A stretch of 64,000 nucleotides of DNA from an uncultured Thermomicrobiaceae bacterium (GTDB lineage: Bacteria; Chloroflexota; Chloroflexia; Thermomicrobiales; Thermomicrobiaceae), in the NCBI GenBank assembly GCA_938082375.1, contig CALKCJ010000005.1:1-64000 (forward strand), given 5' to 3'. Positions 1-64,000 of the stretch are shown here, one piece after another; positions within the stretch are counted from its first letter, which is position 1; each line of letters begins with the position of its first letter. The position numbers and the translations under genes were made by a program. Under the pieces are notes generated by a model. It searched no databases and had not been told where the DNA came from. It worked only from the letters and a program-made list of their open reading frames with translations.

Positions 1-135
1 AGACAGCGAAGCAGAGCGAGCGCTGAGCGCCAGCGTTCCATCCACTCGGTATCAGCCTCGTGCCAGCCCGGCGAGTCGTGACCGGCCGGCATCCGCTCTT
101 CGCCTCGCAGGCGAGCGCACGCAGCAACGCCTGCC
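1..135. other. Window edge, no gene seen
   Basis: The first 135 bases lie downstream of the first minus-strand gene. The open frames here look like shadows: Arg-rich, with no ribosome binding site. No terminator or RNA gene was recognised. Confidence 0.5.
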
Positions 136-465
136 TCACGGCTCGAGCTTGCGCCACCAAGCGGGGACGGCATAGGGGTCTTCCTCGCCGTAGGCGAAGC
201 CGGCCCACTCGACCAGCCCGCTCTGGCGCAGGAGCTGCGGGATCACCTGCCCGTGCACGACCATCTTGGCTAGCTCGCGGTCGGCCTCCGGCCAGCGACG
301 CAGCGCCTCCTCGTACGCCTGGCGGGTCGGTTCGTCGAGCTGCATCGCCTCGATGAACTGCACGGTCGTGAACTCTTCGGCGTCGATCCGCCGGATCAGT
401 GCCACGATGTACGGCCACAGGAAGTCGGCAACCTCCTCGATCGGGTCGCCGATCGGATGGCGCAT
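136..465 (-). CDS. Hypothetical small acidic protein
   Basis: A soluble protein of 109 residues that I do not recognise. The ATG at 465 was chosen over a longer frame because AGAAGGGA lies about 10 bases upstream, and the protein then begins MRHPIGDPIEEV. It is rich in Glu, Asp and Trp and looks all-alpha, with no membrane segment or metal motif. It follows the slipin gene on the same strand at a gap of about 126 bases, so it could share that transcript. Codon use matches its neighbours, which supports a real gene. Confidence 0.6.
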   Translation of the reverse strand: MRHPIGDPIEEVADFLWPYIVALIRRIDAEEFTTVQFIEAMQLDEPTRQAYEEALRRWPEADRELAKMVVHGQVIPQLLRQSGLVEWAGFAYGEEDPYAVPAWWRKLEP

Positions 466-591
466 GGCTCGGTGTCCCTTCTGCGCTGTCGTCTGGCAGA
501 TCCTCATCAGACCCTCGGCCAAGCGTCATCCTCGCGCTGCGGCCAGGGCGCTCTGGCTGAGCAGTCTCTCTGCCTCTTCCTCCGTTCGGAA

Positions 592-1386
592 CTAGTCGGA
601 CGAACCGGCCGGCGCCCCGGCACGGGCGACCGCCCGGCGATCCTCCAGGAAGGCTGAGAGGAGCTCGATCGGTACCGGGAAGATGACCGTACTGTTGCGC
701 TCGCTCGCGATCTCGGTGAGCGTCTGCAGGTACCGGAGTTGCAACGCCCCAGGCACGGTCGCCAGCACCCGTGCTGCCTCGGCGAGCTGGTTCGCCGCGG
801 CGAACTCGCCCTCGGCGTGGATGATCTTGGCCCGCTTCTCGCGCTCCGCCTCAGCCTGACGCGCCATCGCCCGCTGCATGGTGTCGGGCAACTCCACGTC
901 CTTGACCTCGACGATGCTGACCTTGACGCCCCAGGGCTCGGTCTGCTCGTCGATGATCTCCTGAAGCTTTTGGTTGATCTTCTCTCGCTCAGCCAAGAGC
1001 TCGTCGAGTTCGACCTGCCCCAAAACGCTGCGCAGCGTGGTCTGGGCGATCTGGGAGGTCGCCCGGATGTAGTCGGCCACGTTCACGATCGAGGCGTTCG
1101 GATCGACTACCCGGAAGTAGGCGACTGCGTTCACCCGGATGGTCACGTTGTCGCGGGTGATGACCTCCTGCACCGGGATGTCCATAGTGAGCGTCCGGAG
1201 ATCGACCTTGACCATGCGCTCGATGAACGGGATCAGCAGGATGATGCCTGGCCCCCGCGGGCCGACCAGGCGGCCGAGCCGGAAGACGACACCCCGCTCG
1301 TACTCCTGCACGATCTTGATCGCTGAAGTCAGCACCATGAGGACGAAGAGGACGACGACCGCAAAGACAATAAAGCTTGGATTCAT
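592..1386 (-). CDS. Slipin/stomatin-like SPFH (band 7) membrane protein
   Basis: 264 residues. One N-terminal hydrophobic segment (about residues 4-22) anchors the protein, followed by an SPFH/band 7 domain with typical phrases such as [14 protein letters not shown] and [12 protein letters not shown], then a Glu/Ala/Arg-rich coiled-coil tail. SPFH proteins form oligomeric membrane scaffolds. Slipins pair with NfeD-type proteases, and the gene directly upstream here is that partner. The ATG at 1386 follows AAGGAAAGGGG at good spacing; upstream in-frame starts lack this. The gap to the NfeD stop is 78 bases, so the two are probably cotranscribed. Family assignment is firm; the cellular role is inferred from characterised slipin-NfeD pairs. 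Confidence 0.92.
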
Positions 1387-1464
1387 CACTGCACCCCTTT
1401 CCTTCAAGCAACTTTCGCCGCTCGCGCTGCTGACCGCGAGCAGCACCGCCTGGGTCTCGTGTCC

Positions 1465-2925
1465 TCACGGCGCCGGGTTGCCGCGCCGCGTGATCGATGC
1501 GAGCGGTCGCAGCACGCCCTCGCCGCGCCGTGCCCCCTCCACGGCGACGGCCCCCGCCTCTTCCGGTGCGACCGGGGTGACCAGCAGCCGCAGACCGTCC
1601 ACGCGAACCACCCGGACGAGCTGGCCCTCCGGGATACGGCCGGCGTCGCTGCGAGCCCGCCAGAGCTCGCCCTCGACGAACACCATCCCCTCCGGGTCGA
1701 GGGCCCGGCGCACTACTCCGAGGGCACCGATCAGCCCTTCTCTGCCCGTGGCCGGCCGCCGCGCGTGCGCGCGAGCGACTAGCGTGATGACAATGAGGAA
1801 CGAGAGACTGACCAGCGCAGTCACAGTGAGGATGACGGCTCGCGAGATCTGAAAGACCGGACTGACCGGCGACTGCATCAGCAGGAAGGAACCAAGAGCG
1901 AACGAGATGATGCCGCCGACAGTGAGCACGCCGTGCGTCGGCAGGTAGAGGTCGGCAATGAAGAGGATGAAGCCGAAGGTCATCAGCAAGACGCCGGCCC
2001 AGTTGACGTCGAGGTTCCCGAGCGCGAACAGCCCAAGCAGCAGGAAGATGCCGCCGACCACGCCTGGCAGCACGGAACCGGGGTTAGCGAGTTCCAGGAA
2101 GATCCCCAGCAAGCCGAGGCTGAGCAGGATGTAGGCGACGTTCGGGTCGCTCAGGATCTGGAAGAACTGCTCGACCAGGTTCATGTCGGCAGGCACGATC
2201 TCGGCGCCCCGGGTCCGGAGCGTCACCTCACCGGCCATGGTGGTCACGGTTCGCCCGTCGACCTGCTCGAGCAGGTCGCCCAGGCTGGGGGCGACCATGT
2301 CGATCACGCCCAGCTGGAGCGCTTGCTCAGCCGTGATGTTCACGGCCTCGCGCACGGCCTGCTCCGCCCAGTCGGCGTTGCGCCCGCGGAGCTCGGCGAG
2401 CCCTCTGATCTTGGCTACCGCGTCGTTGACGACCTTTCTTTGCATCGTCTCGTCTGGCTGCACGGGCTGCCCCTCCTGCCCGAGGAGGACAGGGCTGGCC
2501 GAGCCGATGTTGGTCGCCGGGGCCATGGCGGCGATATGGGCCGCATAGGTGATGTACACGCCGGCCGAGGCCGCGCGCGCGCCCGATGGAGCGACGTAGA
2601 CGATGACCGGTACCTCACTGGCCAGGATGTCCTGGATGATGTCGTCCATGGCCGAGCTGAGGCCACCGGGCGTGTTCATCCGGATCACCACGGCCTGGTC
2701 GCCAGCCCGCTCTGCCTCACGGATGCCACGGTGGACGTAGTTCGCCATTACCGGAGTGATGGCACCGTCGACCTCGAGGAGACGCACGCTCGGGGCGCTA
2801 CCGAGCGCGGTACCAGCGAGCAGCCAAACGAGCCCGCTCACGACCAGCAGGAACGCGAGCATGCGCGTGAGGAGAGAGGTGGCCATCGCTGCACGTAAGT
2901 TCATCTGGGCCCGCCATTCGCTCAT
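1465..2925 (-). CDS. NfeD-type membrane-bound serine protease (ClpP fold)
   Basis: 486 residues. A signal-like hydrophobic segment (about 21-42) precedes a ClpP-type serine protease domain with MNTPGG and PSGARAASAG. Ser120 is the likely nucleophile and Lys164 (in QRKVVNDAVAKI) the likely base, as in the archaeal Ser-Lys NfeD protease that cuts a stomatin. Several membrane helices follow (about 265-385) and then a C-terminal OB-fold-like NfeD domain. This is the long NfeD1b type. It lies immediately upstream of the slipin gene on the same strand, the classic pair. A TATACT element lies only about 7 bases before the ATG at 2925, so the message may be leaderless, or the Met at residue 8 may be the real start. 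Confidence 0.92.
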   Translation of the reverse strand: MSEWRAQMNLRAAMATSLLTRMLAFLLVVSGLVWLLAGTALGSAPSVRLLEVDGAITPVMANYVHRGIREAERAGDQAVVIRMNTPGGLSSAMDDIIQDILASEVPVIVYVAPSGARAASAGVYITYAAHIAAMAPATNIGSASPVLLGQEGQPVQPDETMQRKVVNDAVAKIRGLAELRGRNADWAEQAVREAVNITAEQALQLGVIDMVAPSLGDLLEQVDGRTVTTMAGEVTLRTRGAEIVPADMNLVEQFFQILSDPNVAYILLSLGLLGIFLELANPGSVLPGVVGGIFLLLGLFALGNLDVNWAGVLLMTFGFILFIADLYLPTHGVLTVGGIISFALGSFLLMQSPVSPVFQISRAVILTVTALVSLSFLIVITLVARAHARRPATGREGLIGALGVVRRALDPEGMVFVEGELWRARSDAGRIPEGQLVRVVRVDGLRLLVTPVAPEEAGAVAVEGARRGEGVLRPLASITRRGNPAP

Positions 2926-2974
2926 ACAGCAAGTATATACCCGGCGAGGTTTCCTCGCGGCGCATGCAACGTGC

Positions 2975-5536
2975 CTAGGTGACGAAGACCTGTGATCCCT
3001 GCGGTGTTTTGACTACGTTGATCCGGGTAGGGAACTGGTCTTTCAGCTCGTCGATGTGGGTAATCACGAGGATCATCGCGAACTCGTCCTCGATGGCCTG
3101 GATCGCCTGCACGAGACCCTCGCGCCCTTTCGCGTCCTGGCTGCCAAACCCCTCGTCGATGACCAGCAGCTCCAGTCGGGTACCGGCCCGGTGCGCCAGC
3201 AGCATGCTCAGCGCGACGCGGATGGCGAAGTTGATGCGGAACATCTCTCCGCCGCTGTAGAGCTCGTACGGCCGTCGGCCGGCCTCGTCGCTGATGACGA
3301 TGTCGAGCGTCTCAATCAGGCCGTCACCGCTCCGGCGCTGGCGCTGGGTGCGAAACTCCAAGCGCATGGCGTTGCCCGGCATCCGGTCGAGGAGCGCATT
3401 GGCCCGTTCCTCGAGCTCCGGGACAATGTTCTCGATGATCATCGCTTGGATCCCGCCTTTGCCGAAGGCGGTGACCAGCTCCTCGTAGATCCCCTTCTCG
3501 GCGAGGAGCCGCTGGCGCTGCGCCTCGAGCTCGCTGGCGTAGGCGCGCTGCGCGTACGCGTCCTCCAGCCGCTGCTGCGCTCGGCCCAGCGCCGCCTGCT
3601 CGTCGTGGAGTGCCTGCTCGCTTTCCTCGATCCTGGTCTGGAGCTGGTCGTGCTGCTCGCGCAGGGGAGCTACCCGCTCGATCTGGCCCTGTAGCGCCTC
3701 AATCTCGCGGCGCAGGCGTTCAAGCTCCGCGCGGTCGGAGGCAAGCTGCTCCTCCAGCGACACGAGCTGCCGACGCTCGAGCTCGGCGGCGAGTGAGGCC
3801 TGCTGGAACGCCTGGTACTCCTGCTCGGCACCGGCTACCTGCTCCAGCTCCTGGGTGAGCCGCCGCTCCTCGCGCTCGTCGTAAGGGATGGCGGCCAGCT
3901 TCTGGCGCACGCTCTCCAGCTCGGCGCGGAGTTCAGCTCCCGGCAGGCCCCGCTCGAGGGCCTCTGCCAGCTCCTGGCGCTTGGCGAGAAGCCGCTGGAG
4001 TTCGACTCGTCGCTCGGCCAGGCCGGCGAGCTGCGTCTCGATCCGAGCCAGTGCCTGGCGCAGGTGGTCGCGCTGCGCGCGCGAGCGCTGCAGGGCCTGG
4101 AACTCGGCTTCGCGCTGCCCGCGCTCGGTGTCGATGCGCTCGATCTCCGCTCGCTTGGCGCGGAACGCGTCGCCGAGCGCCCGACCCTCGGCCTCGATGT
4201 CGGCCTTCAGCCGGCCTCGCTCGTGCTCAGCCAGCGGCCGCAGGCAGACCGGGCAGGCTGCATCGATGGCGTCGAGCCGGTCGATCTTCCCCTTGAGCTC
4301 CTGCATCTGCTCCCGTAACCGGCGGCAGTCGGCCTGGAGTTCGCCGCGCTGGCTCTGGAGTTCCTGCAGCTCACGCTGGATCTGCTGCATCTGGCCGTCG
4401 AGGTCGCCGAGCGAGCCCAGCGCCTGAGCCAGCCGCTCGCGTTCTCCTTCCAGTGCCGGGAGCTGCGCCAGTTCCCGCTCGCACCGCTCGATCTGCTGCA
4501 CGCAGGCGTGGAGCTCGCGCTCGACGCAGTGCACTTCCCGCTGGATCCCGTCTTCCAGGCGGCGTTCAGCGGCGAGCAGGGCTTGCCGCTCCCGCAACCG
4601 CTGGTTCAAGTCGTCCATCTCTCGGCGAAGCCGCTGCCAGCGCTCAAAGCGCGCCGTGATCTCGCCAACGCGAGCCAGCACAGCCTCATGACTGCGGAGA
4701 CGCTGGCAGAGCTCGGCCTGCTGACGTTCGCGTTCCTGAATGTGCGATCCGAGGCGCTCCACCTGGCGCGTGTGCTGTTCGACGGTGCGCTCGGCCACGG
4801 CGAGGAGGTCAAGGCTCCGGATGACCTCGTCGCGGCGCTGGCGGAGGGCATCGAGTTGCGCGCGCAGTCGATCGACCCGGCTGCGACGTTCGCTGACCTC
4901 GGTCTCGAGCTGGGGCAGGATCTCGAGGGAGCTCGCGATCTCCTCCAGATCGCGCTCGATGACGAGGATCTCCTGCTCGCAGCGCCGTCGCTCCTCGCGG
5001 GCCAGCCGCTCGTACTGGTCGTACTCACCCAGGTTGAGGATCTCGCCGAGCACCCGCTTGCGCTCGGCCGGCGTCTTGGTGGTGAACTCGTCGGCCCGGT
5101 TCTGCAGGATAAAGGCGGAGTTGATGAACGTCTCGTAGCCGATGCCCAGGAGCCGGTCGATCGTGCTCTGCGTCTGGCGCACGCTATTTTCGGTAAGCAC
5201 GCGCCACTGCGCGCCGTCGCGGGCGTGCAGCTCGAGTAGGAGCCGACCTGAGCTCCCAGGAGCAGTGAGGGTGCGCTTGCGGACGACCCGGTACTCCTGG
5301 CCGTTGAGGAGAAACGAGAACTCGACGCACATCTCCTGGCCGCCAAGCGAGAGCAGCTCATGGTCGGCGTTGCTGCGCGCCTTTCCCCACAGCGCCCAGG
5401 TGATCGCATCAAGCAGGGCCGACTTCCCGGCGCCGTTCTCGCCGGACAGGCAGGCCAGCCGGATGCCCTGAAAGTCGAGCTCCACCGGCTCGCGGTAGCA
5501 CAGGAACTGGCTCAAGCTCAAGCGAGTCGGGATCAT
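2975..5536 (-). CDS. sbcC: SbcC/Rad50-type DNA repair ATPase
   Basis: 853 residues from the ATG at 5536 (GAGGA just upstream); a longer open frame exists but its N-terminus is Pro/Arg junk. Walker A GENGAGKS is at residues 32-39. Two long coiled-coil arms flank a zinc hook CPVC (Cys428, Cys431) at mid-protein. The ABC signature YSGGE and Walker [13 protein letters not shown] sit near the C-terminus, so all Rad50-family elements are present. The protein should act with the nuclease SbcD in double-strand break and hairpin processing. No sbcD lies next to it: upstream is the divergent sigma factor and downstream the NfeD gene. The partner must be elsewhere in the genome. Confidence 0.93.
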
Positions 5537-5724
5537 GGTCGTCCTCGCCCATCGGCCCGGTTGTGCTCCAGACAGTATACTCACAGTCATGGGCAGAACG
5601 CGCCAAGCTCGACGGTGATACGGGGGATCGATCGTGCACCGTGCGCGACATCGCAAGCGCGGCCGCGAGCGCCATCTTCCGCTGTGCGGTGCCTGAGCAG
5701 AACTCGGTGTTGGAGGATTCTGGA

Positions 5725-6888
5725 ATGAGCCGGAACCGGAGGCGAGAGTCACACCGCCCGCGTCATCGGCGCGAGGACTCGCCTGTGGCCGATGCGACGG
5801 CATCTGAAGCGCGATCGGTGACAGAACGACCGGAGCAGGGGGAGGAAAAGGCGGAAGCGCGCGTAGGCGAGGAACTTGTCGAGGTTCTCGAGCCGGAGCT
5901 GGTGGAAGCGGTGGAAGAAGAGGCAGAAGCGGCTGAAGCTGAGGCCGAAGAGGAAGCAGGGGAAGAGGAGGGGCTGATCGAGGCGGCCGAGGCGGAGGCA
6001 TTTGAAGCGATTCCGGGGGAGCCAGAGCTGGAAGCTCTCCTCCGTGAAGAGCCGGCTGCGGTCAGTGATCCGCTCCGCGTCTACCTGCGCGAGATCGCCG
6101 AGGCGCCGCTGCTGACGCCCGAAGAGGAGATCGAGCTCGCAAAGCGGATCGAGGCGGGCGACATGGAGGCGCTGCAGCGGTTCGTGCGCGCCAACCTGCG
6201 CCTGGTCGTCAGTATCGCCAAGCGCTACGTCGGCCGTGGCCTGTCGCTCTTGGATCTGATCCAGGAGGGCAACATCGGGCTGATGCGTGCGGTCGAGAAG
6301 TTCGATTGGCGGCGTGGCTACCGGTTCAGTACCTACGCGACCTGGTGGATCCGCCAGGCGATCACCCGGGCCATCGCCGATCAGGGCCGTACCATCCGCC
6401 TGCCTGTCCACATGACCGATAGCATCACGCGCTACCACCGCATCATGACCCAGCTCTCCCAAGAGCTGGGTCGTCCGCCACGGCCTGAGGAGATCGCTGA
6501 GGCCCTCAGCGTCCAGCCTGAGAAGATCGCGCAGATTGTTCGCGCAGCCCAGCGCACGGTCTCGCTCGATCGTCCGCTGACGGAAGAAGACGAGACGAGC
6601 CTGGGTGACTTGATCGCTGACGAGGTCTCCCAATCACCGGAAGAGATCGCCGAGGAGTCCTTGATGCGGCGGGATATCCTCGAGGCGCTCGAAGTGCTGA
6701 GCCCACGCGAGCGGCTCGTGTTACAGCTCAGGTTCGGCTTGACCGACGGCCAGCCGAGAACACTGGCCGAAGTCGGCACGATGCTCAACATCAGTCGTGA
6801 GCGGGTGAGGCAGATCGAGAACGAGGCGCTGCGGAAGCTCCGGCGGATTGCCCGTGAACGGCTCGCGGAGTACTATGCGAGTACCTGA
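5725..6888 (+). CDS. sigA: Principal RNA polymerase sigma factor (RpoD/SigA)
   Basis: 387 residues. The ATG at 5725 is preceded by GGAGG at 5712-5716; the frame is open 162 bases further up without support. A very acidic Glu/Ala-rich N-terminal segment is followed by region 1.2 ([17 protein letters not shown]), region 2 ([16 protein letters not shown], then [13 protein letters not shown] for -10 recognition), region 3, and region 4 with [15 protein letters not shown] and the -35 helix [13 protein letters not shown]. The intact regions 2 and 4 identify a primary (group 1 or 2) sigma-70. Unlike the common arrangement, it is not next to dnaG, which is at 37.6 kb. The gene stands alone, divergent from sbcC. 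Confidence 0.96.
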
Positions 6889-6981
6889 CCGGGCAAGGTT
6901 CACTCAGGCGGGCGCTGCCGGCGTCCGCCGCCTGTGTGGGGAGCTCTGGCCCCCGTGGGCGGCGAGATCGACTCGTAGGCG

Positions 6982-8328
6982 ATGCCACACGCGCTGCTGA
7001 TCGCTGCCATCGTCGTCCTGATTCTCGCGAACGCGCTGTTCGTCGCGGCAGAGTTCGCCCTCGTCACCGCTCGACGGACACGGATAGAGCAGCTCGCAGC
7101 GCAGGGCAACCGGCTGGCGCGTCACGTCCTCCGCTTTATGGACGACCCGAACCTCTTCATCTCGGCGGCTCAGGTCGGTATCACAATGGCCAGCCTGGGC
7201 CTCGGCTGGCTCGGCGAGCCGGCCCTGGCGACGCTCTTCCGGCGGCTGTTCAGCGAGTTGCCTGAACGATGGCACCACCTGGCTTCCCATACGCTCGCAT
7301 TCATGCTGGCCTTTAGTCTGATCACGCTGCTCCACATCGTCTTCGGGGAGCAAGTGCCGAAGATGGTCGCTATCCAGCGGGCCGAGGGAACCGCCCTGCT
7401 AACCGCCGGGCTGATGCGCTTGATCTCCTGGGTCTTTCGACCGGTCATCTTCGTCATCTACTGGATGACAGAGCTGACGTTGCGACCACTGGGCCTGCAC
7501 TACGAGAGCGAGCGCCACCTGGTCTACACCGTGGAAGAGCTGGAGATGCTGGTCGAAACCAGCGCTGAGCGCGGCGAGCTCGAGTCGAGCGAGCGTGAGC
7601 TGATCCACCGGGTCCTGCTTTTCAGCGATCTTACGGTGTACCAGATCATGGTGCCCCGCACGGAGATGATCGCGCTGCCGATCACCGTCAGCGTGCCCGA
7701 GCTCGTACGCACCATCGCACAGGAAGGCCGCTCGCGCTATCCGCTCTACGAGGGGACGCTCGATCAGATCGTCGGGGTTCTGCACGTGAAGGATCTGTTC
7801 TCAGCGATGCGCAATGGCTGCCTGCCAGCTCAGCTCGACCTTCGGTGTCTCCTGCGCCAGCCATTGACGGTGCCGGAGAGCCTGCCCGTCGGCGAGCTGC
7901 TGCGCTCGATGCAGGCGCGCCGGATTCACGTCGCGATCGTGATCGACGAGTTCGGCGGTACGGCTGGACTGGTTACGCTCGAGGATATCATCGAGCGCCT
8001 GATCGGCGAGATCCAGGACGAATTCGAGCGCCCTGAGGCCGATGTCGAGATGCTAGCCGACGGTGCCGTCCTGATCAACGGGCTCATGCTGATCGACGAG
8101 GTCAACGAGCGCTTCGGCCTCGACATCGATGACCCCAACTTCGACACCATTGGTGGCTACATTTTTGGCCGTCTCGGGCGCAAGCCGGAAATCGGCGACG
8201 CGGTTACCGTAGGCACCTACACCTTTCGCGTCGAGGCCCTCGATGGCTTGCGCATTGCCCGCCTCCGGCTCATTCCTCCTCATGAGGCCGAGTCGCCACC
8301 GACCGGAGCGACGACGCCAGGCGAATAA
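6982..8328 (+). CDS. CNNM/CorC-family membrane protein (hemolysin-like, DUF21-CBS-CorC)
   Basis: 448 residues. The N-terminal DUF21 membrane domain has about four helices, beginning LLIAAIVVLILANALFVAAEFALVTARRTR. A CBS-domain pair follows (about 210-340, with VPRTEMIALP and FGGTAGLVTLEDIIERLIGEI), then a C-terminal CorC/HlyC transporter-associated domain (about 350-435). The family is linked to Mg2+/Co2+ homeostasis; the hemolysin name is historical. The gene stands downstream of sigA with a 93-base gap. Its 3' end overlaps the 3' end of the convergent pyrB gene by 49 bases. Confidence 0.92.
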   Translation: MPHALLIAAIVVLILANALFVAAEFALVTARRTRIEQLAAQGNRLARHVLRFMDDPNLFISAAQVGITMASLGLGWLGEPALATLFRRLFSELPERWHHLASHTLAFMLAFSLITLLHIVFGEQVPKMVAIQRAEGTALLTAGLMRLISWVFRPVIFVIYWMTELTLRPLGLHYESERHLVYTVEELEMLVETSAERGELESSERELIHRVLLFSDLTVYQIMVPRTEMIALPITVSVPELVRTIAQEGRSRYPLYEGTLDQIVGVLHVKDLFSAMRNGCLPAQLDLRCLLRQPLTVPESLPVGELLRSMQARRIHVAIVIDEFGGTAGLVTLEDIIERLIGEIQDEFERPEADVEMLADGAVLINGLMLIDEVNERFGLDIDDPNFDTIGGYIFGRLGRKPEIGDAVTVGTYTFRVEALDGLRIARLRLIPPHEAESPPTGATTPGE

Positions 8329-9272
8329 GCGTTGATGACCGGCGTCGAGTGCTCGCCGAGGATCCAGTCAAGCACGGCCATCCGCAGGTAGAGGCCGTGC
8401 CGGGCCTGACGGAAATAGGCCGCGCGCGGGTCGCTATCGACAGCCGGATGGATCTCGTCGACGCGCGGCAGCGGGTGCAGCAGGACGCCCCTTGGGTTAA
8501 AGCGGCTCATGAACGCAGGGTCGATCACGTACCGGCCGCGCGCCGCCTCGTAGTCGGCCAGGTCGCTGAACCGTTCCCGCTGGATGCGTGTCTGGTAGAT
8601 CACGTCGAGCGAGGGGGCAAGATGTTCGAGGTCGTCCGACTCGGTCACCCGCAGTCCAGCCGCGACGAGCGCCAGCCGGAGCTCCTCGCTCATGCGCGTC
8701 GTTGGCGGCGAGGCCAGGAAGACTTCGGTGTCGCGCGTTTGTGTGAGGAGCCGGGCAAGCGAGCGGGCTGCCCGGCCGTAGCGGAGATCACCGATGAGGG
8801 CGATACGCAACCCATCGATCCGACCGAGTTCCTTCCAGATGGTGTACAGGTCGAGCAGCGCTTGAGTTGGGTGCTCATTGGCGCCGTCACCCGCATTGAT
8901 CACTGGGACGTCGACCACGGCAGCCGCACGGGCCGCAGCGCCGGACTGGGGGTGGCGAATGACCAGTAGATCGGCATAGCCGGCAACGATCCGCGCCGTG
9001 TCCTCGATCGTCTCGCCTTTCACAGCCGAGGAGGTGGCGCTGGCGTACTCGGCGGAGATGACTCCACCACCCAGGCGGGTCATAGCTGCTTCGAAGCTGA
9101 GCCGTGTGCGGGTGCTTGGTTCGTAGAAGAGCGTGGCCATCAGTTTTCCCTGAAGCCGGCTGCTGAAGCCCGAACGCGTGGTCGCACGCATCGACTCGGC
9201 ACGCTCGAACAGTTCGAGCACGAACGACCGGTCGAACTGCTGCACCTCCAGGATGTGCCTGGGAACCGGCAT
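8280..9272 (-). CDS. pyrB: Aspartate carbamoyltransferase, catalytic subunit
   Basis: 330 residues. It condenses carbamoyl phosphate with aspartate, the first committed step of pyrimidine synthesis. Carbamoyl phosphate motif STRTR at residues 53-57, then HPTQ in NEHPTQALLDL, and the late HPLPR motif are all present, so the enzyme should be active. Start: GGAGG lies 8 bases before the ATG at 9272; the GTG at 9281 lies immediately after it and is too close. No pyrR, pyrC, carA or regulatory pyrI is adjacent, so this pyrB stands alone rather than in a pyrimidine operon. Its 3' end overlaps the convergent CorC-like gene. Confidence 0.96.
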   Translation of the reverse strand: MPVPRHILEVQQFDRSFVLELFERAESMRATTRSGFSSRLQGKLMATLFYEPSTRTRLSFEAAMTRLGGGVISAEYASATSSAVKGETIEDTARIVAGYADLLVIRHPQSGAAARAAAVVDVPVINAGDGANEHPTQALLDLYTIWKELGRIDGLRIALIGDLRYGRAARSLARLLTQTRDTEVFLASPPTTRMSEELRLALVAAGLRVTESDDLEHLAPSLDVIYQTRIQRERFSDLADYEAARGRYVIDPAFMSRFNPRGVLLHPLPRVDEIHPAVDSDPRAAYFRQARHGLYLRMAVLDWILGEHSTPVINAYSPGVVAPVGGDSAS

Positions 9273-9761
9273 CGAAAACACCTCCTCGGTGGCTCACTGT
9301 GCCCGGATCAGGCAGCCACGTGCAACCGCGACGTGACCGCCCGGGAACCGCGCCGTCCGCTACTGCATGTTCGGGAGCACCTCATGAGGAACCCACGGCT
9401 GATGATAGCGCAACGGGAGGAGCACTGCCAAGTCAGGGGAGTGCGTTCGTACAGCGTGTTTCACCACAGCCTGCGAGCGGTGGCGCGTGAGCGGGCCTGG
9501 CTGTCCGCACGAGGTTTTGGGCCGGTGGGACTGCTCTCCCTGGGTGAACGAAAGCGATCGCCGAAGCTGTGTCGCCATTATGGATGGGAAGGGAGACGCC
9601 TGTTCGGAGTTTGCTGGTATGCTAGAGGCGTTGCGGCAGCGCCGCAACGGTGGGCGCGGTTCGAGCGTTCTAGAGAGGACGGAGCACTATCGTCCTTGCC
9701 CGCTGGTGCCGATATTCTGGGCAGGTGGCCGCTGTCGCTCCGGGTCTATAGGTGAGTCGGC
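9273..9761. other. 489-base divergent intergenic region
   Basis: This lies between pyrB (minus) and the site-2 protease gene (plus). Open frames across it look random and lack ribosome sites. It holds a TGGTATGCT extended -10 element at 9615-9623 for the protease gene, with a perfect hairpin directly after it. No pyrimidine-regulatory motif was recognised upstream of pyrB. Confidence 0.6.
9615..9648 (+). promoter_or_regulatory. Extended -10 promoter plus 8-bp hairpin
   Basis: TGG TATGCT at 9615-9623 matches an extended -10 element; no good -35 is seen. Seven bases later GTTGCGGC (9630-9637) and GCCGCAAC (9641-9648) form a perfect inverted repeat with a 3-base loop. The position near the start of transcription suggests an operator or a 5'-end stabilising hairpin for the downstream protease message. 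This is inference from position. Confidence 0.4.
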
Positions 9762-10904
9762 ATGGCGCGAAGTTTCCGGATTGGGAATATCGGCGGTGTT
9801 GAGGTGCGAGCACACCCGACGGTGGCGATCGCGCTGCTGTGGGTGTTCTGGCACTGGAGCCGGCAGGCGCACGACCCGTACGTGGGCGCGCTGTTCGGCG
9901 GCTTCCTACTGCTCGCGATCTTCGTCAGCGTTGCCGGCCACGAGCTCGCCCACTCGTTCCTGGCCCGACGCTACGGGCTCGAAGTGCGGGACATCACGCT
10001 GTTGCCGATCGGCGGGGTGACGCGGATCGAGCAGGTCCCGCTGCCGCCGCGCCGCGAGGCGATGGTGGCGCTGGCTGGCCCGCTGCTCAACCTGGTCGTG
10101 GCGGCCGGTCTGACGCCCGTGCTGCTGAGTGCGCTCCTTTGGCGCGGCGCGCGCAGCCCGCTCGACCTGCTCCTGGTCGCGCGCGAGACGAGCCCGAGCA
10201 GCCTGCTGCTTCTCGTCTGGCTCGCCAATGTGCTGCTCGCGCTCTTCAACTTGCTGCCCGCCTTCCCGATGGACGGCGGGCGTGTGCTGCGTGCCTGGCT
10301 GAGCTGGATGAGCAACCGGCTCGCGGCGACCCGCATCGCGGTCTCGCTGGGTTATCTCTTGGCGCTCGCCCTGCTCGTGGCTGGTATTGTTCTCCGTGAC
10401 CTGATGCTGCCGCTGCTGGCGTTGTTCTTGTTGGGTGCCGCCACGGTCGAGACGCGGCTCATCGAGCTGGAAGACGCGATGCGGCGGCTTCCGGTCGGCC
10501 AGTTCGCCGTTTGGGACATGGGGGGCGTGGGGCCGGATCAGGAACTCAGCTTCGCGCTTCGTGGCGGGCCCAGGGACGTAGCGGTCGTCAGTGGTGGCCG
10601 AGTCGTCGGCATGCTTTGGCGGGAAGATATCCTCCGCAATGTCCGCAGTGGCGACAATCTGCTCGTCCGTGAAGTCATGGATCCCACTGTCGTCACCGTG
10701 GATGTTGAGACCTCGGTCTACGCCGCTCACCAGCGGATGCTGGCGAGTGGTCATCCATCGATTCCAGTCGTGGAAAACGGGCGCTATCGCGGCATCTTCA
10801 CCGCTGACCGACTTGTCCATGTCTACCGCTACTTGCAGGAAGGCCGGCGACCGCGCGCCCGTTACCTGGTGGTCGCGGAGGCACTCGGATTGATCGGTCG
10901 GTGA
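9762..10904 (+). CDS. Site-2-type intramembrane metalloprotease with CBS domains
   Basis: 380 residues, M50 family. The zinc motif HELAH (His60, Glu61, His64) sits in a membrane helix, and the third ligand is in PAFPMDGGRVLRAWL (Asp171). About six hydrophobic segments fill residues 20-225. A CBS pair follows (about 245-365, with MDPTVVTVDVETSV and SIPVVENGRYRGIFT), which should sense adenosine nucleotides. M50 proteases with CBS tails cut membrane substrates such as anti-sigma factors. No anti-sigma gene is adjacent, so the substrate is unknown. Hsp20 follows on the same strand after 106 bases. Confidence 0.93.
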   Translation: MARSFRIGNIGGVEVRAHPTVAIALLWVFWHWSRQAHDPYVGALFGGFLLLAIFVSVAGHELAHSFLARRYGLEVRDITLLPIGGVTRIEQVPLPPRREAMVALAGPLLNLVVAAGLTPVLLSALLWRGARSPLDLLLVARETSPSSLLLLVWLANVLLALFNLLPAFPMDGGRVLRAWLSWMSNRLAATRIAVSLGYLLALALLVAGIVLRDLMLPLLALFLLGAATVETRLIELEDAMRRLPVGQFAVWDMGGVGPDQELSFALRGGPRDVAVVSGGRVVGMLWREDILRNVRSGDNLLVREVMDPTVVTVDVETSVYAAHQRMLASGHPSIPVVENGRYRGIFTADRLVHVYRYLQEGRRPRARYLVVAEALGLIGR

Positions 10905-11010
10905 AACGTGACCGGTGCCGCTGCCAAGAGAGGCAAGACCCGAGTGGAGGCCGAGCGCGCGGCCAGTCGTCAGTCGACTCAGGCTGAGCAGACGCGAAGG
11001 AAGGTGCGTG

Positions 11011-11448
11011 ATGTCGACGAGTCGCTGGGATCCGTGGGGCGAGTTGCTCCCGCTGCGGGAACTGATGGATCAGCTCTTCCGAGAGAGCATGATCCGGCCC
11101 AGACCGCCTGGGATGGTCAGTGGCATCGGCGTGCCGGTCGATCTCGCTGAGACCGATGAGGCGTACATCGTGATGGCGGTCATCCCAGGTGCCCAGCCGG
11201 AGGATGTTCAGATTCAGGTCACCGGCGACACGCTACAACTCAGCGGTGAAGTCAAAGAGCCGGATCTGGACGGGACGTGGCTGGCGCGCGAGCGGCGCTA
11301 CGGCGCTTTCCGGCGTGTGCTTGCGCTGCCTGGCCCGGTGCGGGCCGAGGATGCCGAGGCAGAGTTCGTCAACGGCGTGCTTGTCGTCCGGCTACCGAAA
11401 GCGTCAGTAAGCCGAAGCCGCCAGATCCCGATCCGTACGGTGAACTGA
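11011..11448 (+). CDS. Small heat-shock protein (Hsp20/alpha-crystallin)
   Basis: 145 residues. The ATG at 11011 follows GAAGGAAGG; the upstream extension is Arg-rich and unsupported. The alpha-crystallin domain spans about residues 40-140, starting at VDLAETDEAYIVMAVIPG and ending with the hallmark EFVNGVLVVRLPKA, followed by the IPI-type tail (RQIPIR). It works as an ATP-independent holdase for unfolding proteins. No CIRCE-type inverted repeat was found upstream. The gene lies downstream of the site-2 protease and converges on accA with a 19-base gap. Confidence 0.95.
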   Translation: MSTSRWDPWGELLPLRELMDQLFRESMIRPRPPGMVSGIGVPVDLAETDEAYIVMAVIPGAQPEDVQIQVTGDTLQLSGEVKEPDLDGTWLARERRYGAFRRVLALPGPVRAEDAEAEFVNGVLVVRLPKASVSRSRQIPIRTVN

Positions 11449-11467
11449 CAGCGGCAGCGACTTCCGT

Positions 11468-12463
11468 TCACTCGTCTGCCACTCCGCTCGACTGGTGCTG
11501 TCCTGGGCGAGCTTCAGTGCTGGGCGTTGCCGGCACGTCCGGAATGGGCTGGAACTGGTTGCCGGTGGGAGCGGCGGGCGTCGACGGCTGCGCGCCGGGG
11601 ATCCACGACGAAGCGATCTGCTTCTGCCCGCTGCTGATTTCGCTCACGATCTCCTCGCGCCACGCGCCGATCCGCCGATACTTGTGGTACCGGGTATCGA
11701 GCAGGGCGTGGATGCCCTCGGAAAGCCAGCGGTCGAGCAGCTCCTGGAGGTGTCGCTCCACCGTGTCACCGACACGCTGGATCACCTGAGCGGGAACCTC
11801 GTGGGCCGGGTCAGGCTCAGGTACGATCTCATCGACGATGCCAAAGCTCTGGAGATCGGCCGCCGTGATCCGCATCGTCTCCGCGGCCTCGGGTGCGCGG
11901 GCTGCATCGCGCCAAAGGATAGAAGCGCAGGCCTCGGGGGAGGCGACAGCGTAGATAGCGTTCTCGAGCATCAGAATCCGGTCGGCAACGCCCAAGGCGA
12001 GTGCTCCGCCACTGCCGCCCTCGCCGATCACCACGCTGACGATCGGCACCTCGAGCGCGGCCATCGCTGCCAGGTTCTCGGCGATGGCGAGTGCCTGGCC
12101 GCGTTCCTCAGAAGCGAGACCAGGGTCGGCGGCCGGTGTGTCGATGAAGGTGAGGAGGGGCAGGCGGAAGCGCTCGGCCAGGCGCATCAGCCGGAGTGCC
12201 TTCCGATAGCCCTCGGGGCGTGGCATGCCGAAGTTCCGGCGCACGTTGTCTCGGGTGGAACTCCCTTTCTGATGCCCAATCGCCATGAGTGCACGGCCGC
12301 GGAAGCGGCCGAGGCCGCCGACGATCGCCGGGTCGTCGGCGAAGTGGCGATCTCCGTGCAGCTCGACGAAGTCCTGCAGCAGCTCGGTGAGGTAGTCGAG
12401 CGTATGCGGACGGGCTGGGTGGCGCGCGAGCACGACGCGCTCCCACGCAGTTCGCGAGGTCAT
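11468..12463 (-). CDS. accA: Acetyl-CoA carboxylase carboxyltransferase subunit alpha
   Basis: 331 residues. Together with AccD it moves the carboxyl group from biotin to acetyl-CoA, making malonyl-CoA for fatty-acid synthesis. The crotonase-like carboxyltransferase core is clear, with [21 protein letters not shown] and the oxyanion-hole [12 protein letters not shown]. The last 60 residues are a Pro/Gln/Ala-rich tail not usual for AccA. Its ATG overlaps the accD stop by four bases (ATGA), so the two are translationally coupled. Biotin carboxyl carrier and biotin carboxylase genes (accB, accC) are not in the window. Confidence 0.95.
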
Positions 12464-13371
12464 CGGCTGGACACTCCTTCATGGGTAACCTGAGACTGGC
12501 CGGCCATCGTGACTGCAGGCGAAGCGAGAAGGAGCCCAAGGATCTGGGCGACTCGATCCGGCAGGTCGCGGCGTGGCACGATGGCGTCGATCATGCCGTG
12601 TTCGAGCAGGAACTCTGCGCTTTGAAAGCCCTCCGGCAACTTCTGGCGGGTGATCTGTTCGATGACGCGTGGCCCGGCGAAGCCGATCATCGCGCCTGGC
12701 TCGGCGAGGACAACATCGGCGATCGTCGCGTAGCTCGCGGTGACACCACCGTAGCAGGGATCGACCAGGATCGCGACGTGGGGCAGGCGCGCTTTCGCCA
12801 GGCGAGCGAAGGCAGCTGTCGTCTTCGCCATCTGCATCAGCGAGAAGATACCCTCGTGCATCCGCGCGCCACCGGAACAGGAGACGGTGACGACCGGTAA
12901 CGCGAGCTCGATCGCCCGCTCGACCAACCGGGCCAGTTTTTCCCCGAAGACTGAGCCCATGCTCGCACCGAGAAAGCCGAACTCGGTCACTGCCAGGGCG
13001 GCTGGGAACCCACGGATGGTCGCCCGACCGGTGACCAGCGCTTCTCGCTCGCCGAGGGCTCGGCTCGTCCGCTCGGCCTTTTCGGCATAGGCCTCACCCA
13101 TGGCGACGAAGCCGAGCGGATCCGCCGCAGCCAGCCCAGCATCCCACTCGGTGAACGAGCTGGGATCGGCCAGTGCCGCGATCCGCTGGCGGGCAGTCAG
13201 CCGGGTATGGTGGCCGCAGTGCGGGCAGACCCGCAGCAGCCGCTCGAACTCGCGGGAGTAGACCAGCTCGCGACAGCGCGAGCACTTGAGCCAGAGCCCG
13301 TCCGGGACGGCAGGCCGCTCGTGGAGAGCTGGATCACGTGGCGGTTTTCGACGAAGGAAACGCTGACGCAT
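12460..13371 (-). CDS. accD: Acetyl-CoA carboxylase carboxyltransferase subunit beta
   Basis: 303 residues. An N-terminal zinc ribbon (Cys30, Cys33, Cys49, Cys52 in CSRC and CPHC) precedes the carboxyltransferase domain with [11 protein letters not shown] and [14 protein letters not shown]. It is the partner of AccA in one heterotetrameric enzyme. The ATG at 13371 was preferred because GAGG lies at proper distance; the ATG at 13380 touches it. It is the first gene of an accD-accA operon, divergent from glgC. Confidence 0.95.
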
Positions 13372-13505
13372 CGTCACCATCCTCGTCGCGCACGGTGGCT
13401 CGCCAGGCGTTATCATACAGGTATGTCAAGCACCAGGCTGGCACCCGCGAGTAGCGGCAACACGCTCAGCCCGAACTGGTGCAGGGAACGGAGAGGGGCT
13501 TCGGC

Positions 13506-14792
13506 ATGAACGATGTCGCGGTCATGATCCTCGCAGGGGGCCAGGGAGAGCGGTTGAGTATCCTCTCCAGGCAGCGGGCCAAGCCCGCGGTGCCGTTCGC
13601 GGGCAAGTATCGGATCATTGACTTCGCCTTGAGCAACTGCGTCAACTCGGGCCTCCACGATGTCGCCGTCTTGACCCAGTATCGCCCGCATTCCCTCAAC
13701 GAGCACATTGGTCACGGTCGTCCCTGGGATCTCGACCGGGAGCGCAACGGTGGCGTCCTGATCCTGCAACCGTACCTCGGGCGACGACAGTCCGGCTGGT
13801 ATCGCGGCACGGCCGACGCAGTCTACCACAATCTCTTCTACATCACCCGCCGTTCCTACACCGACGTGCTCATCTTGGCCGGAGATCACGTGTACGCAAT
13901 GGATTATCGCCCGATGATCGCGCTCCACCGCCGGAAGCGCGCCGACGTCACCGTAGCGGTGCAGCCGGTGCGCTGGGACGAGGCGAGTCGCTTCGGCGTG
14001 CTGATGGTCGACGATGACGATTGGGTCATCGACTTCGAGGAGAAGCCGGCTCGCCCGCGCAGCAACCTGGCGTCAATGGGCATCTATCTCTTTCGGCGTG
14101 ATGTGCTGCTCGAGCTGTTCTCGGAGCGCTCGCCCGAGGCTCCCGAAATGATCGATTTCGGCCAAGATGTCATCCCGTTCTTGATCCCGACCGGAAAAGT
14201 GCTGGCCTATCGCTTCGAAGGCTACTGGCAGGACGTCGGTACCATCCAGTCGTATTGGGAGGCCAACATGGCGCTCCTGGAGGAGACGCCAGCGCTGAAC
14301 CTGTATGACCCGAACTGGCGGATCCTGACCCGCAGCGAAGAACGGCCGCCGGCCAAGATCATGGAGGGCTCGATCATCGCCCGGAGCCTGGTCTCGAACG
14401 GCTGCATCATCATCCGCGCGCGCGTCGAGCACTCGGTGCTTTCTCCCGGTGTCGTGGTCCACGAGGGGGCGGTGGTTCGCGATTCGATCGTGATGACCGA
14501 TAGCGAGATCGGCGCCGGAGCCGTCGTGGATCGCTGCATTATCGACAAGCATGTGCGGATCGGCGCCGGGAGCCGAGTCGGCTACGGCGACGATCTGACA
14601 CCGAACTGGCTGGAGCCGACCCGACTCAACACCGGGATCACCATTGTCGGACGCAATGCTCGAATACCGCCGGGAGTGACGATTGGCCGCAATGTGCTGA
14701 TCGGTACCGACGTGACCGAGGCTGACTTTGCTTCACCGGTGATCCCGAGCGGGGAGTCGGTCAACCCGATGGTGGCGGTGGTCTGGTCGTGA
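13506..14792 (+). CDS. glgC: Glucose-1-phosphate adenylyltransferase (ADP-glucose pyrophosphorylase)
   Basis: 428 residues. It makes ADP-glucose from ATP and glucose-1-phosphate for glycogen synthesis. The N-terminal nucleotidyltransferase domain has [11 protein letters not shown] and [15 protein letters not shown], then the glucose-1-phosphate region EEKPARP. The C-terminal left-handed beta-helix is visible from its hexapeptide repeats (about 300-415). The ATG at 13506 follows GGAGAGGGG; a GTG 27 bases upstream is less likely. It is the first gene of a three-gene operon: its TGA overlaps the glgA GTG (GTGA). Confidence 0.95.
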
Positions 14793-16360
14793 AGGGTGTG
14801 AGGTCTCCGCGTACACGCGAACCGCTGCACCGGGTCAGCAATGGGTCGCACGGGGAGCTGAGCACAGGTCGCCCCGGGAGGCGGGGAAGCCCGCTCGTCC
14901 TCTTCGCTTCCGTCGAGGTGGCGCCATTTTCCCAGGTTGGTGGCCTCGGCGACGTGGCGGGCTCGTTGCCGACGGCGCTGGCTGAGGCAGGGATTCGGGT
15001 GGTCGTGGTCACCCCCTGGTATGGAGCGCCCGACACGCGCTCCACTGCGGCGGAGCAGGCGGGTGTCACGATCACCGTTCCCGGGCTTGCCGGCCCAGAG
15101 CAGTTCCAAGTGTGGCGCGGCGAACTGAGGAGCGGCGTTCCCGTTCTGTTTCTGGTGAATGCGAACCTCTTTGGAAGCTCGTACGTTTACGTAGCAGAGC
15201 GTGACCGTCAACGCTTCGCTGCTTTTTCTCGGGCGGTCGTGGAGCTCATGCGCGTGTTGCCCGTCGATATTCTGCATGCGAACGATTGGCATACCTGCCC
15301 AGCCGTCATCTGGCACCGGGAACTGCGCTATCGCTCACGCGCGTTGTTTCACCAGCGGAGTGTGCTGACCATCCATAACTTGGCCCACCAGGGGATCACC
15401 GATGTGACGTACGCCAGGGCCCTGGGGTTGGAGGTCGACGAGCTGCTCGACGAGGAGCGGGCCCGCTACCCCGATACGATCAACGTGCTCGCGCGTGGGA
15501 TCCTGGCCGCCGATGCCGTCACGACAGTGAGCCCGAGCTACGCCGAGGAGATCAAGACACCAGCGTTCGGCGAGGGGCTTGACCGGCTCCTACGGCAGCG
15601 GGGTGACCGCCTGTTGGGGATTCTGAACGGCATCGATACCGCGTGGTACAATCCGGCGGCCGACCCGGCCCTGCCCAGTCGTTACACGGTGGAGAACCTG
15701 GAGGGGAAGGCACTCTGCAAGCGCACGCTGCAGCGAGAACTCGACCTGGCAAGTTCATCCGAGTTACCGCTCGTCGGTGTGATCTCACGGCTCGATCGGC
15801 AGAAGGGGATCGATTTGGTCGTCGAGGCGATCGACGAGTTGATCGGCTTGGGAGTGCAAGTAGCTCTCCTAGGAACTGGTGACACGACCCTGGAACGGCA
15901 GATCGCGGAAGCCAGCCGGCGGTATCCGCAACTGGTGGCGAGCGTGCTGCGGTTCGACGCCGAGCTCGCCCGCCGGATCTATGCTGCCAGCGATATCTTC
16001 CTGATGCCGTCCCGGTTTGAGCCATGTGGCATCGGCCAGTTCATCGCTCTCCGCTACGGCGCGGTACCAGTCGTACACCGGACGGGAGGGCTGGCCGATA
16101 CGGTTCAGGAATGGCACGCGCCAAGCGGATCAGGCAATGGGTTCGTGTTCGAGGAGCACACGCCCGAGGCGCTTCTGGCCGCCGTCCGACGCGCCGTCGA
16201 CGTCTTCCAGAAGCCGGTCGAATGGCAACGGCTCGTCAGGAACGCGATGGAGTGCGATGTCTCGTGGTCGCGCTCAGCGCTCGAATACGCTCGGGTCTAC
16301 GACTTCATCCTCGGGCTGGCCACGAGCGCTGGAGCGCCGTCGTCAGCGGCGGAACGATGA
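14789..16360 (+). CDS. glgA: Glycogen synthase, GT5 family, with an altered donor-site lysine
   Basis: 523 residues. It extends alpha-1,4-glucan from a nucleotide-sugar donor. The two Rossmann halves are clear: HANDWHT, GVISRLDRQKG and the C-terminal EPCGIGQF and RTGGLADTV motifs. The N-terminal KxGGL motif reads SQVGGLGDV, so Gln49 replaces the lysine that in E. coli GlgA contacts ADP-glucose. An unusual leader of about 35 residues precedes the first beta strand; the GTG at 14789 is coupled to glgC by a GTGA overlap, but a later start cannot be excluded. The next gene starts 16 bases downstream. Confidence 0.92.
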   Translation: MKGVRSPRTREPLHRVSNGSHGELSTGRPGRRGSPLVLFASVEVAPFSQVGGLGDVAGSLPTALAEAGIRVVVVTPWYGAPDTRSTAAEQAGVTITVPGLAGPEQFQVWRGELRSGVPVLFLVNANLFGSSYVYVAERDRQRFAAFSRAVVELMRVLPVDILHANDWHTCPAVIWHRELRYRSRALFHQRSVLTIHNLAHQGITDVTYARALGLEVDELLDEERARYPDTINVLARGILAADAVTTVSPSYAEEIKTPAFGEGLDRLLRQRGDRLLGILNGIDTAWYNPAADPALPSRYTVENLEGKALCKRTLQRELDLASSSELPLVGVISRLDRQKGIDLVVEAIDELIGLGVQVALLGTGDTTLERQIAEASRRYPQLVASVLRFDAELARRIYAASDIFLMPSRFEPCGIGQFIALRYGAVPVVHRTGGLADTVQEWHAPSGSGNGFVFEEHTPEALLAAVRRAVDVFQKPVEWQRLVRNAMECDVSWSRSALEYARVYDFILGLATSAGAPSSAAER

Positions 16361-16376
16361 GGAGGACGAGGAGTTC

Positions 16377-17504
16377 ATGAAGAAGATGAGCGGAAGGACT
16401 GGCCAGGTCGCTCAGCGCTCAGTCCTCTTCTTGCCTGACCTGGTGGCAGAGCTTGAGTCTGAGGAGCAAGAGTGTTTCCGGTATCTCTTCAGAGTCGATG
16501 CGACGATCGGCGAACTGGTGCTCCCCACCCACCTGCTGGGCTGGGTCGAGCGCTACTTCGGTTCGGCCGAGGCGGTGACTCGCCAGAAAGTGGTGAAGGT
16601 TACCGATCGGTGGACACTCGATGCGACGCTCTTCAACGAGCTTCGAGCCAAGAGGCCGCTCGAAGCTCGCATCCCCGTCGAGCTGGCAGACGAGCTGGCG
16701 AAGACGGCGCCGGATCCCTTCTGTGAACCGGAACTCAACACCCCCGAGGACACCTTCGGGCGGCTCCGTGGCCGCCGGACGCTGACGGCAAGCAACATCG
16801 CCAAGTACGACGGGCTGCATGGGGTCATCATTTTCGAAGAGCACGACCCCCTTGCCTTCGACCAAGACCTGGTCCTTGATGTCCTCGATGTTGCCCAGGC
16901 ATGGTTCATCCGGGCACACGCGAGCGACCCGGAGGCGATTTACCCACTGTTCATGTGGAACTGCCTATGGCGGAGCGGTGCCTCGATCCCCCACGGCCAC
17001 GCGCAGGTCAGCCTCACACGGGGGCTGCACTACGGGAAAGTGGAGCGGCATCGCCGGGCCGCCGAAGCGTACCGCCGCGAATACGGGCGAAATTACTTCG
17101 ACGACTGGTACCGCGTCCACCAGGCACTCGGCCTCGGCCGGCAGGCGAACGAGGTACGCGTGATGGCCAGTCTGGTGCCCCTCAAAGAGAAGGAGCTCAT
17201 GCTCTTTGCCCCTTCATTCGGCCCGGGGTTGGGGCGAGCCATCTACCAGGTACTCCGTTGCCTCGTCGACGACCTGAACGTCGTCTCCTTTAACCTCGTC
17301 ATCTGGTTGCCACCACTGGCCTCGACGGCCGAAGACTGGAGCGACGTCCCGGTCATCGTGCGCGTGGTGGATCGAGGAGACCCGCTAGCACGCACATCAG
17401 ACTTCGGCTCCATGGAGCTGTACGCAGCCAGCGTGGTGGCGAGTGACCCGTTCCGCGTCGCGGAGACGCTCTGGCGGTGTTTCGACCACGAGGGGGCACC
17501 GTGA
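16377..17504 (+). CDS. GalT/HIT-superfamily nucleotidyltransferase or phosphorylase
   Basis: 375 residues. The catalytic signature reads IPHGHAQ (His206, His208, Gln210), the HxHxQ form typical of the galactose-1-phosphate uridylyltransferase branch rather than the HxHxH of HIT hydrolases. The rest resembles GalT-like proteins only in outline. The ATG at 16377 follows GGAGGACGAGGAG and lies 16 bases after glgA, so it is the third gene of the glycogen operon. Location suggests work on ADP-glucose or hexose-1-phosphate, for instance an ADP-glucose phosphorylase as known for a plant GalT-like enzyme. That role is inference; a true GalT is also possible. Confidence 0.75.
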   Translation: MKKMSGRTGQVAQRSVLFLPDLVAELESEEQECFRYLFRVDATIGELVLPTHLLGWVERYFGSAEAVTRQKVVKVTDRWTLDATLFNELRAKRPLEARIPVELADELAKTAPDPFCEPELNTPEDTFGRLRGRRTLTASNIAKYDGLHGVIIFEEHDPLAFDQDLVLDVLDVAQAWFIRAHASDPEAIYPLFMWNCLWRSGASIPHGHAQVSLTRGLHYGKVERHRRAAEAYRREYGRNYFDDWYRVHQALGLGRQANEVRVMASLVPLKEKELMLFAPSFGPGLGRAIYQVLRCLVDDLNVVSFNLVIWLPPLASTAEDWSDVPVIVRVVDRGDPLARTSDFGSMELYAASVVASDPFRVAETLWRCFDHEGAP

Positions 17505-17581
17505 GCCGACCGGGTAGCTGCTTACTCGCCTCGTGACCTCTTCAACTCTAGGGACGAGTTTTAGCGACGAGTCTGGCGCGC

Positions 17582-18085
17582 TCAACGGCCGGTGATCTCC
17601 TCGTCGATTGCCGGAGCTTCGAAACGACTACTCAGAGCCAGCGACACCGCGACGATGAGGATGAGCCCGCCGTTGATCGCCAGTTCCCAGAGCGCGCGCT
17701 CGAAGAGCTCGGCTGGCAATTCGGTCTCGGTCAGAGCCATCTGAGCGCCTAACACCAGGATGCGGCGGGTTGCGGAGATCCCCGCAATGACGAGGAAGGG
17801 CCGGAGCGTAAGCCGGCGGGCGTCCAAGTATCCGACGATCGTCCGTAAGATCTCGAGGATAATGACCACAAGCAGCAACTCGTTGACTACCGTGATGATC
17901 GTCGCCGGCACCCCCTCGCCAGTGAGGGAGGGAGGGATGAGAACGAAGACGTAACCCAGGGTGACGAGTCCTGTCAGGAGGAATCCGATTCCAACAGCCG
18001 CATAGGTCACGACCTCGGCCTTGCGCATGAATTGGCTGAGCGTTGGCCGAGCAAATTCCTTCACCTCAGTCTCGGTGCTTTCCAC
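17582..18085 (-). CDS. PsiE-like phosphate-starvation membrane protein
   Basis: About 167 residues. Four hydrophobic segments can be seen: VTYAAVGIGFLLTGLVTLGY, an IITVVNELLLVVIILEIL stretch, PFLVIAGISATRRILVL and a last one near LAINGGLILIVAVSLAL. The pattern and the LRPFLVIAGISATRR phrase match the PsiE family. The function is poorly known; E. coli psiE responds to phosphate starvation. The GTG at 18085 lies 6 bases after AAGGATGG; a GTG at 18106 would add seven residues. No phosphate-regulon genes are adjacent. Confidence 0.75.
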   Translation of the reverse strand: MESTETEVKEFARPTLSQFMRKAEVVTYAAVGIGFLLTGLVTLGYVFVLIPPSLTGEGVPATIITVVNELLLVVIILEILRTIVGYLDARRLTLRPFLVIAGISATRRILVLGAQMALTETELPAELFERALWELAINGGLILIVAVSLALSSRFEAPAIDEEITGR

Positions 18086-18356
18086 GTCACACCATCCTTG
18101 TGCCACGTCCAGTAGTTCACTCTCCTACGCTTGTGGCTCGATCTGGGGGTCGTGCGCGAACGTTCTCACACGCTTGCACCCGGGTTATCTTATCAGCAGC
18201 CTGGCAGCACTCCGCGCGGTGCGGTGCGGTATTTCCCAGCAGAGCAACGCATGGTCACACGTCCTCCGAGGCGAAGCCGAAGGACGCGAGCGCAAGGAGC
18301 CGGTTATGGAGCTGAGGGTGGTGACGAGTGCGGCGACGCCTGCGCTCCACTGCCGC

Positions 18357-18376
18357 AGACCGCGTGCACGCGGTCT
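18357..18376. promoter_or_regulatory. 20-bp perfect palindrome, candidate operator
   Basis: AGACCGCGTG is followed at once by its exact complement CACGCGGTCT with no loop. A perfect 10+10 palindrome suits a dimeric repressor or activator better than an RNA hairpin. It ends 59 bases before the -35 box of the peptide-transporter promoter, a position typical for an activator site. The binding protein is unknown. Confidence 0.45.
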
Positions 18377-18435
18377 ACCAGCGCGGCCGTGCAAACGGCG
18401 AGGCACGATACGATTTCCGAACACTGCATCGACAC

Positions 18436-18464
18436 TTGACAGGTACGGGAGCGACACCTAGAAT
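18436..18464 (+). promoter_or_regulatory. Near-consensus sigma-70 promoter for peptide ABC operon
   Basis: The -35 box TTGACA (18436-18441, perfect) and -10 box TAGAAT (18459-18464, five of six) are separated by exactly 17 bases. Transcription would begin about 150 bases before the binding-protein ATG at 18620. This is the strongest promoter seen in the window. Confidence 0.75.
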
Positions 18465-18619
18465 GGCGCCGATCGAACCCGAGCGCGCCGACCCGACGGT
18501 TGACCTGACTGGCTTGGCGGCTTCGGACTCAGTGAGGCGGGAAGCGCGGTCGTTTGCAGGAGAGGTGCACTCACGGTTCGGACAGTCCTGGTGGGGATAC
18601 GAGTCGAGGAGGAGAACTG

Positions 18620-20497
18620 ATGGATCGCTTCGAAGAGCTTCAGCAGGCAGTTCTGAAGGGCTCCCTGAGCAGGCGTGAGGTGCTCAAACGAGCGGCAGCA
18701 CTGGGGCTGAGCGCGTCGGCGATCGCCGCGCTGCTGGCCGCCTGCGCGCGCCAGGAGGCGACGCCGACCCAGGCGCCGGCCGCGGCGACCCCAGCGCCCG
18801 GCGCGACGCCAGCGCCCGCGACGCCGACACCTGCGACGGCAGCGACGCCCACCCCGGCGCCGGCTGCCCAGCGCGGGCAGGGCGGCCTGCTCCGGCTGCT
18901 CTGGTGGCAGGCGCCCACCATCCTCAACGGGCACCTGGCCCAGGGCTCCAAGGACTTCGATGCGTCCCGCCCGGTGCTGGAACCGCTGGCGGACGTCAAC
19001 GACGCTGGCGAGCTCGTGCCGGTGCTGGCCGCGGAGATCCCGAGCCTGGAGAACGGCGGGGTCGCGAAGGACGGCACCAGCGTCACCTGGAAGCTCAAGC
19101 AAGGCGTCGTCTGGTCGGACGGTACGCCGTTCACGGCCAAGGACGTCGTCTTCACCTACCAGTACGTGATCAACGAGGCGACGACGGCGACCACGGTCGG
19201 CAACTACACCAACATCCAGTCGGTCGAAGCGGTCGACGACCACACGGTAAAGATCACCTTCAAGGAGCCGACACCGGCCTGGATGGGTGTTTTCGTCGGG
19301 CCGTACGGTTACATCCTGCCCGAGCACATCCTGAAGGACTATGTCGGCGAGCAGGCCCGCAACGCACCGTTTAACCTCAACCCGATCGGCACCGGGCCGT
19401 TCAAAGTGCGCGAGTTCCGGCCGGGCGACGTAGTGCTCTACGACCTGAACGAGAAGTTCCGCGAGCCGGACAAGCCCTTCTTCGCCGAAGTCGAGCTGAA
19501 GGGCGGCGGTGATGCCACCAGCGCGGCTCGGGCCTCGATCCAGACTGGTGAGGTCGACTTCGCCTGGAACCTGCAGGTCGAGGCTCAGGTGCTCAAGCAG
19601 CTCGAGCAGGCCGGTGTTGGCCGCCTCATCGTGACGCCCGGGGTCAGCGTCGAGCGGATCCTCATCAATATGACTGACCCGCGCACCGAGGTCGAAGGCG
19701 AGCGCTCGAAGCTGGGCGTGCCACACCCGTGGCAGTCCGACCTGAAGGTGCGCCAGGCGTACGCGCTGCTGTGCCGGAGGGATCAGATCGCCGACCAGCT
19801 CTACGGTCCAGCGGGTAAGGCGACCAGCAACATCCTCGTTGCCCCCGAGCGCTTCGTCTCCAAGAACACCAAGTGGGAGTTCAACCCCGACCGAGCTGCA
19901 CAGCTCCTCGACGAGGCCGGTTGGACGGCGGGCCCGGACGGCGTGCGCCAGAAGGACGGGAAGCGGATGGAGATCGTCTACCAGACCTCGATCAACCCCG
20001 TCCGGCAGAAGACCCAGGAGATCATCAAGGCCGAGTTCGAAAAGGTCGGCGTCAAGGTCCAGATCAAGTCGGTCGAAGCAAGCGTGTTCTTCTCCTCGGA
20101 TCCCGGTAACCCGGACACCTACGCGCACTTCTACACCGACATCCAGATGTACACCAACGGACCGTCGCTGACCTATCCGATCGACTACATGATTTCCTGG
20201 TGGGGCGACGAGTCGAACATTCCGCAGAAGGCGAACAACTGGTCAGGCAACAACATCGAGCGCTGGCAGAACGAAGAGTACGACCGGCTCTTCGAGCAGG
20301 CACGTCGCGAGCTGGATCCGGACAAGCAGGTTGAACTGTTCGTCGGGATGAACGACCTGGTGATCGAGAATGTGGTCGAGATCCCGCTGGTGCACCGGAA
20401 CGGTGTCAGCGGCGCCGCCAAGAACCTGGAGAATCTCGAGTTGTCGCGCTGGACATCGGATCTCTGGAACCTCGCGAACTGGAGGCGAAGCGGCTAA
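18620..20497 (+). CDS. Peptide ABC transporter substrate-binding lipoprotein (family 5)
   Basis: 625 residues. The ATG follows GAGGAGGAG. The N-terminus has a Tat-like SRREVLKR motif and ends in the lipobox LLAAC, so the mature protein is probably a lipoprotein. A linker of about 45 residues made of Ala, Thr and Pro follows. The SBP_bac_5 fold then runs from GGLLRLLWWQAP, with WKLKQGVVWSDGTPFTAKDV typical of oligopeptide/dipeptide-binding proteins. It delivers peptides or related ligands to the two permeases downstream. A hairpin lies between this gene and the permeases and may set the binding protein in excess. Confidence 0.93.
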   Translation: MDRFEELQQAVLKGSLSRREVLKRAAALGLSASAIAALLAACARQEATPTQAPAAATPAPGATPAPATPTPATAATPTPAPAAQRGQGGLLRLLWWQAPTILNGHLAQGSKDFDASRPVLEPLADVNDAGELVPVLAAEIPSLENGGVAKDGTSVTWKLKQGVVWSDGTPFTAKDVVFTYQYVINEATTATTVGNYTNIQSVEAVDDHTVKITFKEPTPAWMGVFVGPYGYILPEHILKDYVGEQARNAPFNLNPIGTGPFKVREFRPGDVVLYDLNEKFREPDKPFFAEVELKGGGDATSAARASIQTGEVDFAWNLQVEAQVLKQLEQAGVGRLIVTPGVSVERILINMTDPRTEVEGERSKLGVPHPWQSDLKVRQAYALLCRRDQIADQLYGPAGKATSNILVAPERFVSKNTKWEFNPDRAAQLLDEAGWTAGPDGVRQKDGKRMEIVYQTSINPVRQKTQEIIKAEFEKVGVKVQIKSVEASVFFSSDPGNPDTYAHFYTDIQMYTNGPSLTYPIDYMISWWGDESNIPQKANNWSGNNIERWQNEEYDRLFEQARRELDPDKQVELFVGMNDLVIENVVEIPLVHRNGVSGAAKNLENLELSRWTSDLWNLANWRRSG

Positions 20498-20517
20498 ACT
20501 TCCACGGAGGGCGGGTG

Positions 20518-20542
20518 GGCGGCCCCACGTCCAGGGGCCGCC
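20518..20542 (+). terminator. Perfect 9-bp hairpin between binding protein and permease
   Basis: GGCGGCCCC (20518-20526) and GGGGCCGCC (20534-20542) pair perfectly around a 7-base loop, followed by a short pyrimidine tract (TTACCTCTT) rather than a clean T run. In transporter operons such hairpins often act as partial terminators or block 3' decay, leaving more binding protein than permease. Either role fits the position. Confidence 0.6.
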
Positions 20543-20690
20543 TTACCTCTTACGAGGCGACGCTGGGCGGGCAACGGTGCTCGTCCGGTCAGCGCCTGTG
20601 GTCGTGTAGCGTTGTGATGAAACGTTCCTGGGAGTAGAGTGGCTCACGGGAGAATCGGATCCGCGAGCACAGGGACAGGAGCGGAACGGG

Positions 20691-21650
20691 ATGACCCGGT
20701 ACATCGTCAGGCGCTTGCTGACTGCGATCCCGACGCTGGTCGCCATCAGTATGGTGATCTTCACCATCTTGGCGTTGGCACCAGGCGACCCGCTGGCCGA
20801 GTTCGCGGTGAACCCGTCCGTGCCGCCAGAAGTGCGCCAGCGGATCCGCAAGAGTATGGGGCTGGACGATCCCATCCCCGTCCGCTACACGAAGTGGTTC
20901 ACCTCGATCATTCGGGGTGACTTTGGCTACTCGTTCCGCAGCCGCTCGCCGGTGAGCGATCTGATGATGCAGCGCTTGCCAACAACCCTCTACGTCATCG
21001 GCACCGCGTACCTCATCGCAGTGCTGCTTGCGATCCCGATCGGCGTCATCTCGGCTGTTCGGCAGTACTCGGTCTTCGACACCGTCGCGACGACCTTAGC
21101 CTTCATTGGATTCTCCTTACCGACCTTTTTCACCGGTCTGCTCTTCATCCTGCTCTTCAGCGTCAAGCTGGGCTGGTTCCCGATGATCTACCGGGCCACC
21201 ATCGACGAACCCGGGCTGCGGGGGCTCTGGCTGAAGATCGAGCAGGCCATCATGCCGATCACCGTGCTCGCGCTCTTCCAGACGGCGGCGCTCACCCGCT
21301 ATACCCGCGCCTCGATGCTTGAGACCATCCACCAGGACTATGTCCGAACGGCGCGGGCGAAGGGGCTGAGCGAGCTGACGGTGATCAGCCGCCACGCGCT
21401 CCGTAACGCCTTGATCCCGGTGGTCACCATCATCGCGCTCAGCATCCCTGGGATCTTTACTGGCGCAGTGATCACCGAGCAGATCTTCCGCGTACCCGGC
21501 ATGGGGTCGCTGCTGATCTCAGCGATCAATGACAACGATACCCCTGTCATCATGGCGATCACGATCATCTTCTCGGCGCTGGTTGTGCTCTTCAACTTGA
21601 TCGCCGACGTGCTCTACGGTGTGCTCGATCCGCGGATCAAATACGAGTAG
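20691..21650 (+). CDS. Peptide ABC transporter permease, DppB/OppB type
   Basis: 319 residues with six predicted membrane helices starting at LLTAIPTLVAISMVIFTIL. The EAA-type loop that contacts the ATPase is visible (about DYVRTARAKGLSELTVISRHALRNALIP). Typical DppB phrases include GDFGYSFRSRSPV near residue 75 and the C-terminal LIADVLYGVLDPRIKYE. It forms the pore with the next gene product. The gene starts about 190 bases after the binding-protein gene. Confidence 0.94.
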   Translation: MTRYIVRRLLTAIPTLVAISMVIFTILALAPGDPLAEFAVNPSVPPEVRQRIRKSMGLDDPIPVRYTKWFTSIIRGDFGYSFRSRSPVSDLMMQRLPTTLYVIGTAYLIAVLLAIPIGVISAVRQYSVFDTVATTLAFIGFSLPTFFTGLLFILLFSVKLGWFPMIYRATIDEPGLRGLWLKIEQAIMPITVLALFQTAALTRYTRASMLETIHQDYVRTARAKGLSELTVISRHALRNALIPVVTIIALSIPGIFTGAVITEQIFRVPGMGSLLISAINDNDTPVIMAITIIFSALVVLFNLIADVLYGVLDPRIKYE

Positions 21651-21687
21651 AGTGCGATCTCGCCAGGCCCAGAGGGAGGGGTAACAG

Positions 21688-22653
21688 ATGTCGGAGGCAA
21701 CTGGACGGCAGGCGCAACCGGCAGCAGCGCCCGCGATCGGCGTCGAGGCGCTGGTCGGCCTGCGAACGAAGAAACCCCGCTCCCTCTGGAGCGACGCCTG
21801 GCGACAGTTCCGCCATCACCGGCTGGCGATGGCCGGGAGTGTGGTCATCGTGATCATCGCCGTGGCGACCGTGATCGGACCGTTCCTCTGGCCGATCAAA
21901 TGGAACTATTTCGACATGGCCCAGTCGATGCTTCCCCCATCGCTCGCTCACCCATTTGGCACGACTGACCTCGGCCACGACATCTTCGCGCGTATCCTCT
22001 GGGGTGGGCGAATCTCGATCGCGGTGGGCGTGTTCGCGATGCTGGTCGCAATCACGCTGGGAACACTCATCGGGGCCATCGCTGGCTACTTCGGCGGCTT
22101 CCTCGATTCAGCGCTCATGCGGCTGACTGACCTCTTTATCTCGCTGCCGAGTCTCCCCTTGCTCCTCCTGATCACATACCTGTTCCGTGACCGTATGGCA
22201 GCCACCTTCGGTGTCGAGATCGGCATGTTCATCCTAATCGTGGTCGTGATCGGGGGGTTGAACTGGATGCCGGTGGCACGACTGGTGCGCGCGTCGTTCC
22301 TCTCGATCAAGGAGAAAGAGTTCATCGAGGCGGCCCACTCAATCGGAGTAGGCACGGGTGCAATCATCGTCAAGCACATCCTGCCCAATACCCTCAGCCC
22401 GGTCATCGTCGCCGCGACACTCGGCGTCGCGCAGGCGATCATCACCGAGTCCTCGCTCTCGTTCCTGGGGCTCGGATTCCCGCCCGACATCCCCACCTGG
22501 GGGCGCATGCTCTTCGACGCCAAGGACTGGATGAGCTTCGCTCCCTGGATGGTGCTCTTCCCTGGGATGGCGATCTTCCTGACTGTGCTGAGTATCAACT
22601 ACGTGGGCGACGGGCTGCGCGATGCGTTAGATCCGCGCCGCATGTACACCTAG
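21688..22653 (+). CDS. Peptide ABC transporter permease, DppC/OppC type
   Basis: 321 residues. The ATG is preceded by GAGGGAGGGG. After an N-terminal OppC-type segment (about 30-65, RHHRLAMAGSVVIVIIAV), it has the PFGTTDLGHDIFARILWGGRISI motif shared by DppC proteins and the EAA loop near EFIEAAHSIGVGTGAIIVKHILPN. It ends with the conserved GDGLRDALDPR. It partners the DppB-like permease 37 bases upstream. No ATPase gene (DppD/DppF) follows; the next gene is threonine synthase. Confidence 0.94.
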   Translation: MSEATGRQAQPAAAPAIGVEALVGLRTKKPRSLWSDAWRQFRHHRLAMAGSVVIVIIAVATVIGPFLWPIKWNYFDMAQSMLPPSLAHPFGTTDLGHDIFARILWGGRISIAVGVFAMLVAITLGTLIGAIAGYFGGFLDSALMRLTDLFISLPSLPLLLLITYLFRDRMAATFGVEIGMFILIVVVIGGLNWMPVARLVRASFLSIKEKEFIEAAHSIGVGTGAIIVKHILPNTLSPVIVAATLGVAQAIITESSLSFLGLGFPPDIPTWGRMLFDAKDWMSFAPWMVLFPGMAIFLTVLSINYVGDGLRDALDPRRMYT

Positions 22654-22704
22654 GGGCGCAGGCGCGTGCGTGGAGCTGGCGTCGGTCGTCCTGGAGGAGA
22701 TGTC

Positions 22705-23997
22705 GTGGATCCCGACATGGCCACTGGCGGGCCCATGCATCTGGTCTGCGACACCTGCGGGCGAGTCTGGCCTGCGGAGAGGTCACCAGGACGCTGCGCG
22801 TGCGGTGGTTTGCCCGGGCTCGTCTTCGCTCTCCCGGAGTCGATCAATCCCACCATCTACGATTGCCGGCGCGCCGGCCTCGACCCGCTCGACCGGAGCG
22901 GCGTCTGGCGCTATCGGGAGTTTCTCCCACCGCTGTCACCTGGCGCGGTCGTTACCCGGCCTGAAGGGAATACGAACCTCTACAGCTCTCCTGCGCTCTC
23001 CTCGTGGACGGGTTGCGAACGGCTCGTTTTGAAGCACGAGGGTGAAAACCCGACAGGCTCCTTCAAAGACCGCGGGATGACTGTGGCCACCAGCCATGCG
23101 CGGGCAGTCGGCGCCCGCGTCGTCGCCTGTGCCTCCACGGGAAACACCTCGGCTTCGGTGGCTGCCTACGCGGCCATGGCCGGGTTGCCCGCCGTTGTCT
23201 TCTTGCCGGAGGGGAAAATCTCCGCCGCAAAGCTCGGCCAAGCGATCGCCTACGGGGCCCGGATCGTGCAGGTGCGCGGCGATTTCGATGCGGCCATGCG
23301 TTTGGTCGAGGAGGCCAGCCAGGAGCTCGGGCTCTACCTTTTGAACTCGATCAACCCGTTCCGGCTGGCGGGCCAGAAGACGATCGTCATCGAGCTGCTG
23401 CACCAGCTCCGCTGGGAGCCGCCGGACTGGATCGTGCTCCCCGGAGGAAACCTGGGGAATACCGCCGCTTTCGGGCTGGCGATCGCCGAGCTCCAGGTGA
23501 CTGGCCTCATCGCCCGGCGGCCACGGCTGGCCGTGATCCAGGCCGAGGGAGCAGCGCCGTTCTACCGTGCGTATTGCCGCGGCTTCGTAAGGTTTTCTCC
23601 CGAGCCGGCCGAGACGGTGGCGAGCGCGATCCGGATCGGCCACCCGGTCAGCTACCACCGAGCGAGGCACGCGATCGAGCAAACGGAGGGCGTTGTCGAG
23701 ATCGTCAGCGACGAGGAGATCCTCGAGGCGAAGGCGCGCATCGACCGGGCTGGGATCGGCTGCGAGCCGGCATCCGCTGCCTCGGTCGCTGGCGTGCGCA
23801 CGCTGGTGCGAGCAGGCGTCATCGCGCCCAGCCAGTCGGTCGTCGCGTTACTGACTGGCCACCTCTTGAAAGATCCTGACACGGTGATGGACTATCACCT
23901 GAGTCCGGACGCCGAGCGCCGGCCGCTTGCCAACCGGCCGGTCACGGTCGAGCCGACGCTCGCTGCGCTCCGAGGAGTGCTCCGCGATGTGGCTTAG
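22705..23997 (+). CDS. thrC: Threonine synthase
   Basis: About 430 residues. It converts O-phosphohomoserine to threonine with PLP. A small N-terminal zinc-ribbon-like cluster (CDTCG and CACGG) is followed by the PLP domain; Lys121 in NPTGSFKDRG is the Schiff-base lysine, and CASTGNTSASVAAYA and GGNLGNTAAFG bind the cofactor phosphate and substrate. The start is the GTG at 22705, 5 bases after GGAGGAG; ATGs at 22717 and 22735 are alternatives. thrB begins inside its last codons. A second, more distant paralog lies at 58.6-59.9 kb. Confidence 0.93.
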   Translation: MDPDMATGGPMHLVCDTCGRVWPAERSPGRCACGGLPGLVFALPESINPTIYDCRRAGLDPLDRSGVWRYREFLPPLSPGAVVTRPEGNTNLYSSPALSSWTGCERLVLKHEGENPTGSFKDRGMTVATSHARAVGARVVACASTGNTSASVAAYAAMAGLPAVVFLPEGKISAAKLGQAIAYGARIVQVRGDFDAAMRLVEEASQELGLYLLNSINPFRLAGQKTIVIELLHQLRWEPPDWIVLPGGNLGNTAAFGLAIAELQVTGLIARRPRLAVIQAEGAAPFYRAYCRGFVRFSPEPAETVASAIRIGHPVSYHRARHAIEQTEGVVEIVSDEEILEAKARIDRAGIGCEPASAASVAGVRTLVRAGVIAPSQSVVALLTGHLLKDPDTVMDYHLSPDAERRPLANRPVTVEPTLAALRGVLRDVA

Positions 23998-24934
23998 CGT
24001 CCGCGTTCCTGCCTCGAGCGCGAACCTGGGGCCTGGTTTTGACTCGCTCGCGGTCGCGTTGAGCTGGTACCTGACTGTGACGGTCGAGAAGGGGGGGCAT
24101 GCGCGGTTCGAGGCGCGCGCGCCCGGTGAGATCGGAGACGGGCGAAATCTCGTCCTCGAGGCGATGCAGGCACTGGCGCGCGTGGTCGGGCAAGAGCTGC
24201 CCGGGTGCCAGGTAACGGTCGAGTCAGCGATCCCGGTAGCGCGGGGGCTTGGGAGCTCGGCCGCTGCCATTGTTGGTGGGCTCCTCGCCGCGAACGCGCT
24301 GCTTGGTACCCCCCTTACCCGGGAGGGGATCTGGCGGTTGGCCTGGCAGCTAGAGGGGCACGGAGACAACGTCACGGCCGCGCTGTACGGCGGGGCGGTG
24401 CTCGCGCTCCAAGGCCAGGCAGGCCCGCTGGCCCAGCAGGTACCGATCGCCGGGCCTTTGCGGGCGGTGCTGCTGATCCCCGACCAGCTGGGCTACACGA
24501 GCGTGGCCCGCGCTGTGCTGCCCGATCAGGTCTCCCGCCAAGTCACCGTTGCGACCGCTGCACGCTGCGCCCTCCTCGTGCTGGCGCTGAGCACCGGACA
24601 GTTCGCGTTGCTCGGAGAGGCGATGGCGGACGAGCTGCATCAACCGCACCGGGCAGCTCTCTATCCGTACCTCATCGACGCCATCGCGGCCGCTCGGGCC
24701 GGCGGAGCCTATGGAGCGTGCCTCAGCGGGTCAGGCCCCGCAGTGCTGGCGCTGTCGGCGCCTGAGGTGACGAAATCGGTGCAGCGGGAACTCCAGGGGG
24801 TGGTCGACCGGTACAGTCTCGCCGCCCAGGTGGCAATCGTGGACATCGCGCATGAAGGGGCGAGCGTCCAAGCCGTGCCAGCGAGAGATTCCAGCCTAGG
24901 GACGACTGCCCAGGGAACCGCGTATGAGCGGTGA
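23987..24934 (+). CDS. thrB: Homoserine kinase
   Basis: 315 residues, GHMP kinase family. It phosphorylates homoserine to make the substrate of ThrC. The N-terminal VPASSANLGPGFDSLAVAL and the ATP loop PVARGLGSSAAAIVGG (84-99) are classic, and the late GAYGACLSGSGPAV motif is present. It starts 11 bases before the thrC stop, after CGAGGAG, so it is translationally coupled to thrC. Its 3' end faces the second peptide-binding protein gene with only 5 bases between them. Confidence 0.95.
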   Translation: MWLSVRVPASSANLGPGFDSLAVALSWYLTVTVEKGGHARFEARAPGEIGDGRNLVLEAMQALARVVGQELPGCQVTVESAIPVARGLGSSAAAIVGGLLAANALLGTPLTREGIWRLAWQLEGHGDNVTAALYGGAVLALQGQAGPLAQQVPIAGPLRAVLLIPDQLGYTSVARAVLPDQVSRQVTVATAARCALLVLALSTGQFALLGEAMADELHQPHRAALYPYLIDAIAAARAGGAYGACLSGSGPAVLALSAPEVTKSVQRELQGVVDRYSLAAQVAIVDIAHEGASVQAVPARDSSLGTTAQGTAYER

Positions 24935-24939
24935 ATCCG

Positions 24940-26724
24940 TCAAGGTAACGCCTCCTGGGAACTGATCCACCATTGCTCTGGGTTCCACCAGATGCCGTTC
25001 ATCGGGCCGGGCATGAGACCCTTGACATGGCTGCGCCCGGTGACGATATCGACATGGAGATAGATCGGAAGCACCAGCACCTCCAGAGTGATCTGGTTCT
25101 GGAGCCGCTGAAGGATCTCCACCCTGGCCGCGGCGTCGGTGGTGGCCTCCTGGCGAGCGAGGAGCTGGTCGATGAGCTCGCTGCGATAGCCCATGACGTT
25201 CTCGCCAGCGAGCTCCTCACTGCCGGGGATCGCCTCGCTGCTGAACCAAGCGGAGAAGCCGCTGGGCGTAAGGCGGCGGTCGCACCAGCAGAGGAGTAAG
25301 TCATAGTGCCGCTCCCGCGCTGCTCCGGTCAACGGAGTAATGCGGATATCGATCCCGAGAGCTCGCATGTCCTCCGCGAACGAAGCTGCGATCTGGCGCT
25401 TGAAGGCGAGGTCGCGCTCCGGATTCGCGTCGACTGCGAGGGTAAGCTGGAGCGGTTCGCCTGCTCGCATCCGGATACCGTTCGGGCCGGGCTGCCACCC
25501 GGCGTCGTCAAGCAGGCGCCGGGCCTGCTCTGGGTCGAACTCGGGGCTAGCCTGCGGTGCAGCTCGAGCCTGCCAGGGAGTGTAGTCGAGTAGACCATGT
25601 GCGACCGGAACCGCTCCGAAAAGCAGCTCGTCCACGAGCCGCTCTCGGTCGAAGCCGAGCAGCAGTGCCCGCCGCACCCGCAGGTCACCCAGGATTGGGT
25701 GTGGCTGGCTGAGCGCCGCCGGATCCTGCACGTTGACTACGAGCATCGCGACGGCACCGCCGCGGGGGGTGACGAGCATGAGGAACTCTGGGTGCGCGTG
25801 CAGCTCGGCGAGCGACCATTCGGGTAGCCCTGCTACCAGGTCGAGCTCGCCTGACGCGAGCTGGCTCAACAGTTCCCGAAGATCTGGAAGAACGCGGAAC
25901 ACGATGCGGTCGAGATAGACCTCGCTAGTGTGGAAGCGCGGGTTGCGCTCGAGCGTGAGCTGCTGACCAGGCTGCCAGTCCACGATGATGAACGGCCCGC
26001 TGCTGATGTGACCGACTCCCCCGTAGTCCGCTTCGGCGATCTCTTGGGGAGCCAGGTCGGCCAGCGCGTGAGCAGGCAGGAGGAAGCCGCTGGGTCGCTC
26101 GCCGATCCCCACAAGGGTGTTGTCCAGAAACGAGGCAGACGGGCGCTTGAGGTGCACCGTCGCCGTCAGGTAGTCGCTGCTCAGTTCGATGGACTGGATG
26201 AGATCCCATCCGGCGCGGCTGTTTGCCGGGTAGTTCGGGTCGCTGAGGAGCTGCCAGGTGAAAAAGAAGTCCCGAGCATCGAGCGGCTCGCCGTCCGACC
26301 AGGTGAGGTCGGCACGAAATCGCAGGGTGTACCTCTGCCCGTCAGGCGAAATCCCACCGTTCTCGACCGTGGGTACCTCGGCGAGGATCTGTGGTTCAAG
26401 CGTGTTGTCGTGGCGCACGCGGACGAGACGCGCGTCGAGGCAGGCGAGCACCCAGTAGCTTACGGGCTCGCGCGCCAGTGAGAAGTTGAGCGTGTCAGGT
26501 TCCGCGAGCACACCGACCACGAGGGTACCGCCGTGCGCTGGCGCTTCCTCGGCCGGCGACGGTGTGGCAAGGATCGGGGCGAAAGTGGGAGTCGCCTGGG
26601 GTGGGAACGACGTGAGTGACGGGCTCGGCGCCGGGGTCATCGGCACGCGCCGGCAGCCAGCGAGGATCAGCATGAGGACGAAAGCCAGCGGGAGGACGCG
26701 GGTCGCCAGCGACGGCCTCCGCAC
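24940..26724 (-). CDS. Peptide ABC substrate-binding lipoprotein (family 5), solitary
   Basis: 594 residues. The signal peptide ends in lipobox LAGC at about residue 24, followed by a Pro/Ser/Thr linker and an SBP_bac_5 fold (RYTLRFRADLTWSDGEPLDARDFFFTWQLL). It is clearly related to, but divergent from, the binding protein at 18.6 kb. No permease or ATPase lies beside it, so it either serves the transporter encoded at 18.6-22.7 kb or another one elsewhere. It converges on thrB. Confidence 0.9.
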   Translation of the reverse strand: MRRPSLATRVLPLAFVLMLILAGCRRVPMTPAPSPSLTSFPPQATPTFAPILATPSPAEEAPAHGGTLVVGVLAEPDTLNFSLAREPVSYWVLACLDARLVRVRHDNTLEPQILAEVPTVENGGISPDGQRYTLRFRADLTWSDGEPLDARDFFFTWQLLSDPNYPANSRAGWDLIQSIELSSDYLTATVHLKRPSASFLDNTLVGIGERPSGFLLPAHALADLAPQEIAEADYGGVGHISSGPFIIVDWQPGQQLTLERNPRFHTSEVYLDRIVFRVLPDLRELLSQLASGELDLVAGLPEWSLAELHAHPEFLMLVTPRGGAVAMLVVNVQDPAALSQPHPILGDLRVRRALLLGFDRERLVDELLFGAVPVAHGLLDYTPWQARAAPQASPEFDPEQARRLLDDAGWQPGPNGIRMRAGEPLQLTLAVDANPERDLAFKRQIAASFAEDMRALGIDIRITPLTGAARERHYDLLLCWCDRRLTPSGFSAWFSSEAIPGSEELAGENVMGYRSELIDQLLARQEATTDAAARVEILQRLQNQITLEVLVLPIYLHVDIVTGRSHVKGLMPGPMNGIWWNPEQWWISSQEALP

Positions 26725-26909
26725 CGTAACACCCTCCTTCGCTGGGCGAGATCGCCAGGCCCGCTTCTTCTCGGCCAGTATAGGGAGGCCGGCGGAGGGC
26801 TGGCAACGCGGCGGGCCAGCTTGTGGCGAAGAATAGCGGCTCCGCCGCTGATGACTCGCGCACAGCGCGGGGTCGGCCGCTGGGCAGTGAGAGCGGTGCC
26901 GGCCACCGG

Positions 26910-26952
26910 TGACTCACGCTCTTAACGCGAGTGAGTCAAGTTATGGTATACT
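26910..26952 (+). promoter_or_regulatory. Promoter with overlapping inverted repeat
   Basis: TGG TATACT (26944-26952) is an extended -10 element. TGACTCAC (26910-26917) and GTGAGTCA (26931-26938) form an exact 8-bp inverted repeat with a 13-base spacer that covers the -35 region. A repressor bound there would block polymerase. It serves the small membrane protein gene starting at 27020. Confidence 0.55.
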
Positions 26953-27019
26953 TGTTGATGAGAAGAAGCCGGAGGTGGAAGGGGCGAGGGCACCGATCTC
27001 GACAGGAAGGAGGCTGCCC

Positions 27020-27331
27020 ATGGAAGTCGGAACCTTCCTCTTGATGGTGGCCCTGGCCTACAGCTTCGGTGTACTCTGGTATGACCTCTTGCCGGGACGC
27101 TTGCCCGAGCGGGTGTGGCGCGTTGCGGCGTATCCCTTCTTGGGCATCTGGGTAGGTGAGCTGCTTCTGACGCGGGTGCTGACCTTCGATCCCGAGTTCG
27201 GCGGTCTGCACCTCGTCAGCGCGGCCCTCGGCTCGCTCGTCGCTGTCATCGTCGACTGGATCATCAGCCAGGCGCGCCGCCCGGCGATGGTGCCTCAGTT
27301 CGAGACACAGCCGGAGGCGCGGGCTGCGTAG
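27020..27331 (+). CDS. Small membrane protein, unknown function
   Basis: 103 residues from the ATG at 27020 (AGGAAGGAGG upstream). It has about three hydrophobic segments (VGTFLLMVALAYSFGVLWYDLLPG, a VAAYPFLGIWVGELLL stretch and LVSAALGSLVAVIVDWII) and a short charged tail. I do not recognise the family. It sits just upstream of the rpsF promoter and has its own promoter with a likely operator, so it appears separately controlled. Confidence 0.75.
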   Translation: MEVGTFLLMVALAYSFGVLWYDLLPGRLPERVWRVAAYPFLGIWVGELLLTRVLTFDPEFGGLHLVSAALGSLVAVIVDWIISQARRPAMVPQFETQPEARAA

Positions 27332-27380
27332 ATGTCCGGCGAAGCGCGCCCTCGCCCCTTCACCGGCTCCTCGTTCCGTT

Positions 27381-27389
27381 TGGTATACT
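27381..27389 (+). promoter_or_regulatory. Extended -10 promoter of rpsF-ssb-rpsR
   Basis: TGG TATACT at 27381-27389 repeats the extended -10 form seen at 26944. No strong -35 box is visible at 17 bases. It lies about 125 bases before the rpsF start, leaving room for a leader RNA. Confidence 0.5.
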
Positions 27390-27397
27390 CCCGGAGA

Positions 27398-27422
27398 AGC
27401 CAGCTCGGGATACCGGCTGGCT
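27398..27422 (+). promoter_or_regulatory. Leader stem-loop upstream of rpsF
   Basis: AGCCAGC (27398-27404) pairs exactly with GCTGGCT (27416-27422) around an 11-base loop that includes CCG. S6:S18 autoregulatory leaders in other bacteria carry a stem with an exposed CCG recognised by the S6-S18 complex. Resemblance is only in outline, so the assignment is tentative. Confidence 0.3.
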
Positions 27423-27513
27423 GTGTAGTGTGTGCCTTTCTGCGCTGTGGCCGCCCGGGTGAGGCAACGGCCCGTGGACGCGTGCAGCGCAAGCCCGAGG
27501 AAAGGAGGGTTCG

Positions 27514-27831
27514 TTGCCGCGCTGGGAACCGACGCCCCGACCTTACGAGCTGATGGTTCTGTTCCGTCCCGACCTGGCCGAGGACGGACTGGAGGCTGCC
27601 ATCGACCGAGTCACATCGCTACTCCAAGAGGTTGGTGGCACGGTCACCAACATCAAGCGGGATACGCCGTGGGGTCGGCGACGGCTGGCTTATCCGATCC
27701 ACAAGTTCCAGGACGCGATCTACGTGCTCTATCACTTCACCTGCCCACCGGCCCGGACGCGCGAGATCGAGCGAGAGCTGCGCCTCAACGAGCAGGTGAT
27801 CCGCCACCTGATGGTTCGTCTCGAGGAGTGA
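27514..27831 (+). CDS. rpsF: 30S ribosomal protein S6
   Basis: 105 residues. S6 binds S18 and 16S rRNA in the platform of the small subunit. The family pattern is clear: YELMVLFRPDL at the first strand, then NIKRDTPWGRRRLAYPI and the last helix/strand RHLMVRLEE. The start codon is TTG at 27514, supported by AAAGGAGGG seven bases upstream. It is the first gene of the widely conserved rpsF-ssb-rpsR operon. Confidence 0.96.
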   Translation: MPRWEPTPRPYELMVLFRPDLAEDGLEAAIDRVTSLLQEVGGTVTNIKRDTPWGRRRLAYPIHKFQDAIYVLYHFTCPPARTREIERELRLNEQVIRHLMVRLEE

Positions 27832-27889
27832 GGCCGTCGACTCCCGCGCTCTGAGAGCCGCGATCCGCTGGGGCCTGTAAGGAGGTAGC

Positions 27890-28327
27890 ATGTCGCGGAG
27901 CTTGAGCCGAGTCCAGCTCATCGGAAATCTCGGGCGTGATGCCGAGATGCGCTATACGCCGAGCGGGGCCCCGGTGACGGAGTTTCGCCTGGCAGTCAAC
28001 CGCTCTCGACGTGGCCAAGACGGCCAGTGGATTCAGGAGACGGACTGGTATCGCGTCGTCTGCTGGAATCGCCTGGCCGAGTTCGCCGACCAGTATCTCA
28101 AGCGCGGTATGCGCGTGTACGTCGACGGACGGCTCCAGCTCCGGCGATACAGCGGTACCGATGGTCAGGAACGCACTGTCGTCGAGGTCGTTGCCAGAGA
28201 TATCATCATGCTCTCGGCGCGCCCGGAGGAGCCCGCTGAGGCGACGGCGCTCATGCCCCCGACCGAGGAGCCGGCAGTGGACAAAGACCTCCTGGGCGAT
28301 GACGAGTTCGAGGACGTGCCGTTCTGA
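27890..28327 (+). CDS. ssb: Single-stranded DNA-binding protein
   Basis: 145 residues. The N-terminal OB fold (about 1-108) starts SRVQLIGNLGRDAEMRYTPSG and includes WYRVVCWNRLAEF and VYVDGRLQLRRY. A short acidic linker ends in DDEFEDVPF, the conserved tip that recruits repair and replication proteins. It lies 58 bases after rpsF and 57 before rpsR, in the canonical order. It is on the short side for bacterial SSB because the Gly/Gln linker is reduced. Confidence 0.96.
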   Translation: MSRSLSRVQLIGNLGRDAEMRYTPSGAPVTEFRLAVNRSRRGQDGQWIQETDWYRVVCWNRLAEFADQYLKRGMRVYVDGRLQLRRYSGTDGQERTVVEVVARDIIMLSARPEEPAEATALMPPTEEPAVDKDLLGDDEFEDVPF

Positions 28328-28384
28328 CCTGATCGTTCGGTGCATGAGGTGGCATCTCTGCTGACAGAGACAGAGAGGGAAGGC

Positions 28385-28699
28385 ATGAGCGAAGAGGAAA
28401 TCCACGCCGAACCTGAAGAGGAGGAGACTGGTTCCAGCGCGCCGGCCGCCGCCGAGGAGCCAACACGGCGACGTGCCGCCGGCGCCCGCTACTATCCGCG
28501 GCGGAAAGTCTGCGCATTCTGCATGGATGGCATCGCAGTCGTCGACTACAAGGACATTGGCCGGCTCCGCCGCTACATCTCGCCCCGAGCGAAGATCGAG
28601 CCACGTCGGACGACCGGGGTCTGCGCGAAGCACCAGCGGCAGCTTGCGCGGGCGATCAAGCGGGCGCGCCACCTCGCGCTTCTGCCATTCGTCGGCTAG
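28385..28699 (+). CDS. rpsR: 30S ribosomal protein S18, zinc-type
   Basis: 104 residues. An acidic N-terminal extension of about 35 residues precedes the S18 core with [14 protein letters not shown] and the later [23 protein letters not shown]. The CAFC pair plus CAKH make the metal-binding (C+) form. The ATG at 28385 follows GAGGGAAGG; the frame is open 45 bases upstream. S18 pairs with S6, encoded two genes upstream. Confidence 0.95.
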
Positions 28700-28813
28700 G
28701 TGCCGACTCGACCGGCGCCGATACTCCGTATGGATGCCGAAGTGCGGTGACGACGCGGCTCTGGTAGTCTCCTGCCAACCGCGTCGTCGCTGCGTGTGGA
28801 GGAGATGAGTGCG

Positions 28814-30280
28814 ATGCGTGAGCACGTCCGGCAGTGGCTGCGGTGGCCCGGTCGGCCGGCAGGCCCGGGGCGTCGCCTCTCCCGGCGTGAGCGAGAGCAA
28901 CGCCAGCAGCGAATCGTCGTTGCCTTCGTCACGGTGGCGTCCCTCTTCGTCTTACTGCTCCTCGCGGTCGGCGCGATCTACCAGTATGTCTATCTGCCTC
29001 GCCAGGTACTGGTCGTCGTCAACGGGGAGGAGATTATCCGGCAGGACTACTGGAAGGTGCGCAAGCTCGAACTCCTGAACCAAGTGAGCCAGTATCGCCA
29101 GCTCGCTAACCTGACGACCGGCCAGCAGAGCATCCAGTATCAGCAACTCGCGGATCAAGCCGAACAGCAGCTCCCCACAGTCGAGCGAGATCCGGTCAAC
29201 GAGTCGACGCTCGGGCAGATGATCGAGAACCTCATCGTGGTGCAACGGGCGCCCGAGCTGGGCGTGAGTCTCAGCGACGCCGAAGTGGAGGAATACCTCG
29301 CGCAGCTCTTCGCCCCTGGCCCGCTGGCCAGCCCGACCCCGACACTCGGCGTCGATCCGACCGCGGCAGCCTGGGCGACCGCCACAGCCACGGCCGCTGT
29401 CACCCCAACCCCGACACCCGAGCCCACGCCGACACCCGGGGCGACACCCGCTGGCACGACCACGCCTGCCCTCGGGCCGACAATCGAACTCCAGACCCCT
29501 GCGGCCGGTACGCCAGCACCGGCCGAAACTCCTCTCGGCCTGTCCGAGACACCGAGTCCCGGAGCATCGCCGACCCCCACGCTCATGCCGACGGCGACGC
29601 TGAGCCCGGGTGACCTGCGAGCGACCGCGACGGCGACGATCGCAGAGTACCAGCGTCAGGTGCTGCAGCGTGCCGGGATGTCGCTCGCTGATTTTCGCCG
29701 GCTGTTCGTCGAGCCGCTCTTCGCCCGTGAGCAGGTGCAGCGCATCCTGCAGGAGCGAATCCCGTTGCGGGCCGAGCAGGTGCACGCGGCGCACATCTTG
29801 CTTGCGACCGAGGAAGCAGCCCGCTCGACCGTCGATGAGCTGCGGAGCGGAGCAGACTTCGCCGAGCTCGCCCGCCAGCAAAGCATCGATACGACCACCG
29901 CACCTAACGGTGGCGATCTGGGCTGGTTCCCCCGCGGCTACATGCCGGAAGCGTTCGACTCCGTGGCCTTCCGTCTCCAGCCAGGAGAGATAAGCGACCC
30001 GGTCAAGACCGACTTTGGCTGGCATATCATTATGGTACTGGAGCGTGCGGACGACCGGCCGCTGAGCGTTGAGATGCTCCAGGCTCTCCGGCAGCGAGCT
30101 TTCACGACCTGGCTCGAGAAGCAGCACGAAAGTTCGGAGATCTCCTGGCGGGCCGGCCTACGCCCACCTCCGACGCCGGTGCCGCCACCGTTCATGCCGC
30201 CGCCAGACGCGCCGCCGACGCCGACGCCGACCCCAACGGCTCAGCCGGAGTCGACGCCGCAGGCGAGCCCGACGCCGTAG
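28814..30280 (+). CDS. Membrane-anchored PpiC-type peptidyl-prolyl isomerase
   Basis: 488 residues. A basic N-terminus and one membrane helix (about 35-57) place the rest outside. A SurA-like chaperone region begins VVVNGEEIIRQDYWKVRK. It is interrupted by about 100 residues of Thr/Pro/Ala repeats (about 175-275) and resumes at DLRATATATIAEYQRQVL. The rotamase (parvulin) domain follows (about 325-420: VHAAHILLATEEAA, GGDLGWFPRG, FGWHIIMV). A Pro/Thr tail closes the protein. It should assist folding of exported proteins. The ATG at 28814 suits the GGAGGAG at 28798; the nearer ATG at 28805 abuts it. Confidence 0.88.
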   Translation: MREHVRQWLRWPGRPAGPGRRLSRREREQRQQRIVVAFVTVASLFVLLLLAVGAIYQYVYLPRQVLVVVNGEEIIRQDYWKVRKLELLNQVSQYRQLANLTTGQQSIQYQQLADQAEQQLPTVERDPVNESTLGQMIENLIVVQRAPELGVSLSDAEVEEYLAQLFAPGPLASPTPTLGVDPTAAAWATATATAAVTPTPTPEPTPTPGATPAGTTTPALGPTIELQTPAAGTPAPAETPLGLSETPSPGASPTPTLMPTATLSPGDLRATATATIAEYQRQVLQRAGMSLADFRRLFVEPLFAREQVQRILQERIPLRAEQVHAAHILLATEEAARSTVDELRSGADFAELARQQSIDTTTAPNGGDLGWFPRGYMPEAFDSVAFRLQPGEISDPVKTDFGWHIIMVLERADDRPLSVEMLQALRQRAFTTWLEKQHESSEISWRAGLRPPPTPVPPPFMPPPDAPPTPTPTPTAQPESTPQASPTP

Positions 30281-30411
30281 AACGGCAAGGCGAACCATCG
30301 GGTGGCGTGGGCACCGAACACGGTTGACGTGGGTCAGACGGTACCGAATCATGGTGCCATAGTGCGCAGCGGCCTCGAAGAGGCCGGAGCGAAGCTGGGA
30401 GGATAGCAGCC

Positions 30412-31485
30412 GTGGTAGCTCGCCCGTCAGCGCCGAAGCTTGTGCGCGTGCGGGCAGCGCCGTCCGCTGGCGGCGTGATCGGGGTCATGCTGTTCGGTGC
30501 CGCCCTCGTCGTTGCGCTGGTGCCGCTCTTGGCCTTGCTCTCCATTATCGACTCCCCGCTCCCAGTGACTCTCCTGTGGGCTGCCCTGATCCTTGCAACG
30601 GGGGCCGTCATCGCCCTCGGGTATCTGCTCTTCGGCTACTTCACGCTCGGCTACGACCTCAGTGAGGACGCACTCATCATCCGCTGGGCGAACCGGGAAG
30701 AGGCGATCCCGCTCGTGCAGATCGTCTATGCCGGCCCGGCGGCGTCGGTGCTGAGCGACCGGCGGCCGGGCTGGCGATGGTTCTGGCCTGGCTACTACAT
30801 CGGCACAGAGACGACGGCAATTGGCCGCGTGCACGTTGCCGCGACACAGCCGCTCAGCCGGCAGTTGCTTATCTCCACAAGCTCGGCACACTACGCGATC
30901 TCGCCAGAACGACCAGCAGCCTTCCTCGAGCGGCTTGCCCAGGCTCGGCAGGGCCTGCTCACCGAGCAGGCTGGGGAGTCGGCGCGGATCGCCGGCCGAC
31001 GGCAACTGGCCGAAGCCGGTTGGACAGTCGAGTTCACTCCCACAGAGGCGCTGGAGCTGCCGCGCGCGCAGGCGACCGGTTCGTCCCCAATCACGCGGCA
31101 CGTAAGCGGAGCTCGGCAGGTCACGCGGCGAGCGATGCACAGCCGTCCGCTTCGCCTCTTCCTGGTCGAAGATCGAGTGGGGCTGCTTTTCTTGTCGCTG
31201 GCGCTCGCCCTCAACGTGGCCATGATCCTGTATCTTCTCGCGCAGTACGACCAGCTTCCTCAATCCCTCGTCCTCCACTGGAACGCCAACGGGCTTCCGG
31301 ATCGGATCGGTACTCGCCGAGATCTCTGGCTTCTTCCCGTTATCATGACGATCGTCACCGTCGCCAACGTCGGCCTGGCATGGCTGGCGGAGACCTTCGA
31401 CCGTTTTGCGGCGCGCCTGCTCCTCGCTGGCACCGGCATGGTCCAGGTTGTCGCCTGGGTGGCGCTGCTCTCGATCGTGGGCTGA
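30412..31485 (+). CDS. Membrane protein with bacterial PH-like and DUF1648-like parts
   Basis: 357 residues, GTG start after GGGAGGAT. Two N-terminal helices (about 22-80) are followed by a PH-like domain (YDLSEDALIIRWANREEAIPL and a TQPLSRQLLISTSS stretch). A basic linker and three more helices follow (about 250-357). The phrase LPQSLVLHWNANGLPDRIG matches the DUF1648 motif found in SdpI-type membrane proteins. The function is unknown. It is the first of a run of four same-strand genes. Confidence 0.7.
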   Translation: MVARPSAPKLVRVRAAPSAGGVIGVMLFGAALVVALVPLLALLSIIDSPLPVTLLWAALILATGAVIALGYLLFGYFTLGYDLSEDALIIRWANREEAIPLVQIVYAGPAASVLSDRRPGWRWFWPGYYIGTETTAIGRVHVAATQPLSRQLLISTSSAHYAISPERPAAFLERLAQARQGLLTEQAGESARIAGRRQLAEAGWTVEFTPTEALELPRAQATGSSPITRHVSGARQVTRRAMHSRPLRLFLVEDRVGLLFLSLALALNVAMILYLLAQYDQLPQSLVLHWNANGLPDRIGTRRDLWLLPVIMTIVTVANVGLAWLAETFDRFAARLLLAGTGMVQVVAWVALLSIVG

Positions 31486-31564
31486 GAGCTCAACCGTTTG
31501 GGTCAACAATGAGGCGTGGGCTGAAGCGGCCTCGCCGTGGCGTGGCCGGTCGGGGAGGTCTGAC

Positions 31565-32671
31565 ATGAAGCCAGTCCCATTGCTCTTAGTTCTGTTACCG
31601 CGGTGCCTTGCCTGCTCGCGCGCTCCAGCGGCGGTGACATCGGTTCCAGCGTCGCCAACACCGCGACCGACAGCTCCTGTGGTGCCAACCCCGCTGCCCA
31701 CGCCGACACCACAGCCCCCGCCAACCGTCGCACCGACTGCAACCCCCACGCCGAGCCCGACGCCGGTCGTCTACCAGTCCTCGCTAAGCGGCGTGGCGCT
31801 CGATGCACCTCCGCCACGGCCGCTGGCCGTCCAGATCGATAATCATCCGGATGCCCGACCCCAGACGGGGCTAGTCGATGCCGACCTCGTCTACGAGGTG
31901 CCCACCGAGGCGCAGCTCACGCGCCTCACCGCGCTCTACCAGACCCGAGCGCCCGATATCGTCGGCTCGGTACGGAGCGCCCGGCTGGTCGATCTCGCGA
32001 TCCTGCCGATGCCCGATGCTGTGCTGGTCTACTCGGGAGCGGCCCAAGGGGCCACCCAGGCCCTGCTGGCTGCTGGAGCCGAACTCCTGCACGCCGAGGG
32101 CAATGCGACCGCGGCTGGCTGGCGAGATGGGAGCCGCCGGATGCCGCATAACCTCTCCGTCTCGATTCCGGCGCTCCGCGTGGTGGCGGCGGGACTCGGT
32201 GGGGAATGGCCGTCGGTCGCTCGCCCGCTCACGTTCGGCCCACCCCCTTCCGGTGGTCGTCGAGCGGAGCGGGTTGTTATCCCTTCTGCACAAGGACAGG
32301 TCGAGTTTCGCTATGACCGCGAGTCCAATCGCTACCGGCGCTGGGTGTACGGGGCGATACACGAGGACGCCCGGACGGGCGAGCCGGTGGCGCCGGCCAA
32401 TGTGGTAGTACTCGTGACCGAGTTCTGGTATCGCGAGCTCCCGGCCGGCTGGTCGAGCGAGTGGTCGCTCGACCTCGATCTGAGCACGTCGGGTGACGCC
32501 TGGCTGCTCCGCGACGGGCGGGTGTACCGGGCACGCTGGGAGCGGCCGGCCCAGTGGGAGCCGCTCCACCTGATCGAGCCGCAGACCGGCCGCCTGCTGC
32601 CGCTGAGAGAAGGGCAGACGTGGATCTGCATCCTGGATTCGCAACTGGCTTCGCGGGTGGTGATCGAATAG
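31565..32671 (+). CDS. DUF3048 (YerB-like) exported protein
   Basis: 368 residues from the ATG at 31565 (GGGGAGG upstream). A short hydrophobic leader is followed by about 45 residues of Pro/Thr repeats and then the DUF3048 domain, with LAVQIDNHPDARPQTGL and YEVPTEAQLTRLTALYQ near its start and IVGSVRSARLVDLAI. DUF3048 proteins are putative lipoproteins of unknown function. The lipobox here is weak (CLAC). Repeat linkers of this kind also occur in the rotamase and peptide-binding proteins of this window. Confidence 0.85.
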   Translation: MKPVPLLLVLLPRCLACSRAPAAVTSVPASPTPRPTAPVVPTPLPTPTPQPPPTVAPTATPTPSPTPVVYQSSLSGVALDAPPPRPLAVQIDNHPDARPQTGLVDADLVYEVPTEAQLTRLTALYQTRAPDIVGSVRSARLVDLAILPMPDAVLVYSGAAQGATQALLAAGAELLHAEGNATAAGWRDGSRRMPHNLSVSIPALRVVAAGLGGEWPSVARPLTFGPPPSGGRRAERVVIPSAQGQVEFRYDRESNRYRRWVYGAIHEDARTGEPVAPANVVVLVTEFWYRELPAGWSSEWSLDLDLSTSGDAWLLRDGRVYRARWERPAQWEPLHLIEPQTGRLLPLREGQTWICILDSQLASRVVIE

Positions 32672-32674
32672 CCC

Positions 32675-32683
32675 TGTTATACT
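32675..32683 (+). promoter_or_regulatory. Extended -10 promoter
   Basis: TGT TATACT at 32675-32683 is an extended -10 element just after the DUF3048 stop, about 75 bases upstream of the phosphatidyltransferase ATG. No strong -35 was seen. It would let the lipid genes be transcribed on their own. Confidence 0.4.
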
Positions 32684-32756
32684 GCCGATCAGGATCGATC
32701 CGGTGACGCCCGTGTCCGGTCGCTGCCACTCCCTACTGCTTCTGAGCGGGTGACGC

Positions 32757-33410
32757 ATGGCCAACGTCATCACGCTGGGACGCGTGGTTCTGCTGTTCGT
32801 CAGTATCGCGCTTCTGTACAGCGGAGCATACGCGCTCGCGCTGCTGGCCACCCTGCTGCTCCTGGTCGTCTTCGCGAGTGATGCCATCGACGGCATCGTC
32901 GCGCGGCGTCGCGGCTCGACCACCGTCTTCGGTGCCGTGTTCGATATCGCTGGTGATCGGGTGGTGGAGAACGCGCTTTGGATCGTCTTCGCCGATCTGG
33001 GCGCTATTGGGGTCTGGGCTCCGCTCCTGGTGATGACACGTGGCTTCCTCGTCGATGCCGTGCGCAGTGTCGCGCTCGGTGCCGGCCGCACGCCCTTCGG
33101 CGAGAAGACGATGCAGCGGTCGGCGCTCACGCGGTTCTTGACCGCCTCGCGTTTCATGCGCGCCCTCTATGGTGTGGCCAAGCTGGTGGCGTTCACGTTC
33201 CTCACCGGCCTGATCGCAACCAGGATGCCCGGTGAGCGGAGCGATCCGTTGACGCGGCTGTATGCGCAGGAGATGTTTCTCGTTGCTGGCTGGTTTGCGG
33301 TCTACCTCACACTGGTGTTGACGATCGTCCGGGGCCTGCCGGTTCTGATCGATGCGCTACCGTATCTGCGCTCGGCCGAGGAAGTCGACAGGCGTGAGCC
33401 GTTGCCTTAG
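32757..33410 (+). CDS. CDP-alcohol phosphatidyltransferase (PgsA-like)
   Basis: 217 residues, about six membrane helices. The full family signature D-G-x2-A-R-x8-G-x3-D-x3-D is present from Asp45-Gly46 to Asp67 (DGIVARRR, then GAVFDIAGD). It swaps the CMP of CDP-diacylglycerol (or an analogous lipid) for an alcohol such as glycerol-3-phosphate or inositol phosphate. Next to it lies a lipid acyltransferase, an order reminiscent of the actinobacterial phosphatidylinositol mannoside cluster. The exact alcohol cannot be read from sequence alone. Confidence 0.9.
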   Translation: MANVITLGRVVLLFVSIALLYSGAYALALLATLLLLVVFASDAIDGIVARRRGSTTVFGAVFDIAGDRVVENALWIVFADLGAIGVWAPLLVMTRGFLVDAVRSVALGAGRTPFGEKTMQRSALTRFLTASRFMRALYGVAKLVAFTFLTGLIATRMPGERSDPLTRLYAQEMFLVAGWFAVYLTLVLTIVRGLPVLIDALPYLRSAEEVDRREPLP

Positions 33411-33471
33411 AGCCGCCCGCTGCCACAAGGTAGAATAGGCGCGAACGGCGGAGTATCGCGGTGGTGCCCGC

Positions 33472-34572
33472 GTGGTCTGGAGCGCGCGTCCTCACCCGAG
33501 GTCACCTCTCCCGGGCCGGATCCAGCGACTCGGCCGGCGAGCGGCGTGGCTGGCGAGTCAGGCCATCCGGCCGGTACCGTTGCTGGTGTGCTACTGGCTG
33601 GCCGACCGTTGCGGTGATCTGGCCTACGTGCTCTTGAAGACCTATCGCCGGAACGTCACGCAGAACGTCGCGCAGGCGCTTGGCCCGACAGCCAGTGCCC
33701 GGCAGATCCAGTGCGTGGTGCGCCGCGTGTTCCGCAACAGCGCTCGAAACTTCATCGACCTCTTGCGCGTGCCGCACCTCTCGCCAGACGAACTGATCCG
33801 CTCGATCCAAGTCTCTCCCGAAGACTGGGCGGAGTTCGAACGCCTCGCCGCTTCCGGTGCAGGTGCCGTCATCGTCACGGCACACCTCGGCCCCTTTGAC
33901 TACGTCGGGCAACTCCTCTCGGCACGACGGTACCGGTTTACCTCGCTGACGACCCGCACGGTCCCAGAGCTGCTCGACGCAGCGGTGAGCTACTTACGTG
34001 CCAGCCGGGGACTGCGTATCGAGCCGGCAACGCCGGGGGGCGTCCGCCGAGTGGTGCAGGCGCTGCGCCGGGGCGAGCTGGTCGGGCTCGCCGCCGATTG
34101 CGACTTCTCCCGGAACGGCTTGCCAGTGACCTTCTTCGGCAAAGAGACCACGCTCCCACTCGGCCCAGTGCGGTTGGCGCGCTCGGCCGGCGTGCCGATC
34201 CTGGCGGCGTTTACGTGCCGGCTGCAGCGTGGTTACCAGTTGTGCCTCGAGCCACCCTTCTACGTGGATCGTACCGATGATCCCGCACGCGATCTGCGCT
34301 CCGGCCTGCAGCGGCTGGTCGCACTGTTCGAGCGGCACATCCGGCAGGCTCCGGAACAGTGGGTCATCTTCCAACGCGTCTGGCCCGAGCGCCCAGCACC
34401 GGCAGATTGCGTCTTCGCCGCTGGCTCGCCGCTGGAGCCCGAGCTCCTGGCTCAGGGTATCGACCAGGCGCGGCCGCTGACGGAGCCGCCGGTTTCGCCC
34501 ACAGATCGTACGGTCCCGCATCCACGACCCGTGCCGGAACGAGCTCCCCGACCGGCTGAGCCCCCGGGATGA
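33472..34572 (+). CDS. Lysophospholipid/lipid A-type acyltransferase (LpxL/PatA family)
   Basis: 366 residues, GTG start. The catalytic HxxxxD motif is HLGPFD (His138, Asp143). Later blocks are GELVGLAADCDFSRNG and VTFFGKETTLPLGPVRLARSAGVPI, typical of the HtrB/LpxL and mycobacterial PIM acyltransferase family. The last 50 residues are Pro/Arg/Glu-rich and lack family similarity. Those codons lie opposite the 3' end of rimO: the two genes overlap by 209 bases. It follows the PgsA-like gene by 61 bases. Confidence 0.85.
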   Translation: MVWSARPHPRSPLPGRIQRLGRRAAWLASQAIRPVPLLVCYWLADRCGDLAYVLLKTYRRNVTQNVAQALGPTASARQIQCVVRRVFRNSARNFIDLLRVPHLSPDELIRSIQVSPEDWAEFERLAASGAGAVIVTAHLGPFDYVGQLLSARRYRFTSLTTRTVPELLDAAVSYLRASRGLRIEPATPGGVRRVVQALRRGELVGLAADCDFSRNGLPVTFFGKETTLPLGPVRLARSAGVPILAAFTCRLQRGYQLCLEPPFYVDRTDDPARDLRSGLQRLVALFERHIRQAPEQWVIFQRVWPERPAPADCVFAAGSPLEPELLAQGIDQARPLTEPPVSPTDRTVPHPRPVPERAPRPAEPPG

Positions 34573-35821
34573 AAACCAGACCGTCGACCTCCGGCGCGTG
34601 CCGCGCGGCACGGCCGACCGAGATCGGCTCGCGGTGACCGGCCTCGTCTTCCAGCTCGCCCACGCCCTCGACCAGCACCTCGATTGTCTGGCCGATCAGG
34701 GCGCGGTTCTTCTTCAGTGAGATCCGCTGCTGGAGCTCGAGCAGCGCCGCCCGGCGCTCTGCGGCGACGGCGGGGGGCACGGGGTTGGCCAGCTGGGCAC
34801 TGGGCGTGGGCGCCTCGCGGGAGTAAGTGAAGACGCCGACGTGGTCGAACTCGACCTCGGCTACGAAGTCGTAGAGGCGCTGGAACTGCTCGTCGGTCTC
34901 GCCGGGGAAGCCCACGATGAGCGTGGTGCGGAGCACGGCGCCGTCGAGCTTCGCGCGTGCGTAGCTGAAGATGCGCCGGTACAGGTCGACGTTGCTCGGG
35001 CGGGCCATAGCGCGCAGGATGTCGGAGTCGGCGTGCTGGATCGGCATGTCGAGGTACGGCACACAGACGGGTGTCTCAGCCATGGCATCGATCAGCCGGA
35101 AGACCAGGGGGCTGGGATAGATGTAGAGCAGACGCAGCCAGCGCAGGGCCGGTACCTGCTCGGCGATCAAGCGGACGAGCCCTGGTAGGCCGTGCTTGAT
35201 GCCGAGGTCGGCTCCGTAGCGGATGGTGTCCTGTGAGACCAGGACGGCCTCCTTGACCCCCGCGTCGACCAGCTCGCGGATCTCGCGCACCACGTCGGAC
35301 GGCCGCTTGCTGGCCTGCCTGCCCTTGATGAGCGGGATGGCGCAGAAGGAGCAGGTGTGGTCGCAGCCGTCGGCGATCTTGACGTAGGCGCTCGGGCCGG
35401 TTACGGGTGCGCGGCGGAAGCTGGTGAGCATCGGCACCTGAGCATCAGGGCGTACTGGAGCCAGCGGGAGATCGAGCAGCCGGCCGATGACCTGGCCGAT
35501 CTGCGGCCAGTCACGGGTCGAGAGGACGGCATCGACGCCGGGAGGGATCTCGGCCCGGTGCTCCTCGAGCGCCGCCATACAGCCAGCGGCGATCACCACC
35601 TGGCCAGATCGGCGGGCCTCGAGCAGATCCTGGATTGCCTGGGCCGACTCGCGGCGGGCGCTAGCCAGGAAGCCGCAGGTGTTGACGATCAGCACCTGAG
35701 CGTCCGCGGGGTGCGCGGCTGGTGCTAGCCCCTGCTCGGCCAGGAGCTGGGCCATGCCTTCGGAGTCGACCTGGTTTTTGGAGCAGCCGAGCGTGACGAT
35801 GTGGAAGCGGATCGGCTCCAT
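34364..35821 (-). CDS. rimO: Ribosomal protein S12 methylthiotransferase
   Basis: 485 residues. It adds a methylthio group to an aspartate of ribosomal protein S12. The N-terminal domain carries Cys13, Cys49 and Cys81 (LGCSKNQVDSEG, VNTCGF, AAGCMA) for one iron-sulfur cluster; the radical-SAM motif CDHTCSFC (Cys153, 157, 160) holds the other. The TRAM domain ends at YDLW. About 45 basic, Pro/Ala/Arg-rich residues continue past this normal end, and this extension overlaps the convergent acyltransferase gene. The open frame also extends upstream of 35821, but similarity begins at MEPIRFHIVTLG. Confidence 0.93.
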   Translation of the reverse strand: MEPIRFHIVTLGCSKNQVDSEGMAQLLAEQGLAPAAHPADAQVLIVNTCGFLASARRESAQAIQDLLEARRSGQVVIAAGCMAALEEHRAEIPPGVDAVLSTRDWPQIGQVIGRLLDLPLAPVRPDAQVPMLTSFRRAPVTGPSAYVKIADGCDHTCSFCAIPLIKGRQASKRPSDVVREIRELVDAGVKEAVLVSQDTIRYGADLGIKHGLPGLVRLIAEQVPALRWLRLLYIYPSPLVFRLIDAMAETPVCVPYLDMPIQHADSDILRAMARPSNVDLYRRIFSYARAKLDGAVLRTTLIVGFPGETDEQFQRLYDFVAEVEFDHVGVFTYSREAPTPSAQLANPVPPAVAAERRAALLELQQRISLKKNRALIGQTIEVLVEGVGELEDEAGHREPISVGRAARHAPEVDGLVFIPGAQPVGELVPARVVDAGPYDLWAKPAAPSAAAPGRYPEPGARAPAASQRRRRNLPVLGARARRVGR

Positions 35822-35841
35822 CCTCAAGTCGCCTTCACTCT

Positions 35842-36392
35842 GACCGGTACGACCGCCACTATGCCCACCGCCGCAGCGCTCCCCGTACGCTACCGACGAG
35901 CAGCGCACTTCGACCAAGTATGCGGATGCTGGGTACGCTGGACAACCCGGCTGACTGCCCGCTCGTGCGCGAGGACGAGGGTACCGGACCCGACGCGAGA
36001 GACCTTCGTCCGCGCGTTCCGGGGCCTGGATTGCTACCAGCCCACCGGCGCCCCCTTCCGGGCGTCCTCCACACGATCGTCCGTAACCTGCTCCGGGAAC
36101 ACAAGCTCCGGGACGGCAGGCGCAGGGTGTGGCTGGAGTGCGCGAGCGAGCTGACCGAATGAGTAGTCGTCGAGCAGCAGGTCTCAGCCGAGTTCGCGGC
36201 GCGACCTGCGTGGTGCCCTGGCTGGGCTTTCGGAAGGCCCCCCGGCCCTGATCAGGCTTTCCACTCCTCGAAGGACGCCCGGCTGCGCGCGTGGCTGCGC
36301 CGATGCACCGGACTCCTAGTGCCGCCCGCATCGTGCAGAACCGGGCGCTGACCATGCTGCGAAGCTTACTGCGTGAAGGGGCACGGCCATGA
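35842..36392 (+). pseudogene. ECF sigma factor remnant, frameshifted
   Basis: Pieces of an ECF sigma-70 factor appear in order but in different frames. DRYDRHYAH marks the start of region 2, PTRETFVRAFRGLDCYQPTGAPF the -10 helix area, LHTIVRNLLREHKLRDGRRRV the end of region 2. Then EQQVSAEF, DLRGALAGLSEGPPALI, and finally LEGRPAARVAAP plus RALTMLRSLLREG, which is region 4. At least three frameshifts and an internal stop separate them, so no functional protein is possible. Its end overlaps the next remnant by ATGA, the usual coupled arrangement. Boundaries are approximate. Confidence 0.72.
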
Positions 36393-36552
36393 ACGAGCAC
36401 GCGTGCGCCGAGCGGCTCGCCACTTCATCGACCGCCTGCTGGCCGGTAAGGCACCTGGCCCCGGCGATGTCGCAGATCCAGCGTTGCCAGAGCTGTGCTC
36501 CCTCTCGCCGGCCTTTGGGTGGCGGGCACGGGCGCTCGTACGTACACTTTGA
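36389..36552 (+). pseudogene. Truncated partner gene of the ECF sigma remnant
   Basis: It begins MNEHACAERLA at the ATGA overlap with the sigma remnant, then shifts frame to RHFIDRLLAGKAPGPG followed by DVADPALPEL, and stops after about 50 codons. Short proteins with this kind of N-terminus are often coupled to ECF sigma genes and act as partners or anti-sigma factors. Here only the N-terminus survives. The family is not firmly recognised. Confidence 0.45.
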
Positions 36553-36578
36553 CGTGGTGATGACGCGAGGAGCAGTGC

Positions 36579-37640
36579 ATGGAGCCGATTGCCATCCGCC
36601 AGCGGATCGAGGCGCGCGAGGAGCAGTGGCTGCACCCAGCCGCCACCCGCAGCCGCGATGCCCACCGCCCCCGCCCCGAGCCACCCTGCAGCGTGCGCAC
36701 CGAGTTCCAGCGCGACCGTGACCGGATCATCCACTCCAAGGCGTTCCGCCGGCTCAAGCACAAGACCCAGGTCTTCATCGCGCCCGAGGGGGATCACTTC
36801 CGTACCCGGCTCACCCACACGCTCGAGGTGACGCAGATCGCCCGGACGATCGGGCGCGCGCTTGGGCTCAACGAGGACCTGATTGAGGCGATCGGCCTCG
36901 GCCACGACCTGGGGCATACGCCCTTCGGCCACACCGGCGAGCGGGCGCTCGCCGCCGTTTTCCCGGGCTTCCGGCACAACGAGCAGAGCCTTCGGGTCGT
37001 CGACCGGATCGAGCGAGACGGCCGCGGGCTGAACCTGACCAATCCGGTGCGCGATGGCATCCTACGCCACTCCAAGCCGGTGGACAGTATCGCTGGCGAA
37101 GCCGCCGGCCGGCCGCAGACGCCGGAGGCCCAAGTAGTCAAGATCAGTGACGGCATCGCCTATATCAACCATGACCTGGACGATGCCATCCGCGCTGGCA
37201 TGGTGCGGGCGGAGGAGATCCCCAGGGAGGCACTCGAGGTGCTGGGTTCTACGCACGGCGAGCGGATCGACCGGCTGGTGCGGGACGTGATCGAGACGTC
37301 GGCGCCGCTGCTCGATCGGTACCAGGTCGGCGAGCAGGTGATCCGGTTCTCTGAACCGGTCCGGCAGGCAGCCGACGCGTTGCGTGACTTCCTGTTCGAG
37401 CGAGTCTACGAGCCGCTCAACCACACAGATGCGACCCACAAGGCCGAGCGTCTGGTGCAGGTGCTCTTCGAGTACTATGCCGAGCACCCGCACGAGGTGC
37501 CCCGCGAGTTTGCCCGGGCCCTGGCCGACGACGGGGTGGAGCGCGTCGCCGCCGACTACGTCGCCAGCATGACCGACCGCTACGCCCTCTCGCGCTTCGA
37601 ACTCATCTACGTGCCGCGGTTCTGGTCAGTGCTAGGGTGA
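36579..37640 (+). CDS. dgt: dGTP triphosphohydrolase-like HD protein
   Basis: 353 residues. HD-superfamily metal ligands are visible: His80 (RLTHTLEVTQIA), then GLGHDLGHTPFGH with His109-Asp110, and a later Asp in SDGIAYINHDLDDAI. It matches the shorter Dgt-like type that hydrolyses dNTPs to nucleoside and triphosphate. The start is after GAGGAG. The TGA stop overlaps the first possible dnaG start (GTGA), so nucleotide-pool control and primase are coupled in one operon. Confidence 0.93.
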   Translation: MEPIAIRQRIEAREEQWLHPAATRSRDAHRPRPEPPCSVRTEFQRDRDRIIHSKAFRRLKHKTQVFIAPEGDHFRTRLTHTLEVTQIARTIGRALGLNEDLIEAIGLGHDLGHTPFGHTGERALAAVFPGFRHNEQSLRVVDRIERDGRGLNLTNPVRDGILRHSKPVDSIAGEAAGRPQTPEAQVVKISDGIAYINHDLDDAIRAGMVRAEEIPREALEVLGSTHGERIDRLVRDVIETSAPLLDRYQVGEQVIRFSEPVRQAADALRDFLFERVYEPLNHTDATHKAERLVQVLFEYYAEHPHEVPREFARALADDGVERVAADYVASMTDRYALSRFELIYVPRFWSVLG

Positions 37641-37645
37641 CAGCG

Positions 37646-39490
37646 ATGCAGCGGGACGACCTCGAGCGGGTGCGCGACGCGACCGACCTGGTGGAGCTGG
37701 CCGGCGGCTACGTGACGCTGCGCAAGGCTGGCAAGAACTACAAGGGGCTCTGCCCCTTCCACCAGGAGAAGACGCCCTCTTTCATCGTCTTCCCGGAGAC
37801 CCAGACGTTCCACTGCTTCGGCTGCGGCGCCGGCGGTGATGCCATCGGCTTCCTGATGCGAGTCGAGAACCTGAGCTTCCGTGAGGCCCTCGAGCGGCTG
37901 GCCGAGCGTGCCGGGATCACGCTCACCCCGGCGCGACCGTCCGATGCCGAACAGGATGCCCGGCTCCTGCGGCTGGCCGAACTGAACGCGCGAGCGGCCG
38001 CCTGGTACAGCCACGTGCTCTGGAACACTGCGTACGGCGAGCCAGGCCGGCGCCTGCTCGAGCAGCGCGGCGTCGACCGTGACACCGCTGAGCGTTTCCA
38101 GCTCGGCTTTGCGCCGGAGAGCCGGGACGCCCTGCTCGGCCACCTCACCCGCCAGGGCGCTACGCCCGACGAGCTGGTTGAGGTCGGCCTCACCGGCCGG
38201 CGCGACGACGGAAGCCTCTACGACCGCTTCCGCTCCCGGCTGATGTTCCCGATCCGCGACCGCGACGGCCGGGTGATCGGCTTCGGCGGGCGGGCACTCG
38301 GGGATGCCCAGCCGAAATACCTGAACTCCCCCCAGACCCCGCTCTTCGACAAGAGCGCCAGCCTCTACGCCATCGACCTGGCCTTGGAGCATATCCGCCG
38401 CACCCGCCAAGTAATCGTGGTCGAGGGCTATATGGACGCGATCACCGCGCATCAGTTCGGCTACCCAAACGTCGTCGCGTCGATGGGTACCGCGCTCACC
38501 GAGCGACAGGTGCGGCTGGTGCGCCGCTTCGTCGACCGCATCGTGCTCGCGCTCGACGCTGACGCCGCCGGCCAGGCGGCGACGCTGCGCGGGCTGGACG
38601 TGCTGCGCGAGTCGCTCGCCGAGCCGGTTCGCCCGGCGCCCGATCCCCAGCAACTTGTCCGCTTCGAGCGGACGCTGCGGGTCGACCTGCAGGTCGCACC
38701 TCTTCCCGAAGGCAAGGACCCTGACGAGCTGATCCGGCGTAATCGGGAGGTCTGGGAGCAGGCGATCCGCCAGCCGGTACCGCTGCTCGATTTCTATCTC
38801 GACGCGCTGATCGGCCCGGGACCGCCGGCGGATCCGCGGGCGAAATCGCAACTCCTGCAGCGGATTGGCCCGCTCCTCTACGAGATCGGCGACCGGGTGG
38901 TGCAGGAGCACTATATCCGCGAGGTTGCCCGCCGCCTCCAGGTGCGAGAGGAGATCGTGCGGCGGATTCCTCGTGCAGTCCGGCGGACAGCTGCGCAGGT
39001 GGCTGAGGGGCCAGCCCGCCGGCCGATGACGCCGGAAGAGCACCTGGTGGCGCTCTTACTGCGCTTCCCTACGACAGCTCCGACGGTCATCGCCGAGATC
39101 GGCGAGGGAGATATCGTCGACGCTCGCCACCTCGCCATCCTCGCCGCCCTCCGCGCGGCCGATGGGCCTGGCGAGCCGCCCGCGCTGCCGGAGCCGCTCC
39201 AGCCCTATGCCGAGGTGCTGCTCGAGCGGCTGGGACAGCTTCCGGAGACTCCCACCCGGCTGGCCCTTCAGATGATCCGGGAGACCCTGCTCCGGCTCCG
39301 CCGCGAGCGCCACGACGAGCGTATGCGCCTGCTCCAGGCCGAGATCCGCGCCGCCGAGGCGAGCGGCGACCGCGAAACACTGCTCCAAGCGCTGGCACTG
39401 GTGGAACAGCTCAAGCGTCGCTACCCCGAGTTCTATCCGGCGCGAAGCCCGTATTTCCCCGACACGCGCACCAACACCTTCGGGACCTGA
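37646..39490 (+). CDS. dnaG: DNA primase
   Basis: 614 residues. It makes RNA primers at the replication fork. The CHC2 zinc domain has Cys36, His39, Cys57 and Cys60 (CPFH and CFGC). The primase core holds the Toprim fold with VVEGYMDAITAHQFG and ALDADAAGQAA. A helical C-terminal region that would contact the helicase follows. The ATG at 37646 has AGGGTG upstream; the GTG at 37637 overlapping the dgt stop is possible. The principal sigma gene, often next to dnaG, is 32 kb away. Confidence 0.95.
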   Translation: MQRDDLERVRDATDLVELAGGYVTLRKAGKNYKGLCPFHQEKTPSFIVFPETQTFHCFGCGAGGDAIGFLMRVENLSFREALERLAERAGITLTPARPSDAEQDARLLRLAELNARAAAWYSHVLWNTAYGEPGRRLLEQRGVDRDTAERFQLGFAPESRDALLGHLTRQGATPDELVEVGLTGRRDDGSLYDRFRSRLMFPIRDRDGRVIGFGGRALGDAQPKYLNSPQTPLFDKSASLYAIDLALEHIRRTRQVIVVEGYMDAITAHQFGYPNVVASMGTALTERQVRLVRRFVDRIVLALDADAAGQAATLRGLDVLRESLAEPVRPAPDPQQLVRFERTLRVDLQVAPLPEGKDPDELIRRNREVWEQAIRQPVPLLDFYLDALIGPGPPADPRAKSQLLQRIGPLLYEIGDRVVQEHYIREVARRLQVREEIVRRIPRAVRRTAAQVAEGPARRPMTPEEHLVALLLRFPTTAPTVIAEIGEGDIVDARHLAILAALRAADGPGEPPALPEPLQPYAEVLLERLGQLPETPTRLALQMIRETLLRLRRERHDERMRLLQAEIRAAEASGDRETLLQALALVEQLKRRYPEFYPARSPYFPDTRTNTFGT

Positions 39491-39611
39491 GTGCCCGCGA
39501 CCTGTCGACCGCACCACTCCGGCCTCACCTGTCCAGGGGAGAAACATCTCGGATGCGAGGGTTCGCTGGACTGGAGCGCACGCCTCGCGGCCTGGTGTGC
39601 CCGGCCCAAGC

Positions 39612-40451
39612 TCACTCGGCGCCGAGCAGCACAGCGTCGATGAGGCGAGTCGTCCCGAGCCAGGCGGCCAGGGAGAGGACAGCCGGGCGGTCGGCGACCG
39701 CCAGCTCCTCCATCGTGCCGGCATCGGCGACGCTCACGTAGTCGACCCTGATCAGCGGCTCCTCGGCCAGCCGGGCATACACAGCTTGGCGCAGCCTCTC
39801 GGCGTCCCGCTCTCCTTCCTGCCAGAGCACTCGCGCGTGGGTCAGCGCGGCGTAGAGTGCCGGCGCGGCCCGCCGCTCCTCGGGGCTTAGGTAGATGTTA
39901 CGGCTGCTGTAGGCCAGCCCGTCCTCCTCGCGCACGGTCGGCACCGCCACGATCTCGACCGGGATCGCGAGGTCAGCCACGAGCTTGCGGATCACGGCCA
40001 CCTGCTGCGCATCCTTCCAGCCGAAGTAAGCGCGGTGCGGCTGGACGACCATGAACAGCTTGGTCACCACGGTAGCCACGCCGCGGAAGTGTCCAGGGCG
40101 GCTCGCCCCTTCCAGCCGCTGGCCGATCGACCCCACGTCAACGACGGTCGAGAAGCCGGGAGGGTAAATCTCTACCACCTCGGGAGCGAAGACGAGATCA
40201 ACCCGCTCGTCCTGGAGCAGCCGGAGGTCACATTCCAGGTCACGGGGATAGCGGGCAAAGTCCTCGCCTGGCCCGAACTGCAGCGGGTTGACAAAGATGC
40301 TGACAGCCTCCGCGTCGTTCTCGTGCCGTGCCCGGCGGACCAGCTCCAGGTGGCCGGCGTGGAGATACCCCATGGTGGGCACGAAGCCGACCGAGCCTGT
40401 GACGTGCCCGCGCCAGGCGCGCACCTGCTCAATCCACTCGGCGACGAGCAT
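39612..40451 (-). CDS. panC: Pantothenate synthetase
   Basis: 279 residues, intact. It joins pantoate and beta-alanine using ATP. FVPTMGYLHAGHLELVRRA carries the HIGH-like motif, IFVNPLQFGPGEDF, KDAQQVAVIRKL and the KMSKS-like SSRNIYLSPEER are all present. It ends the minus-strand pantothenate gene group; its ATG lies 4 bases after the panB stop. Upstream panB is broken, so whether the pathway still works is in question. Confidence 0.95.
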   Translation of the reverse strand: MLVAEWIEQVRAWRGHVTGSVGFVPTMGYLHAGHLELVRRARHENDAEAVSIFVNPLQFGPGEDFARYPRDLECDLRLLQDERVDLVFAPEVVEIYPPGFSTVVDVGSIGQRLEGASRPGHFRGVATVVTKLFMVVQPHRAYFGWKDAQQVAVIRKLVADLAIPVEIVAVPTVREEDGLAYSSRNIYLSPEERRAAPALYAALTHARVLWQEGERDAERLRQAVYARLAEEPLIRVDYVSVADAGTMEELAVADRPAVLSLAAWLGTTRLIDAVLLGAE

Positions 40452-40455
40452 CCTC

Positions 40456-41327
40456 CTACCCCTCGTGTCCAGGATCTTGGCCCTGGCCCGCCAATCGCCT
40501 CGCGAGGTCTTCGAGCCAGGCGAGGTCGACCTCCTTCGGGAGCTGGAAGCTCTCGGCCATGGTCGGGAACTCGCCGCTCCGGACCGCCTCGGCGTAGCGG
40601 GCCAGCACGTCGCGGATCAGCTCGCCCGCTTCCAGGAAAGGCCTGGAGTGCCGTGGCAGCGGCCCGGGCAGGAGGTGGAGGAGGTCGGCGATCACCTGCA
40701 CTTGGCCGTCACAGTGCGGCCCGGCGCCGATGCCGATCGTCGGGATCTCAAGGAGCTCTGTCACCACCCGGGCGACCGGCCAGGGGATCCCCTCCAGCAC
40801 CAGCGAGAAGACGCCGGTCTCCTGCAGCACGAGCGCGTCCTCGATGAGCCGCTGGATCTGTTCTCTGGTTCTGGCTTGCACGCGGAAGCCGCCGGTCAGG
40901 TGGACGGACTGCGGCAGTAGCCCATCACCGGGATCCCGGCAGCGATGATCTTGCGCACCTGCTCGAGCACAGTGCGCCCACCTTCGAGTTTGACCGCCTG
41001 CGCACCGCCTTTCTGGATCAGCCGGCCGGCGTTGCGCACCGCGTCCTCGCTGCTAACCTGGTAGGACATGAACGGCATATCAGCGACGACCATCGCGCGC
41101 TGCGTCCCGCGCATTACAGCCCGGGTGTGGTGGATCATCTCCTCGAGCGTGACCGGCAGTGTCGTCTCGTATCCCAGGGCCGTCATCCCGAGCGAGTCGC
41201 CCAGCAGCACGATCGGGATCCCGGCCTCATCGAGCAGGCGCGCCAGCGGGTAGTCGTACGCGGTCACCATCGCGATCCGCTGGCCGTTGCGCGTCATTTC
41301 CACGAGGTCACGCCCCGTGATCCGCAT
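40456..41327 (-). pseudogene. panB: Ketopantoate hydroxymethyltransferase, broken by a 10-bp deletion
   Basis: The N-terminal half (40896-41327) reads normally from MRITGRDLVEMTRNG through VLLGDSLGM to GIPVMG, then shifts frame and stops. The C-terminal half (40456-40930) resumes in another frame at LLPQSVHLTGGFRVQAR and runs to the end. Intact relatives have Gly-His-(Ile/Leu)-Gly here, and exactly ten bases are missing. The sequence around the gap fits loss between two GGGC repeats. The lost His belongs to the conserved active-site GH(I/L)G motif. Neither half has its own good ribosome site at the break. Confidence 0.85.
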
Positions 41328-41337
41328 CGCTCTATCC

Positions 41338-42160
41338 TCACGACTCCTGCGCTGCCTGCACCGCCGCGAGAATCGCCCGAGCCACCGCCACGTCGAGCCC
41401 TCGCCGCTCCGCGAGGGCGACTGTCTGCCGGGCGATCTCGCGATACAAGCCGAGCAACTGGGGAAGGCGCTCCGCTAGCGCGGCGACGTGCCGCCGCACC
41501 GTCTCGACGTCACCGCGAGCGACCGGGCCGGTCAGCGCCTGCACCGCGCCGAGGCGCTCAATGTTCTCTACGGTGGTACACATCAGCGGCGCCAGGCCGC
41601 GCGTCGCCTCGTTAGTAGGCAGCCCGAGCTCTTGTCAGATCCGTGCCGCCACGGCCGCCGGCGTGACGACCGCGTTGGAGGCGAAGACCGCGGCCGCGTG
41701 GTAGAGCGCCCGGTTCGGGCCCTCTACTGCCAGCGGGTAGCTACCGAGCCGGCGGGCCCGCTCTTCCAGATAGCCGCGCAGCGGCTCCGCCGCCTTGATC
41801 CCAAAGACGCACCCGGCGAGCCGCTTGGCGTCCTCCTCGGTGCCAGCAAACGTCTGTACCGGGTGGAAGCCGCCGACCCGGGCGCCCGCTTGCCGCGCCC
41901 GCTCGAGCACGTCGAGTCCATGGACGCCGCTGCAGTGGACGGCTGCCATGCCTGGCCGCCACTCGAGCCCGGAGCAGACCCCCTCGATCGCATCGTCCGC
42001 CACAGTCAGGAACACCAGCTCGCAGGAGTCGACGGTCGCCTGAGCAGAGCCAGCGACCGAGCAGCCAAGGGTGCGCCCGGCCAGCAGCTCGGCGCGCGCT
42101 GGCTCCCGGTCGTAGACGGCGGTCACGGCCACGCCCGCGCGGGCCAGCGCCCCCGCCAGC
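41338..42160 (-). pseudogene. DUF2520 NAD(P)-binding protein, decapitated and with a nonsense codon
   Basis: The body of a DUF2520 protein is readable: RAGVAVTAVYDREPARAELLA, LVFLTVADDAIEGV, VHCSGVHGLDVLERA, FHPVQTFAG, then the alpha-helical domain ALYHAAAVFASNAVV. An in-frame TGA at 41635-41637 interrupts it after AVAARI. The same frame then continues QELGLPTNEATRGLAPLM to its normal end at 41338. The first beta strand and GxGxxG loop are absent; in their place the frame runs on from an AfsR-like regulator. Genes of this family often sit beside panB and panC, which supports an ancestral DUF2520-panB-panC operon. Confidence 0.8.
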
Positions 42161-42900
42161 CGCAGGCCATCCCAGGCATCGCGCCGCTCGAGGAACCAGG
42201 CCAGGGCCACGCGAAGGTTGTGGTGCTCGCGCTCCAGCCGGGCGAACCAGACAATCTGCTCCGGCCCGCGCAGCGTGGGCTCCGCCTCTTCAGCCAGGGC
42301 TAGGTAGCAGGCCGCATGCCGCGCGCGCAGCGCCTCGACCTCGCCGGCCTCCGCCAGCCGCTCGGCGGCGTACTGGCGCACCGTCTCCAGCAGCCGGTAG
42401 CGCCCGTCCGGGTCGCTCGCGTCGGTGACGACGAGCGACTTCTCGACCAGTTGGAACAGGAGATCCCAGACCTGCTCGCGCTGGAGGCCCGAACCGGGCA
42501 CGACCGACTCGATCGCGGCGAGCGTGCCACCGCCAGCGAAGACCGCCAGCCGGCGCAGGAGCGCTCGCTCCGGCTCCGACAGGAGCGCGTAGCTCCTGTC
42601 CAGGGTCGCCCGCAGGGTGCACTGCCGGGGGCTAGCCGTCCGGCTCGCGCTGGCCAGGAGCCGCAGCGGGTCACCGAGCGCCGCGGCCAGTTGCTCCAGC
42701 GTCAGCGCCGAGAGGCGCGCGGCGGCCAGCTCGATCGCCAGCGGCAACCCCTCCAGTCTCCAGCAGATCTCGGCGACCAGAGGCACGCGCTGCTCGGTGA
42801 GGGTGAAGTCGGGCTGTACCAGGACGGCGCGCTCGCAGAAGAGGCGCACCGCCTCGCTAGGATAGAGCTCCTCGCTCGAGGGGAAGCGGTCGCAGGGCAC
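41635..42900 (-). other. Chimeric open frame: regulator tail fused to DUF2520
   Basis: A single open frame of 421 codons. Residues 1 to about 250 are the second half of an AfsR-type ATPase (AICWRLEGLPLAIELAAARL, RYRLLETVRQYAAERLAEAG, LEREHHNLRVALAWFLE). Residues from about 253 are the DUF2520 Rossmann domain (ARAGVAVTAVYDRE). The join lies in GLRLAGALARAG, where both families have similar residues (about 42136-42168). It has no convincing start signal of its own. I regard it as a deletion scar, not a designed fusion. Confidence 0.7.
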
Positions 42901-44413
42901 TCATGTGCGCAATCCAGCAGACCTAGAGCTCCTCGCTCGAGGGGAAGCGGTGCAGATCTGGCAACTCCAGCGGGGGCACCCGCCAGACCCGCTCCCCTGG
43001 TACGCGCAGCGGCTCGCGGCTGGTGGCCAGGATCTGCACGCCAGGGCAGCCGGCCAGCACGACCGTCGCGAATTGAGCGCACGCGTCGATCAGGTGCTCG
43101 CAGTTGTCCAGCAGGAGCAGCAGCCGCCGGCTGCGCAGCGCCTCGACCAAGCTCGTCGTCGGCGACCGTCCGGGTTCGGGCTCGACGCCGAGCGCCGCCG
43201 CGACGGTCTCCGGGACGACGGCCGGGTCGGTGAGTGCGCCGAGCTCGACCAGCCACACGCCATCCGGGTAGACCGCCACCAGCTCCGACGCGACCGCGAG
43301 CGCGAGGCGGGTCTTGCCATAGCCGCCGACCCCGGTCAGCGTGAGCAGACAAGCCGGCGCGGGGTCGACCAGCAACTCGGCGATTGCCTCCTTCTCCCGC
43401 TGCCTCCCGACGAAGCTGGTGAGCTGCACGGGCAAGTTGTCTCGCCGCGGAGGCGTCGCCGGTTCTGGGGCACTACTCGGCTCCGAGGGAGCCGGGAACG
43501 AGCCCGACAGGATCGCGAGGTACAGGCTCTGCGTCGCCGGATCCGGCGCGACGTCGAGTTCGCGCCGCAGCGTGTCGCGCAGCCGGCGGTACTGGCGCAG
43601 CGCCTGCTGGCGCCGGCCAGTGAGCGTGGAGAGGCGCATCAGACGGGCGTGGGCGTCCTCGAGCGCTGGCTCGAGTTGGACTGCTCGCTCCAGCGTCGTG
43701 ATCGCCGACAGGTACTCGCCGTCCCGCTTGTGCAGGTCGGCCAGCTCGAGGAGCAGCCCCAGGAACGTCTCGCGGAGCGACTCGCGCCGCGTGGTCGTCC
43801 AGTCCTCGTCGCGCTCCTCTGGGCGCAGGTCGCCGGCATAAAGGTCGATGGCCGCCTGGTAGGCAGCGACCTCGCCGGAGCGGCGAGCGGCTGCCGTGGC
43901 CGCTTCGAACGCCTCCACGTCGATCCAAAGGGGCCCCTCAGGGTAGAGCAGCAGGCGCTCGCCGCGAGTCTGGACGAGCGCCTGCGGGGGAGCCGGTAGC
44001 GCATGGAGCACGCGCCTGGCCGCGTGGAGCGCTGAGCGTAACCGGGCCGAGGCGATCTCCGGATCTTCGTCGTGCCAGAGGAGGTCGATGACCTCATCGC
44101 GATAGAGCGCGCGTGTCGGAGAGAGCGCGAGGAGCTCGAGCACCGCGGCGGCTGCCCGCCCTCGCCAGCGCGCGCCGCTCAGCGTCGTGCTCTCCAAAGC
44201 GATCGAGAAACCGCCGAGGAGCCGGATGCGGAGCGTCGCCGGCTCGCTCGCCGGTCGCTGTGGAGGATCGCCAGGTACACCAGATGGGTCAGCGAGCCCG
44301 CGGCCAGAGCCGCCGCTGGAGCGCGCATCCAGATTGGCGGCCGCCTCCCCGGCTGGACGCTCGATCACGACCGATATCCGTGTCCCAATGGAGCATGTCC
44401 TCGTTACTGGCAT
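42150..44413 (-). pseudogene. AfsR/SARP-like transcriptional regulator, split by a 61-bp insertion
   Basis: The first part (42923-44413, 496 codons) has a winged-helix domain (about 62-150: LRIRLLGGFSIALE), a bacterial transcriptional activator (BTAD) domain (about 165-305) and an NB-ARC-like ATPase with Walker A GVGGYGKTRL (361-370) and LLLLLDNCEHL. It stops at RFPSSEEL. The protein resumes in a different frame at the second copy, RFPSSEELYPSEAVRLF. Removing 61 bases restores one perfect frame. The remaining C-terminus is lost through fusion to DUF2520. The start at 44413 is uncertain; no strong ribosome site is seen. Confidence 0.8.
42863..42951. repeat. 28-bp direct repeat flanking a 33-bp filler
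   Basis: Copy one is 42863-42890 and copy two 42924-42951; they are identical over 28 bases. Between them are 33 bases (42891-42923) that do not look like regulator coding sequence and contain a small inverted repeat (GCAC, four bases, GTGC). The net gain of 61 bases causes a frameshift. Confidence 0.9.
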
Positions 44414-44538
44414 GATACTCACAGGCGCGGCTTCGGCCAAGAGGACGATCGTCCTGCTTCCGGGGCTCGGGCTGGAAGGAGCAGATGCGCGGGCAGCAGT
44501 GCCAGCGGGCGGCCGGTGGGCTGGCGGAGCAGGTGATC

Positions 44539-45984
44539 CTACGCCCCGCCTCGCCCCAGTGCCTGCCGGAGTGCCTGGACGAGGTCGCCGTCCTGGTCGG
44601 GCAGCACGGTGCGGGCGTCGATCAGCAGGCGCCCGCTCTCGACTCGCGGGATCACCGCCGGACGGCCGGTCCGCAGGCGGTGGGCGAGCTGGTCGAGGGT
44701 CAGGCCATGCGCGCGAGCAACCGCCTCCGGGATCGCCAGCGCGCGGCTCGGGAGGGTCTCGCCAGGCAGCGAACCGCCCCCGACCGTCGCCTGGCTCTCG
44801 ACCACTGCCAGGCCAGGCACGTGACCGAGCTGGGCGAGCCAGGACCGGCACCGCGCCTCAAGCTGGTCTTGCGGCGTGCTGATCATCCGCCACACCGGCA
44901 CCTTGGCCAACGCCTCGTGGTAGAGATAGTGGCGCAGGGTCGCGGCGATACCCGCGAGGGCCGTCTTGTCGGCCCGCACTGCCCGCGCCAGTGGGTGCGC
45001 GGCCACGCGGCTCACCAACTCCCACGTGCCGGAGACGATGCCGGCCTGCGGCCCGCCCAGCAGCTTGTCGCCGGAGAAGCAGACGATGTCGACTCCGGCT
45101 GAGAGCGCCTCCCCCACCGTCGGCTCGTGGGCCAGGCCGAAGGGTGCGGTGTCGAGCAGTGCTCCGCTCCCCAGATCCTCGATCAAGAGGATGTTGTGCT
45201 GGTGGGCCAGCTCGGCCAGCTCGGCCAGCGCCGGCTGAGCGGTGAAGCCGACGATGCGGAAGTTGCTCCAGTGCACCGAGAGGATGGCCGCTGTCTCCGA
45301 GGTGATCGCGGCTGCGTAATCGCGCGTGTACGTGCGGTTGGTCGTTCCGACCTCGACGAGCCGGGCGCCACTCTGTGCCAGCACCTCCGGGATCCGGAAC
45401 CCCCCGCCGATCTCGATCGCCTGGCCGCGCGAGACGATGACCTCGCGCCCGGCGCAGAGGGCGCTCAAAACGAGTAGCACCGCAGCGGCGTTGTTGTTGA
45501 CGACTAGCGACGACTCGGCTCCGACCAGCAGGCGCAGCAGCCGGCTGATCTCGACCATGCGCCCACCCCGGCGCCCGCTGTCGAGCTCGAGCTCGAGTGG
45601 GGTATAGCGCGAGGCGGCCAGGGCCATCGCCTCTGCCGTCTCAGCGCTGACAGGGGCACGCCCCAGATTCGTGTGGACGATCACCCCGGTTCCGTTGATG
45701 AGCGGAGTCAGGCGTGAGCGTTCCAGTTGGTCGAGCTCTCGCCGGACTGCCTCGATGATCTGATCCGGATCGATCTCTGCCGTGCCGCCCAGGATCGCCG
45801 CGCGGACGCGGCCGACGACCTGCTGGGCGACGTACGTGACGACCTCCTTGGGGAACCGCTCCAGGTAGCGGTCAAGCTCGGGGTAGGCCAGGATTGCGCT
45901 GATGGACGGGATCTGGCGGAGGCGCTGCTGTCGCTCCTCGTCTGTTGCTGCCTGCGGCGATGGTGCTGGGACACCTTCGGCCAT
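44539..45984 (-). CDS. selA: L-seryl-tRNA(Sec) selenium transferase
   Basis: 481 residues. It converts serine on tRNA(Sec) to selenocysteine using selenophosphate and PLP. The N-terminal helical domain (about 24-90, with IPSISAILAYPELDRYLERFPKE), the INGTGVIVHTNLGRAP block and the PLP lysine Lys307 in FSGDKLLGGPQAG are all typical. It starts after AAGGGGCG. The usual companions selB and selC (tRNA-Sec) are not next to it; downstream is the split regulator. They may be elsewhere or lost. Confidence 0.94.
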   Translation of the reverse strand: MAEGVPAPSPQAATDEERQQRLRQIPSISAILAYPELDRYLERFPKEVVTYVAQQVVGRVRAAILGGTAEIDPDQIIEAVRRELDQLERSRLTPLINGTGVIVHTNLGRAPVSAETAEAMALAASRYTPLELELDSGRRGGRMVEISRLLRLLVGAESSLVVNNNAAAVLLVLSALCAGREVIVSRGQAIEIGGGFRIPEVLAQSGARLVEVGTTNRTYTRDYAAAITSETAAILSVHWSNFRIVGFTAQPALAELAELAHQHNILLIEDLGSGALLDTAPFGLAHEPTVGEALSAGVDIVCFSGDKLLGGPQAGIVSGTWELVSRVAAHPLARAVRADKTALAGIAATLRHYLYHEALAKVPVWRMISTPQDQLEARCRSWLAQLGHVPGLAVVESQATVGGGSLPGETLPSRALAIPEAVARAHGLTLDQLAHRLRTGRPAVIPRVESGRLLIDARTVLPDQDGDLVQALRQALGRGGA

Positions 45985-46092
45985 GCCGGATCGCCCCTTC
46001 CGTCACTGCCCGCCTCGGTGAGGGAGCGTGCCCACGCTCGCCCAGCCGGCATACAGTGCTCGACCAGAGCGCGTACCAAGACAGAAAGCAAC

Positions 46093-46116
46093 GGAGGACG
46101 GTACTTGCCGTCCTCC
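46093..46116 (-). terminator. Hairpin terminator after tRNA-Pro
   Basis: A perfect 9-bp inverted repeat (GGAGGACGG, 6-base loop, CCGTCCTCC), followed on the minus strand by GTTGCTTTCTG. It lies four bases past the tRNA 3' end, so it should end that transcript. Confidence 0.7.
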
Positions 46117-46117
46117 C

Positions 46118-46194
<77 letters not shown>

Positions 46195-46204
46195 TTGACG
46201 CAAG

Positions 46205-46234
46205 AGTATACCACGAATTCCCTGGGTCGAACAA
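46205..46234 (-). promoter_or_regulatory. Promoter of tRNA-Pro
   Basis: On the minus strand TTGTTC (46234-46229) and TATACT (46210-46205) are 18 bases apart, with TGG just before the -10. The tRNA 5' end is 11 bases past the -10, so the transcript starts very close to the mature end. Confidence 0.65.
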
Positions 46235-46322
46235 CGAGCGCGCGAGCCGGCCGTCAGCAGCAGCGCAAGGCGCGGGTGCTTCATCGTCCCCGCTGGTTCG
46301 CGCGGCCGCTGGCCTGGAGAGG

Positions 46323-48317
46323 CTAGAGGTGCTCGGCGAACCAGCGCAGGATGTGGTGCAGCCGCTCGACCCGGTGCTTGGGCTTGCCCGACCGCGAGAG
46401 CCCATGACTCTCGTCCGGGAAGCGAACGAACTCCACCGTGCGGCCCAGCTTCTTGAGCCAGACGAAGAGCTGCTCGGCCTGCTCGATAGGGCAGCGGTAG
46501 TCCTGCTCACTGTGCAGGATCAGGAGCGGTGTCTTCATCTGTGGCGCGTAGGTCAGCGGCGAGAGCCGCCGGTAGAGCTCCGGCTGCTCCCAGGGCGTGC
46601 CGCCGATCTCGTACTCGCCGAAGTGGAAGCCGATGTCGCTGGTACCGTAGAAGCTGGCCAGGTTGGAGACGCAGCGCTGGGTGACCGCCGCCTTGAACCG
46701 GTCGGTGTGGCCGATCACCCAGTTGGTCATGAAGCCGCCGTAGGAGCCGCCGGTGACGCCGAGCCGGTTCGAGTCGACGTAGCCTCGTTCGATCACGGCG
46801 TCGACCGCGCCCATCAGATCGGGCATGTCAGCCTCGCCCCAGGCGCCGCGCGTGCAGGAGAGAAACTGCTGACCGTAGCCCTGGCTCCCACGCGGGTTGG
46901 TGTACAGGACGACGTAGCCCTGCGCGGCCAGGAGCTGGAACTCGTGGAAGTAGACGTTCCCGTACATCGCGTGCGGCCCACCGTGGATCTCCAGTACCAG
47001 CGGGTAGCGCACGCCGTCGCGGAAGCCGATCGGCTTGATGATCCAGGCGTGGATCGGCCGCCGGTCTTCGCTTGCGCTCGGCAACCAGACCTCCTCCGGC
47101 TCGGAGAGCTCGACGGTCGCGAAGAACCCCTCGTTCACCCGCGTCAGGCGCCGCTCGCCGGAGCCATCGGCCGAGCAGACGATAATGTCGCAGGGGTTCA
47201 ACGGCTCGGAGACGGTGCAGGCAATGCGCGAGCCGTCGGCGCTGAGGCTGAAGTCGAGCACCCGGCGCCGGCCACCGACGACGAGCTGCGGCTCGCCACC
47301 GTCGGTCGGGATCCGGTAGAGATGGACATTGCCCTGATCGCTCACCTGGACATAGATCCACCGTCCATCCGGCGACCAGACCGGGCCAGGGTTCGAACTG
47401 CTCGCTGTGTCGGTAAGTGCCGCGTCCTCGACCGAGCGGTCGAGCGCGGCGGTCAGGCTCGCCGGCTCCCCACCACCGGCGGCGACTCTCCAGAGCTGGT
47501 GGTTGCGAGACGAGCCAGCGAAGGGCTCGCGGTGCCCAGTGAAGGCCAGGGCGGTGCCATCCGGCGACCAGACCGGCTTGAAGAAGTAGGCGGCGTCGCC
47601 GGTCGCCAGCGGGCGCGGCTCGCCGCCGCTCGCCCGCACCGCCCAGATCTCGCTCACCGTGTTGTACTCGCGGTCTGGCGTCCGGTTGGAGACGAAGGCG
47701 ATCTCGTGGCCGCCCGGCGACCAGGCCGGCCAGCTCTCGTCGAAGTCGCCGGACGTGACCTGCCAAGGGCGACCGCCGTCCACCGGGACGCACCAGATGT
47801 GCGAGCGCTTGTCGTCGAGGAAGCCAGGGGTGCCGTCGGAGCGGTAGCGGATGCGGGTGATGTGGACGACGTCGGTCTCGGGCTCAGGCTTCTTCTCCGG
47901 CGGCTCGGCGGTCTCTGCCTTCGTCACCACGGCGAGCGTCGCGCTGTCAGGCGACCAGGCGAAGGAGGTCACCGGCTCGGGAAAGCGGGTGAGCTGCTCG
48001 GCTTCGCCGCCGCCCCGGCTGATCAGCCAGACCTGATCCTTGCCTGAACGGTTGGAGAGAAACGCCAGCTGGTCACCACGGGGTGACCAGCGCGGGAAGC
48101 GATCGCGGGCGTCGGCGGTCGTGAAACGAACCGGCTCACCGCCGGCCAGGTCGACGAGCCAGATCGAGGACCGGTAGTCGTTGCGTTCCCGGTCGAGCAC
48201 CGTGCGGACGTAGGCGATGCGCTGCCCATCCGGCGAGACCTGCGCGTCGCTCACCAGCACGATCTCGTAGATGTCCTCGGGCGTCAGCCGCCGCTTGCCA
48301 GTGCGCTCTTCGGCCAT
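46323..48317 (-). CDS. S9 family peptidase (prolyl oligopeptidase / acylaminoacyl-peptidase)
   Basis: 664 residues, no signal peptide. The N-terminal two-thirds is a beta-propeller made of WSPDG-type repeats (RWSPRGDQLAFLSNRS, AWSPDSATLAVV, WSPGGHEIAFVSNR, VWSPDGTALAFTGH). The C-terminal alpha/beta hydrolase has the nucleophile Ser525 in GGSYGG, Asp606 in HSEQD and His638 in DESHG. It should cut short peptides in the cytoplasm, fitting a cell that imports peptides. A strong GGGAGGGAAGG precedes the ATG. Confidence 0.94.
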   Translation of the reverse strand: MAEERTGKRRLTPEDIYEIVLVSDAQVSPDGQRIAYVRTVLDRERNDYRSSIWLVDLAGGEPVRFTTADARDRFPRWSPRGDQLAFLSNRSGKDQVWLISRGGGEAEQLTRFPEPVTSFAWSPDSATLAVVTKAETAEPPEKKPEPETDVVHITRIRYRSDGTPGFLDDKRSHIWCVPVDGGRPWQVTSGDFDESWPAWSPGGHEIAFVSNRTPDREYNTVSEIWAVRASGGEPRPLATGDAAYFFKPVWSPDGTALAFTGHREPFAGSSRNHQLWRVAAGGGEPASLTAALDRSVEDAALTDTASSSNPGPVWSPDGRWIYVQVSDQGNVHLYRIPTDGGEPQLVVGGRRRVLDFSLSADGSRIACTVSEPLNPCDIIVCSADGSGERRLTRVNEGFFATVELSEPEEVWLPSASEDRRPIHAWIIKPIGFRDGVRYPLVLEIHGGPHAMYGNVYFHEFQLLAAQGYVVLYTNPRGSQGYGQQFLSCTRGAWGEADMPDLMGAVDAVIERGYVDSNRLGVTGGSYGGFMTNWVIGHTDRFKAAVTQRCVSNLASFYGTSDIGFHFGEYEIGGTPWEQPELYRRLSPLTYAPQMKTPLLILHSEQDYRCPIEQAEQLFVWLKKLGRTVEFVRFPDESHGLSRSGKPKHRVERLHHILRWFAEHL

Positions 48318-48472
48318 CGCCTTCCCTCCCTCACCCGCTCGTCGTCACCGAGATACTACCATGGACGGCGTCCCGATCGGCCCACGGGGCGCATCGACAC
48401 CGGGTGCTCCCGCCTCCAGCGCAGCGATGCAGTGAGCAATCCCCGGCTCGAAGCGACGGCCACGAGGTCGGG

Positions 48473-49690
48473 TCAGCGGATCGCCTCGTCTAGCCCGCGC
48501 TGGCGCAGGACGAGCGCGCGCAGCCGGCCCAGGATCTCCTCGCGCTGGGCCTGGTAGCTCTTCTCGTCGATCTCCCCGGCCGCCCGCTGCTCGTCCAGCC
48601 GGTTGAGCGCTGCCGCAAGCTCGAGCCGCTCGTCCCCCGGCACCGGCTCACCCGCGGGCGAGCCCTCTTCCGGCTCCACGCCGGCCTCTCCCGGCGCTGA
48701 CTCAGTCGAGGCCCGCCGCTGCTTCACGATCTGATAGGTGAGCACGCTAGCGGTGATCAGCCCGATTCCGGCCACGACAGCAGCGATGAGCGTCCCGAGC
48801 GGCAGGTCGAGCAGCCCGCCGCCAGCGCGCGGCAGCTTCGAGACCTGCACCGTCATCCGGTCTCCGACCACCGGCCCGTCGATCGAGAAGACGCGGTACG
48901 AGACGCCGCTTACCTCGACCGTCCCACTGTCGAGCAGCGAGCGCGAGCTGAGCTCGTACGTCCCCTCCCGCACGAGCACACGCAGCGTGCCGGTCGGCAT
49001 CGCGGTGCCGATCGTCAGCGTCGCGCGCGTCCCGGAGTAGGGCACGCTGTAGCCGAGCACGACGTTGTGCGTCCCTGGCGGCAACGGCCCGGTCGTCACC
49101 AGGGTGCCGTCCGCCTCGAGCCGCGGCTGGCCGTAGTCGAAGCCGGGCTGCGGGCTGATCTCTAGCGCGCCTTCCGGCAGCGGCAGCCGCAGCACCGTGC
49201 CGTCCGGCCCGCCCAAGTAGGTGCGGTCGCTCTGGTTGTTGACGATCACGATGTCCATGATGTCGATGGCCTTCAGCTCCGGCGCCGCGCCCGCGACGAC
49301 CAGCGAGCGCGAGCCGATGCTGACGACGCCGGGGTCGGTCGTGGTCTCGTAGACCGCCACTTCGACCTCAGCGTTCGGGTTCTGGGTGAGCTGGATCATC
49401 GAGCTGGAGTACTCGACGCCCTGGTAGGTGACAAACGCCAAGTACGCCTCGCCTTCGGCGACCGGGAGGTCCGCGAACGTGAACCGGCCGTCGGCGCCGA
49501 CGGTCGTAGTGTACTCCTGGGCCAGCTCCATCCCGCGGAAGCGCCGCAGCGTCACGGTCAGCCCCTCCACGCTCCCGCCGCCCGCGGTGCCGTTGCGCAC
49601 CACACCGCTGATCGTCCCGCTCTCGGCCGCGGCGACCGGCCAGGGCAGCAGGCTGAGCGCGAACAGCACGAGGACGAGTATCCGACGCAT
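48473..49690 (-). CDS. Exported membrane protein with carboxypeptidase-regulatory-like domain
   Basis: 405 residues. It has a cleavable signal peptide (about 1-22), then a beta-sandwich like the carboxypeptidase regulatory domain (GTISGVVRNGTAGGG to GRFTFADLPVAEGEAYLAFV). More extracellular beta structure and one membrane helix follow (about 297-320, LGTLIAAVVAGIGLITASVLTY). A cytoplasmic tail ends in a helical hairpin resembling SHOCT-type short C-terminal domains (LDEQRAAGEIDEKSYQAQRE). The function is unknown. It lies between the S9 peptidase and the DUF1028 gene on the same strand. Confidence 0.7.
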   Translation of the reverse strand: MRRILVLVLFALSLLPWPVAAAESGTISGVVRNGTAGGGSVEGLTVTLRRFRGMELAQEYTTTVGADGRFTFADLPVAEGEAYLAFVTYQGVEYSSSMIQLTQNPNAEVEVAVYETTTDPGVVSIGSRSLVVAGAAPELKAIDIMDIVIVNNQSDRTYLGGPDGTVLRLPLPEGALEISPQPGFDYGQPRLEADGTLVTTGPLPPGTHNVVLGYSVPYSGTRATLTIGTAMPTGTLRVLVREGTYELSSRSLLDSGTVEVSGVSYRVFSIDGPVVGDRMTVQVSKLPRAGGGLLDLPLGTLIAAVVAGIGLITASVLTYQIVKQRRASTESAPGEAGVEPEEGSPAGEPVPGDERLELAAALNRLDEQRAAGEIDEKSYQAQREEILGRLRALVLRQRGLDEAIR

Positions 49691-49867
49691 CGACGAGCCG
49701 TGTCTCCCTCACGCGACACCGCGGCGCCTCTGGCGCGCCGACCCCCAGTAGTGTAGCAGGGTCGCGCGGGATCGATCCCCGCACCGGCGCCGCGAGCGTG
49801 TTACGCCGCGATGGCTCGCTTCGAAGGTCAGAACTGCCTGCGTCAGGGAGCGTCTCTACCCGCCGCC

Positions 49868-50548
49868 TCACGTCGAGCGCTCGGCCAGCCACTGGTCGAG
49901 CGGTGGCACCCGCGGGTCGACTTGTCGGAGATCGTAGTAGGGGATCGCCGGCCGGTACACCTCGAAGATCCGGCGTAGTTCACCGACCGGCTCCTCGTGC
50001 AGGTCGACGCGCAGATCGACCCGGGCGAAGTCCTTCCGGTCGTAGACGACCAGCGCCGCCGAGCGCTGCCCTTCGGGTTGCCCGCCGGCATCACGCCCCG
50101 CCTCGATGCTCCTGAGCAGTCGCTCCTCGAGGTCGAGCTCGGGATCGGCCAAATAGGCTCGCTCCATCGCGTCGATCACCTGCTCGCCAGCGATCGCGTT
50201 ACCCAGCACGACGTACCCGTCGCCGATGCGGTGGCCGCACCAGGGGCGGTTCATGGCGCCGGTTCGCGCCGCGGCGAAGCCGTCGTCGTCGACGACCCCG
50301 AGCTGGCGATACTCGTGGTAGGGGTCGGCCCGCACCAACTCCTCGACGACTGCAGGTGCCTTGTAGCCGATCTCGAGGAACCTCAGCGCGGTATGGCCGA
50401 GCCGCTGGTCTGCGACCGCCATGATCGCGACGGCTCCCAGCCGTGCGCGCACGAACGGCACACGCACCCCGACGGCGTGAGAGTGGGTCGCGGTGGCGAT
50501 TCCGAGCATTCCGGTACGGGCGCACCGGCCGATAACCGTGAACGTCAT
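49868..50548 (-). CDS. DUF1028 protein (Ntn-hydrolase-like)
   Basis: 226 residues, starting TFTVIGRCARTGMLGIATATHS after AGAGGAGG. The family pattern is clear: a strand-rich N-terminus, GNAIAGEQVIDAMERAYLAD, and AGRDAGGQPEGQRSAALVVYDR. DUF1028 proteins adopt an Ntn-hydrolase-like fold, and their substrates are unknown. The residue after the initiator Met is Thr, a possible N-terminal nucleophile. It lies downstream of the glycolate oxidase genes on the same strand but 350 bases away. Confidence 0.85.
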   Translation of the reverse strand: MTFTVIGRCARTGMLGIATATHSHAVGVRVPFVRARLGAVAIMAVADQRLGHTALRFLEIGYKAPAVVEELVRADPYHEYRQLGVVDDDGFAAARTGAMNRPWCGHRIGDGYVVLGNAIAGEQVIDAMERAYLADPELDLEERLLRSIEAGRDAGGQPEGQRSAALVVYDRKDFARVDLRVDLHEEPVGELRRIFEVYRPAIPYYDLRQVDPRVPPLDQWLAERST

Positions 50549-50898
50549 GGATACCTCCTCTGGCTACGGGCTGTACTGGACGACATCGTAAGACAACCAA
50601 CCGATGAAGGCGAGATGAAAGCACAGCCGCGAGATGTTGCGGTTGTGGAGGCGACGAGAGCGCTCACCTGGTTCGTCAGCCGTTCACCCGGTCGGAGTCC
50701 GTGGGCGGCTTTGCCGCTGGGGCGGGTTCAGGCCTGCTGACCGGGTCCATCTCCTCGACGTTCTGGTCGGGGCGGACCATTGGCGCTATGCTGGGAAGCC
50801 TAAGCGTGCTCAGCGCACGCCCGATCGTGGCGGCTAGGCAAGATCTCGGCATCGAGGTCGGTGCCGAGCGACGCCGGGTTGCCCGCTCGCGTCGCCTG
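50549..50898. other. 350-base gap between DUF1028 and glcF genes
   Basis: No large gene is supported. A minus-strand frame of 34 codons (50676-50780) has gene-like codon use and is listed separately. Plus-strand frames across here continue as shadows of glcF. No terminator was recognised. Confidence 0.5.
50676..50780 (-). CDS. Possible small protein, 34 residues
   Basis: It reads MVRPDQNVEEMDPV followed by a Pro/Ala-rich stretch and TDSDRVNG. Codons are mostly GAC, GAG, GTC, CCG and GCG, as in real neighbours, and the protein is hydrophilic and probably disordered. There is no clear ribosome binding site. It may be a small gene or the remnant of a longer one. Confidence 0.25.
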   Translation of the reverse strand: MVRPDQNVEEMDPVSRPEPAPAAKPPTDSDRVNG

Positions 50899-52245
50899 TC
50901 AGTCTGCGGCGAGGGCCTCGGCCGGGTGGCTCGCTGGGGCGGCGGCGTAGGCGCGGTCGAGCACCTCGATCAGGTGCAGCACCGGGACACGCTCCCCGCG
51001 GGCACGCAGCCCGGCCTGGAGCTGCAGCATGCAGCCGGGGTTGGCCGAGACGATCGCCTCAGCACCGGTGGCCAGCGCGTTGTCCAGCTTACGCTCAAGG
51101 AGGGTGGAGGCCATCTCCGGGCGCAGCAGGTTGTAGATCCCCGCGCTGCCGCAGCAGAGGGCTGACTCGGCCATCTCGACCAGCTTCAGCTCGGGGATCG
51201 CCTCCAGGAGCGCGCGCGGCTGCCGGGTGATGCGCTGGGCGTGCGCCAGGTGGCAGGGCTCCTGGTAGGTCACCCTCATCGGCAGCGGGCCGGGCTGGGC
51301 CGAGAGGCCGCGCTCGGCCAAGAACTCGATGACGTCACGGACTTTGGCCGAGAATGCCCGCGCCCGCTCGGCATAGTCGTGGTCGTCGCGCAGCAGGTGC
51401 GGGTATTCCTTGAGCACCGCGCTGCAGCCAGCGGCGTTGACGATGACTGCATCGATGTAGGGGCTGTCGAGCGCGTCGATGTTCCGCCGTGCCAGCCGGC
51501 GCCCGCTCTCGGGGTCGCCGCTGTGGACGTGGAGGGCGCCGCAGCAGCCCTGCCCGTCAATCAGGGCTACATCGAACCCGTTGCGCGTCAGCACCCGGAT
51601 CGTCGCCTCATGGACGTGGGCGTAGGAAGTGCTCATCACGCAGCCGACGAAGAGTGCCACCCGGCCACGCCGCTCGCCGGCGGCCGGGTAGAAGCTTCCG
51701 TCGGCGACCACGAACCGGTCGTTGATCTCCGGCATCAGCCGATCGGCGTGCTCCATGCCGAGCAGGCGCAGCAGCCCGCTGCGGCGTGCCAGGCTCCGGA
51801 GGCCGCTCCGCTGGTAGAGCCGGAGCAGCCGGTTCGCGGCCCGGAAGCGGCGCAGGTCGCCCAGCAGCACCTGGAAGCCCAGGAAGCGCAGGAAACGTTC
51901 CTTAGCCGTCTGCGGGCGGTGCTGGACGAGCTGGGCCCGCGACGCCTCCAGGATCTCACCGTAGCGCACGCCTGAGGGACAGACCGCCTCACAGGCCCGG
52001 CAGTCGAGACAGAGCGTCATCTCCTCTTCGAAGAGCGGGTCGAGGAGGTCCAGCCGCCCCTCGGCGATCGACTTCATCAGCCAGATGCGGCCGCGTGGCG
52101 AGGAACGTTCCCGCCCGGTCACCCGGTAGGTGGGGCAGACGGGCAGGCAGAAACCGCAGTGGACGCAGGAGCGGATCACGTCGAAGTCGGGGATCTCCTG
52201 TCCCCGAAACCGGTGAAGGACGGGACGCGCCTGGGCAACAGCCAT
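50899..52245 (-). CDS. glcF: Glycolate oxidase iron-sulfur subunit
   Basis: 448 residues. Two CxxCxxCxxxCP ferredoxin motifs (CVHCGFCLPVCP at about 28-39, CLDCRACEAVCP at about 80-91) carry 4Fe-4S clusters. Two CCG domains follow (FVGCVMSTSYAH with GCCGALHVHSG; EPCHLAHAQRI with CCGSAGIYNL). It passes electrons from the flavin subunits to the respiratory chain. It ends the glcD-glcE-glcF operon, 33 bases after glcE. Confidence 0.95.
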   Translation of the reverse strand: MAVAQARPVLHRFRGQEIPDFDVIRSCVHCGFCLPVCPTYRVTGRERSSPRGRIWLMKSIAEGRLDLLDPLFEEEMTLCLDCRACEAVCPSGVRYGEILEASRAQLVQHRPQTAKERFLRFLGFQVLLGDLRRFRAANRLLRLYQRSGLRSLARRSGLLRLLGMEHADRLMPEINDRFVVADGSFYPAAGERRGRVALFVGCVMSTSYAHVHEATIRVLTRNGFDVALIDGQGCCGALHVHSGDPESGRRLARRNIDALDSPYIDAVIVNAAGCSAVLKEYPHLLRDDHDYAERARAFSAKVRDVIEFLAERGLSAQPGPLPMRVTYQEPCHLAHAQRITRQPRALLEAIPELKLVEMAESALCCGSAGIYNLLRPEMASTLLERKLDNALATGAEAIVSANPGCMLQLQAGLRARGERVPVLHLIEVLDRAYAAAPASHPAEALAAD

Positions 52246-52278
52246 GCTCTTCGCCTCTCGATCCAGAGCGAACGCGGC

Positions 52279-53580
52279 CTACAGCCAGCCGACGAAGCGG
52301 CCCGGGTTTAAAATCCCGGTGGGATCGAACGTCTCCTTAAGCGCGCGCATCACGGCCAACCCGGCCGGCTCCCGGCCGAACACGTCCGTGTCGACTTTGA
52401 CTGCTGGCGGAGCGCTCAGGAGCGTCGCGTGGAGCCCCAGCCTGGCCAGCCGTTCCCACGCCAAACGGAGGTCGGCCTCGCGCTCGGAGGCGAGTGCCGT
52501 GTAGCAGAGCCCGGAGCCGATATCCAGCCAGCGCGATCGCTCCGCGGCCAGGCCGGTGCACGCCCGGTCGATCTCCTCGGCGAGCTGCGGGAGTTCGGAC
52601 GGGTTCTGGCCAATGCGGACGCGGATGGCTCGGTCGAGCGGTGCTGCTGCGATCGCTCCGCTGATCTCCGCCCACAGCCGCTCGCTGGCGCCACCTTCCA
52701 GGACGTCGAGTCGTTCGGCTGCTGGCCGCACCACCTCGCCGATCCGATCAGCTTGGCGCTGGACTGCTACGGGTGGCCCCTCGCAGCGCAGGGCGGCGAC
52801 CCAGCCCTGCAGGTTCAGCCCGACCACCCGCGCTGCCCGGCCATCCAGCAGGACGATCGCCGTCGGCACGAGTTGCGAAAACCGGATGCGCAGCGCGCCT
52901 TCGGCGGCGTCCGCCAGCCGGCGATAGGCGGCGACCACGGTGCGCTCCGACCGGGGCTTGGGGATCACCTTGAAGTTGAGCTGCACGATCACGCCCAGCG
53001 ATCCCAGCGCCGCGTAGTGCAGCCGCATCATGTCGTAGCCGGAGACGTTCTTCACGACCATCCCCCCACCGCGGGAGAGCTGCCCGCTCGGCAAGACGAC
53101 CGAGATCCCTATCAGGAGATCGCGCAGCGCGCCGTACCCGTAGCGGCGCGGGCCACTCAGCCCGGTCGCCACGAGGCCCCCGATGGTCGTCCGATCGGGC
53201 GTCGGGCAGTCGACCGGCAGCATCTGGCCGTGCGCGCCGAGCTTCGCGCTCAGCCCGCCCAGCGTGCAGCCGGCCTGCACGGCGACCGTCAGGTCGTCCG
53301 GCTCGTACTGGACGATGGCATTGAGCTTCCGCAGGTCGAGAGCCAGGTCGAATGCCCGTGGCAGGTTCCCCAACCCCATCTGTGTGCCGCCGCCCCAGGG
53401 CACCGTGGCGAGGCCAGCCTGGCTGGCCACCGCCACGATCTCCTGCAGTGCCGCCACTGAGTGTGGGGCGACCACGAGCTGTGGCCTCCGGCCGTCGAGC
53501 TCGTACCTGGCTGGCTCCCGCCGTTCGCCCAGTCTTGCGATGTGCTCGAGCGCCTGCTGAAAGACGGCGTGCTCAGACAA
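52279..53580 (-). CDS. glcE: Glycolate oxidase FAD-binding subunit GlcE
   Basis: 433 residues. The N-terminal FAD_binding_4 fold shows ELDGRRPQLVVAPHSVAALQEIVAVASQ, TVPWGGGTQMGLGNLP and TIGGLVATGLSGPRRYGYG. The end (FDPTGILNPGRF) is typical. It starts at a TTG overlapping the glcD stop by 8 bases, with no strong ribosome site, so translation is probably coupled. It acts with GlcD and GlcF in oxidising glycolate (or D-lactate) to glyoxylate (or pyruvate). Confidence 0.93.
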   Translation of the reverse strand: MSEHAVFQQALEHIARLGERREPARYELDGRRPQLVVAPHSVAALQEIVAVASQAGLATVPWGGGTQMGLGNLPRAFDLALDLRKLNAIVQYEPDDLTVAVQAGCTLGGLSAKLGAHGQMLPVDCPTPDRTTIGGLVATGLSGPRRYGYGALRDLLIGISVVLPSGQLSRGGGMVVKNVSGYDMMRLHYAALGSLGVIVQLNFKVIPKPRSERTVVAAYRRLADAAEGALRIRFSQLVPTAIVLLDGRAARVVGLNLQGWVAALRCEGPPVAVQRQADRIGEVVRPAAERLDVLEGGASERLWAEISGAIAAAPLDRAIRVRIGQNPSELPQLAEEIDRACTGLAAERSRWLDIGSGLCYTALASEREADLRLAWERLARLGLHATLLSAPPAVKVDTDVFGREPAGLAVMRALKETFDPTGILNPGRFVGWL

Positions 53581-55033
53581 ACTCGATCCCCAACCGCTGT
53601 GCCAGCGCCTGCTGGCGGAGAGCGTTCACCTCACCACAAGAGAAGCCAGATGGGAAGACCTTGTCCGGGTTGAACAGCTCACGCGGGTCGAAGCTGCGCT
53701 TGAGCCCGGCCATGGCGCACAGGTCATCAGTGGTGAAGATCAGCGTCATGTAGTCGCGCTTCTCCAACCCGATCCCGTGCTCACCGGAGAGCGTGCCACC
53801 CACGTCGACGCAGTACTGCAGGATGTCGGTCGTACAGCGCAACACGCGCTCGATCTCACCCGGCACCAGGCGATCGAAGAGGATCAGCGGGTGCAGGTTG
53901 CCGTCGCCCGCATGGAAGACGTTGGCGATGCGCAGCCGGTACTCGCGGCTCAGCTCCTCGACCGTGCGCATGGTCGGCGGGAGCTTGGTGCGCGGCACGG
54001 TGGTATCCACGAGGTAGTAGTTGGGCGAGAGCCGTCCCATCGCACCGAACGCCGACTTGCGACCGAGCCAAAGGAGCTCGCGCTCCCGCGGTGTCCGCGC
54101 CACGCGCACCTCAGTTGCGCCGCACTGGCGGCACAGTTCAGCCACGCGCTCGGCGCTCTCGGCCACGATCTCCGCGAGGCCGTCCAGCTCGATGAGCAAG
54201 ACTGCACCGGCGTCTTCGGGATAGCCGGCGTGGAACGCCGCCTCAACCGCCTTGATGGTGAGCTGATCCATCATCTCCAGCGCAGCCGGCAGAATCCCGG
54301 CCGCGATAATGGCCGACGTGGCCTGAGACGCCGACTCGAGATCGGGGAACGCGGCCAAGAGCACGTTGACTGCCTCCGGCAGTCGGGTCAAGCGCACCAT
54401 CACCTTGGTGACGATCCCGAGCGTCCCCTCGGAGCCGACCAGCACCCCGGTGAGGTCGACGCCTGGCGACTCCGGGGCCGGTCCGCCGGTCCAGATCCGC
54501 TCGCCGCTCGGCAACACTACTTCCAAGCCGAGGATGTGGTTGGAGGTGACGCCGTACTTGAGACAGTGTGGCCCGCCGGAGTTGTTGGCGACGTTGCCGC
54601 CAATGGTGCAGGCTCGCTGCGAGGCTGGATCGGGTGCGAAGAAGTACCCGCGCGGCTGGGTCAACTGGCTCAGCTCCAGGTTGATCACGCCTGGCTCGAC
54701 GATGGCGTACCCGTCCCGCTCGTTGATTTCGAGCACCCGGTTCATCCGGGTCATGACGAGGAGGATGCCGCCCCGAACGGCCAGCGCAGCCCCGGCAAGT
54801 CCGGTGCCGGCCCCGCGGGGGGTAACGGGGATGCCGAATCCGTTCGCCAGCTTGACGATCTCCTGCACCTGCTCGGCGGTGCGCGGCAGGACGGTGACCT
54901 CCGGGCGGTGATGGCCAGCGAAGACCTCGTCCGAGGCGTCGTACTCGTACACGAGCAGCTCGTCTGGATCGTCGATGACGCCGTCAGGGCCGACGATCCG
55001 AAGCAGCCGTTCGCGGAGGGCCTGGCGATCCAT
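53573..55033 (-). CDS. glcD: Glycolate oxidase FAD-linked subunit GlcD
   Basis: 486 residues. The FAD-binding p-cresol methylhydroxylase-type fold shows PVTPRGAGTGLAGAALAVRGG, the pyrophosphate contact GGNVANNSGGPHCLKYG and VGSEGTLGIVTKV. The C-terminal FAD-oxidase domain ends HGIGLEKRDYM to ELFNPDKVFPSG. It is the first gene of the operon. The ATG at 55033 has GGGGAG upstream; an adjacent GTG at 55036 would add one residue. The enzyme lets the cell use or detoxify 2-hydroxy acids. Confidence 0.94.
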   Translation of the reverse strand: MDRQALRERLLRIVGPDGVIDDPDELLVYEYDASDEVFAGHHRPEVTVLPRTAEQVQEIVKLANGFGIPVTPRGAGTGLAGAALAVRGGILLVMTRMNRVLEINERDGYAIVEPGVINLELSQLTQPRGYFFAPDPASQRACTIGGNVANNSGGPHCLKYGVTSNHILGLEVVLPSGERIWTGGPAPESPGVDLTGVLVGSEGTLGIVTKVMVRLTRLPEAVNVLLAAFPDLESASQATSAIIAAGILPAALEMMDQLTIKAVEAAFHAGYPEDAGAVLLIELDGLAEIVAESAERVAELCRQCGATEVRVARTPRERELLWLGRKSAFGAMGRLSPNYYLVDTTVPRTKLPPTMRTVEELSREYRLRIANVFHAGDGNLHPLILFDRLVPGEIERVLRCTTDILQYCVDVGGTLSGEHGIGLEKRDYMTLIFTTDDLCAMAGLKRSFDPRELFNPDKVFPSGFSCGEVNALRQQALAQRLGIEFV

Positions 55034-55336
55034 CACCTGCTCCCCTCGAAGGAGTAGCGCTCGCTCAAAGTATGCGCCAGCAGGCAGACAACGGCAATCG
55101 ATGTCTGGAGGCGGGGGCGCTCTTTGCCGGCCGCGAGGCCTGTCGCGGCGCCGGTGTCCCCGGGCGCCTTCGCCTCGACCGCCTCGCCGAGAAGCGAGAG
55201 ATTAGTCAACGCGTGGCTGGCAGGTGTGGACAAGGCTGCGTACGTATGCGTCCATCTGCTGGACAGGCGACACTCGCCTGAGGCATACTCCCAGCCGGAA
55301 GACATACGCCTGAACGCCGCGGAAGGAGTTGCGCCC
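55034..55336. other. 303-base divergent gap
   Basis: This lies between glcD (minus) and the EVE gene (plus). The promoters of both should be here, but no clean -35/-10 pair was recognised. Open frames are low-quality extensions of the EVE frame. Confidence 0.45.
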
Positions 55337-55804
55337 ATGGCGGAGCGGGGATACTGGATCGTTGTCGGCTCGCGGGAGAACTTCGAGGCTACCCGGCAGC
55401 ACGGCTTCACCGTGCAGGGGTTCAAGAGCCGGCACCGCAAGAAGGCCGAGCAGATGGGGCCGGGCGACAAGCTGGTCTACTACCTGACCGGCGAGAAAGG
55501 CTTCGCCGCCATCGCGACGGTGACGTCGACCTTCTTCGAGGATCACGCGGTGATCTGGCGGAGCAAGGATCCGAAGAAACAGGCGGAAGACTACCCATGG
55601 CGGGTGAAGATCGAGCCGGAGATCGTCCTGTCAGAAGGCCACTCCATCCCGGCCGAGCCGTTGGCCCGCCAGATGCAGTACACCCGCAAATGGCCGCCTA
55701 GCCACTGGACTCTCGCGTTCCAAGGGAACCTCCACCGGATCGAGGAGGCCGACTTCGAGCTGATCCGCCAGGCGCTCGTCGAGGCCCATGCGACGGTCGC
55801 CTAG
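55337..55804 (+). CDS. EVE domain protein (PUA-like)
   Basis: 155 residues from the ATG at 55337 (GGAAGGAG upstream). It starts GYWIVVGSRENFEATRQHGF and has KAEQMGPGDKLVYYLTGEKGFAAIATVTS, the EVE-domain core. A late WPPSHWTLAFQGNLHRI follows. EVE domains bind modified bases, as in 5-methylcytosine-sensing restriction factors, but a stand-alone copy of this size may act in RNA metabolism. No restriction or methylase gene is nearby. Confidence 0.85.
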   Translation: MAERGYWIVVGSRENFEATRQHGFTVQGFKSRHRKKAEQMGPGDKLVYYLTGEKGFAAIATVTSTFFEDHAVIWRSKDPKKQAEDYPWRVKIEPEIVLSEGHSIPAEPLARQMQYTRKWPPSHWTLAFQGNLHRIEEADFELIRQALVEAHATVA

Positions 55805-55906
55805 CAGGAAGCGCGCAGAGCTTGTCTCGATCGGCATGCGGAGAGCCGCGCTTGGCGGCCACCGACGCGCCCGTTTAGATACCCGGTGCTCCCTGTGGAC
55901 GGCGCG

Positions 55907-56389
55907 TCACCTGGTATCACTGGCGGCACGCTCACCCCGAGATCCCTGCTCTACGGAGCCCTCTCCCACGGCAGGCACAGCCCGCGTGATCTGCTCGAGC
56001 GCTCGGATCAGCGCCGGCCCGATAGTCTGGAGCTCCTGCCAGTGAAAGGCCGCGAGATCCTCCAGTACCCGCCTGCCCTCGGCGGTGAGCCGGACAGAGA
56101 CCTGGCGGCGGTCGCGTTCCCCGCGCTCGCGCCGGACGAGGCCCCGACGCTCCAGGCGATCGACTAGCTCGACGGCGCTGTGGTGCTGGATCTGGAGCCG
56201 CTCCGCCAGCTCTCTGATCGTCGGCTCTTGATCCGGCGGCAACCCGCGCAGCGCCAGGAGTAACTGGTGCTGTTGCGGCTCGAGGCCAACGGCGCGCGCC
56301 GCCTCCTCGCTCCACCGCAGGAACCGCCGGAGCTGGTACCGGAACTCGGCCAGCGCCCGGTAGTGCTCGTCACGGAGGGTTTGGCCCAT
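55907..56389 (-). CDS. MarR-family transcriptional regulator
   Basis: 160 residues. The winged helix is clear: LEPQQHQLLLALRGLP, TIRELAERLQIQHHSAVELVDRLERRGLV and RRERGERDRRQVSVRLTAEGRRVLEDL. It starts after GGAGGTG. It is divergent from a small membrane protein gene, and a perfect inverted repeat lies between them (56409-56425), the expected layout for autoregulation and control of the neighbour. The ligand is unknown. Confidence 0.92.
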   Translation of the reverse strand: MGQTLRDEHYRALAEFRYQLRRFLRWSEEAARAVGLEPQQHQLLLALRGLPPDQEPTIRELAERLQIQHHSAVELVDRLERRGLVRRERGERDRRQVSVRLTAEGRRVLEDLAAFHWQELQTIGPALIRALEQITRAVPAVGEGSVEQGSRGERAASDTR

Positions 56390-56408
56390 CCTCACCTCCA
56401 CGCAAATC

Positions 56409-56428
56409 ATATCGGATCACGATATACT
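56409..56428. promoter_or_regulatory. Likely MarR operator overlapping a -10 box
   Basis: ATATCG (56409-56414) and CGATAT (56420-56425) form a perfect inverted repeat with a 5-base spacer. TATACT (56423-56428) overlaps the right half and would be the -10 of the divergent membrane protein gene. MarR dimers usually bind such short palindromes and block polymerase. Confidence 0.6.
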
Positions 56429-56479
56429 TGAGCGAGGTTGGGCCGCTGCCCTGCTGGCCGTGTCTCGCTGGAGGTAATC

Positions 56480-56860
56480 ATGAGCGAAACGTCGCCGTCG
56501 GGAATCCGCCCGTTCCGTATCGTGGAGGGGATCGCGCTCTGCGGCATCGTCAGCCTGCTCGCGTTGCTGCCGCCAGGGCTGCACTTCGTCACTGGGCCGC
56601 TCGGCCCGATCATCGGCGGATTTGCAGCCGGGGCGGCGCTCCGCCTGCGGGCAGCGGAGGCGTTTAGCCTCGGTGTTGCCCTCGCGCTCCTCATCGGACT
56701 ACCGGCTCCACTCCTGCTGACCGAACTCGGTATCCTCCCTCACCTGGCGATAGCCGCGCTGGTCTTCTTCTCGCTCCTCGCCGCCGTGTACATCGGCGTG
56801 TTCAGCATGGCTGGCGCCTACTTCGGCTCGCAGAGCGGGCGGCAGCGCCCAACCGCCTAG
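56480..56860 (+). CDS. Small membrane protein controlled by MarR neighbour
   Basis: 126 residues from the ATG at 56480, preceded by TGGAGGT. It has about four hydrophobic segments (IVEGIALCGIVSLLALLPPG, LGPIIGGFAAGAALRL, FSLGVALALLIGLPAPLLL and a last one near AIAALVFFSLLAAVYIGVF). The layout resembles small DUF5518-type membrane proteins, but the match is not certain. Its divergent partner and shared operator suggest it responds to the MarR ligand. Confidence 0.7.
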   Translation: MSETSPSGIRPFRIVEGIALCGIVSLLALLPPGLHFVTGPLGPIIGGFAAGAALRLRAAEAFSLGVALALLIGLPAPLLLTELGILPHLAIAALVFFSLLAAVYIGVFSMAGAYFGSQSGRQRPTA

Positions 56861-56889
56861 CTGGCCCGGTACACCGGCAGCCATCCGGG

Positions 56890-57203
56890 CCGTAACTGTG
56901 GCAGATATTGGTCAGGAGTACGGCAGATTCGAGGGATAGGCTACTGCCCACGCTTTGGCGGGAACCCTCCGTGGGCACCAGACCACGCCCGGCGCCGCCC
57001 ACCAGTGGCGGCCCGTGCGAGTCCCCGCCGGGTTGAAGATCGCCCGGCTGTCAGGGGATCTCAAAGAGGGTGATCGAGTGCGCGACGCGAGTGTGGTGTC
57101 CGAGGTGCGCCGGAGAGGTTATCGAGCTTCAGCTCGGCGGGCGGTGACCCGGCCGGAGAGCGAATGACAACCGCCCCGGCCTCGATAGGCCAGGGCGGTT
57201 TCT
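56890..57203 (+). ncRNA. Candidate structured non-coding RNA, unknown class
   Basis: In order: an 8-bp stem (TGCCCACG with CGTGGGCA, about 56945-56978), GCCGCC/GGCGGC around seven bases near 57000, CGAGCT/AGCTCG near 57125, and then the terminal hairpin. I compared it by eye with RNase P RNA, tmRNA, SRP RNA and cobalamin riboswitch consensus pieces and found none. The promoter is not clear. It may instead be a long 3' untranslated region of the membrane protein gene. Confidence 0.25.
57169..57203 (+). terminator. Strong hairpin terminator
   Basis: AACCGCCC (57169-57176) pairs with GGGCGGTT (57193-57200). An inner stem (GGCCT/AGGCC) extends the helix with a small mismatch, and TTCTCCT follows. 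It is bidirectional in appearance but best on the plus strand, where the nearest upstream gene ends 310 bases earlier. Confidence 0.65.
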
Positions 57204-57421
57204 CCTCGTAGAAATGGGGGCGAACCTCCGTTCAGAGCGTTGGGCGAAGGGATTCCTACAGACCTCGCCGAGGCTTTGGCTCGTAACACCAATCTCTCAC
57301 CGACAGCATCTCGTCCAGTGCAGCCGGATGGGACTCAGGCCAGTCCGCATCGGTGCTTGGCCTGGCTCCGACCTCAGGTGTGCGACGCCTGCTCTGCACC
57401 CATCGCGGCCCGACGCGGCGA

Positions 57422-57772
57422 CTAGCCGAGCGCCATGCGCAGCCGGTTGCCGCCGAGCAGATGGAAGTGCAGGTGGTAGACGCTCTGTCCCGCGTCCGGC
57501 CCCACGTTCGTCAATACCCGGTAGCCGCTCTCGGCGATCCCGGTCTCGCGCGCCACCCGCGCGGCCACCTGCAGGCAACGGCCGAGCAGCACAGGATCCG
57601 TCTCCTCGGCCTCGCGCAGCGACGTAAGATGTTGATTGGGGATGACCAGGACGTGCACGCGCGCTTGCGGGTGGATGTCCCAGAAGGCGGTCACGAGGTC
57701 GTCCTGATAGATAATTCGCGCTGGTTGTCGGCCAGACGCAATTTCGCAAAACACGCACCTGGTCTCCCTCAT
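57422..57772 (-). CDS. HIT family nucleotide-binding protein (HINT type)
   Basis: 116 residues. It starts RETRCVFCEIASGRQPARI, and the catalytic histidine triad is YHLHFHLLGG near the C-terminus. This is the HxHxH form of nucleoside phosphoramidase/HINT proteins. One zinc-type CxxC pair is present at the N-terminus (CVFC). It starts after GGAAGGGAG and is divergent from mutM with a 41-base gap. Confidence 0.94.
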   Translation of the reverse strand: MRETRCVFCEIASGRQPARIIYQDDLVTAFWDIHPQARVHVLVIPNQHLTSLREAEETDPVLLGRCLQVAARVARETGIAESGYRVLTNVGPDAGQSVYHLHFHLLGGNRLRMALG

Positions 57773-57813
57773 GACACTCCCTTCCTCGCTCGTGTGACGC
57801 TCTGGAGCACGCG

Positions 57814-58701
57814 ATGCCGGAGTTGCCTGAAGTCGAAGTCGTCCGCCGCTCGCTCGAGCCGCAGCTCCGTGGCTCCAGAATCATACGCATCCTCGCCGGC
57901 CAGCACCCAGCCGATATCCTGGCGCTGCCGCTCGAGGAGTTCGCCCGCGAAGTCGAAGGGCGGCGGATTACCGGGCTCGGGCGGCGCGGGAAGACACTGC
58001 TGATCGACCTCGACTCCGGGGCGACCGTCACCGTCCACCTGGGGATGACCGGCGAGCTCTCCCTGGTCCGGCCGGACGAGCCGTGCCCCTCACACCACCA
58101 CCTCACCTTCGTGCTCGAGCAGGGGCGGGAGCTCCGCTACCGGGATATCCGCCGCTTCGGGCGCATCGGCCTCCTGAGACCCGGCGAGCGGAACCGGCTG
58201 GAGGCGCGCCTGGGGCCGGAACCGCTCGCGCCCGAGCTCACATCGGAGCGGCTGCACGAGCGCCTCGCCCGGCACCGGCGAGCGATCAAGGCGCTCCTCC
58301 TCGAACAGTCGTTCCTAGCTGGCGTGGGCAACATCTACGCCGACGAGGCATTGTTCCGCGCGGGCCTCAACCCGCTGCGCCCAGCGCACTCGCTGAACCT
58401 CGAAGAGACACGTCGGCTGCTGGCCGCCCTGCGCGAGGTGCTGGAAGAGGCAATCGCCCGCCGGGGAACGACGATCCGCAACTACCGGGATGGGCTCGGC
58501 CAGCCAGGTGAGAACCAGGCCCGCCTCCAGATCTATGGCCGGCCGCCGGGAAGCCCCTGCCCGGTCTGCGGCACGCCGGTCGAGCGCGTGGTGGTGGCGC
58601 AGCGCGGCACGACCTTCTGCCCGCGCTGTCAGCCGCTCCTGCCGACGGCTGCGGCCAGCCGCTCGGGTAATGCCGGATCGTCGGGATCGAGCACTGGGTA
58701 G
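57814..58701 (+). CDS. mutM: Formamidopyrimidine-DNA glycosylase
   Basis: 295 residues. It removes oxidised purines such as 8-oxoguanine. The catalytic N-terminus PELPEVEVVRRSLEP starts after the initiator Met; the helix-two-turns-helix holds FLAGVGNIYADEALFRAGLNP; the C-terminal zinc finger is CPVCGTPVERVV with CPRC. About 25 Ser/Gly/Ala residues follow the finger; this tail overlaps the convergent threonine-synthase-like gene by 73 bases. It starts after TGGAG. Confidence 0.95.
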   Translation: MPELPEVEVVRRSLEPQLRGSRIIRILAGQHPADILALPLEEFAREVEGRRITGLGRRGKTLLIDLDSGATVTVHLGMTGELSLVRPDEPCPSHHHLTFVLEQGRELRYRDIRRFGRIGLLRPGERNRLEARLGPEPLAPELTSERLHERLARHRRAIKALLLEQSFLAGVGNIYADEALFRAGLNPLRPAHSLNLEETRRLLAALREVLEEAIARRGTTIRNYRDGLGQPGENQARLQIYGRPPGSPCPVCGTPVERVVVAQRGTTFCPRCQPLLPTAAASRSGNAGSSGSSTG

Positions 58702-59888
58702 TTGCCCTCGACCAGCTCTAGGTGTTTGAGCCCGCTGCCGGTGAGGAACAAAACGACCTCGTCGCCTGGCCCGAGCTCGCCTCGCTCGCGCAGGCGCCGG
58801 GCGGCAGCCACAGTGGCGCCGGCCTCCGGCGAGACGAACAGCCCCTCCAGCCGGGCCAGCAGGCGCACTCCTTCCAGCATCTCCTCGTCGCCGACTGCCA
58901 GCGCCGTGCCGCCACTCGCGCGTACGGCGTCCAGGATCAGGTAGTCGCCAATAGCGACCGGCACCCGGATTCCCGGTGCGATCGTGTGCGCGTCGGCCCA
59001 GGGCTCGGCGTGGCGAGCGCCGTCCCGGAAGGCTCGCACGATCGGGGCACAGCCCTCAGCCTGAACCACGATCATCCGGGGTCGGCCCCAGCTGATGAGG
59101 CCCAGGCGCTCCAGCTCGTCGAACGCTTTCCACATGCCGACGATGCCGGTGCCGCCGCCGGTCGGGTAGACGATGGCGTCGGGCAACCGCCAGCCGAGCT
59201 GCTCGGCCAGCTCCAGCCCCATCGTCTTCTTCCCCTCGGCCCGGTACGGCTCCTTGAGGGTAGAGACGTCCATCCAGCCGAAGCGTTCCACCCCGGCCCG
59301 GACGACGCGGCCACAGTCGTTGATCAGCCCACGGACAAGGAAGACGTGGGCCCCGTAGGCCCGGCACTCGGCAGGCATCGCCGCGGGCGTGTCTTCCGGC
59401 ATGAAGACGTAGGCAGGCAGGCCGGCATGGGCCGTGTAAGCGCTCATGGCCGCGGCCGCGTTGCCGGCCGAGGGGATGGCGACCGCCCTGGCGCCGAGCT
59501 CTTTCGCGCGGGAGACAGCCGCTGCGAGCCCACGCGCCTTGAAACTCCCGGTCGGGTTCTGGCTCTCGTCCTTGAGCCAGAGCCGCGAGAGGCCAAGTGC
59601 CCGGCCCAGCCGCTCGGCGCGCAGCAACGGCGTGCCGCCTTCGCCGAGCGTCAGCCGGTTGGCCGGGTCGCGCACCGGCATCAGCTCGTGGTAGCGCCAG
59701 AGCGTCCAGGGGCGCGAGCGCAGCGCCTCCCGCGTCAGGGTCTGGGCCGCGCGTATCAGGTCGTACTCGGCGAAGAGGACTTTGCCGCATGCCGGGCAGG
59801 TGGTGTGGATCTCATCGGCCGGGTACGCTTCGCCGCAGCTCGTGCAGCGTAGGCCGGCGAGACAGCTCGCCGAAACGACCTGTTCCAT
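58629..59888 (-). CDS. Threonine synthase-like PLP enzyme (second copy)
   Basis: 419 residues from the ATG at 59888. The N-terminal zinc ribbon (CTSCGEAYPADEIHTTCPACG) is followed by the PLP domain with NPTGSFKARG (the cofactor lysine), IPSAGNAAAAMSAY and PTGGGTGIVGMWKA. It differs from the ThrC at 22.7 kb, notably in KARG in place of KDRG and SAGN in place of STGN, and is not linked to thrB. It may be a true threonine synthase of another lineage or act on a related substrate. Confidence 0.8.
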   Translation of the reverse strand: MEQVVSASCLAGLRCTSCGEAYPADEIHTTCPACGKVLFAEYDLIRAAQTLTREALRSRPWTLWRYHELMPVRDPANRLTLGEGGTPLLRAERLGRALGLSRLWLKDESQNPTGSFKARGLAAAVSRAKELGARAVAIPSAGNAAAAMSAYTAHAGLPAYVFMPEDTPAAMPAECRAYGAHVFLVRGLINDCGRVVRAGVERFGWMDVSTLKEPYRAEGKKTMGLELAEQLGWRLPDAIVYPTGGGTGIVGMWKAFDELERLGLISWGRPRMIVVQAEGCAPIVRAFRDGARHAEPWADAHTIAPGIRVPVAIGDYLILDAVRASGGTALAVGDEEMLEGVRLLARLEGLFVSPEAGATVAAARRLRERGELGPGDEVVLFLTGSGLKHLELVEGNYPVLDPDDPALPERLAAAVGRSG

Positions 59889-60117
59889 GTACCTCGTGCT
59901 CCCTTCGCTCTCGATCACCTGGCGCATCGCCGCGCCGGCCACCAGTGTACGGCAGCTCGCCGTGCCGGGCGTCGCTGCGGCGCGATGCCGCGGATAGAGC
60001 GCGAGGCCGCTGCCATGGTAAGATTCCGGGCACGACCCAACGATTGGCTGGCCCGCGCGACGCTGTGGCGCGTAATCCGCGCCTGGCGGTCGCTCGCAGG
60101 ACGAGAGGATCGGATCC

Positions 60118-61296
60118 GTGGCCCGACAGACTGAGGGCGCAGCACAGCGAGTATGGCGACGGCTGCGAGGAGCCGAGCCACTGCTGGTAGCAGTGACGCT
60201 GGCAGCGTGGGTAGCCCGACGGATTGGCTTCTTCGACGGCTGGCGATGGTTGCTCGACGTGCTGACCGTCGCAGCCCTCACGGCGCTGGCACTGATCTGG
60301 TCAATCCGCCTCGTCCAGTGGGGGCGGGCGTTGTTCGAGGAGCCTCGACGCGTGCTGCTCATCGCCGGCAGCCTCCTCATAACAATTCTCTCTCCCCCGG
60401 TGCTGCTCTTCAGCCTGGCGCAACTCGGCGGCGAGCTGCTGGTACGCCTGCGCTACCGCGGCCGCCTGCCCGCGCCAGCCACCTATCGCCAGCAGGTACG
60501 CTACCGCCTCCCAGTCACTGGCTGCTGGACGGTCTACAATGGCGGGGTCACGCCGGAGACGTCGCACTCATGGGGGCTCGCTGGCCAGCGTTACGCCTAC
60601 GATCTCGTCGTCTGCGACGAAAATGGGCGGAGCTGCCGCGTCGACCCGGCCCGGCGACCTGAGGACTGCTACGCCTGGGGACAACCGGTCGTCGCCCCGG
60701 CCGACGGTCTGGTGATCGCAGTGCGGGACGGCCACCGCGACTGCCCGTGGGTCGGCATTGTCGACCCATTCGCTTGGAGCCCGCTTGGCAACGTCGTGGT
60801 GATCAGGCACGCGGAGGGCGAGTACAGCCTGCTGGCGCACCTGCAGCGAGGCAGCGTGTGCGTGCGGCCCGGCCAGCCAGTCGAAGCCGGGCAGATGGTC
60901 GGGCGATGCGGGAATTCAGGGCACTCGACCGAGCCGCACCTGCATATCCAGGTGCAGGATAACCCCCACTTTCTCCTGGCCGCTTCGCTGCCGGTACAGT
61001 TCGACGGCTGGTGGCGTTTTGGGAGCGAGAGCGCAGAAGCGGAATACCTCTCCTGCGGCTATCTCCGCCGCGGCGACCGCGCGTGCGACTGCCTGAGCAC
61101 CGAGGTGACCGAGGGTAGCGGTATGGCTTACGGCTCGCGAGGCCCGGCCGGAGGAGCTGGAAACGGCTGTTCAGCGAGGCCGATGACACCTGGGGAAAAA
61201 CGAGACCGCCCTCAGTTTGAAGGCGGTGTACCGGAGCGGGAGACGGGATTCGAACCCGCGACAACCGGCTTGGGAAGCCGGCACTCTGCCAACTGA
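60118..61296 (+). CDS. Membrane-anchored M23 (LytM-like) metallopeptidase
   Basis: 392 residues, GTG start with GAGAGGATC upstream. Three N-terminal hydrophobic segments (about 20-105) precede a LytM domain with zinc ligands His150 and Asp162 (HSWGLAGQRYAYD), His241 (LLAHLQRG) and His274/His276 (EPHLHIQV). It should act on peptidoglycan cross-links or similar peptides outside the cell. The frame does not stop after the domain. It runs through a terminator and into the opposite strand of tRNA-Gly, so the last 45 residues are probably not conserved. Confidence 0.85.
   Translation: MARQTEGAAQRVWRRLRGAEPLLVAVTLAAWVARRIGFFDGWRWLLDVLTVAALTALALIWSIRLVQWGRALFEEPRRVLLIAGSLLITILSPPVLLFSLAQLGGELLVRLRYRGRLPAPATYRQQVRYRLPVTGCWTVYNGGVTPETSHSWGLAGQRYAYDLVVCDENGRSCRVDPARRPEDCYAWGQPVVAPADGLVIAVRDGHRDCPWVGIVDPFAWSPLGNVVVIRHAEGEYSLLAHLQRGSVCVRPGQPVEAGQMVGRCGNSGHSTEPHLHIQVQDNPHFLLAASLPVQFDGWWRFGSESAEAEYLSCGYLRRGDRACDCLSTEVTEGSGMAYGSRGPAGGAGNGCSARPMTPGEKRDRPQFEGGVPERETGFEPATTGLGSRHSAN
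61196..61227 (-). terminator. Rho-independent terminator after tRNA-Gly
   Basis: On the minus strand ACCGCC, an 11-base loop and GGCGGT form the stem (61227-61205), followed by CTCG and TTTTT (61200-61196). It lies seven bases past the tRNA 3' end. Confidence 0.8.
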
Positions 61297-61307
61297 GTTA
61301 CTCCCGC
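61235..61307 (-). tRNA. tRNA-Gly (CCC)
   Basis: The cloverleaf reads acceptor GCGGGAG with CTCCCGC, D arm CTCAGTTGGCAGAG, anticodon stem CCGGC/GCCGG with loop TTCCCAA (anticodon CCC), and T arm CGGG TTCGAAT CCCG. The discriminator T is the usual one for glycine tRNA. CCA is not encoded. It overlaps the 3' end of the M23 peptidase frame on the other strand. Confidence 0.95.
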
Positions 61308-61324
61308 GTCGTTTGTCGTCATAG

Positions 61325-61354
61325 AGTATAGCGTGTCTCACCCCCGCTTGTCCA
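61325..61354 (-). promoter_or_regulatory. Promoter of tRNA-Gly
   Basis: TGGACA (61354-61349) and TATACT (61330-61325) on the minus strand are 18 bases apart. The tRNA 5' end follows 17 bases after the -10 box. Confidence 0.7.
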
Positions 61355-61378
61355 GTACTGAGATGCCGGGGCCGCGCC

Positions 61379-62674
61379 CTACCGCTCGGCGGCTGTCGAT
61401 CGCGTTGCCGGCTGAACGCCTGCCTGGTCGCCTCTCCGCCAGCCAGCGCGCAGCGCTACAGCCAGCGCCAGCAGGTTGCCGAGCGAGAGGAGGAAGAAGC
61501 CGAGCGCAAGGCCGGTCGGCGACCCCTGCGCGAGCTGGCCGATCGCGAGGCCGAACAGGTTGGCGAGCACGGTGCTAATGAAGCCGATGACACTGCTGGC
61601 GAAGCCAGCGATGTCGCCGAGCGGCTCCAGCGCTGCACTGTTGGCGTTAGAGAAGATTAACGCGATACTGAAGAAGGCAGCGTTCAGTAGCAACCAGTAT
61701 CCCAGTGGTCCGGCACCAAGCGATGCGGCGGCGACCAGCAACGCGGCGGCTAGGCTCAAGCCGACTATGGCAGGCGGTAGGACACGCCGCAGGCCGAGTC
61801 GCGTGACCCCCAAGCCGTTCATCACGGTACCCACCACCTGGAAGAGGCCGGTGCCAGCGAACGCCAGGGCGAACTGGGTGTTGGAGAGCCCGAAGTGCTG
61901 CTTGTAGAGCTGCGCGGAGCTGGCCAAATAGGCGTAGAGCATCCCGTAGGTGCAGGCGAGGATCAGCGTGAACGCCAGGCTGGACGGGGTCTGGAGCAGC
62001 CGTTGCCAGGCCCGCCGCAGGTGGTCGACCTGCAGCGGTCGTCGCCGCTCCGGAGGCAGGCTCTCGGGCAAGCGCAGCGCCAGCCAGATCACCAGGACGG
62101 CGGCGATGGTGGCGATCAGAGCGAACGGCGCGCGCCATCCCCAGCGCAGGAGGAGCACCCCGAGCGATGGCGCGACGAGCGGGGCGACGAGTAAGACCAT
62201 CATCGCGAAGGAGAGCACGCGCGCCATCGCCTCGCCCCGATAGAAGTCGCGCACTAGCGCTGTACCGACGACCCGCATCGCGGCCCCGAACATCCCCTGG
62301 ACGAACCGCACCGCGAGGATGAACCCGAACGATGGCGCGAAGACCAGCGCGAGAGCGCAAAGCAAGAAGCCGGTGGCCGCCACCCCGAGCACCGGTCGCC
62401 GGCCAAAGCAGTCGCTCAGTGGCCCGAAGTACACTTGCCCGAAGGCGAAACCGAGGAAATAGAGGTTGACGACCAGTTGCGCGCGGGTGTCGCTGGTCTG
62501 GAAAGCGAGCGCGAGGTCGTGCAGCGCCGGGAGCATCGCGTCGATGCTGAAGGCACTCAGCGCCATGAGGAAGCCGAGGAGCGCGGTCATCTCGGCCGCC
62601 GGGATCGGTAGTCCGGTGCGCACCTGCTCGGTGCCGGCACCCTTCCAGGTCGCCCGCCTGTGCTGCATTGTCAT
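61379..62674 (-). CDS. Bcr/CflA-family MFS drug efflux transporter
   Basis: About 431 residues with twelve predicted helices. The family pattern is clear: ALSAFSIDAMLPALHDLALAF in helix 1, then QLVVNLYFLGFAFGQVYFGPLSDCFGRRPVLG, with the MFS motif A (GPLSDCFGRRP), and RVVGTALVRDF. It exports drugs or metabolites by proton antiport. The start is uncertain: ATG at 62674 or 62668, without a strong ribosome site. Confidence 0.88.
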   Translation of the reverse strand: MTMQHRRATWKGAGTEQVRTGLPIPAAEMTALLGFLMALSAFSIDAMLPALHDLALAFQTSDTRAQLVVNLYFLGFAFGQVYFGPLSDCFGRRPVLGVAATGFLLCALALVFAPSFGFILAVRFVQGMFGAAMRVVGTALVRDFYRGEAMARVLSFAMMVLLVAPLVAPSLGVLLLRWGWRAPFALIATIAAVLVIWLALRLPESLPPERRRPLQVDHLRRAWQRLLQTPSSLAFTLILACTYGMLYAYLASSAQLYKQHFGLSNTQFALAFAGTGLFQVVGTVMNGLGVTRLGLRRVLPPAIVGLSLAAALLVAAASLGAGPLGYWLLLNAAFFSIALIFSNANSAALEPLGDIAGFASSVIGFISTVLANLFGLAIGQLAQGSPTGLALGFFLLSLGNLLALAVALRAGWRRGDQAGVQPATRSTAAER

Positions 62675-62955
62675 TTCGGTGCCGCTCTCGCATTGTTCGC
62701 ATCGCCTCGCCAGCCGCTGCCGGCGGAGTGTGGGCCCGGCCACGCAGGCGGCGACGATCGCCTGATCATAGCAGAGGGGGCGTCTCAGCGGCCTCCTGGC
62801 TGGCCTTCTCAGGGTAAGGGGCGTGTGGCGCATCCGCGATACCTCGGGGGCTCGATCCGCAATGTTCCCGGGTGGCCGGGAACCCCTGTCTTCTCACCCG
62901 CCGCTGCACAATAGAGTCCCTATCTGCCGATTGGGACGTCGTGGGAAGGAGTACG

Positions 62956-64000
62956 GTGTCCAGTATGTTCGCGACGCACCATCAGGTGCTCGCCTGCGCG
63001 ATCGCGACGCGCACCCCGGTTCTCCTGTGGGGCCCACCGGGAATCGGGAAGACAGCGACGATCCGCTCGCTCGCCGAGGCGATGAAGCTGCCGCTGGAGG
63101 TCGTCATCGCGGCGATCCACGAGCCGGCCGACTTCAGTGGCCTGCCATCGCCGCAGGGTGACCGGGTACGCTATCTCCCGCCCGAATGGGCAGTTCGCCT
63201 GGCGAGCGCGGGACACGGGATCCTGTTCCTCGACGAGATCAGCACCGCGCCGCCCGCCGTGCAGGCAGCGCTGCTCCGGGTCGTGCTCGAGCGGCGTGTC
63301 GGCCAGCTCGCGCTGCCGAACGACGTGGTGGTGATCGCAGCAGCTAACCCGCCCGATGAGACGGCCGGGGGGTGGGAACTCGGCTCGCCGCTCGCCAACC
63401 GCTTCTGTCACCTGGACTGGCCGGTTTCCAGCGCCTCGGACTGGAGCACCGGCCTCACTACCGGCTGGGCGGCGCTTCACCTGCCAGCGGAACTCCAGGA
63501 GTGGCGCGGCACGTTACCAACAGCGCGGGGCCTCGTCGCCGGCTTCCTCGCCAGCGCGCCCCACCACCTGTTCAACCTGCCGGAGGATCCGGTACAGCGC
63601 GGCCGCGCCTGGCCGAGCCCGCGGACGTGGGAGATGGCAAGCCGAATGCTCGCTGCGGCGCTGGCGCTCGGGCCGTCGGAAGAACTCCTGGTGGCGGTTG
63701 TCGGCGCCTGCGTCGGGATGGGAGTCGCCTACGAGTTCGCTGCGTTGGTGAGCGGTGACCGGCTGCTCGACCCGTACGCAGTGCTCGCCGATCCCGAGTG
63801 CAGTCCCTTGCCCACTCGTCCGGACAAGCTGATCGCCCTGCTGATGGCGGTTGCGGCGGTGGCGAGCCAGGATCTTGACCAGTACTGGACGGCCGCCTGG
63901 ACGGTCATCGCGCGAGTGGCAGCCCAGCGGCGGGACATCGCCGCCGTGGCGGCCCGGCCACTCGCGCGCGTGTACCAGGAGCAACTCCGGCACGGGAAGC
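62956..64000 (+). CDS. MoxR-type AAA+ ATPase, runs off the window
   Basis: 348 codons without a stop before the edge. The GTG at 62956 follows AAGGAG; an ATG lies 9 bases later. Walker A is GPPGIGKTATIR (26-37), followed by HEPADFSGLP, Walker B ILFLDEIST (89-97) and a sensor region VVVIAAANPPDETAGG. The remainder is a helical lid and a longer alpha-rich tail. MoxR ATPases usually work with a von Willebrand factor A protein encoded next, which would lie beyond the window. Confidence 0.9.
   Translation, partial: MSSMFATHHQVLACAIATRTPVLLWGPPGIGKTATIRSLAEAMKLPLEVVIAAIHEPADFSGLPSPQGDRVRYLPPEWAVRLASAGHGILFLDEISTAPPAVQAALLRVVLERRVGQLALPNDVVVIAAANPPDETAGGWELGSPLANRFCHLDWPVSSASDWSTGLTTGWAALHLPAELQEWRGTLPTARGLVAGFLASAPHHLFNLPEDPVQRGRAWPSPRTWEMASRMLAAALALGPSEELLVAVVGACVGMGVAYEFAALVSGDRLLDPYAVLADPECSPLPTRPDKLIALLMAVAAVASQDLDQYWTAAWTVIARVAAQRRDIAAVAARPLARVYQEQLRHGK

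Follow-up and report, generated by a model that had tools for sequence, protein, structure and literature searches.

A GalT-superfamily gene linked to bacterial glycogen synthesis genes as a candidate nucleotide-sugar phosphorylase or exchange enzyme

In a 64,000-nucleotide stretch of contig CALKCJ010000005.1 (assembly GCA_938082375.1) from an uncultured Thermomicrobiaceae bacterium, referred to here as the window, the glycogen synthesis genes glgC and glgA are followed by a third gene, G3, whose product resembles galactose-1-phosphate uridylyltransferase (GalT). What would a GalT-like enzyme do beside these two genes? Its gene context and predicted fold are best read as those of an enzyme that would phosphorolyse or exchange NDP-glucose, which in this bacterium would be ADP-glucose.

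Layout of the locus and the GlgA donor motif

An earlier note on this DNA had described a tight glgC-glgA-G3 arrangement, with a GTGA overlap followed by a 16-base gap, and direct reading of the sequence bore this out (Table 1). The glgC stop codon TGA (14790-14792) shares bases with the glgA start codon GTG (14789-14791), and the G3 ATG at 16377 stands 16 bases after the glgA stop codon (16358-16360), preceded by the purine-rich sequence aggaggacgaggag. The open frame listed for G3 begins much further upstream, at 16017; the conserved start is the one at 16377. A promoter scan of the region found none and a plasmid search was without match, while a scan for terminator-like sequences returned six matches against 2.3 expected, none of them directly 3' of G3.

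Table 1. Features of the glgC-glgA-G3 locus, in window positions
Feature	Position	Strand	Basis
glgC, glucose-1-phosphate adenylyltransferase, 428 aa	13506..14792	+	NCBIfam NF003670 E 1.9e-145, TIGR02091 E 9.5e-138, both above cut-off
glgA, glycogen synthase, ADP-glucose type, 523 aa	14789..16360	+	TIGR02095 E 4.9e-149, above cut-off; Pfam Glyco_transf_5 E 2.6e-65
glgA codon CAG (GlgA Q49), at the lysine position of the KxGGL donor motif (SQVGGL)	14933..14935	+	sequence; comparison of 48 motifs
glgA-G3 gap, 16 bases, purine-rich, ribosome-binding-like sequence	16361..16376	+	sequence
G3 (gene 3), 375 aa, predicted GalT-superfamily protein, unnamed family	16377..17504	+	AlphaFold model, fold search, 63-sequence alignment
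G3 RAKRP motif, residues 90-94	16644..16658	+	63-sequence alignment; profile alignment with 1z84
G3 HGHAQ motif, residues 206-210, presumed nucleophile H208	16992..17006	+	63-sequence alignment; aligned with 1z84, 6k5z, 4i5t

The altered donor motif that the same note had seen in GlgA is likewise real, SQVGGL with Q49 replacing KxGGL. Among 48 GlgAs near G3 genes, the residue at the lysine position is Lys in 39, Arg in seven, Gln in the window and His in L114, its nearest relative. The note had also brought this change forward as a reason for the presence of G3, and in this it did not stand: the K-to-Q substitution is confined to the window species, and because G3 elsewhere adjoins GlgAs with lysine, the motif change was ruled out as an explanation of G3.

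Sequence family and predicted fold of G3

Searches of Pfam and NCBIfam with G3 returned no family at E ≤ 1, the models of the GalT family proper (GalP_UDP_transf and GalP_UDP_tr_C) included. Furthermore, four further members gave no Pfam GalT match, a search against PHROGs returned noise only (E 0.35), and a single-sequence PDB search gave nothing above noise. The GalT/HIT-like character that had been proposed for the third gene is evident from its motif H206-G-H208-A-Q210. In an alignment of 63 G3 sequences, H206, H208 and Q210 are invariant (63/63 each), N195 is kept in 63/63, and the RAKRP motif is conserved at R90 (63/63), R93 (62/63) and P94 (62/63). HIT hydrolases (HINT/FHIT) carry an HxHxHxx triad, whereas the third position of the HxHxQ motif is Gln in all 63 G3 sequences. 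Residue 347, which is Glu in 56 sequences and Asp in seven, lies at or next to the position of the sugar-binding glutamate of GalT, with G3 aligned through a sister family (alignment A2). GalT and G3 have HxHxQ, RxxRP and the Asn ahead of the Gly-x-Ser loop in common; G3 differs in the missing GalT family match, in its neighbouring genes and in a poorly kept CxxC pair, with C116 present in 34/63 and Asp at position 113 in 50/63. The CxxC metal ligands vary within the GalT family. The HxHxQ and RAKRP motifs also align with those of Arabidopsis At5g18200 (ARAKRP in that protein), for which the profile match is marginal (1z84, E 0.008), and a short motif match was seen with Apa2, the yeast Ap4A phosphorylase (4i5t, 4i5v, 4i5w), an HxHxQ phosphorylase of adenylyl substrates.

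The sister family, from Chloroflexota (e.g. L098 and L104), has the same motifs as G3 and matched it profile to profile with a probability of 99.9 and E 3e-32. Like G3, the five members examined (L097-L100 and L104) all fall under every Pfam cut-off, as does L109. The sister family differs in its CPFCP-type pair of cysteines and in matching a GalT profile clearly (1hxq, E 2.9e-15). Neither glgA nor glgC was found in the sister-family loci.

The AlphaFold model of G3 (pLDDT 91.7, pTM 0.90) predicts a two-HIT-domain GalT-superfamily fold. Both Foldseek (E 4.3e-14) and VIA-align (Z 24.4, rmsd 3.2, 275 aligned) placed first 2h39, the structure of the Arabidopsis ADP-glucose phosphorylase with bound ADP-glucose; At5g18200 is also available as 1z84 and 1zwj. 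GalT structures (1gup, 1hxq, 6k5z, 5in3) scored Z 20.6-22.7, with 1gup at 22.7, and the match to Apa2 was far weaker than either (Z 10.3, rmsd 4.2, 197 aligned). The nearest solved fold thus agrees with the link to ADP-glucose or another nucleotide-sugar suggested in the earlier note, yet identity in the structural alignments is 15-20%, and a control model from the sister family also gave 2h39 as its top match (Z 28.2 against 27.5 for GalT). Because the control family yields the same top rank, the structural ranking is unspecific and weak evidence on the substrate of G3, and we discarded it as proof. Taken together, the conserved motifs and the predicted fold make G3 look like a GalT-superfamily enzyme with an intact catalytic site, from a family that is new and has no name.

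Gene neighbours and genome content

G3 is present in 69 of 400 Chloroflexota genomes and also occurs in Rubrobacter and in Bacillota MAGs. Of 147 loci, at least 48, across many clades, have glgA directly upstream of G3, 12 have glgC directly linked to it, and nine have a linked sucrose-synthase-like or other GT4 enzyme. In Rubrobacter-type loci, the place of glgA is taken by a different sugar-nucleotide glucosyltransferase, a sucrose-synthase-like GT-kinase fusion, and several sister genera have lost glgA and retained glgC-G3. The glgA-G3 linkage recurs in Chloroflexota and in Bacillota MAGs; on the tree it takes 15 changes, at least eight of which are forced by starred branches. Conservation of the linkage in relatives had been proposed as a check, and since the pairing of G3 with glgA or glgC recurs there, the glgC-glgA-G3 trio is not a product of chance. 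Three small genomes (G066, G138 and G298) speak against a role in glycogen metabolism alone: in them G3 adjoins purH and GalU is present, but there is no GlgC, no GlgE and no GlgA over cut-off. Sampled neighbours in the "other" group encode beta-lactamase-like, trypsin-like, transpeptidase, TPR, RtcB and nucleoside hydrolase proteins, and no common theme was found among them.

The window's family comprises 10 genomes, the window's own included. GlgC is present in 10/10; galK was found in 0/10, as were GalU and GT35 phosphorylase at E ≤ 1e-20. Because galK, GalU and GT35 are missing from the window's genome, a Leloir GalT is very unlikely there and ADP-glucose would be the obvious substrate. 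GlgC is missing from 24 of the 69 G3 genomes, and unless these produce ADP-glucose otherwise, it cannot serve the whole family as substrate.

GT35 glycogen phosphorylase (GlgP/MalP) is a protein unrelated to G3, whose net reaction would equal that of a reversed GlgA coupled to G3. It is found in none of the 29 genomes scored as glgA-G3 neighbours, compared with 78 of 212 other GlgA genomes (p about 1e-5, kinship ignored). A tree-based test of this association held just two independent pairs, and G3 genomes overall are not poorer in GT35 (19/69, against 103/331 of the others); a role for G3 as a stand-in for glycogen phosphorylase was therefore set aside, except within the unlikely ADP-cycled reading given below. 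A role as a GlgC stand-in making ADP-glucose was also rejected: GlgC is missing in 16 of the 29 glgA-G3 genomes, but GlgA without GlgC is equally common where G3 is absent (82/186 genomes lacking G3, 20/55 with it; p 0.35).

Proposed reaction and competing explanations

For the window's genome, ADP-glucose phosphorylase is our leading, though tentative, assignment for G3, in which we infer the reaction, the adenine base and the direction in the cell alike. In its favour are the fold match, the conserved active site, the recurrent linkage to glgA, glgC or a GT4 enzyme, the supply of ADP-glucose by GlgC, the glgC-G3 pairs that outlast glgA, and the dN/dS values given below. By analogy, the chemistry would be ping-pong: H208 would attack the nucleotide-sugar, most likely ADP-glucose supplied by the adjoining GlgC, releasing glucose-1-phosphate and leaving a covalent nucleotidyl-histidine on G3, from which phosphate would then remove the nucleotide, for a net reaction of ADP-glucose + Pi <-> ADP + glucose-1-phosphate. 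Such an enzyme may turn surplus ADP-glucose back into glucose-1-phosphate; paired with a glucosyltransferase that is reversible, for instance GlgA, it may instead interconvert glucan and glucose-1-phosphate via ADP-glucose. In lineages with GalU and without GlgC, the G3 family would need UDP-glucose or another nucleotide. Against a phosphorylase role, breaking down the substrate of the neighbouring synthase would create a futile loop unless regulated; the 50 of 147 loci in which no scored neighbour adjoins G3 also count against it. That the glgA-G3 pair works as an ADP-cycled glucan phosphorylase, with GlgA reversed on glycogen and ADP and G3 carrying out the phosphorolysis to give the GT35-type net reaction, seems quite unlikely, although the lack of GT35 in the 29 glgA-G3 genomes would fit it; in Rubrobacter, the GT-kinase fusion and G3 would do likewise for sucrose.

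We know of no bacterial operon context for the plant gene At5g18200. The recurrent bacterial pairing of G3 with glgA, glgC or another glucosyltransferase would give ADP-glucose phosphorolysis a testable context; G3 would also name a family missing from both Pfam and NCBIfam and could reveal another route between glycogen and glucose-1-phosphate. According to reviews, At5g18200 phosphorolyses ADP-glucose, and its function is termed unknown in one of them, from 2024 (PMC11066809, PMC6329318). No bacterial GalT-like gene beside glgA is named in the titles and abstracts searched, and no bacterial enzyme phosphorolysing ADP-glucose was found in the portions of the literature that were searched. A review from 2024 on the alpha-glucan enzymes of prokaryotes (PMC11046441) does not contain the terms 'ADP-Glc phosphorylase', 'phosphorolysis of ADP' or 'Chloroflexi' in the part searched.

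The GalT fold and the full GalT active site, together with the Glu or Asp at position 347, are also what one would expect of a nucleotidyl exchange enzyme in the strict GalT sense, which would act on NDP-glucose with another sugar-1-phosphate, not phosphate, as acceptor; the window's family is without galK, however, and hence has no known second Leloir-type sugar-1-phosphate, and we consider this function unlikely, if worth keeping in view. The gene neighbours bear on a minority possibility, a housekeeping adenylyl or nucleotidyl phosphorylase acting on dinucleoside polyphosphates, adenylyl sulfate or nucleotide-sugars generally, for which glycogen would be one context among several. It would fit the 16 of 147 loci in which purH adjoins G3, often with purF and purM, the nicotinate salvage gene downstream in some of these, the Nudix gene behind G3 in one set of glgA-G3 loci, and the three small genomes described above. 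However, Apa2 appears distant by fold, and L136, on the tree the sister of the purH clade, has the order purH-glgA-G3, so that purH-G3 can be a remnant of glgA loss and not a functional tie, which weakens the purH link as a sign of a purine function.

A Leloir galactose-1-phosphate uridylyltransferase present by chance would account for the fold and the HxHxQ motif, and galK is above cut-off in 44 of the 69 G3 genomes. But G3 has no GalT family match, its recurring neighbours are glgA, glgC and purH, and with galK and GalU missing, this function was rejected for the window's genome; it retains hardly any probability. It is also improbable that the linkage to glycogen genes is a passive remnant of an old cluster, with no glycogen role whatever. 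In favour of a remnant, 50 of the 147 loci have no scored neighbour, although in many of these the flanks extend for several kb to either side, and G3 persists after glgA loss; against it stand the recurrence of glgA-G3 on the tree, the persistence of the glgC-G3 tie where glgA was lost, and the other glucosyltransferase at the place of glgA in Rubrobacter-type loci.

G3 is under strong purifying selection similar to that on glgC, and glgA is evolving faster: in comparisons of the window with L114, L115 and L031, dN/dS was 0.070-0.095 for G3, 0.056-0.092 for glgC and 0.151-0.211 for glgA.

The operon and the G3 family

The gene order given in the earlier note, glgC, glgA and a third gene on the + strand, was confirmed by the sequence, and both glgC and glgA passed the NCBIfam cut-offs. 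The host genome (3.36 Mb, 99.97% complete) has a Thermomicrobiaceae MAG, bacterium HR26 and Thermalbibacter longus (Chloroflexota) as its closest named relatives. The third gene (G3, encoding 375 aa) matched no Pfam or NCBIfam family at E ≤ 1, and PHROGs gave noise only (best E 0.35). Matches to G3 were found in 80 of 400 Chloroflexota genomes, of which 69 had strong matches (E < 1e-60), one (G156) had a fragment at a contig end adjoining glgA, and 10 had only weak matches belonging to other GalT-like proteins. Scanning a single genome from each species yielded 264 encoded relatives from 303 candidate stretches, and the best 80 of the 264 came from Chloroflexota, Rubrobacter and other Actinobacteria, and Bacillota MAGs.

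The AlphaFold model of G3 was good (pLDDT 91.7, pTM 0.90). The top six Foldseek hits were chains of At5g18200, the Arabidopsis ADP-glucose phosphorylase (2h39_B, E 4.3e-14), followed by GalT-type enzymes (E 3.6e-11 and weaker). VIA-align gave Z 24.4 with 2h39_B (rmsd 3.2, 275 aligned, 20% identity), 22.7 with GalT 1gup (rmsd 3.5, 281 aligned, 14% identity) and 10.3 with the yeast Ap4A phosphorylase Apa2. The predicted fold places G3 in the GalT superfamily and leaves its substrate unsettled, because a control model from a sister family, A2, also ranked 2h39 first, tied with GalT (Z 28.2 vs 27.5). A2 is another GalT-like family of the Chloroflexota; its proteins, of about 345 aa, have a CPFCP-type cysteine pair and HPHxQ and stay under every Pfam cut-off, and E. 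coli GalT is a clear profile match.

We aligned 63 of the 69 strong-match sequences; the six excluded were G043 and G056, which lay outside the set of wide loci, one truncated by the end of its contig and three interrupted by a stop within the aligned region. R90, N195, G201, H206, H208 and Q210 were invariant (63/63), R93 and P94 were each kept in 62, position 203 was Ser (56) or Thr (7), and position 347 was Glu (56) or Asp (7); a CxxC metal pair was not conserved across the alignment. HxHxQ of At5g18200 (1z84, E 0.008), uridylyltransferase 6k5z (E 0.009) and Apa2 (E 0.08) aligned with the G3 profile, as did ARAKRP of 1z84 with the RAKRP stretch of G3. From work on GalT, we take the second His to be the nucleophile and the arginines to lie at the phosphates.

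Gene neighbourhood and its history

The survey of relatives proposed in the earlier note showed that the glgA-G3 pairing recurs: at 48 of 147 strong G3 loci (133 distinct sequences; some genomes present twice), glgA preceded G3 by ≤700 bases in the same orientation. The pairing was seen in members of several Chloroflexota families as well as in Bacillota MAGs (L148, L156, L168, L172, L182). Upstream of G3 were glgC without intervening glgA at 12 loci, purH at 16, and a sucrose-phosphate-synthase-like or other GT4 enzyme at 9; flanks were too short at 12, and 50 had none of the scored neighbours, which counted against a glycogen-linked reading. This strict rule overlooks some pairs, L053 among them, in which the glgA match stops 12 bases ahead of the G3 match. 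At loci of the Rubrobacter type, G3 is immediately preceded by the gene for an 838-aa protein in which a sucrose-phosphate-synthase-like domain (TIGR02472 E 1.5e-83, under cut-off) is fused to a PfkB kinase, and most of these loci have a separate PfkB kinase or second copy upstream. G3 is a real, unnamed family recurrently linked to sugar-nucleotide glucosyltransferases.

On a quick maximum-likelihood tree, 15 changes were needed to explain the glgA label (shuffled mean 34), of which starred branches forced at least 8; the glgC and purH labels were clustered, with 3 and 2 changes. In L136, the sister of the purH clade, purF, purH, glgA and G3 stand in a row, which suggests that the purH-G3 pairing arose through glgA loss; glgC-G3 in the window's family probably arose likewise. 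We infer these losses, since the tree cannot separate gain from loss.

Other neighbours included an inosine-uridine nucleoside hydrolase gene immediately ahead of G3 in Rubrobacter taiwanensis, a small Nudix protein behind glgA-G3 (L053, L059, L065, L066; PF00293 E 7.9e-5 in L065) and, in Herpetosiphon-type genomes, an STM4011-family radical SAM protein (NF038073) just upstream of glgA-G3, inside a small conserved cluster.

Features in the window and at related loci
Feature	Position	Strand	Basis
glgC/glgA overlap GTGA	14789-14792	+	sequence
Spacer of 16 bases, glgA stop to G3 start	ATG 16377	+	sequence
Alpha-glucan/trehalose cluster, window's own genome, contig 38	L113:3108-19334	-	
Sucrose-phosphate-synthase-like/PfkB fusion before G3	L152:2523-6027; also L144, L159, L162, L166, L170		
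Nucleoside hydrolase gene, R. taiwanensis	L192:5051-6019		
STM4011-family gene	L045:11542-12405		NF038073
A2 family members	L098:493-1527, L097:8225-9256, L100:8287-9309, L104:6504-7529, others		

Sugar-nucleotide supply and the putative reaction

All 10 genomes of the window's family encode GlgC and GlgE, and five (G174, G341, G359, G385, G390) have no GlgA over cut-off. None of the 10 had galK at E ≤ 1e-3, or GalU or a glycogen phosphorylase of family GT35 at E ≤ 1e-20. The window's genome also encodes GlgB, a TreS-maltokinase fusion and GlgE (all by Pfam), which lie in the contig 38 cluster with TreY, a GH57-like protein, TreZ and MalQ (assigned by eye) in the order TreY, GH57-like protein, TreZ, GlgB, MalQ, TreS-maltokinase, GlgE. 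ADP-glucose is therefore the sole glucose nucleotide for which we identified a maker in this genome. Here the best reading is the one proposed earlier, a predicted ADP-glucose phosphorylase or nucleotide-sugar exchange enzyme. We tentatively favor G3 as a putative ADP-glucose phosphorylase, an assignment to which we give slightly less than even odds; a putative exchange enzyme appears unlikely.

Among the 69 G3 genomes at E ≤ 1e-60, 45 had GlgC, 29 GalU, 9 both and 4 neither (G013, G056, G204, G316). Because the counts cover G3 genomes only, the split (p 4e-7) may hold for the phylum in general. Unless ADP-glucose has other makers, the distribution implies that strict dependence on it cannot apply to the G3 family as a whole. 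Three small genomes (G066, G138, G298; 0.9-1.9 Mb, 95-98% complete) have G3 adjoining purH and encode GalU; none of them had GlgC, GlgE or a GlgA match over cut-off, which counted against the glycogen-linked reading. A wider housekeeping role as a putative nucleotidyl phosphorylase, to which these genomes are pertinent, is in our view as improbable as the exchange enzyme.

GT35 phosphorylase and the GlgA donor motif

GlgA was over cut-off in 241 of the 400 genomes. Of these, none of the 29 scored as glgA-G3 neighbours had GT35; it was present in 18 of the 26 that carry G3 at another site and in 60 of the 186 that had no strong G3 match. Dropping G204, in which roughly 2 kb separate glgA from G3, from the 29 gave p 1.5e-5 with kinship uncorrected; the tree supplied two independent pairs on starred branches, not enough for a test. 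Absence of GlgC showed no association with G3 (p 0.35, GlgA-positive genomes).

The altered GlgA donor motif described in the earlier note holds: the KxGGL lysine is Q in the window (14933-14935), H in the nearest relative (L114), K in the slightly more distant L115 and L031, and R in seven Herpetosiphon-type loci. A review ties this motif to ADP-glucose binding (PMC4919380). Nei-Gojobori dN/dS against L114, L115 and L031 was 0.070-0.095 for G3, 0.056-0.092 for glgC and 0.151-0.211 for glgA, the last being 1.6-3.5 times that of its neighbours, with synonymous differences already large beyond L114 (pS about 0.5). GlgA looks less constrained in this lineage than glgC and G3.

Follow-up and report, generated by a model that had tools for sequence, protein, structure and literature searches.

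A 61-bp insertion in a regulator gene of an uncultured Thermomicrobiaceae bacterium as a probable off-target spacer integration by type I-E Cas1-Cas2

A regulator gene in an uncultured Thermomicrobiaceae bacterium is interrupted by a 61-bp insertion that, in our judgment, very probably (at a probability of roughly 0.88) arose by off-target spacer integration into coding sequence by the cell's own type I-E Cas1-Cas2. The insertion lies in the window, as we call the whole stretch of 64,000 nucleotides analyzed here, and consists of a 28-bp target duplication and a 33-bp insert, which are the repeat and spacer lengths of the host's own system. Cas1-Cas2 is proposed as the cause because a type I-E repeat-spacer unit measures 28 + 33 = 61 bp and a complete system of this type is encoded in the genome. 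An integrase was probably at work, most likely Cas1-Cas2, which the initial annotation of this DNA had not listed among the candidate causes.

Anatomy of the insertion and state of the regulator gene

Two copies of the 28-mer TAGAGCTCCTCGCTCGAGGGGAAGCGGT, at 42863-42890 and 42924-42951, are 100% identical and directly oriented, with a start-to-start distance of 61 bp. They flank 33 bp (42891-42923), just as the initial annotation described. Beyond the copies the flanking bases no longer agree (A/C to the left, C/G to the right), which limits the match to exactly 28 bp. The first copy is native coding sequence of the regulator and constitutes one repeat-like unit, the second is its duplicate, and the 33 bp between them are the presumed spacer.

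An empty counterpart of the site was found in the sister genome G003, which belongs to the same genus and is ∼94% identical in this region. Its contig C97 carries one copy of the 28-mer (L022 4179-4206) and no 33-bp filler, and the single-copy site, TAGAGATCCTCGCTCGAGAGGACGCGGT, lies within an intact gene. Alignment of the window with G003:C97 over 42302-43300 contains a sole gap, of exactly 61 bp. The insertion is located outside any CRISPR array, at a site that is demonstrably empty in the sister. Because G003 has one copy, lacks the filler, and retains an intact gene, the 61 bp were evidently gained by insertion in the window's lineage. Both 28-bp copies share the same three differences from G003, with zero differences between the copies; the duplication therefore postdates either those changes or the divergence of the two lineages. 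The congener G002 was left out of the site comparison because its contig ends within the regulator gene; the third congener, G001, gave merely weak matches to that gene, and the named relatives among the genome contigs, at a protein identity of just 34 to 48%, are uninformative on the site.

In G003 the regulator is complete, at ∼1,000 residues (L022 2372-5404, minus strand), and comprises a winged-helix-like start, BTAD, an NB-ARC ATPase, TPR repeats, and a C-terminal LuxR-type helix-turn-helix. Its translation across the site, HRVLSSEDLYRSEAV, is uninterrupted. In the window, the 61 bp (1 mod 3) shift the reading frame, and a stop follows. The N-terminal fragment, with the winged-helix-like region, BTAD, and NB-ARC, occupies 42923-44851 on the minus strand, in a listed ORF that begins upstream of the true gene start and ends in ...HRFPSSEEL*. 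As 61 cannot be divided evenly by 3, the regulator continues past the insertion in another frame, and this continuation (NB-ARC to TPR region) occupies 42173-42900 on the minus strand; the minus-strand ORF at 41635-42900 includes RFPSSEELYPSEAV.

The regulator is damaged again at ∼42146-42172: an in-frame DUF2520/Rossmann-like gene stands in place of its C-terminal third, which comprises what remains of the TPR region plus the LuxR helix-turn-helix. In G003 the two genes are on separate contigs, the regulator on C97 and the DUF2520/Rossmann-like gene on C88. The initial annotation had held that removal of one copy plus the filler restores the regulator frame exactly. This is correct at the insertion site and does not extend to the regulator as a whole: because the gene is also truncated and fused downstream, loss of the 61 bp would not give the regulator back.

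At the fusion junction, the matches to the two parent genes overlap by ∼27 bp (42146-42172), which points to recombination between short homologous stretches or to a join made in assembly. Downstream of the fusion, the DUF2520 gene has an in-frame stop at 41635-41637 that is not present in the congeners. The nearby panB gene is split by a 10-bp deletion (40910-40925) that is private to the window's genome, and the 10 bp are kept in all three congeners. Given these other lesions in the panB and DUF2520 genes, local decay or sequence quality is a caveat on the insertion.

The host type I-E system and the likeness of the target to its repeat

A complete type I-E locus (cas3, cse1, cse2, cas7, cas5, cas6, cas1, and cas2) was identified on contig C21 with Pfam or NCBIfam models, with cas1 matching TIGR03638 (E=2.7e-110) and cas2 matching TIGR01873 (E=2.2e-22). 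Residues E138, H205, and D218 of the host Cas1 align with E141, H208, and D221 of the E. coli protein; thus, all three catalytic residues are kept. The cas genes precede an array in which the repeat GTGATCCCCACGCACGTGGGGGTGGACC occurs 11 times with a period of 61 bp, and the congener G001 has a related type I-E system with 47 repeats. When the repeat was taken as 28 nt and the arrays of the window's genome (G000) and G001 were pooled, 54 of 56 spacers were exactly 33 nt, the length of the insert, and the first base of the 33-nt spacer was G in 51 of 56. These figures agree with E. coli, in which each acquisition by the type I-E system adds 61 bp (PMC11788318) and the protospacer is 33 bp, the G that ends its AAG motif being the first base and lying next to the repeat (PMC10011333). 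A search for type I-E cas2 in congeners did not find it in G003, which has the empty site, or in G002.

At its 3' end, the next-to-last repeat of the C21 array (L028 16567-16595) is degenerate, reading GGTGGCACT in place of GGTGGACCG, which fits a position near the array's old end. The genome also contains two further cas1 genes, on contigs C3 and C45. Further arrays with a 30-bp repeat, GTTTCAAGCCCTCATAGGTACTGTCGGAAC, are found on contigs C3 (L030, G000:C3, 1-400) and C10 (L073, G000:C10, 48-210), and a pair of 37-bp repeats, GTTGCAATCCCCCGCAGGGGATTAGCGCACGTGCAAC, is found at a contig end on C45 (L031, G000:C45, 1-200). Neither of these other systems was retained as the source of the 61-bp unit: the C3 system has 30-bp repeats and longer spacers, with a period of ∼65 and not 28 + 33, and no array of at least three copies was found on C45.

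The 28-bp target was compared with the host's own CRISPR repeat. In register, 15 of 28 positions agree, with the same GGGG register and a central C-CC-CGC-CG-GGGG pattern. As a background, 0.45% of 217,952 28-mers reach 15/28 per strand, or ∼0.9% for two orientations. The likeness is moderate; it supports off-target integration without proving it by itself. The likeness is oriented, with 15/28 on the plus strand versus 8/28 in the other orientation. The insert begins with G (GGTCTG...) in the minus-strand reading, and it is only in this reading, opposite to the better repeat match, that a PAM-derived G would stand at the junction. The two polarity clues therefore disagree, repeat likeness pointing to the plus strand and the PAM-derived G to the minus strand; integration away from a leader presumably need not preserve polarity. 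The flanks of the insert bear no obvious resemblance to the leader end of the array, and no IHF or leader-like motif was identified at the insertion.

On the Cas1-Cas2 reading, a 33-bp prespacer would have had its two 3' ends joined to opposite strands of the repeat-like 28-bp stretch in the regulator. Fill-in of the two 28-nt gaps would then have duplicated the target, leaving a copy, the 33-bp spacer, and a second copy, arranged like a new array unit, and the integration would have shifted the reading frame and broken the regulator.

Origin of the 33 bp and alternative explanations

Searches allowing up to 3 mismatches found no second copy of the 33 bp and no template in the genome itself, and no donor in 158 genomes of the class. 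When stretches of 17 to 20 bases were used, a single chance-level match of 17 bases (L112) and nothing else was obtained in viral contigs, and no donor was obtained in genome contigs. A blastn search of the 33 bp against phages and plasmids likewise returned no donor (best plasmid match, 18 bases, E=3), and comparison with the spacers of the genome's own and G001 arrays gave nothing above 7-base chance matches. The missing donor says little, because the spacers of the genome's real array also had no significant match when searched against phages. The 33 bp may well have come from a phage or a plasmid.

A scan covered 1.63 Mb, about half of the genome, including contig ends and interiors. No other pair of 28-mers at a spacing of 61 with at least 23/28 matching was present outside the CRISPR array, which puts the match between the two copies well past anything attributable to chance; the remaining long repeats at short distance belonged for the most part to other CRISPR arrays, to contig ends, or to tandem repeats, and no similar duplication with filler was recognized. 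The insertion is a single event in the half of the genome covered, and we count this against off-target integration, together with the missing donor, the disagreeing polarity clues, and the flanks that do not obviously look like a leader end.

The same scan bears on replication slippage or end joining, by which 28 bp would have been duplicated and a 33-bp filler captured, the CRISPR unit size being a coincidence. Short duplications with filler do occur, and 12 bp at 42913-42924 partly match 42759-42770 (11/12 bases); however, both lengths are those of the genome's type I-E repeat and spacer, the target is itself repeat-like, the genome holds no template at up to 3 mismatches, and no comparable filler duplication was recognized in the 1.63 Mb, so that we consider this origin improbable. 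The initial annotation had seen in the insertion a footprint of transposition or of end joining with a templated filler. A recent insertion of foreign-looking filler agrees with our results, but both of the mechanisms named are unsupported, end joining for want of a template in the genome at up to 3 mismatches and transposition because no inverted arms or terminal inverted repeats were found within the 33 bp, which occur once in the genome, and because a target duplication of 28 bp would be very long. A transposon or MITE insertion was rejected on the same grounds of missing inverted arms and single copy. An established CRISPR array was also rejected, as the repeat is native coding sequence and there is a single spacer.

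An assembly or sequence error is conceivable in a draft genome of 61 contigs, the more so with three other lesions within ∼2 kb (the 10-bp panB deletion, the DUF2520 nonsense codon, and the fusion at 42146-42172). Yet the filler is unique and so is not a misplaced assembly piece, an exact type I-E unit is not expected from error, and the completeness of the genome is 99.97%; we regard an error as very unlikely. The initial annotation had also raised a phase-variation switch, in which recombination between the 28-bp copies would toggle the regulator. Identical close direct repeats can recombine, and dropping one unit restores the frame locally, but with a regulator cut short downstream and joined to another gene, a sister that does not have the repeat pair, and a state that, after its loss, could hardly be regained, a switch is scarcely credible. 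Recombination between the copies could nevertheless delete the unit, as in spacer loss from arrays.

Relation to known integration events

Off-target integration by Cas1-Cas2 therefore is our preferred reading, and it has precedents. Integration outside arrays occurs in E. coli upon overexpression of Cas1-Cas2 (Nivala et al. 2018, as cited in PMC11788318 and PMC9456107). The window's insertion is like those events in that spacer-sized DNA lies outside an array at a repeat-like site; it differs in being natural, in an unrelated lineage, and within a coding gene whose ortholog in a sister species has the empty site. Most observations of off-target spacer integration come from laboratory overproduction of Cas1-Cas2. 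Nivala, Shipman and Church, in their 2018 article (Nat Microbiol 3:310-318), reportedly also described putative natural cases in the genomes of Yersinia pestis and Sulfolobus islandicus. The case in the window adds, from a different lineage, another natural example of a phenomenon that is known but rarely documented.

With canonical type I-E acquisition, in E. coli as in the host's own C21 array, the insertion shares the 28-bp duplication and the 33-bp spacer that make up 61 bp per event, whereas its target is a gene and not the leader-repeat, and no prior array is present at the site. Ectopic spacer acquisition within arrays is known from CRISPR3 of Streptococcus thermophilus, a type II-A system (PMC7999890). 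There, too, a spacer is placed at the wrong site, but that site is still inside a CRISPR array, while in the window it is a gene and the system is type I-E.

A naturally arisen, heritable case whose sister retains the empty site indicates that spacer adaptation can mutate genes of the host outside the laboratory. Its footprint, a repeat-length target duplication around a spacer-length insert, is searchable in any CRISPR-bearing genome. Off-target integration is also a candidate route to the birth of new arrays. That the unit in the window is already a nascent CRISPR locus, giving a working guide RNA or serving as a target for further acquisitions, seems to us a long shot; were it so, a host gene would be on its way to becoming an immune array.
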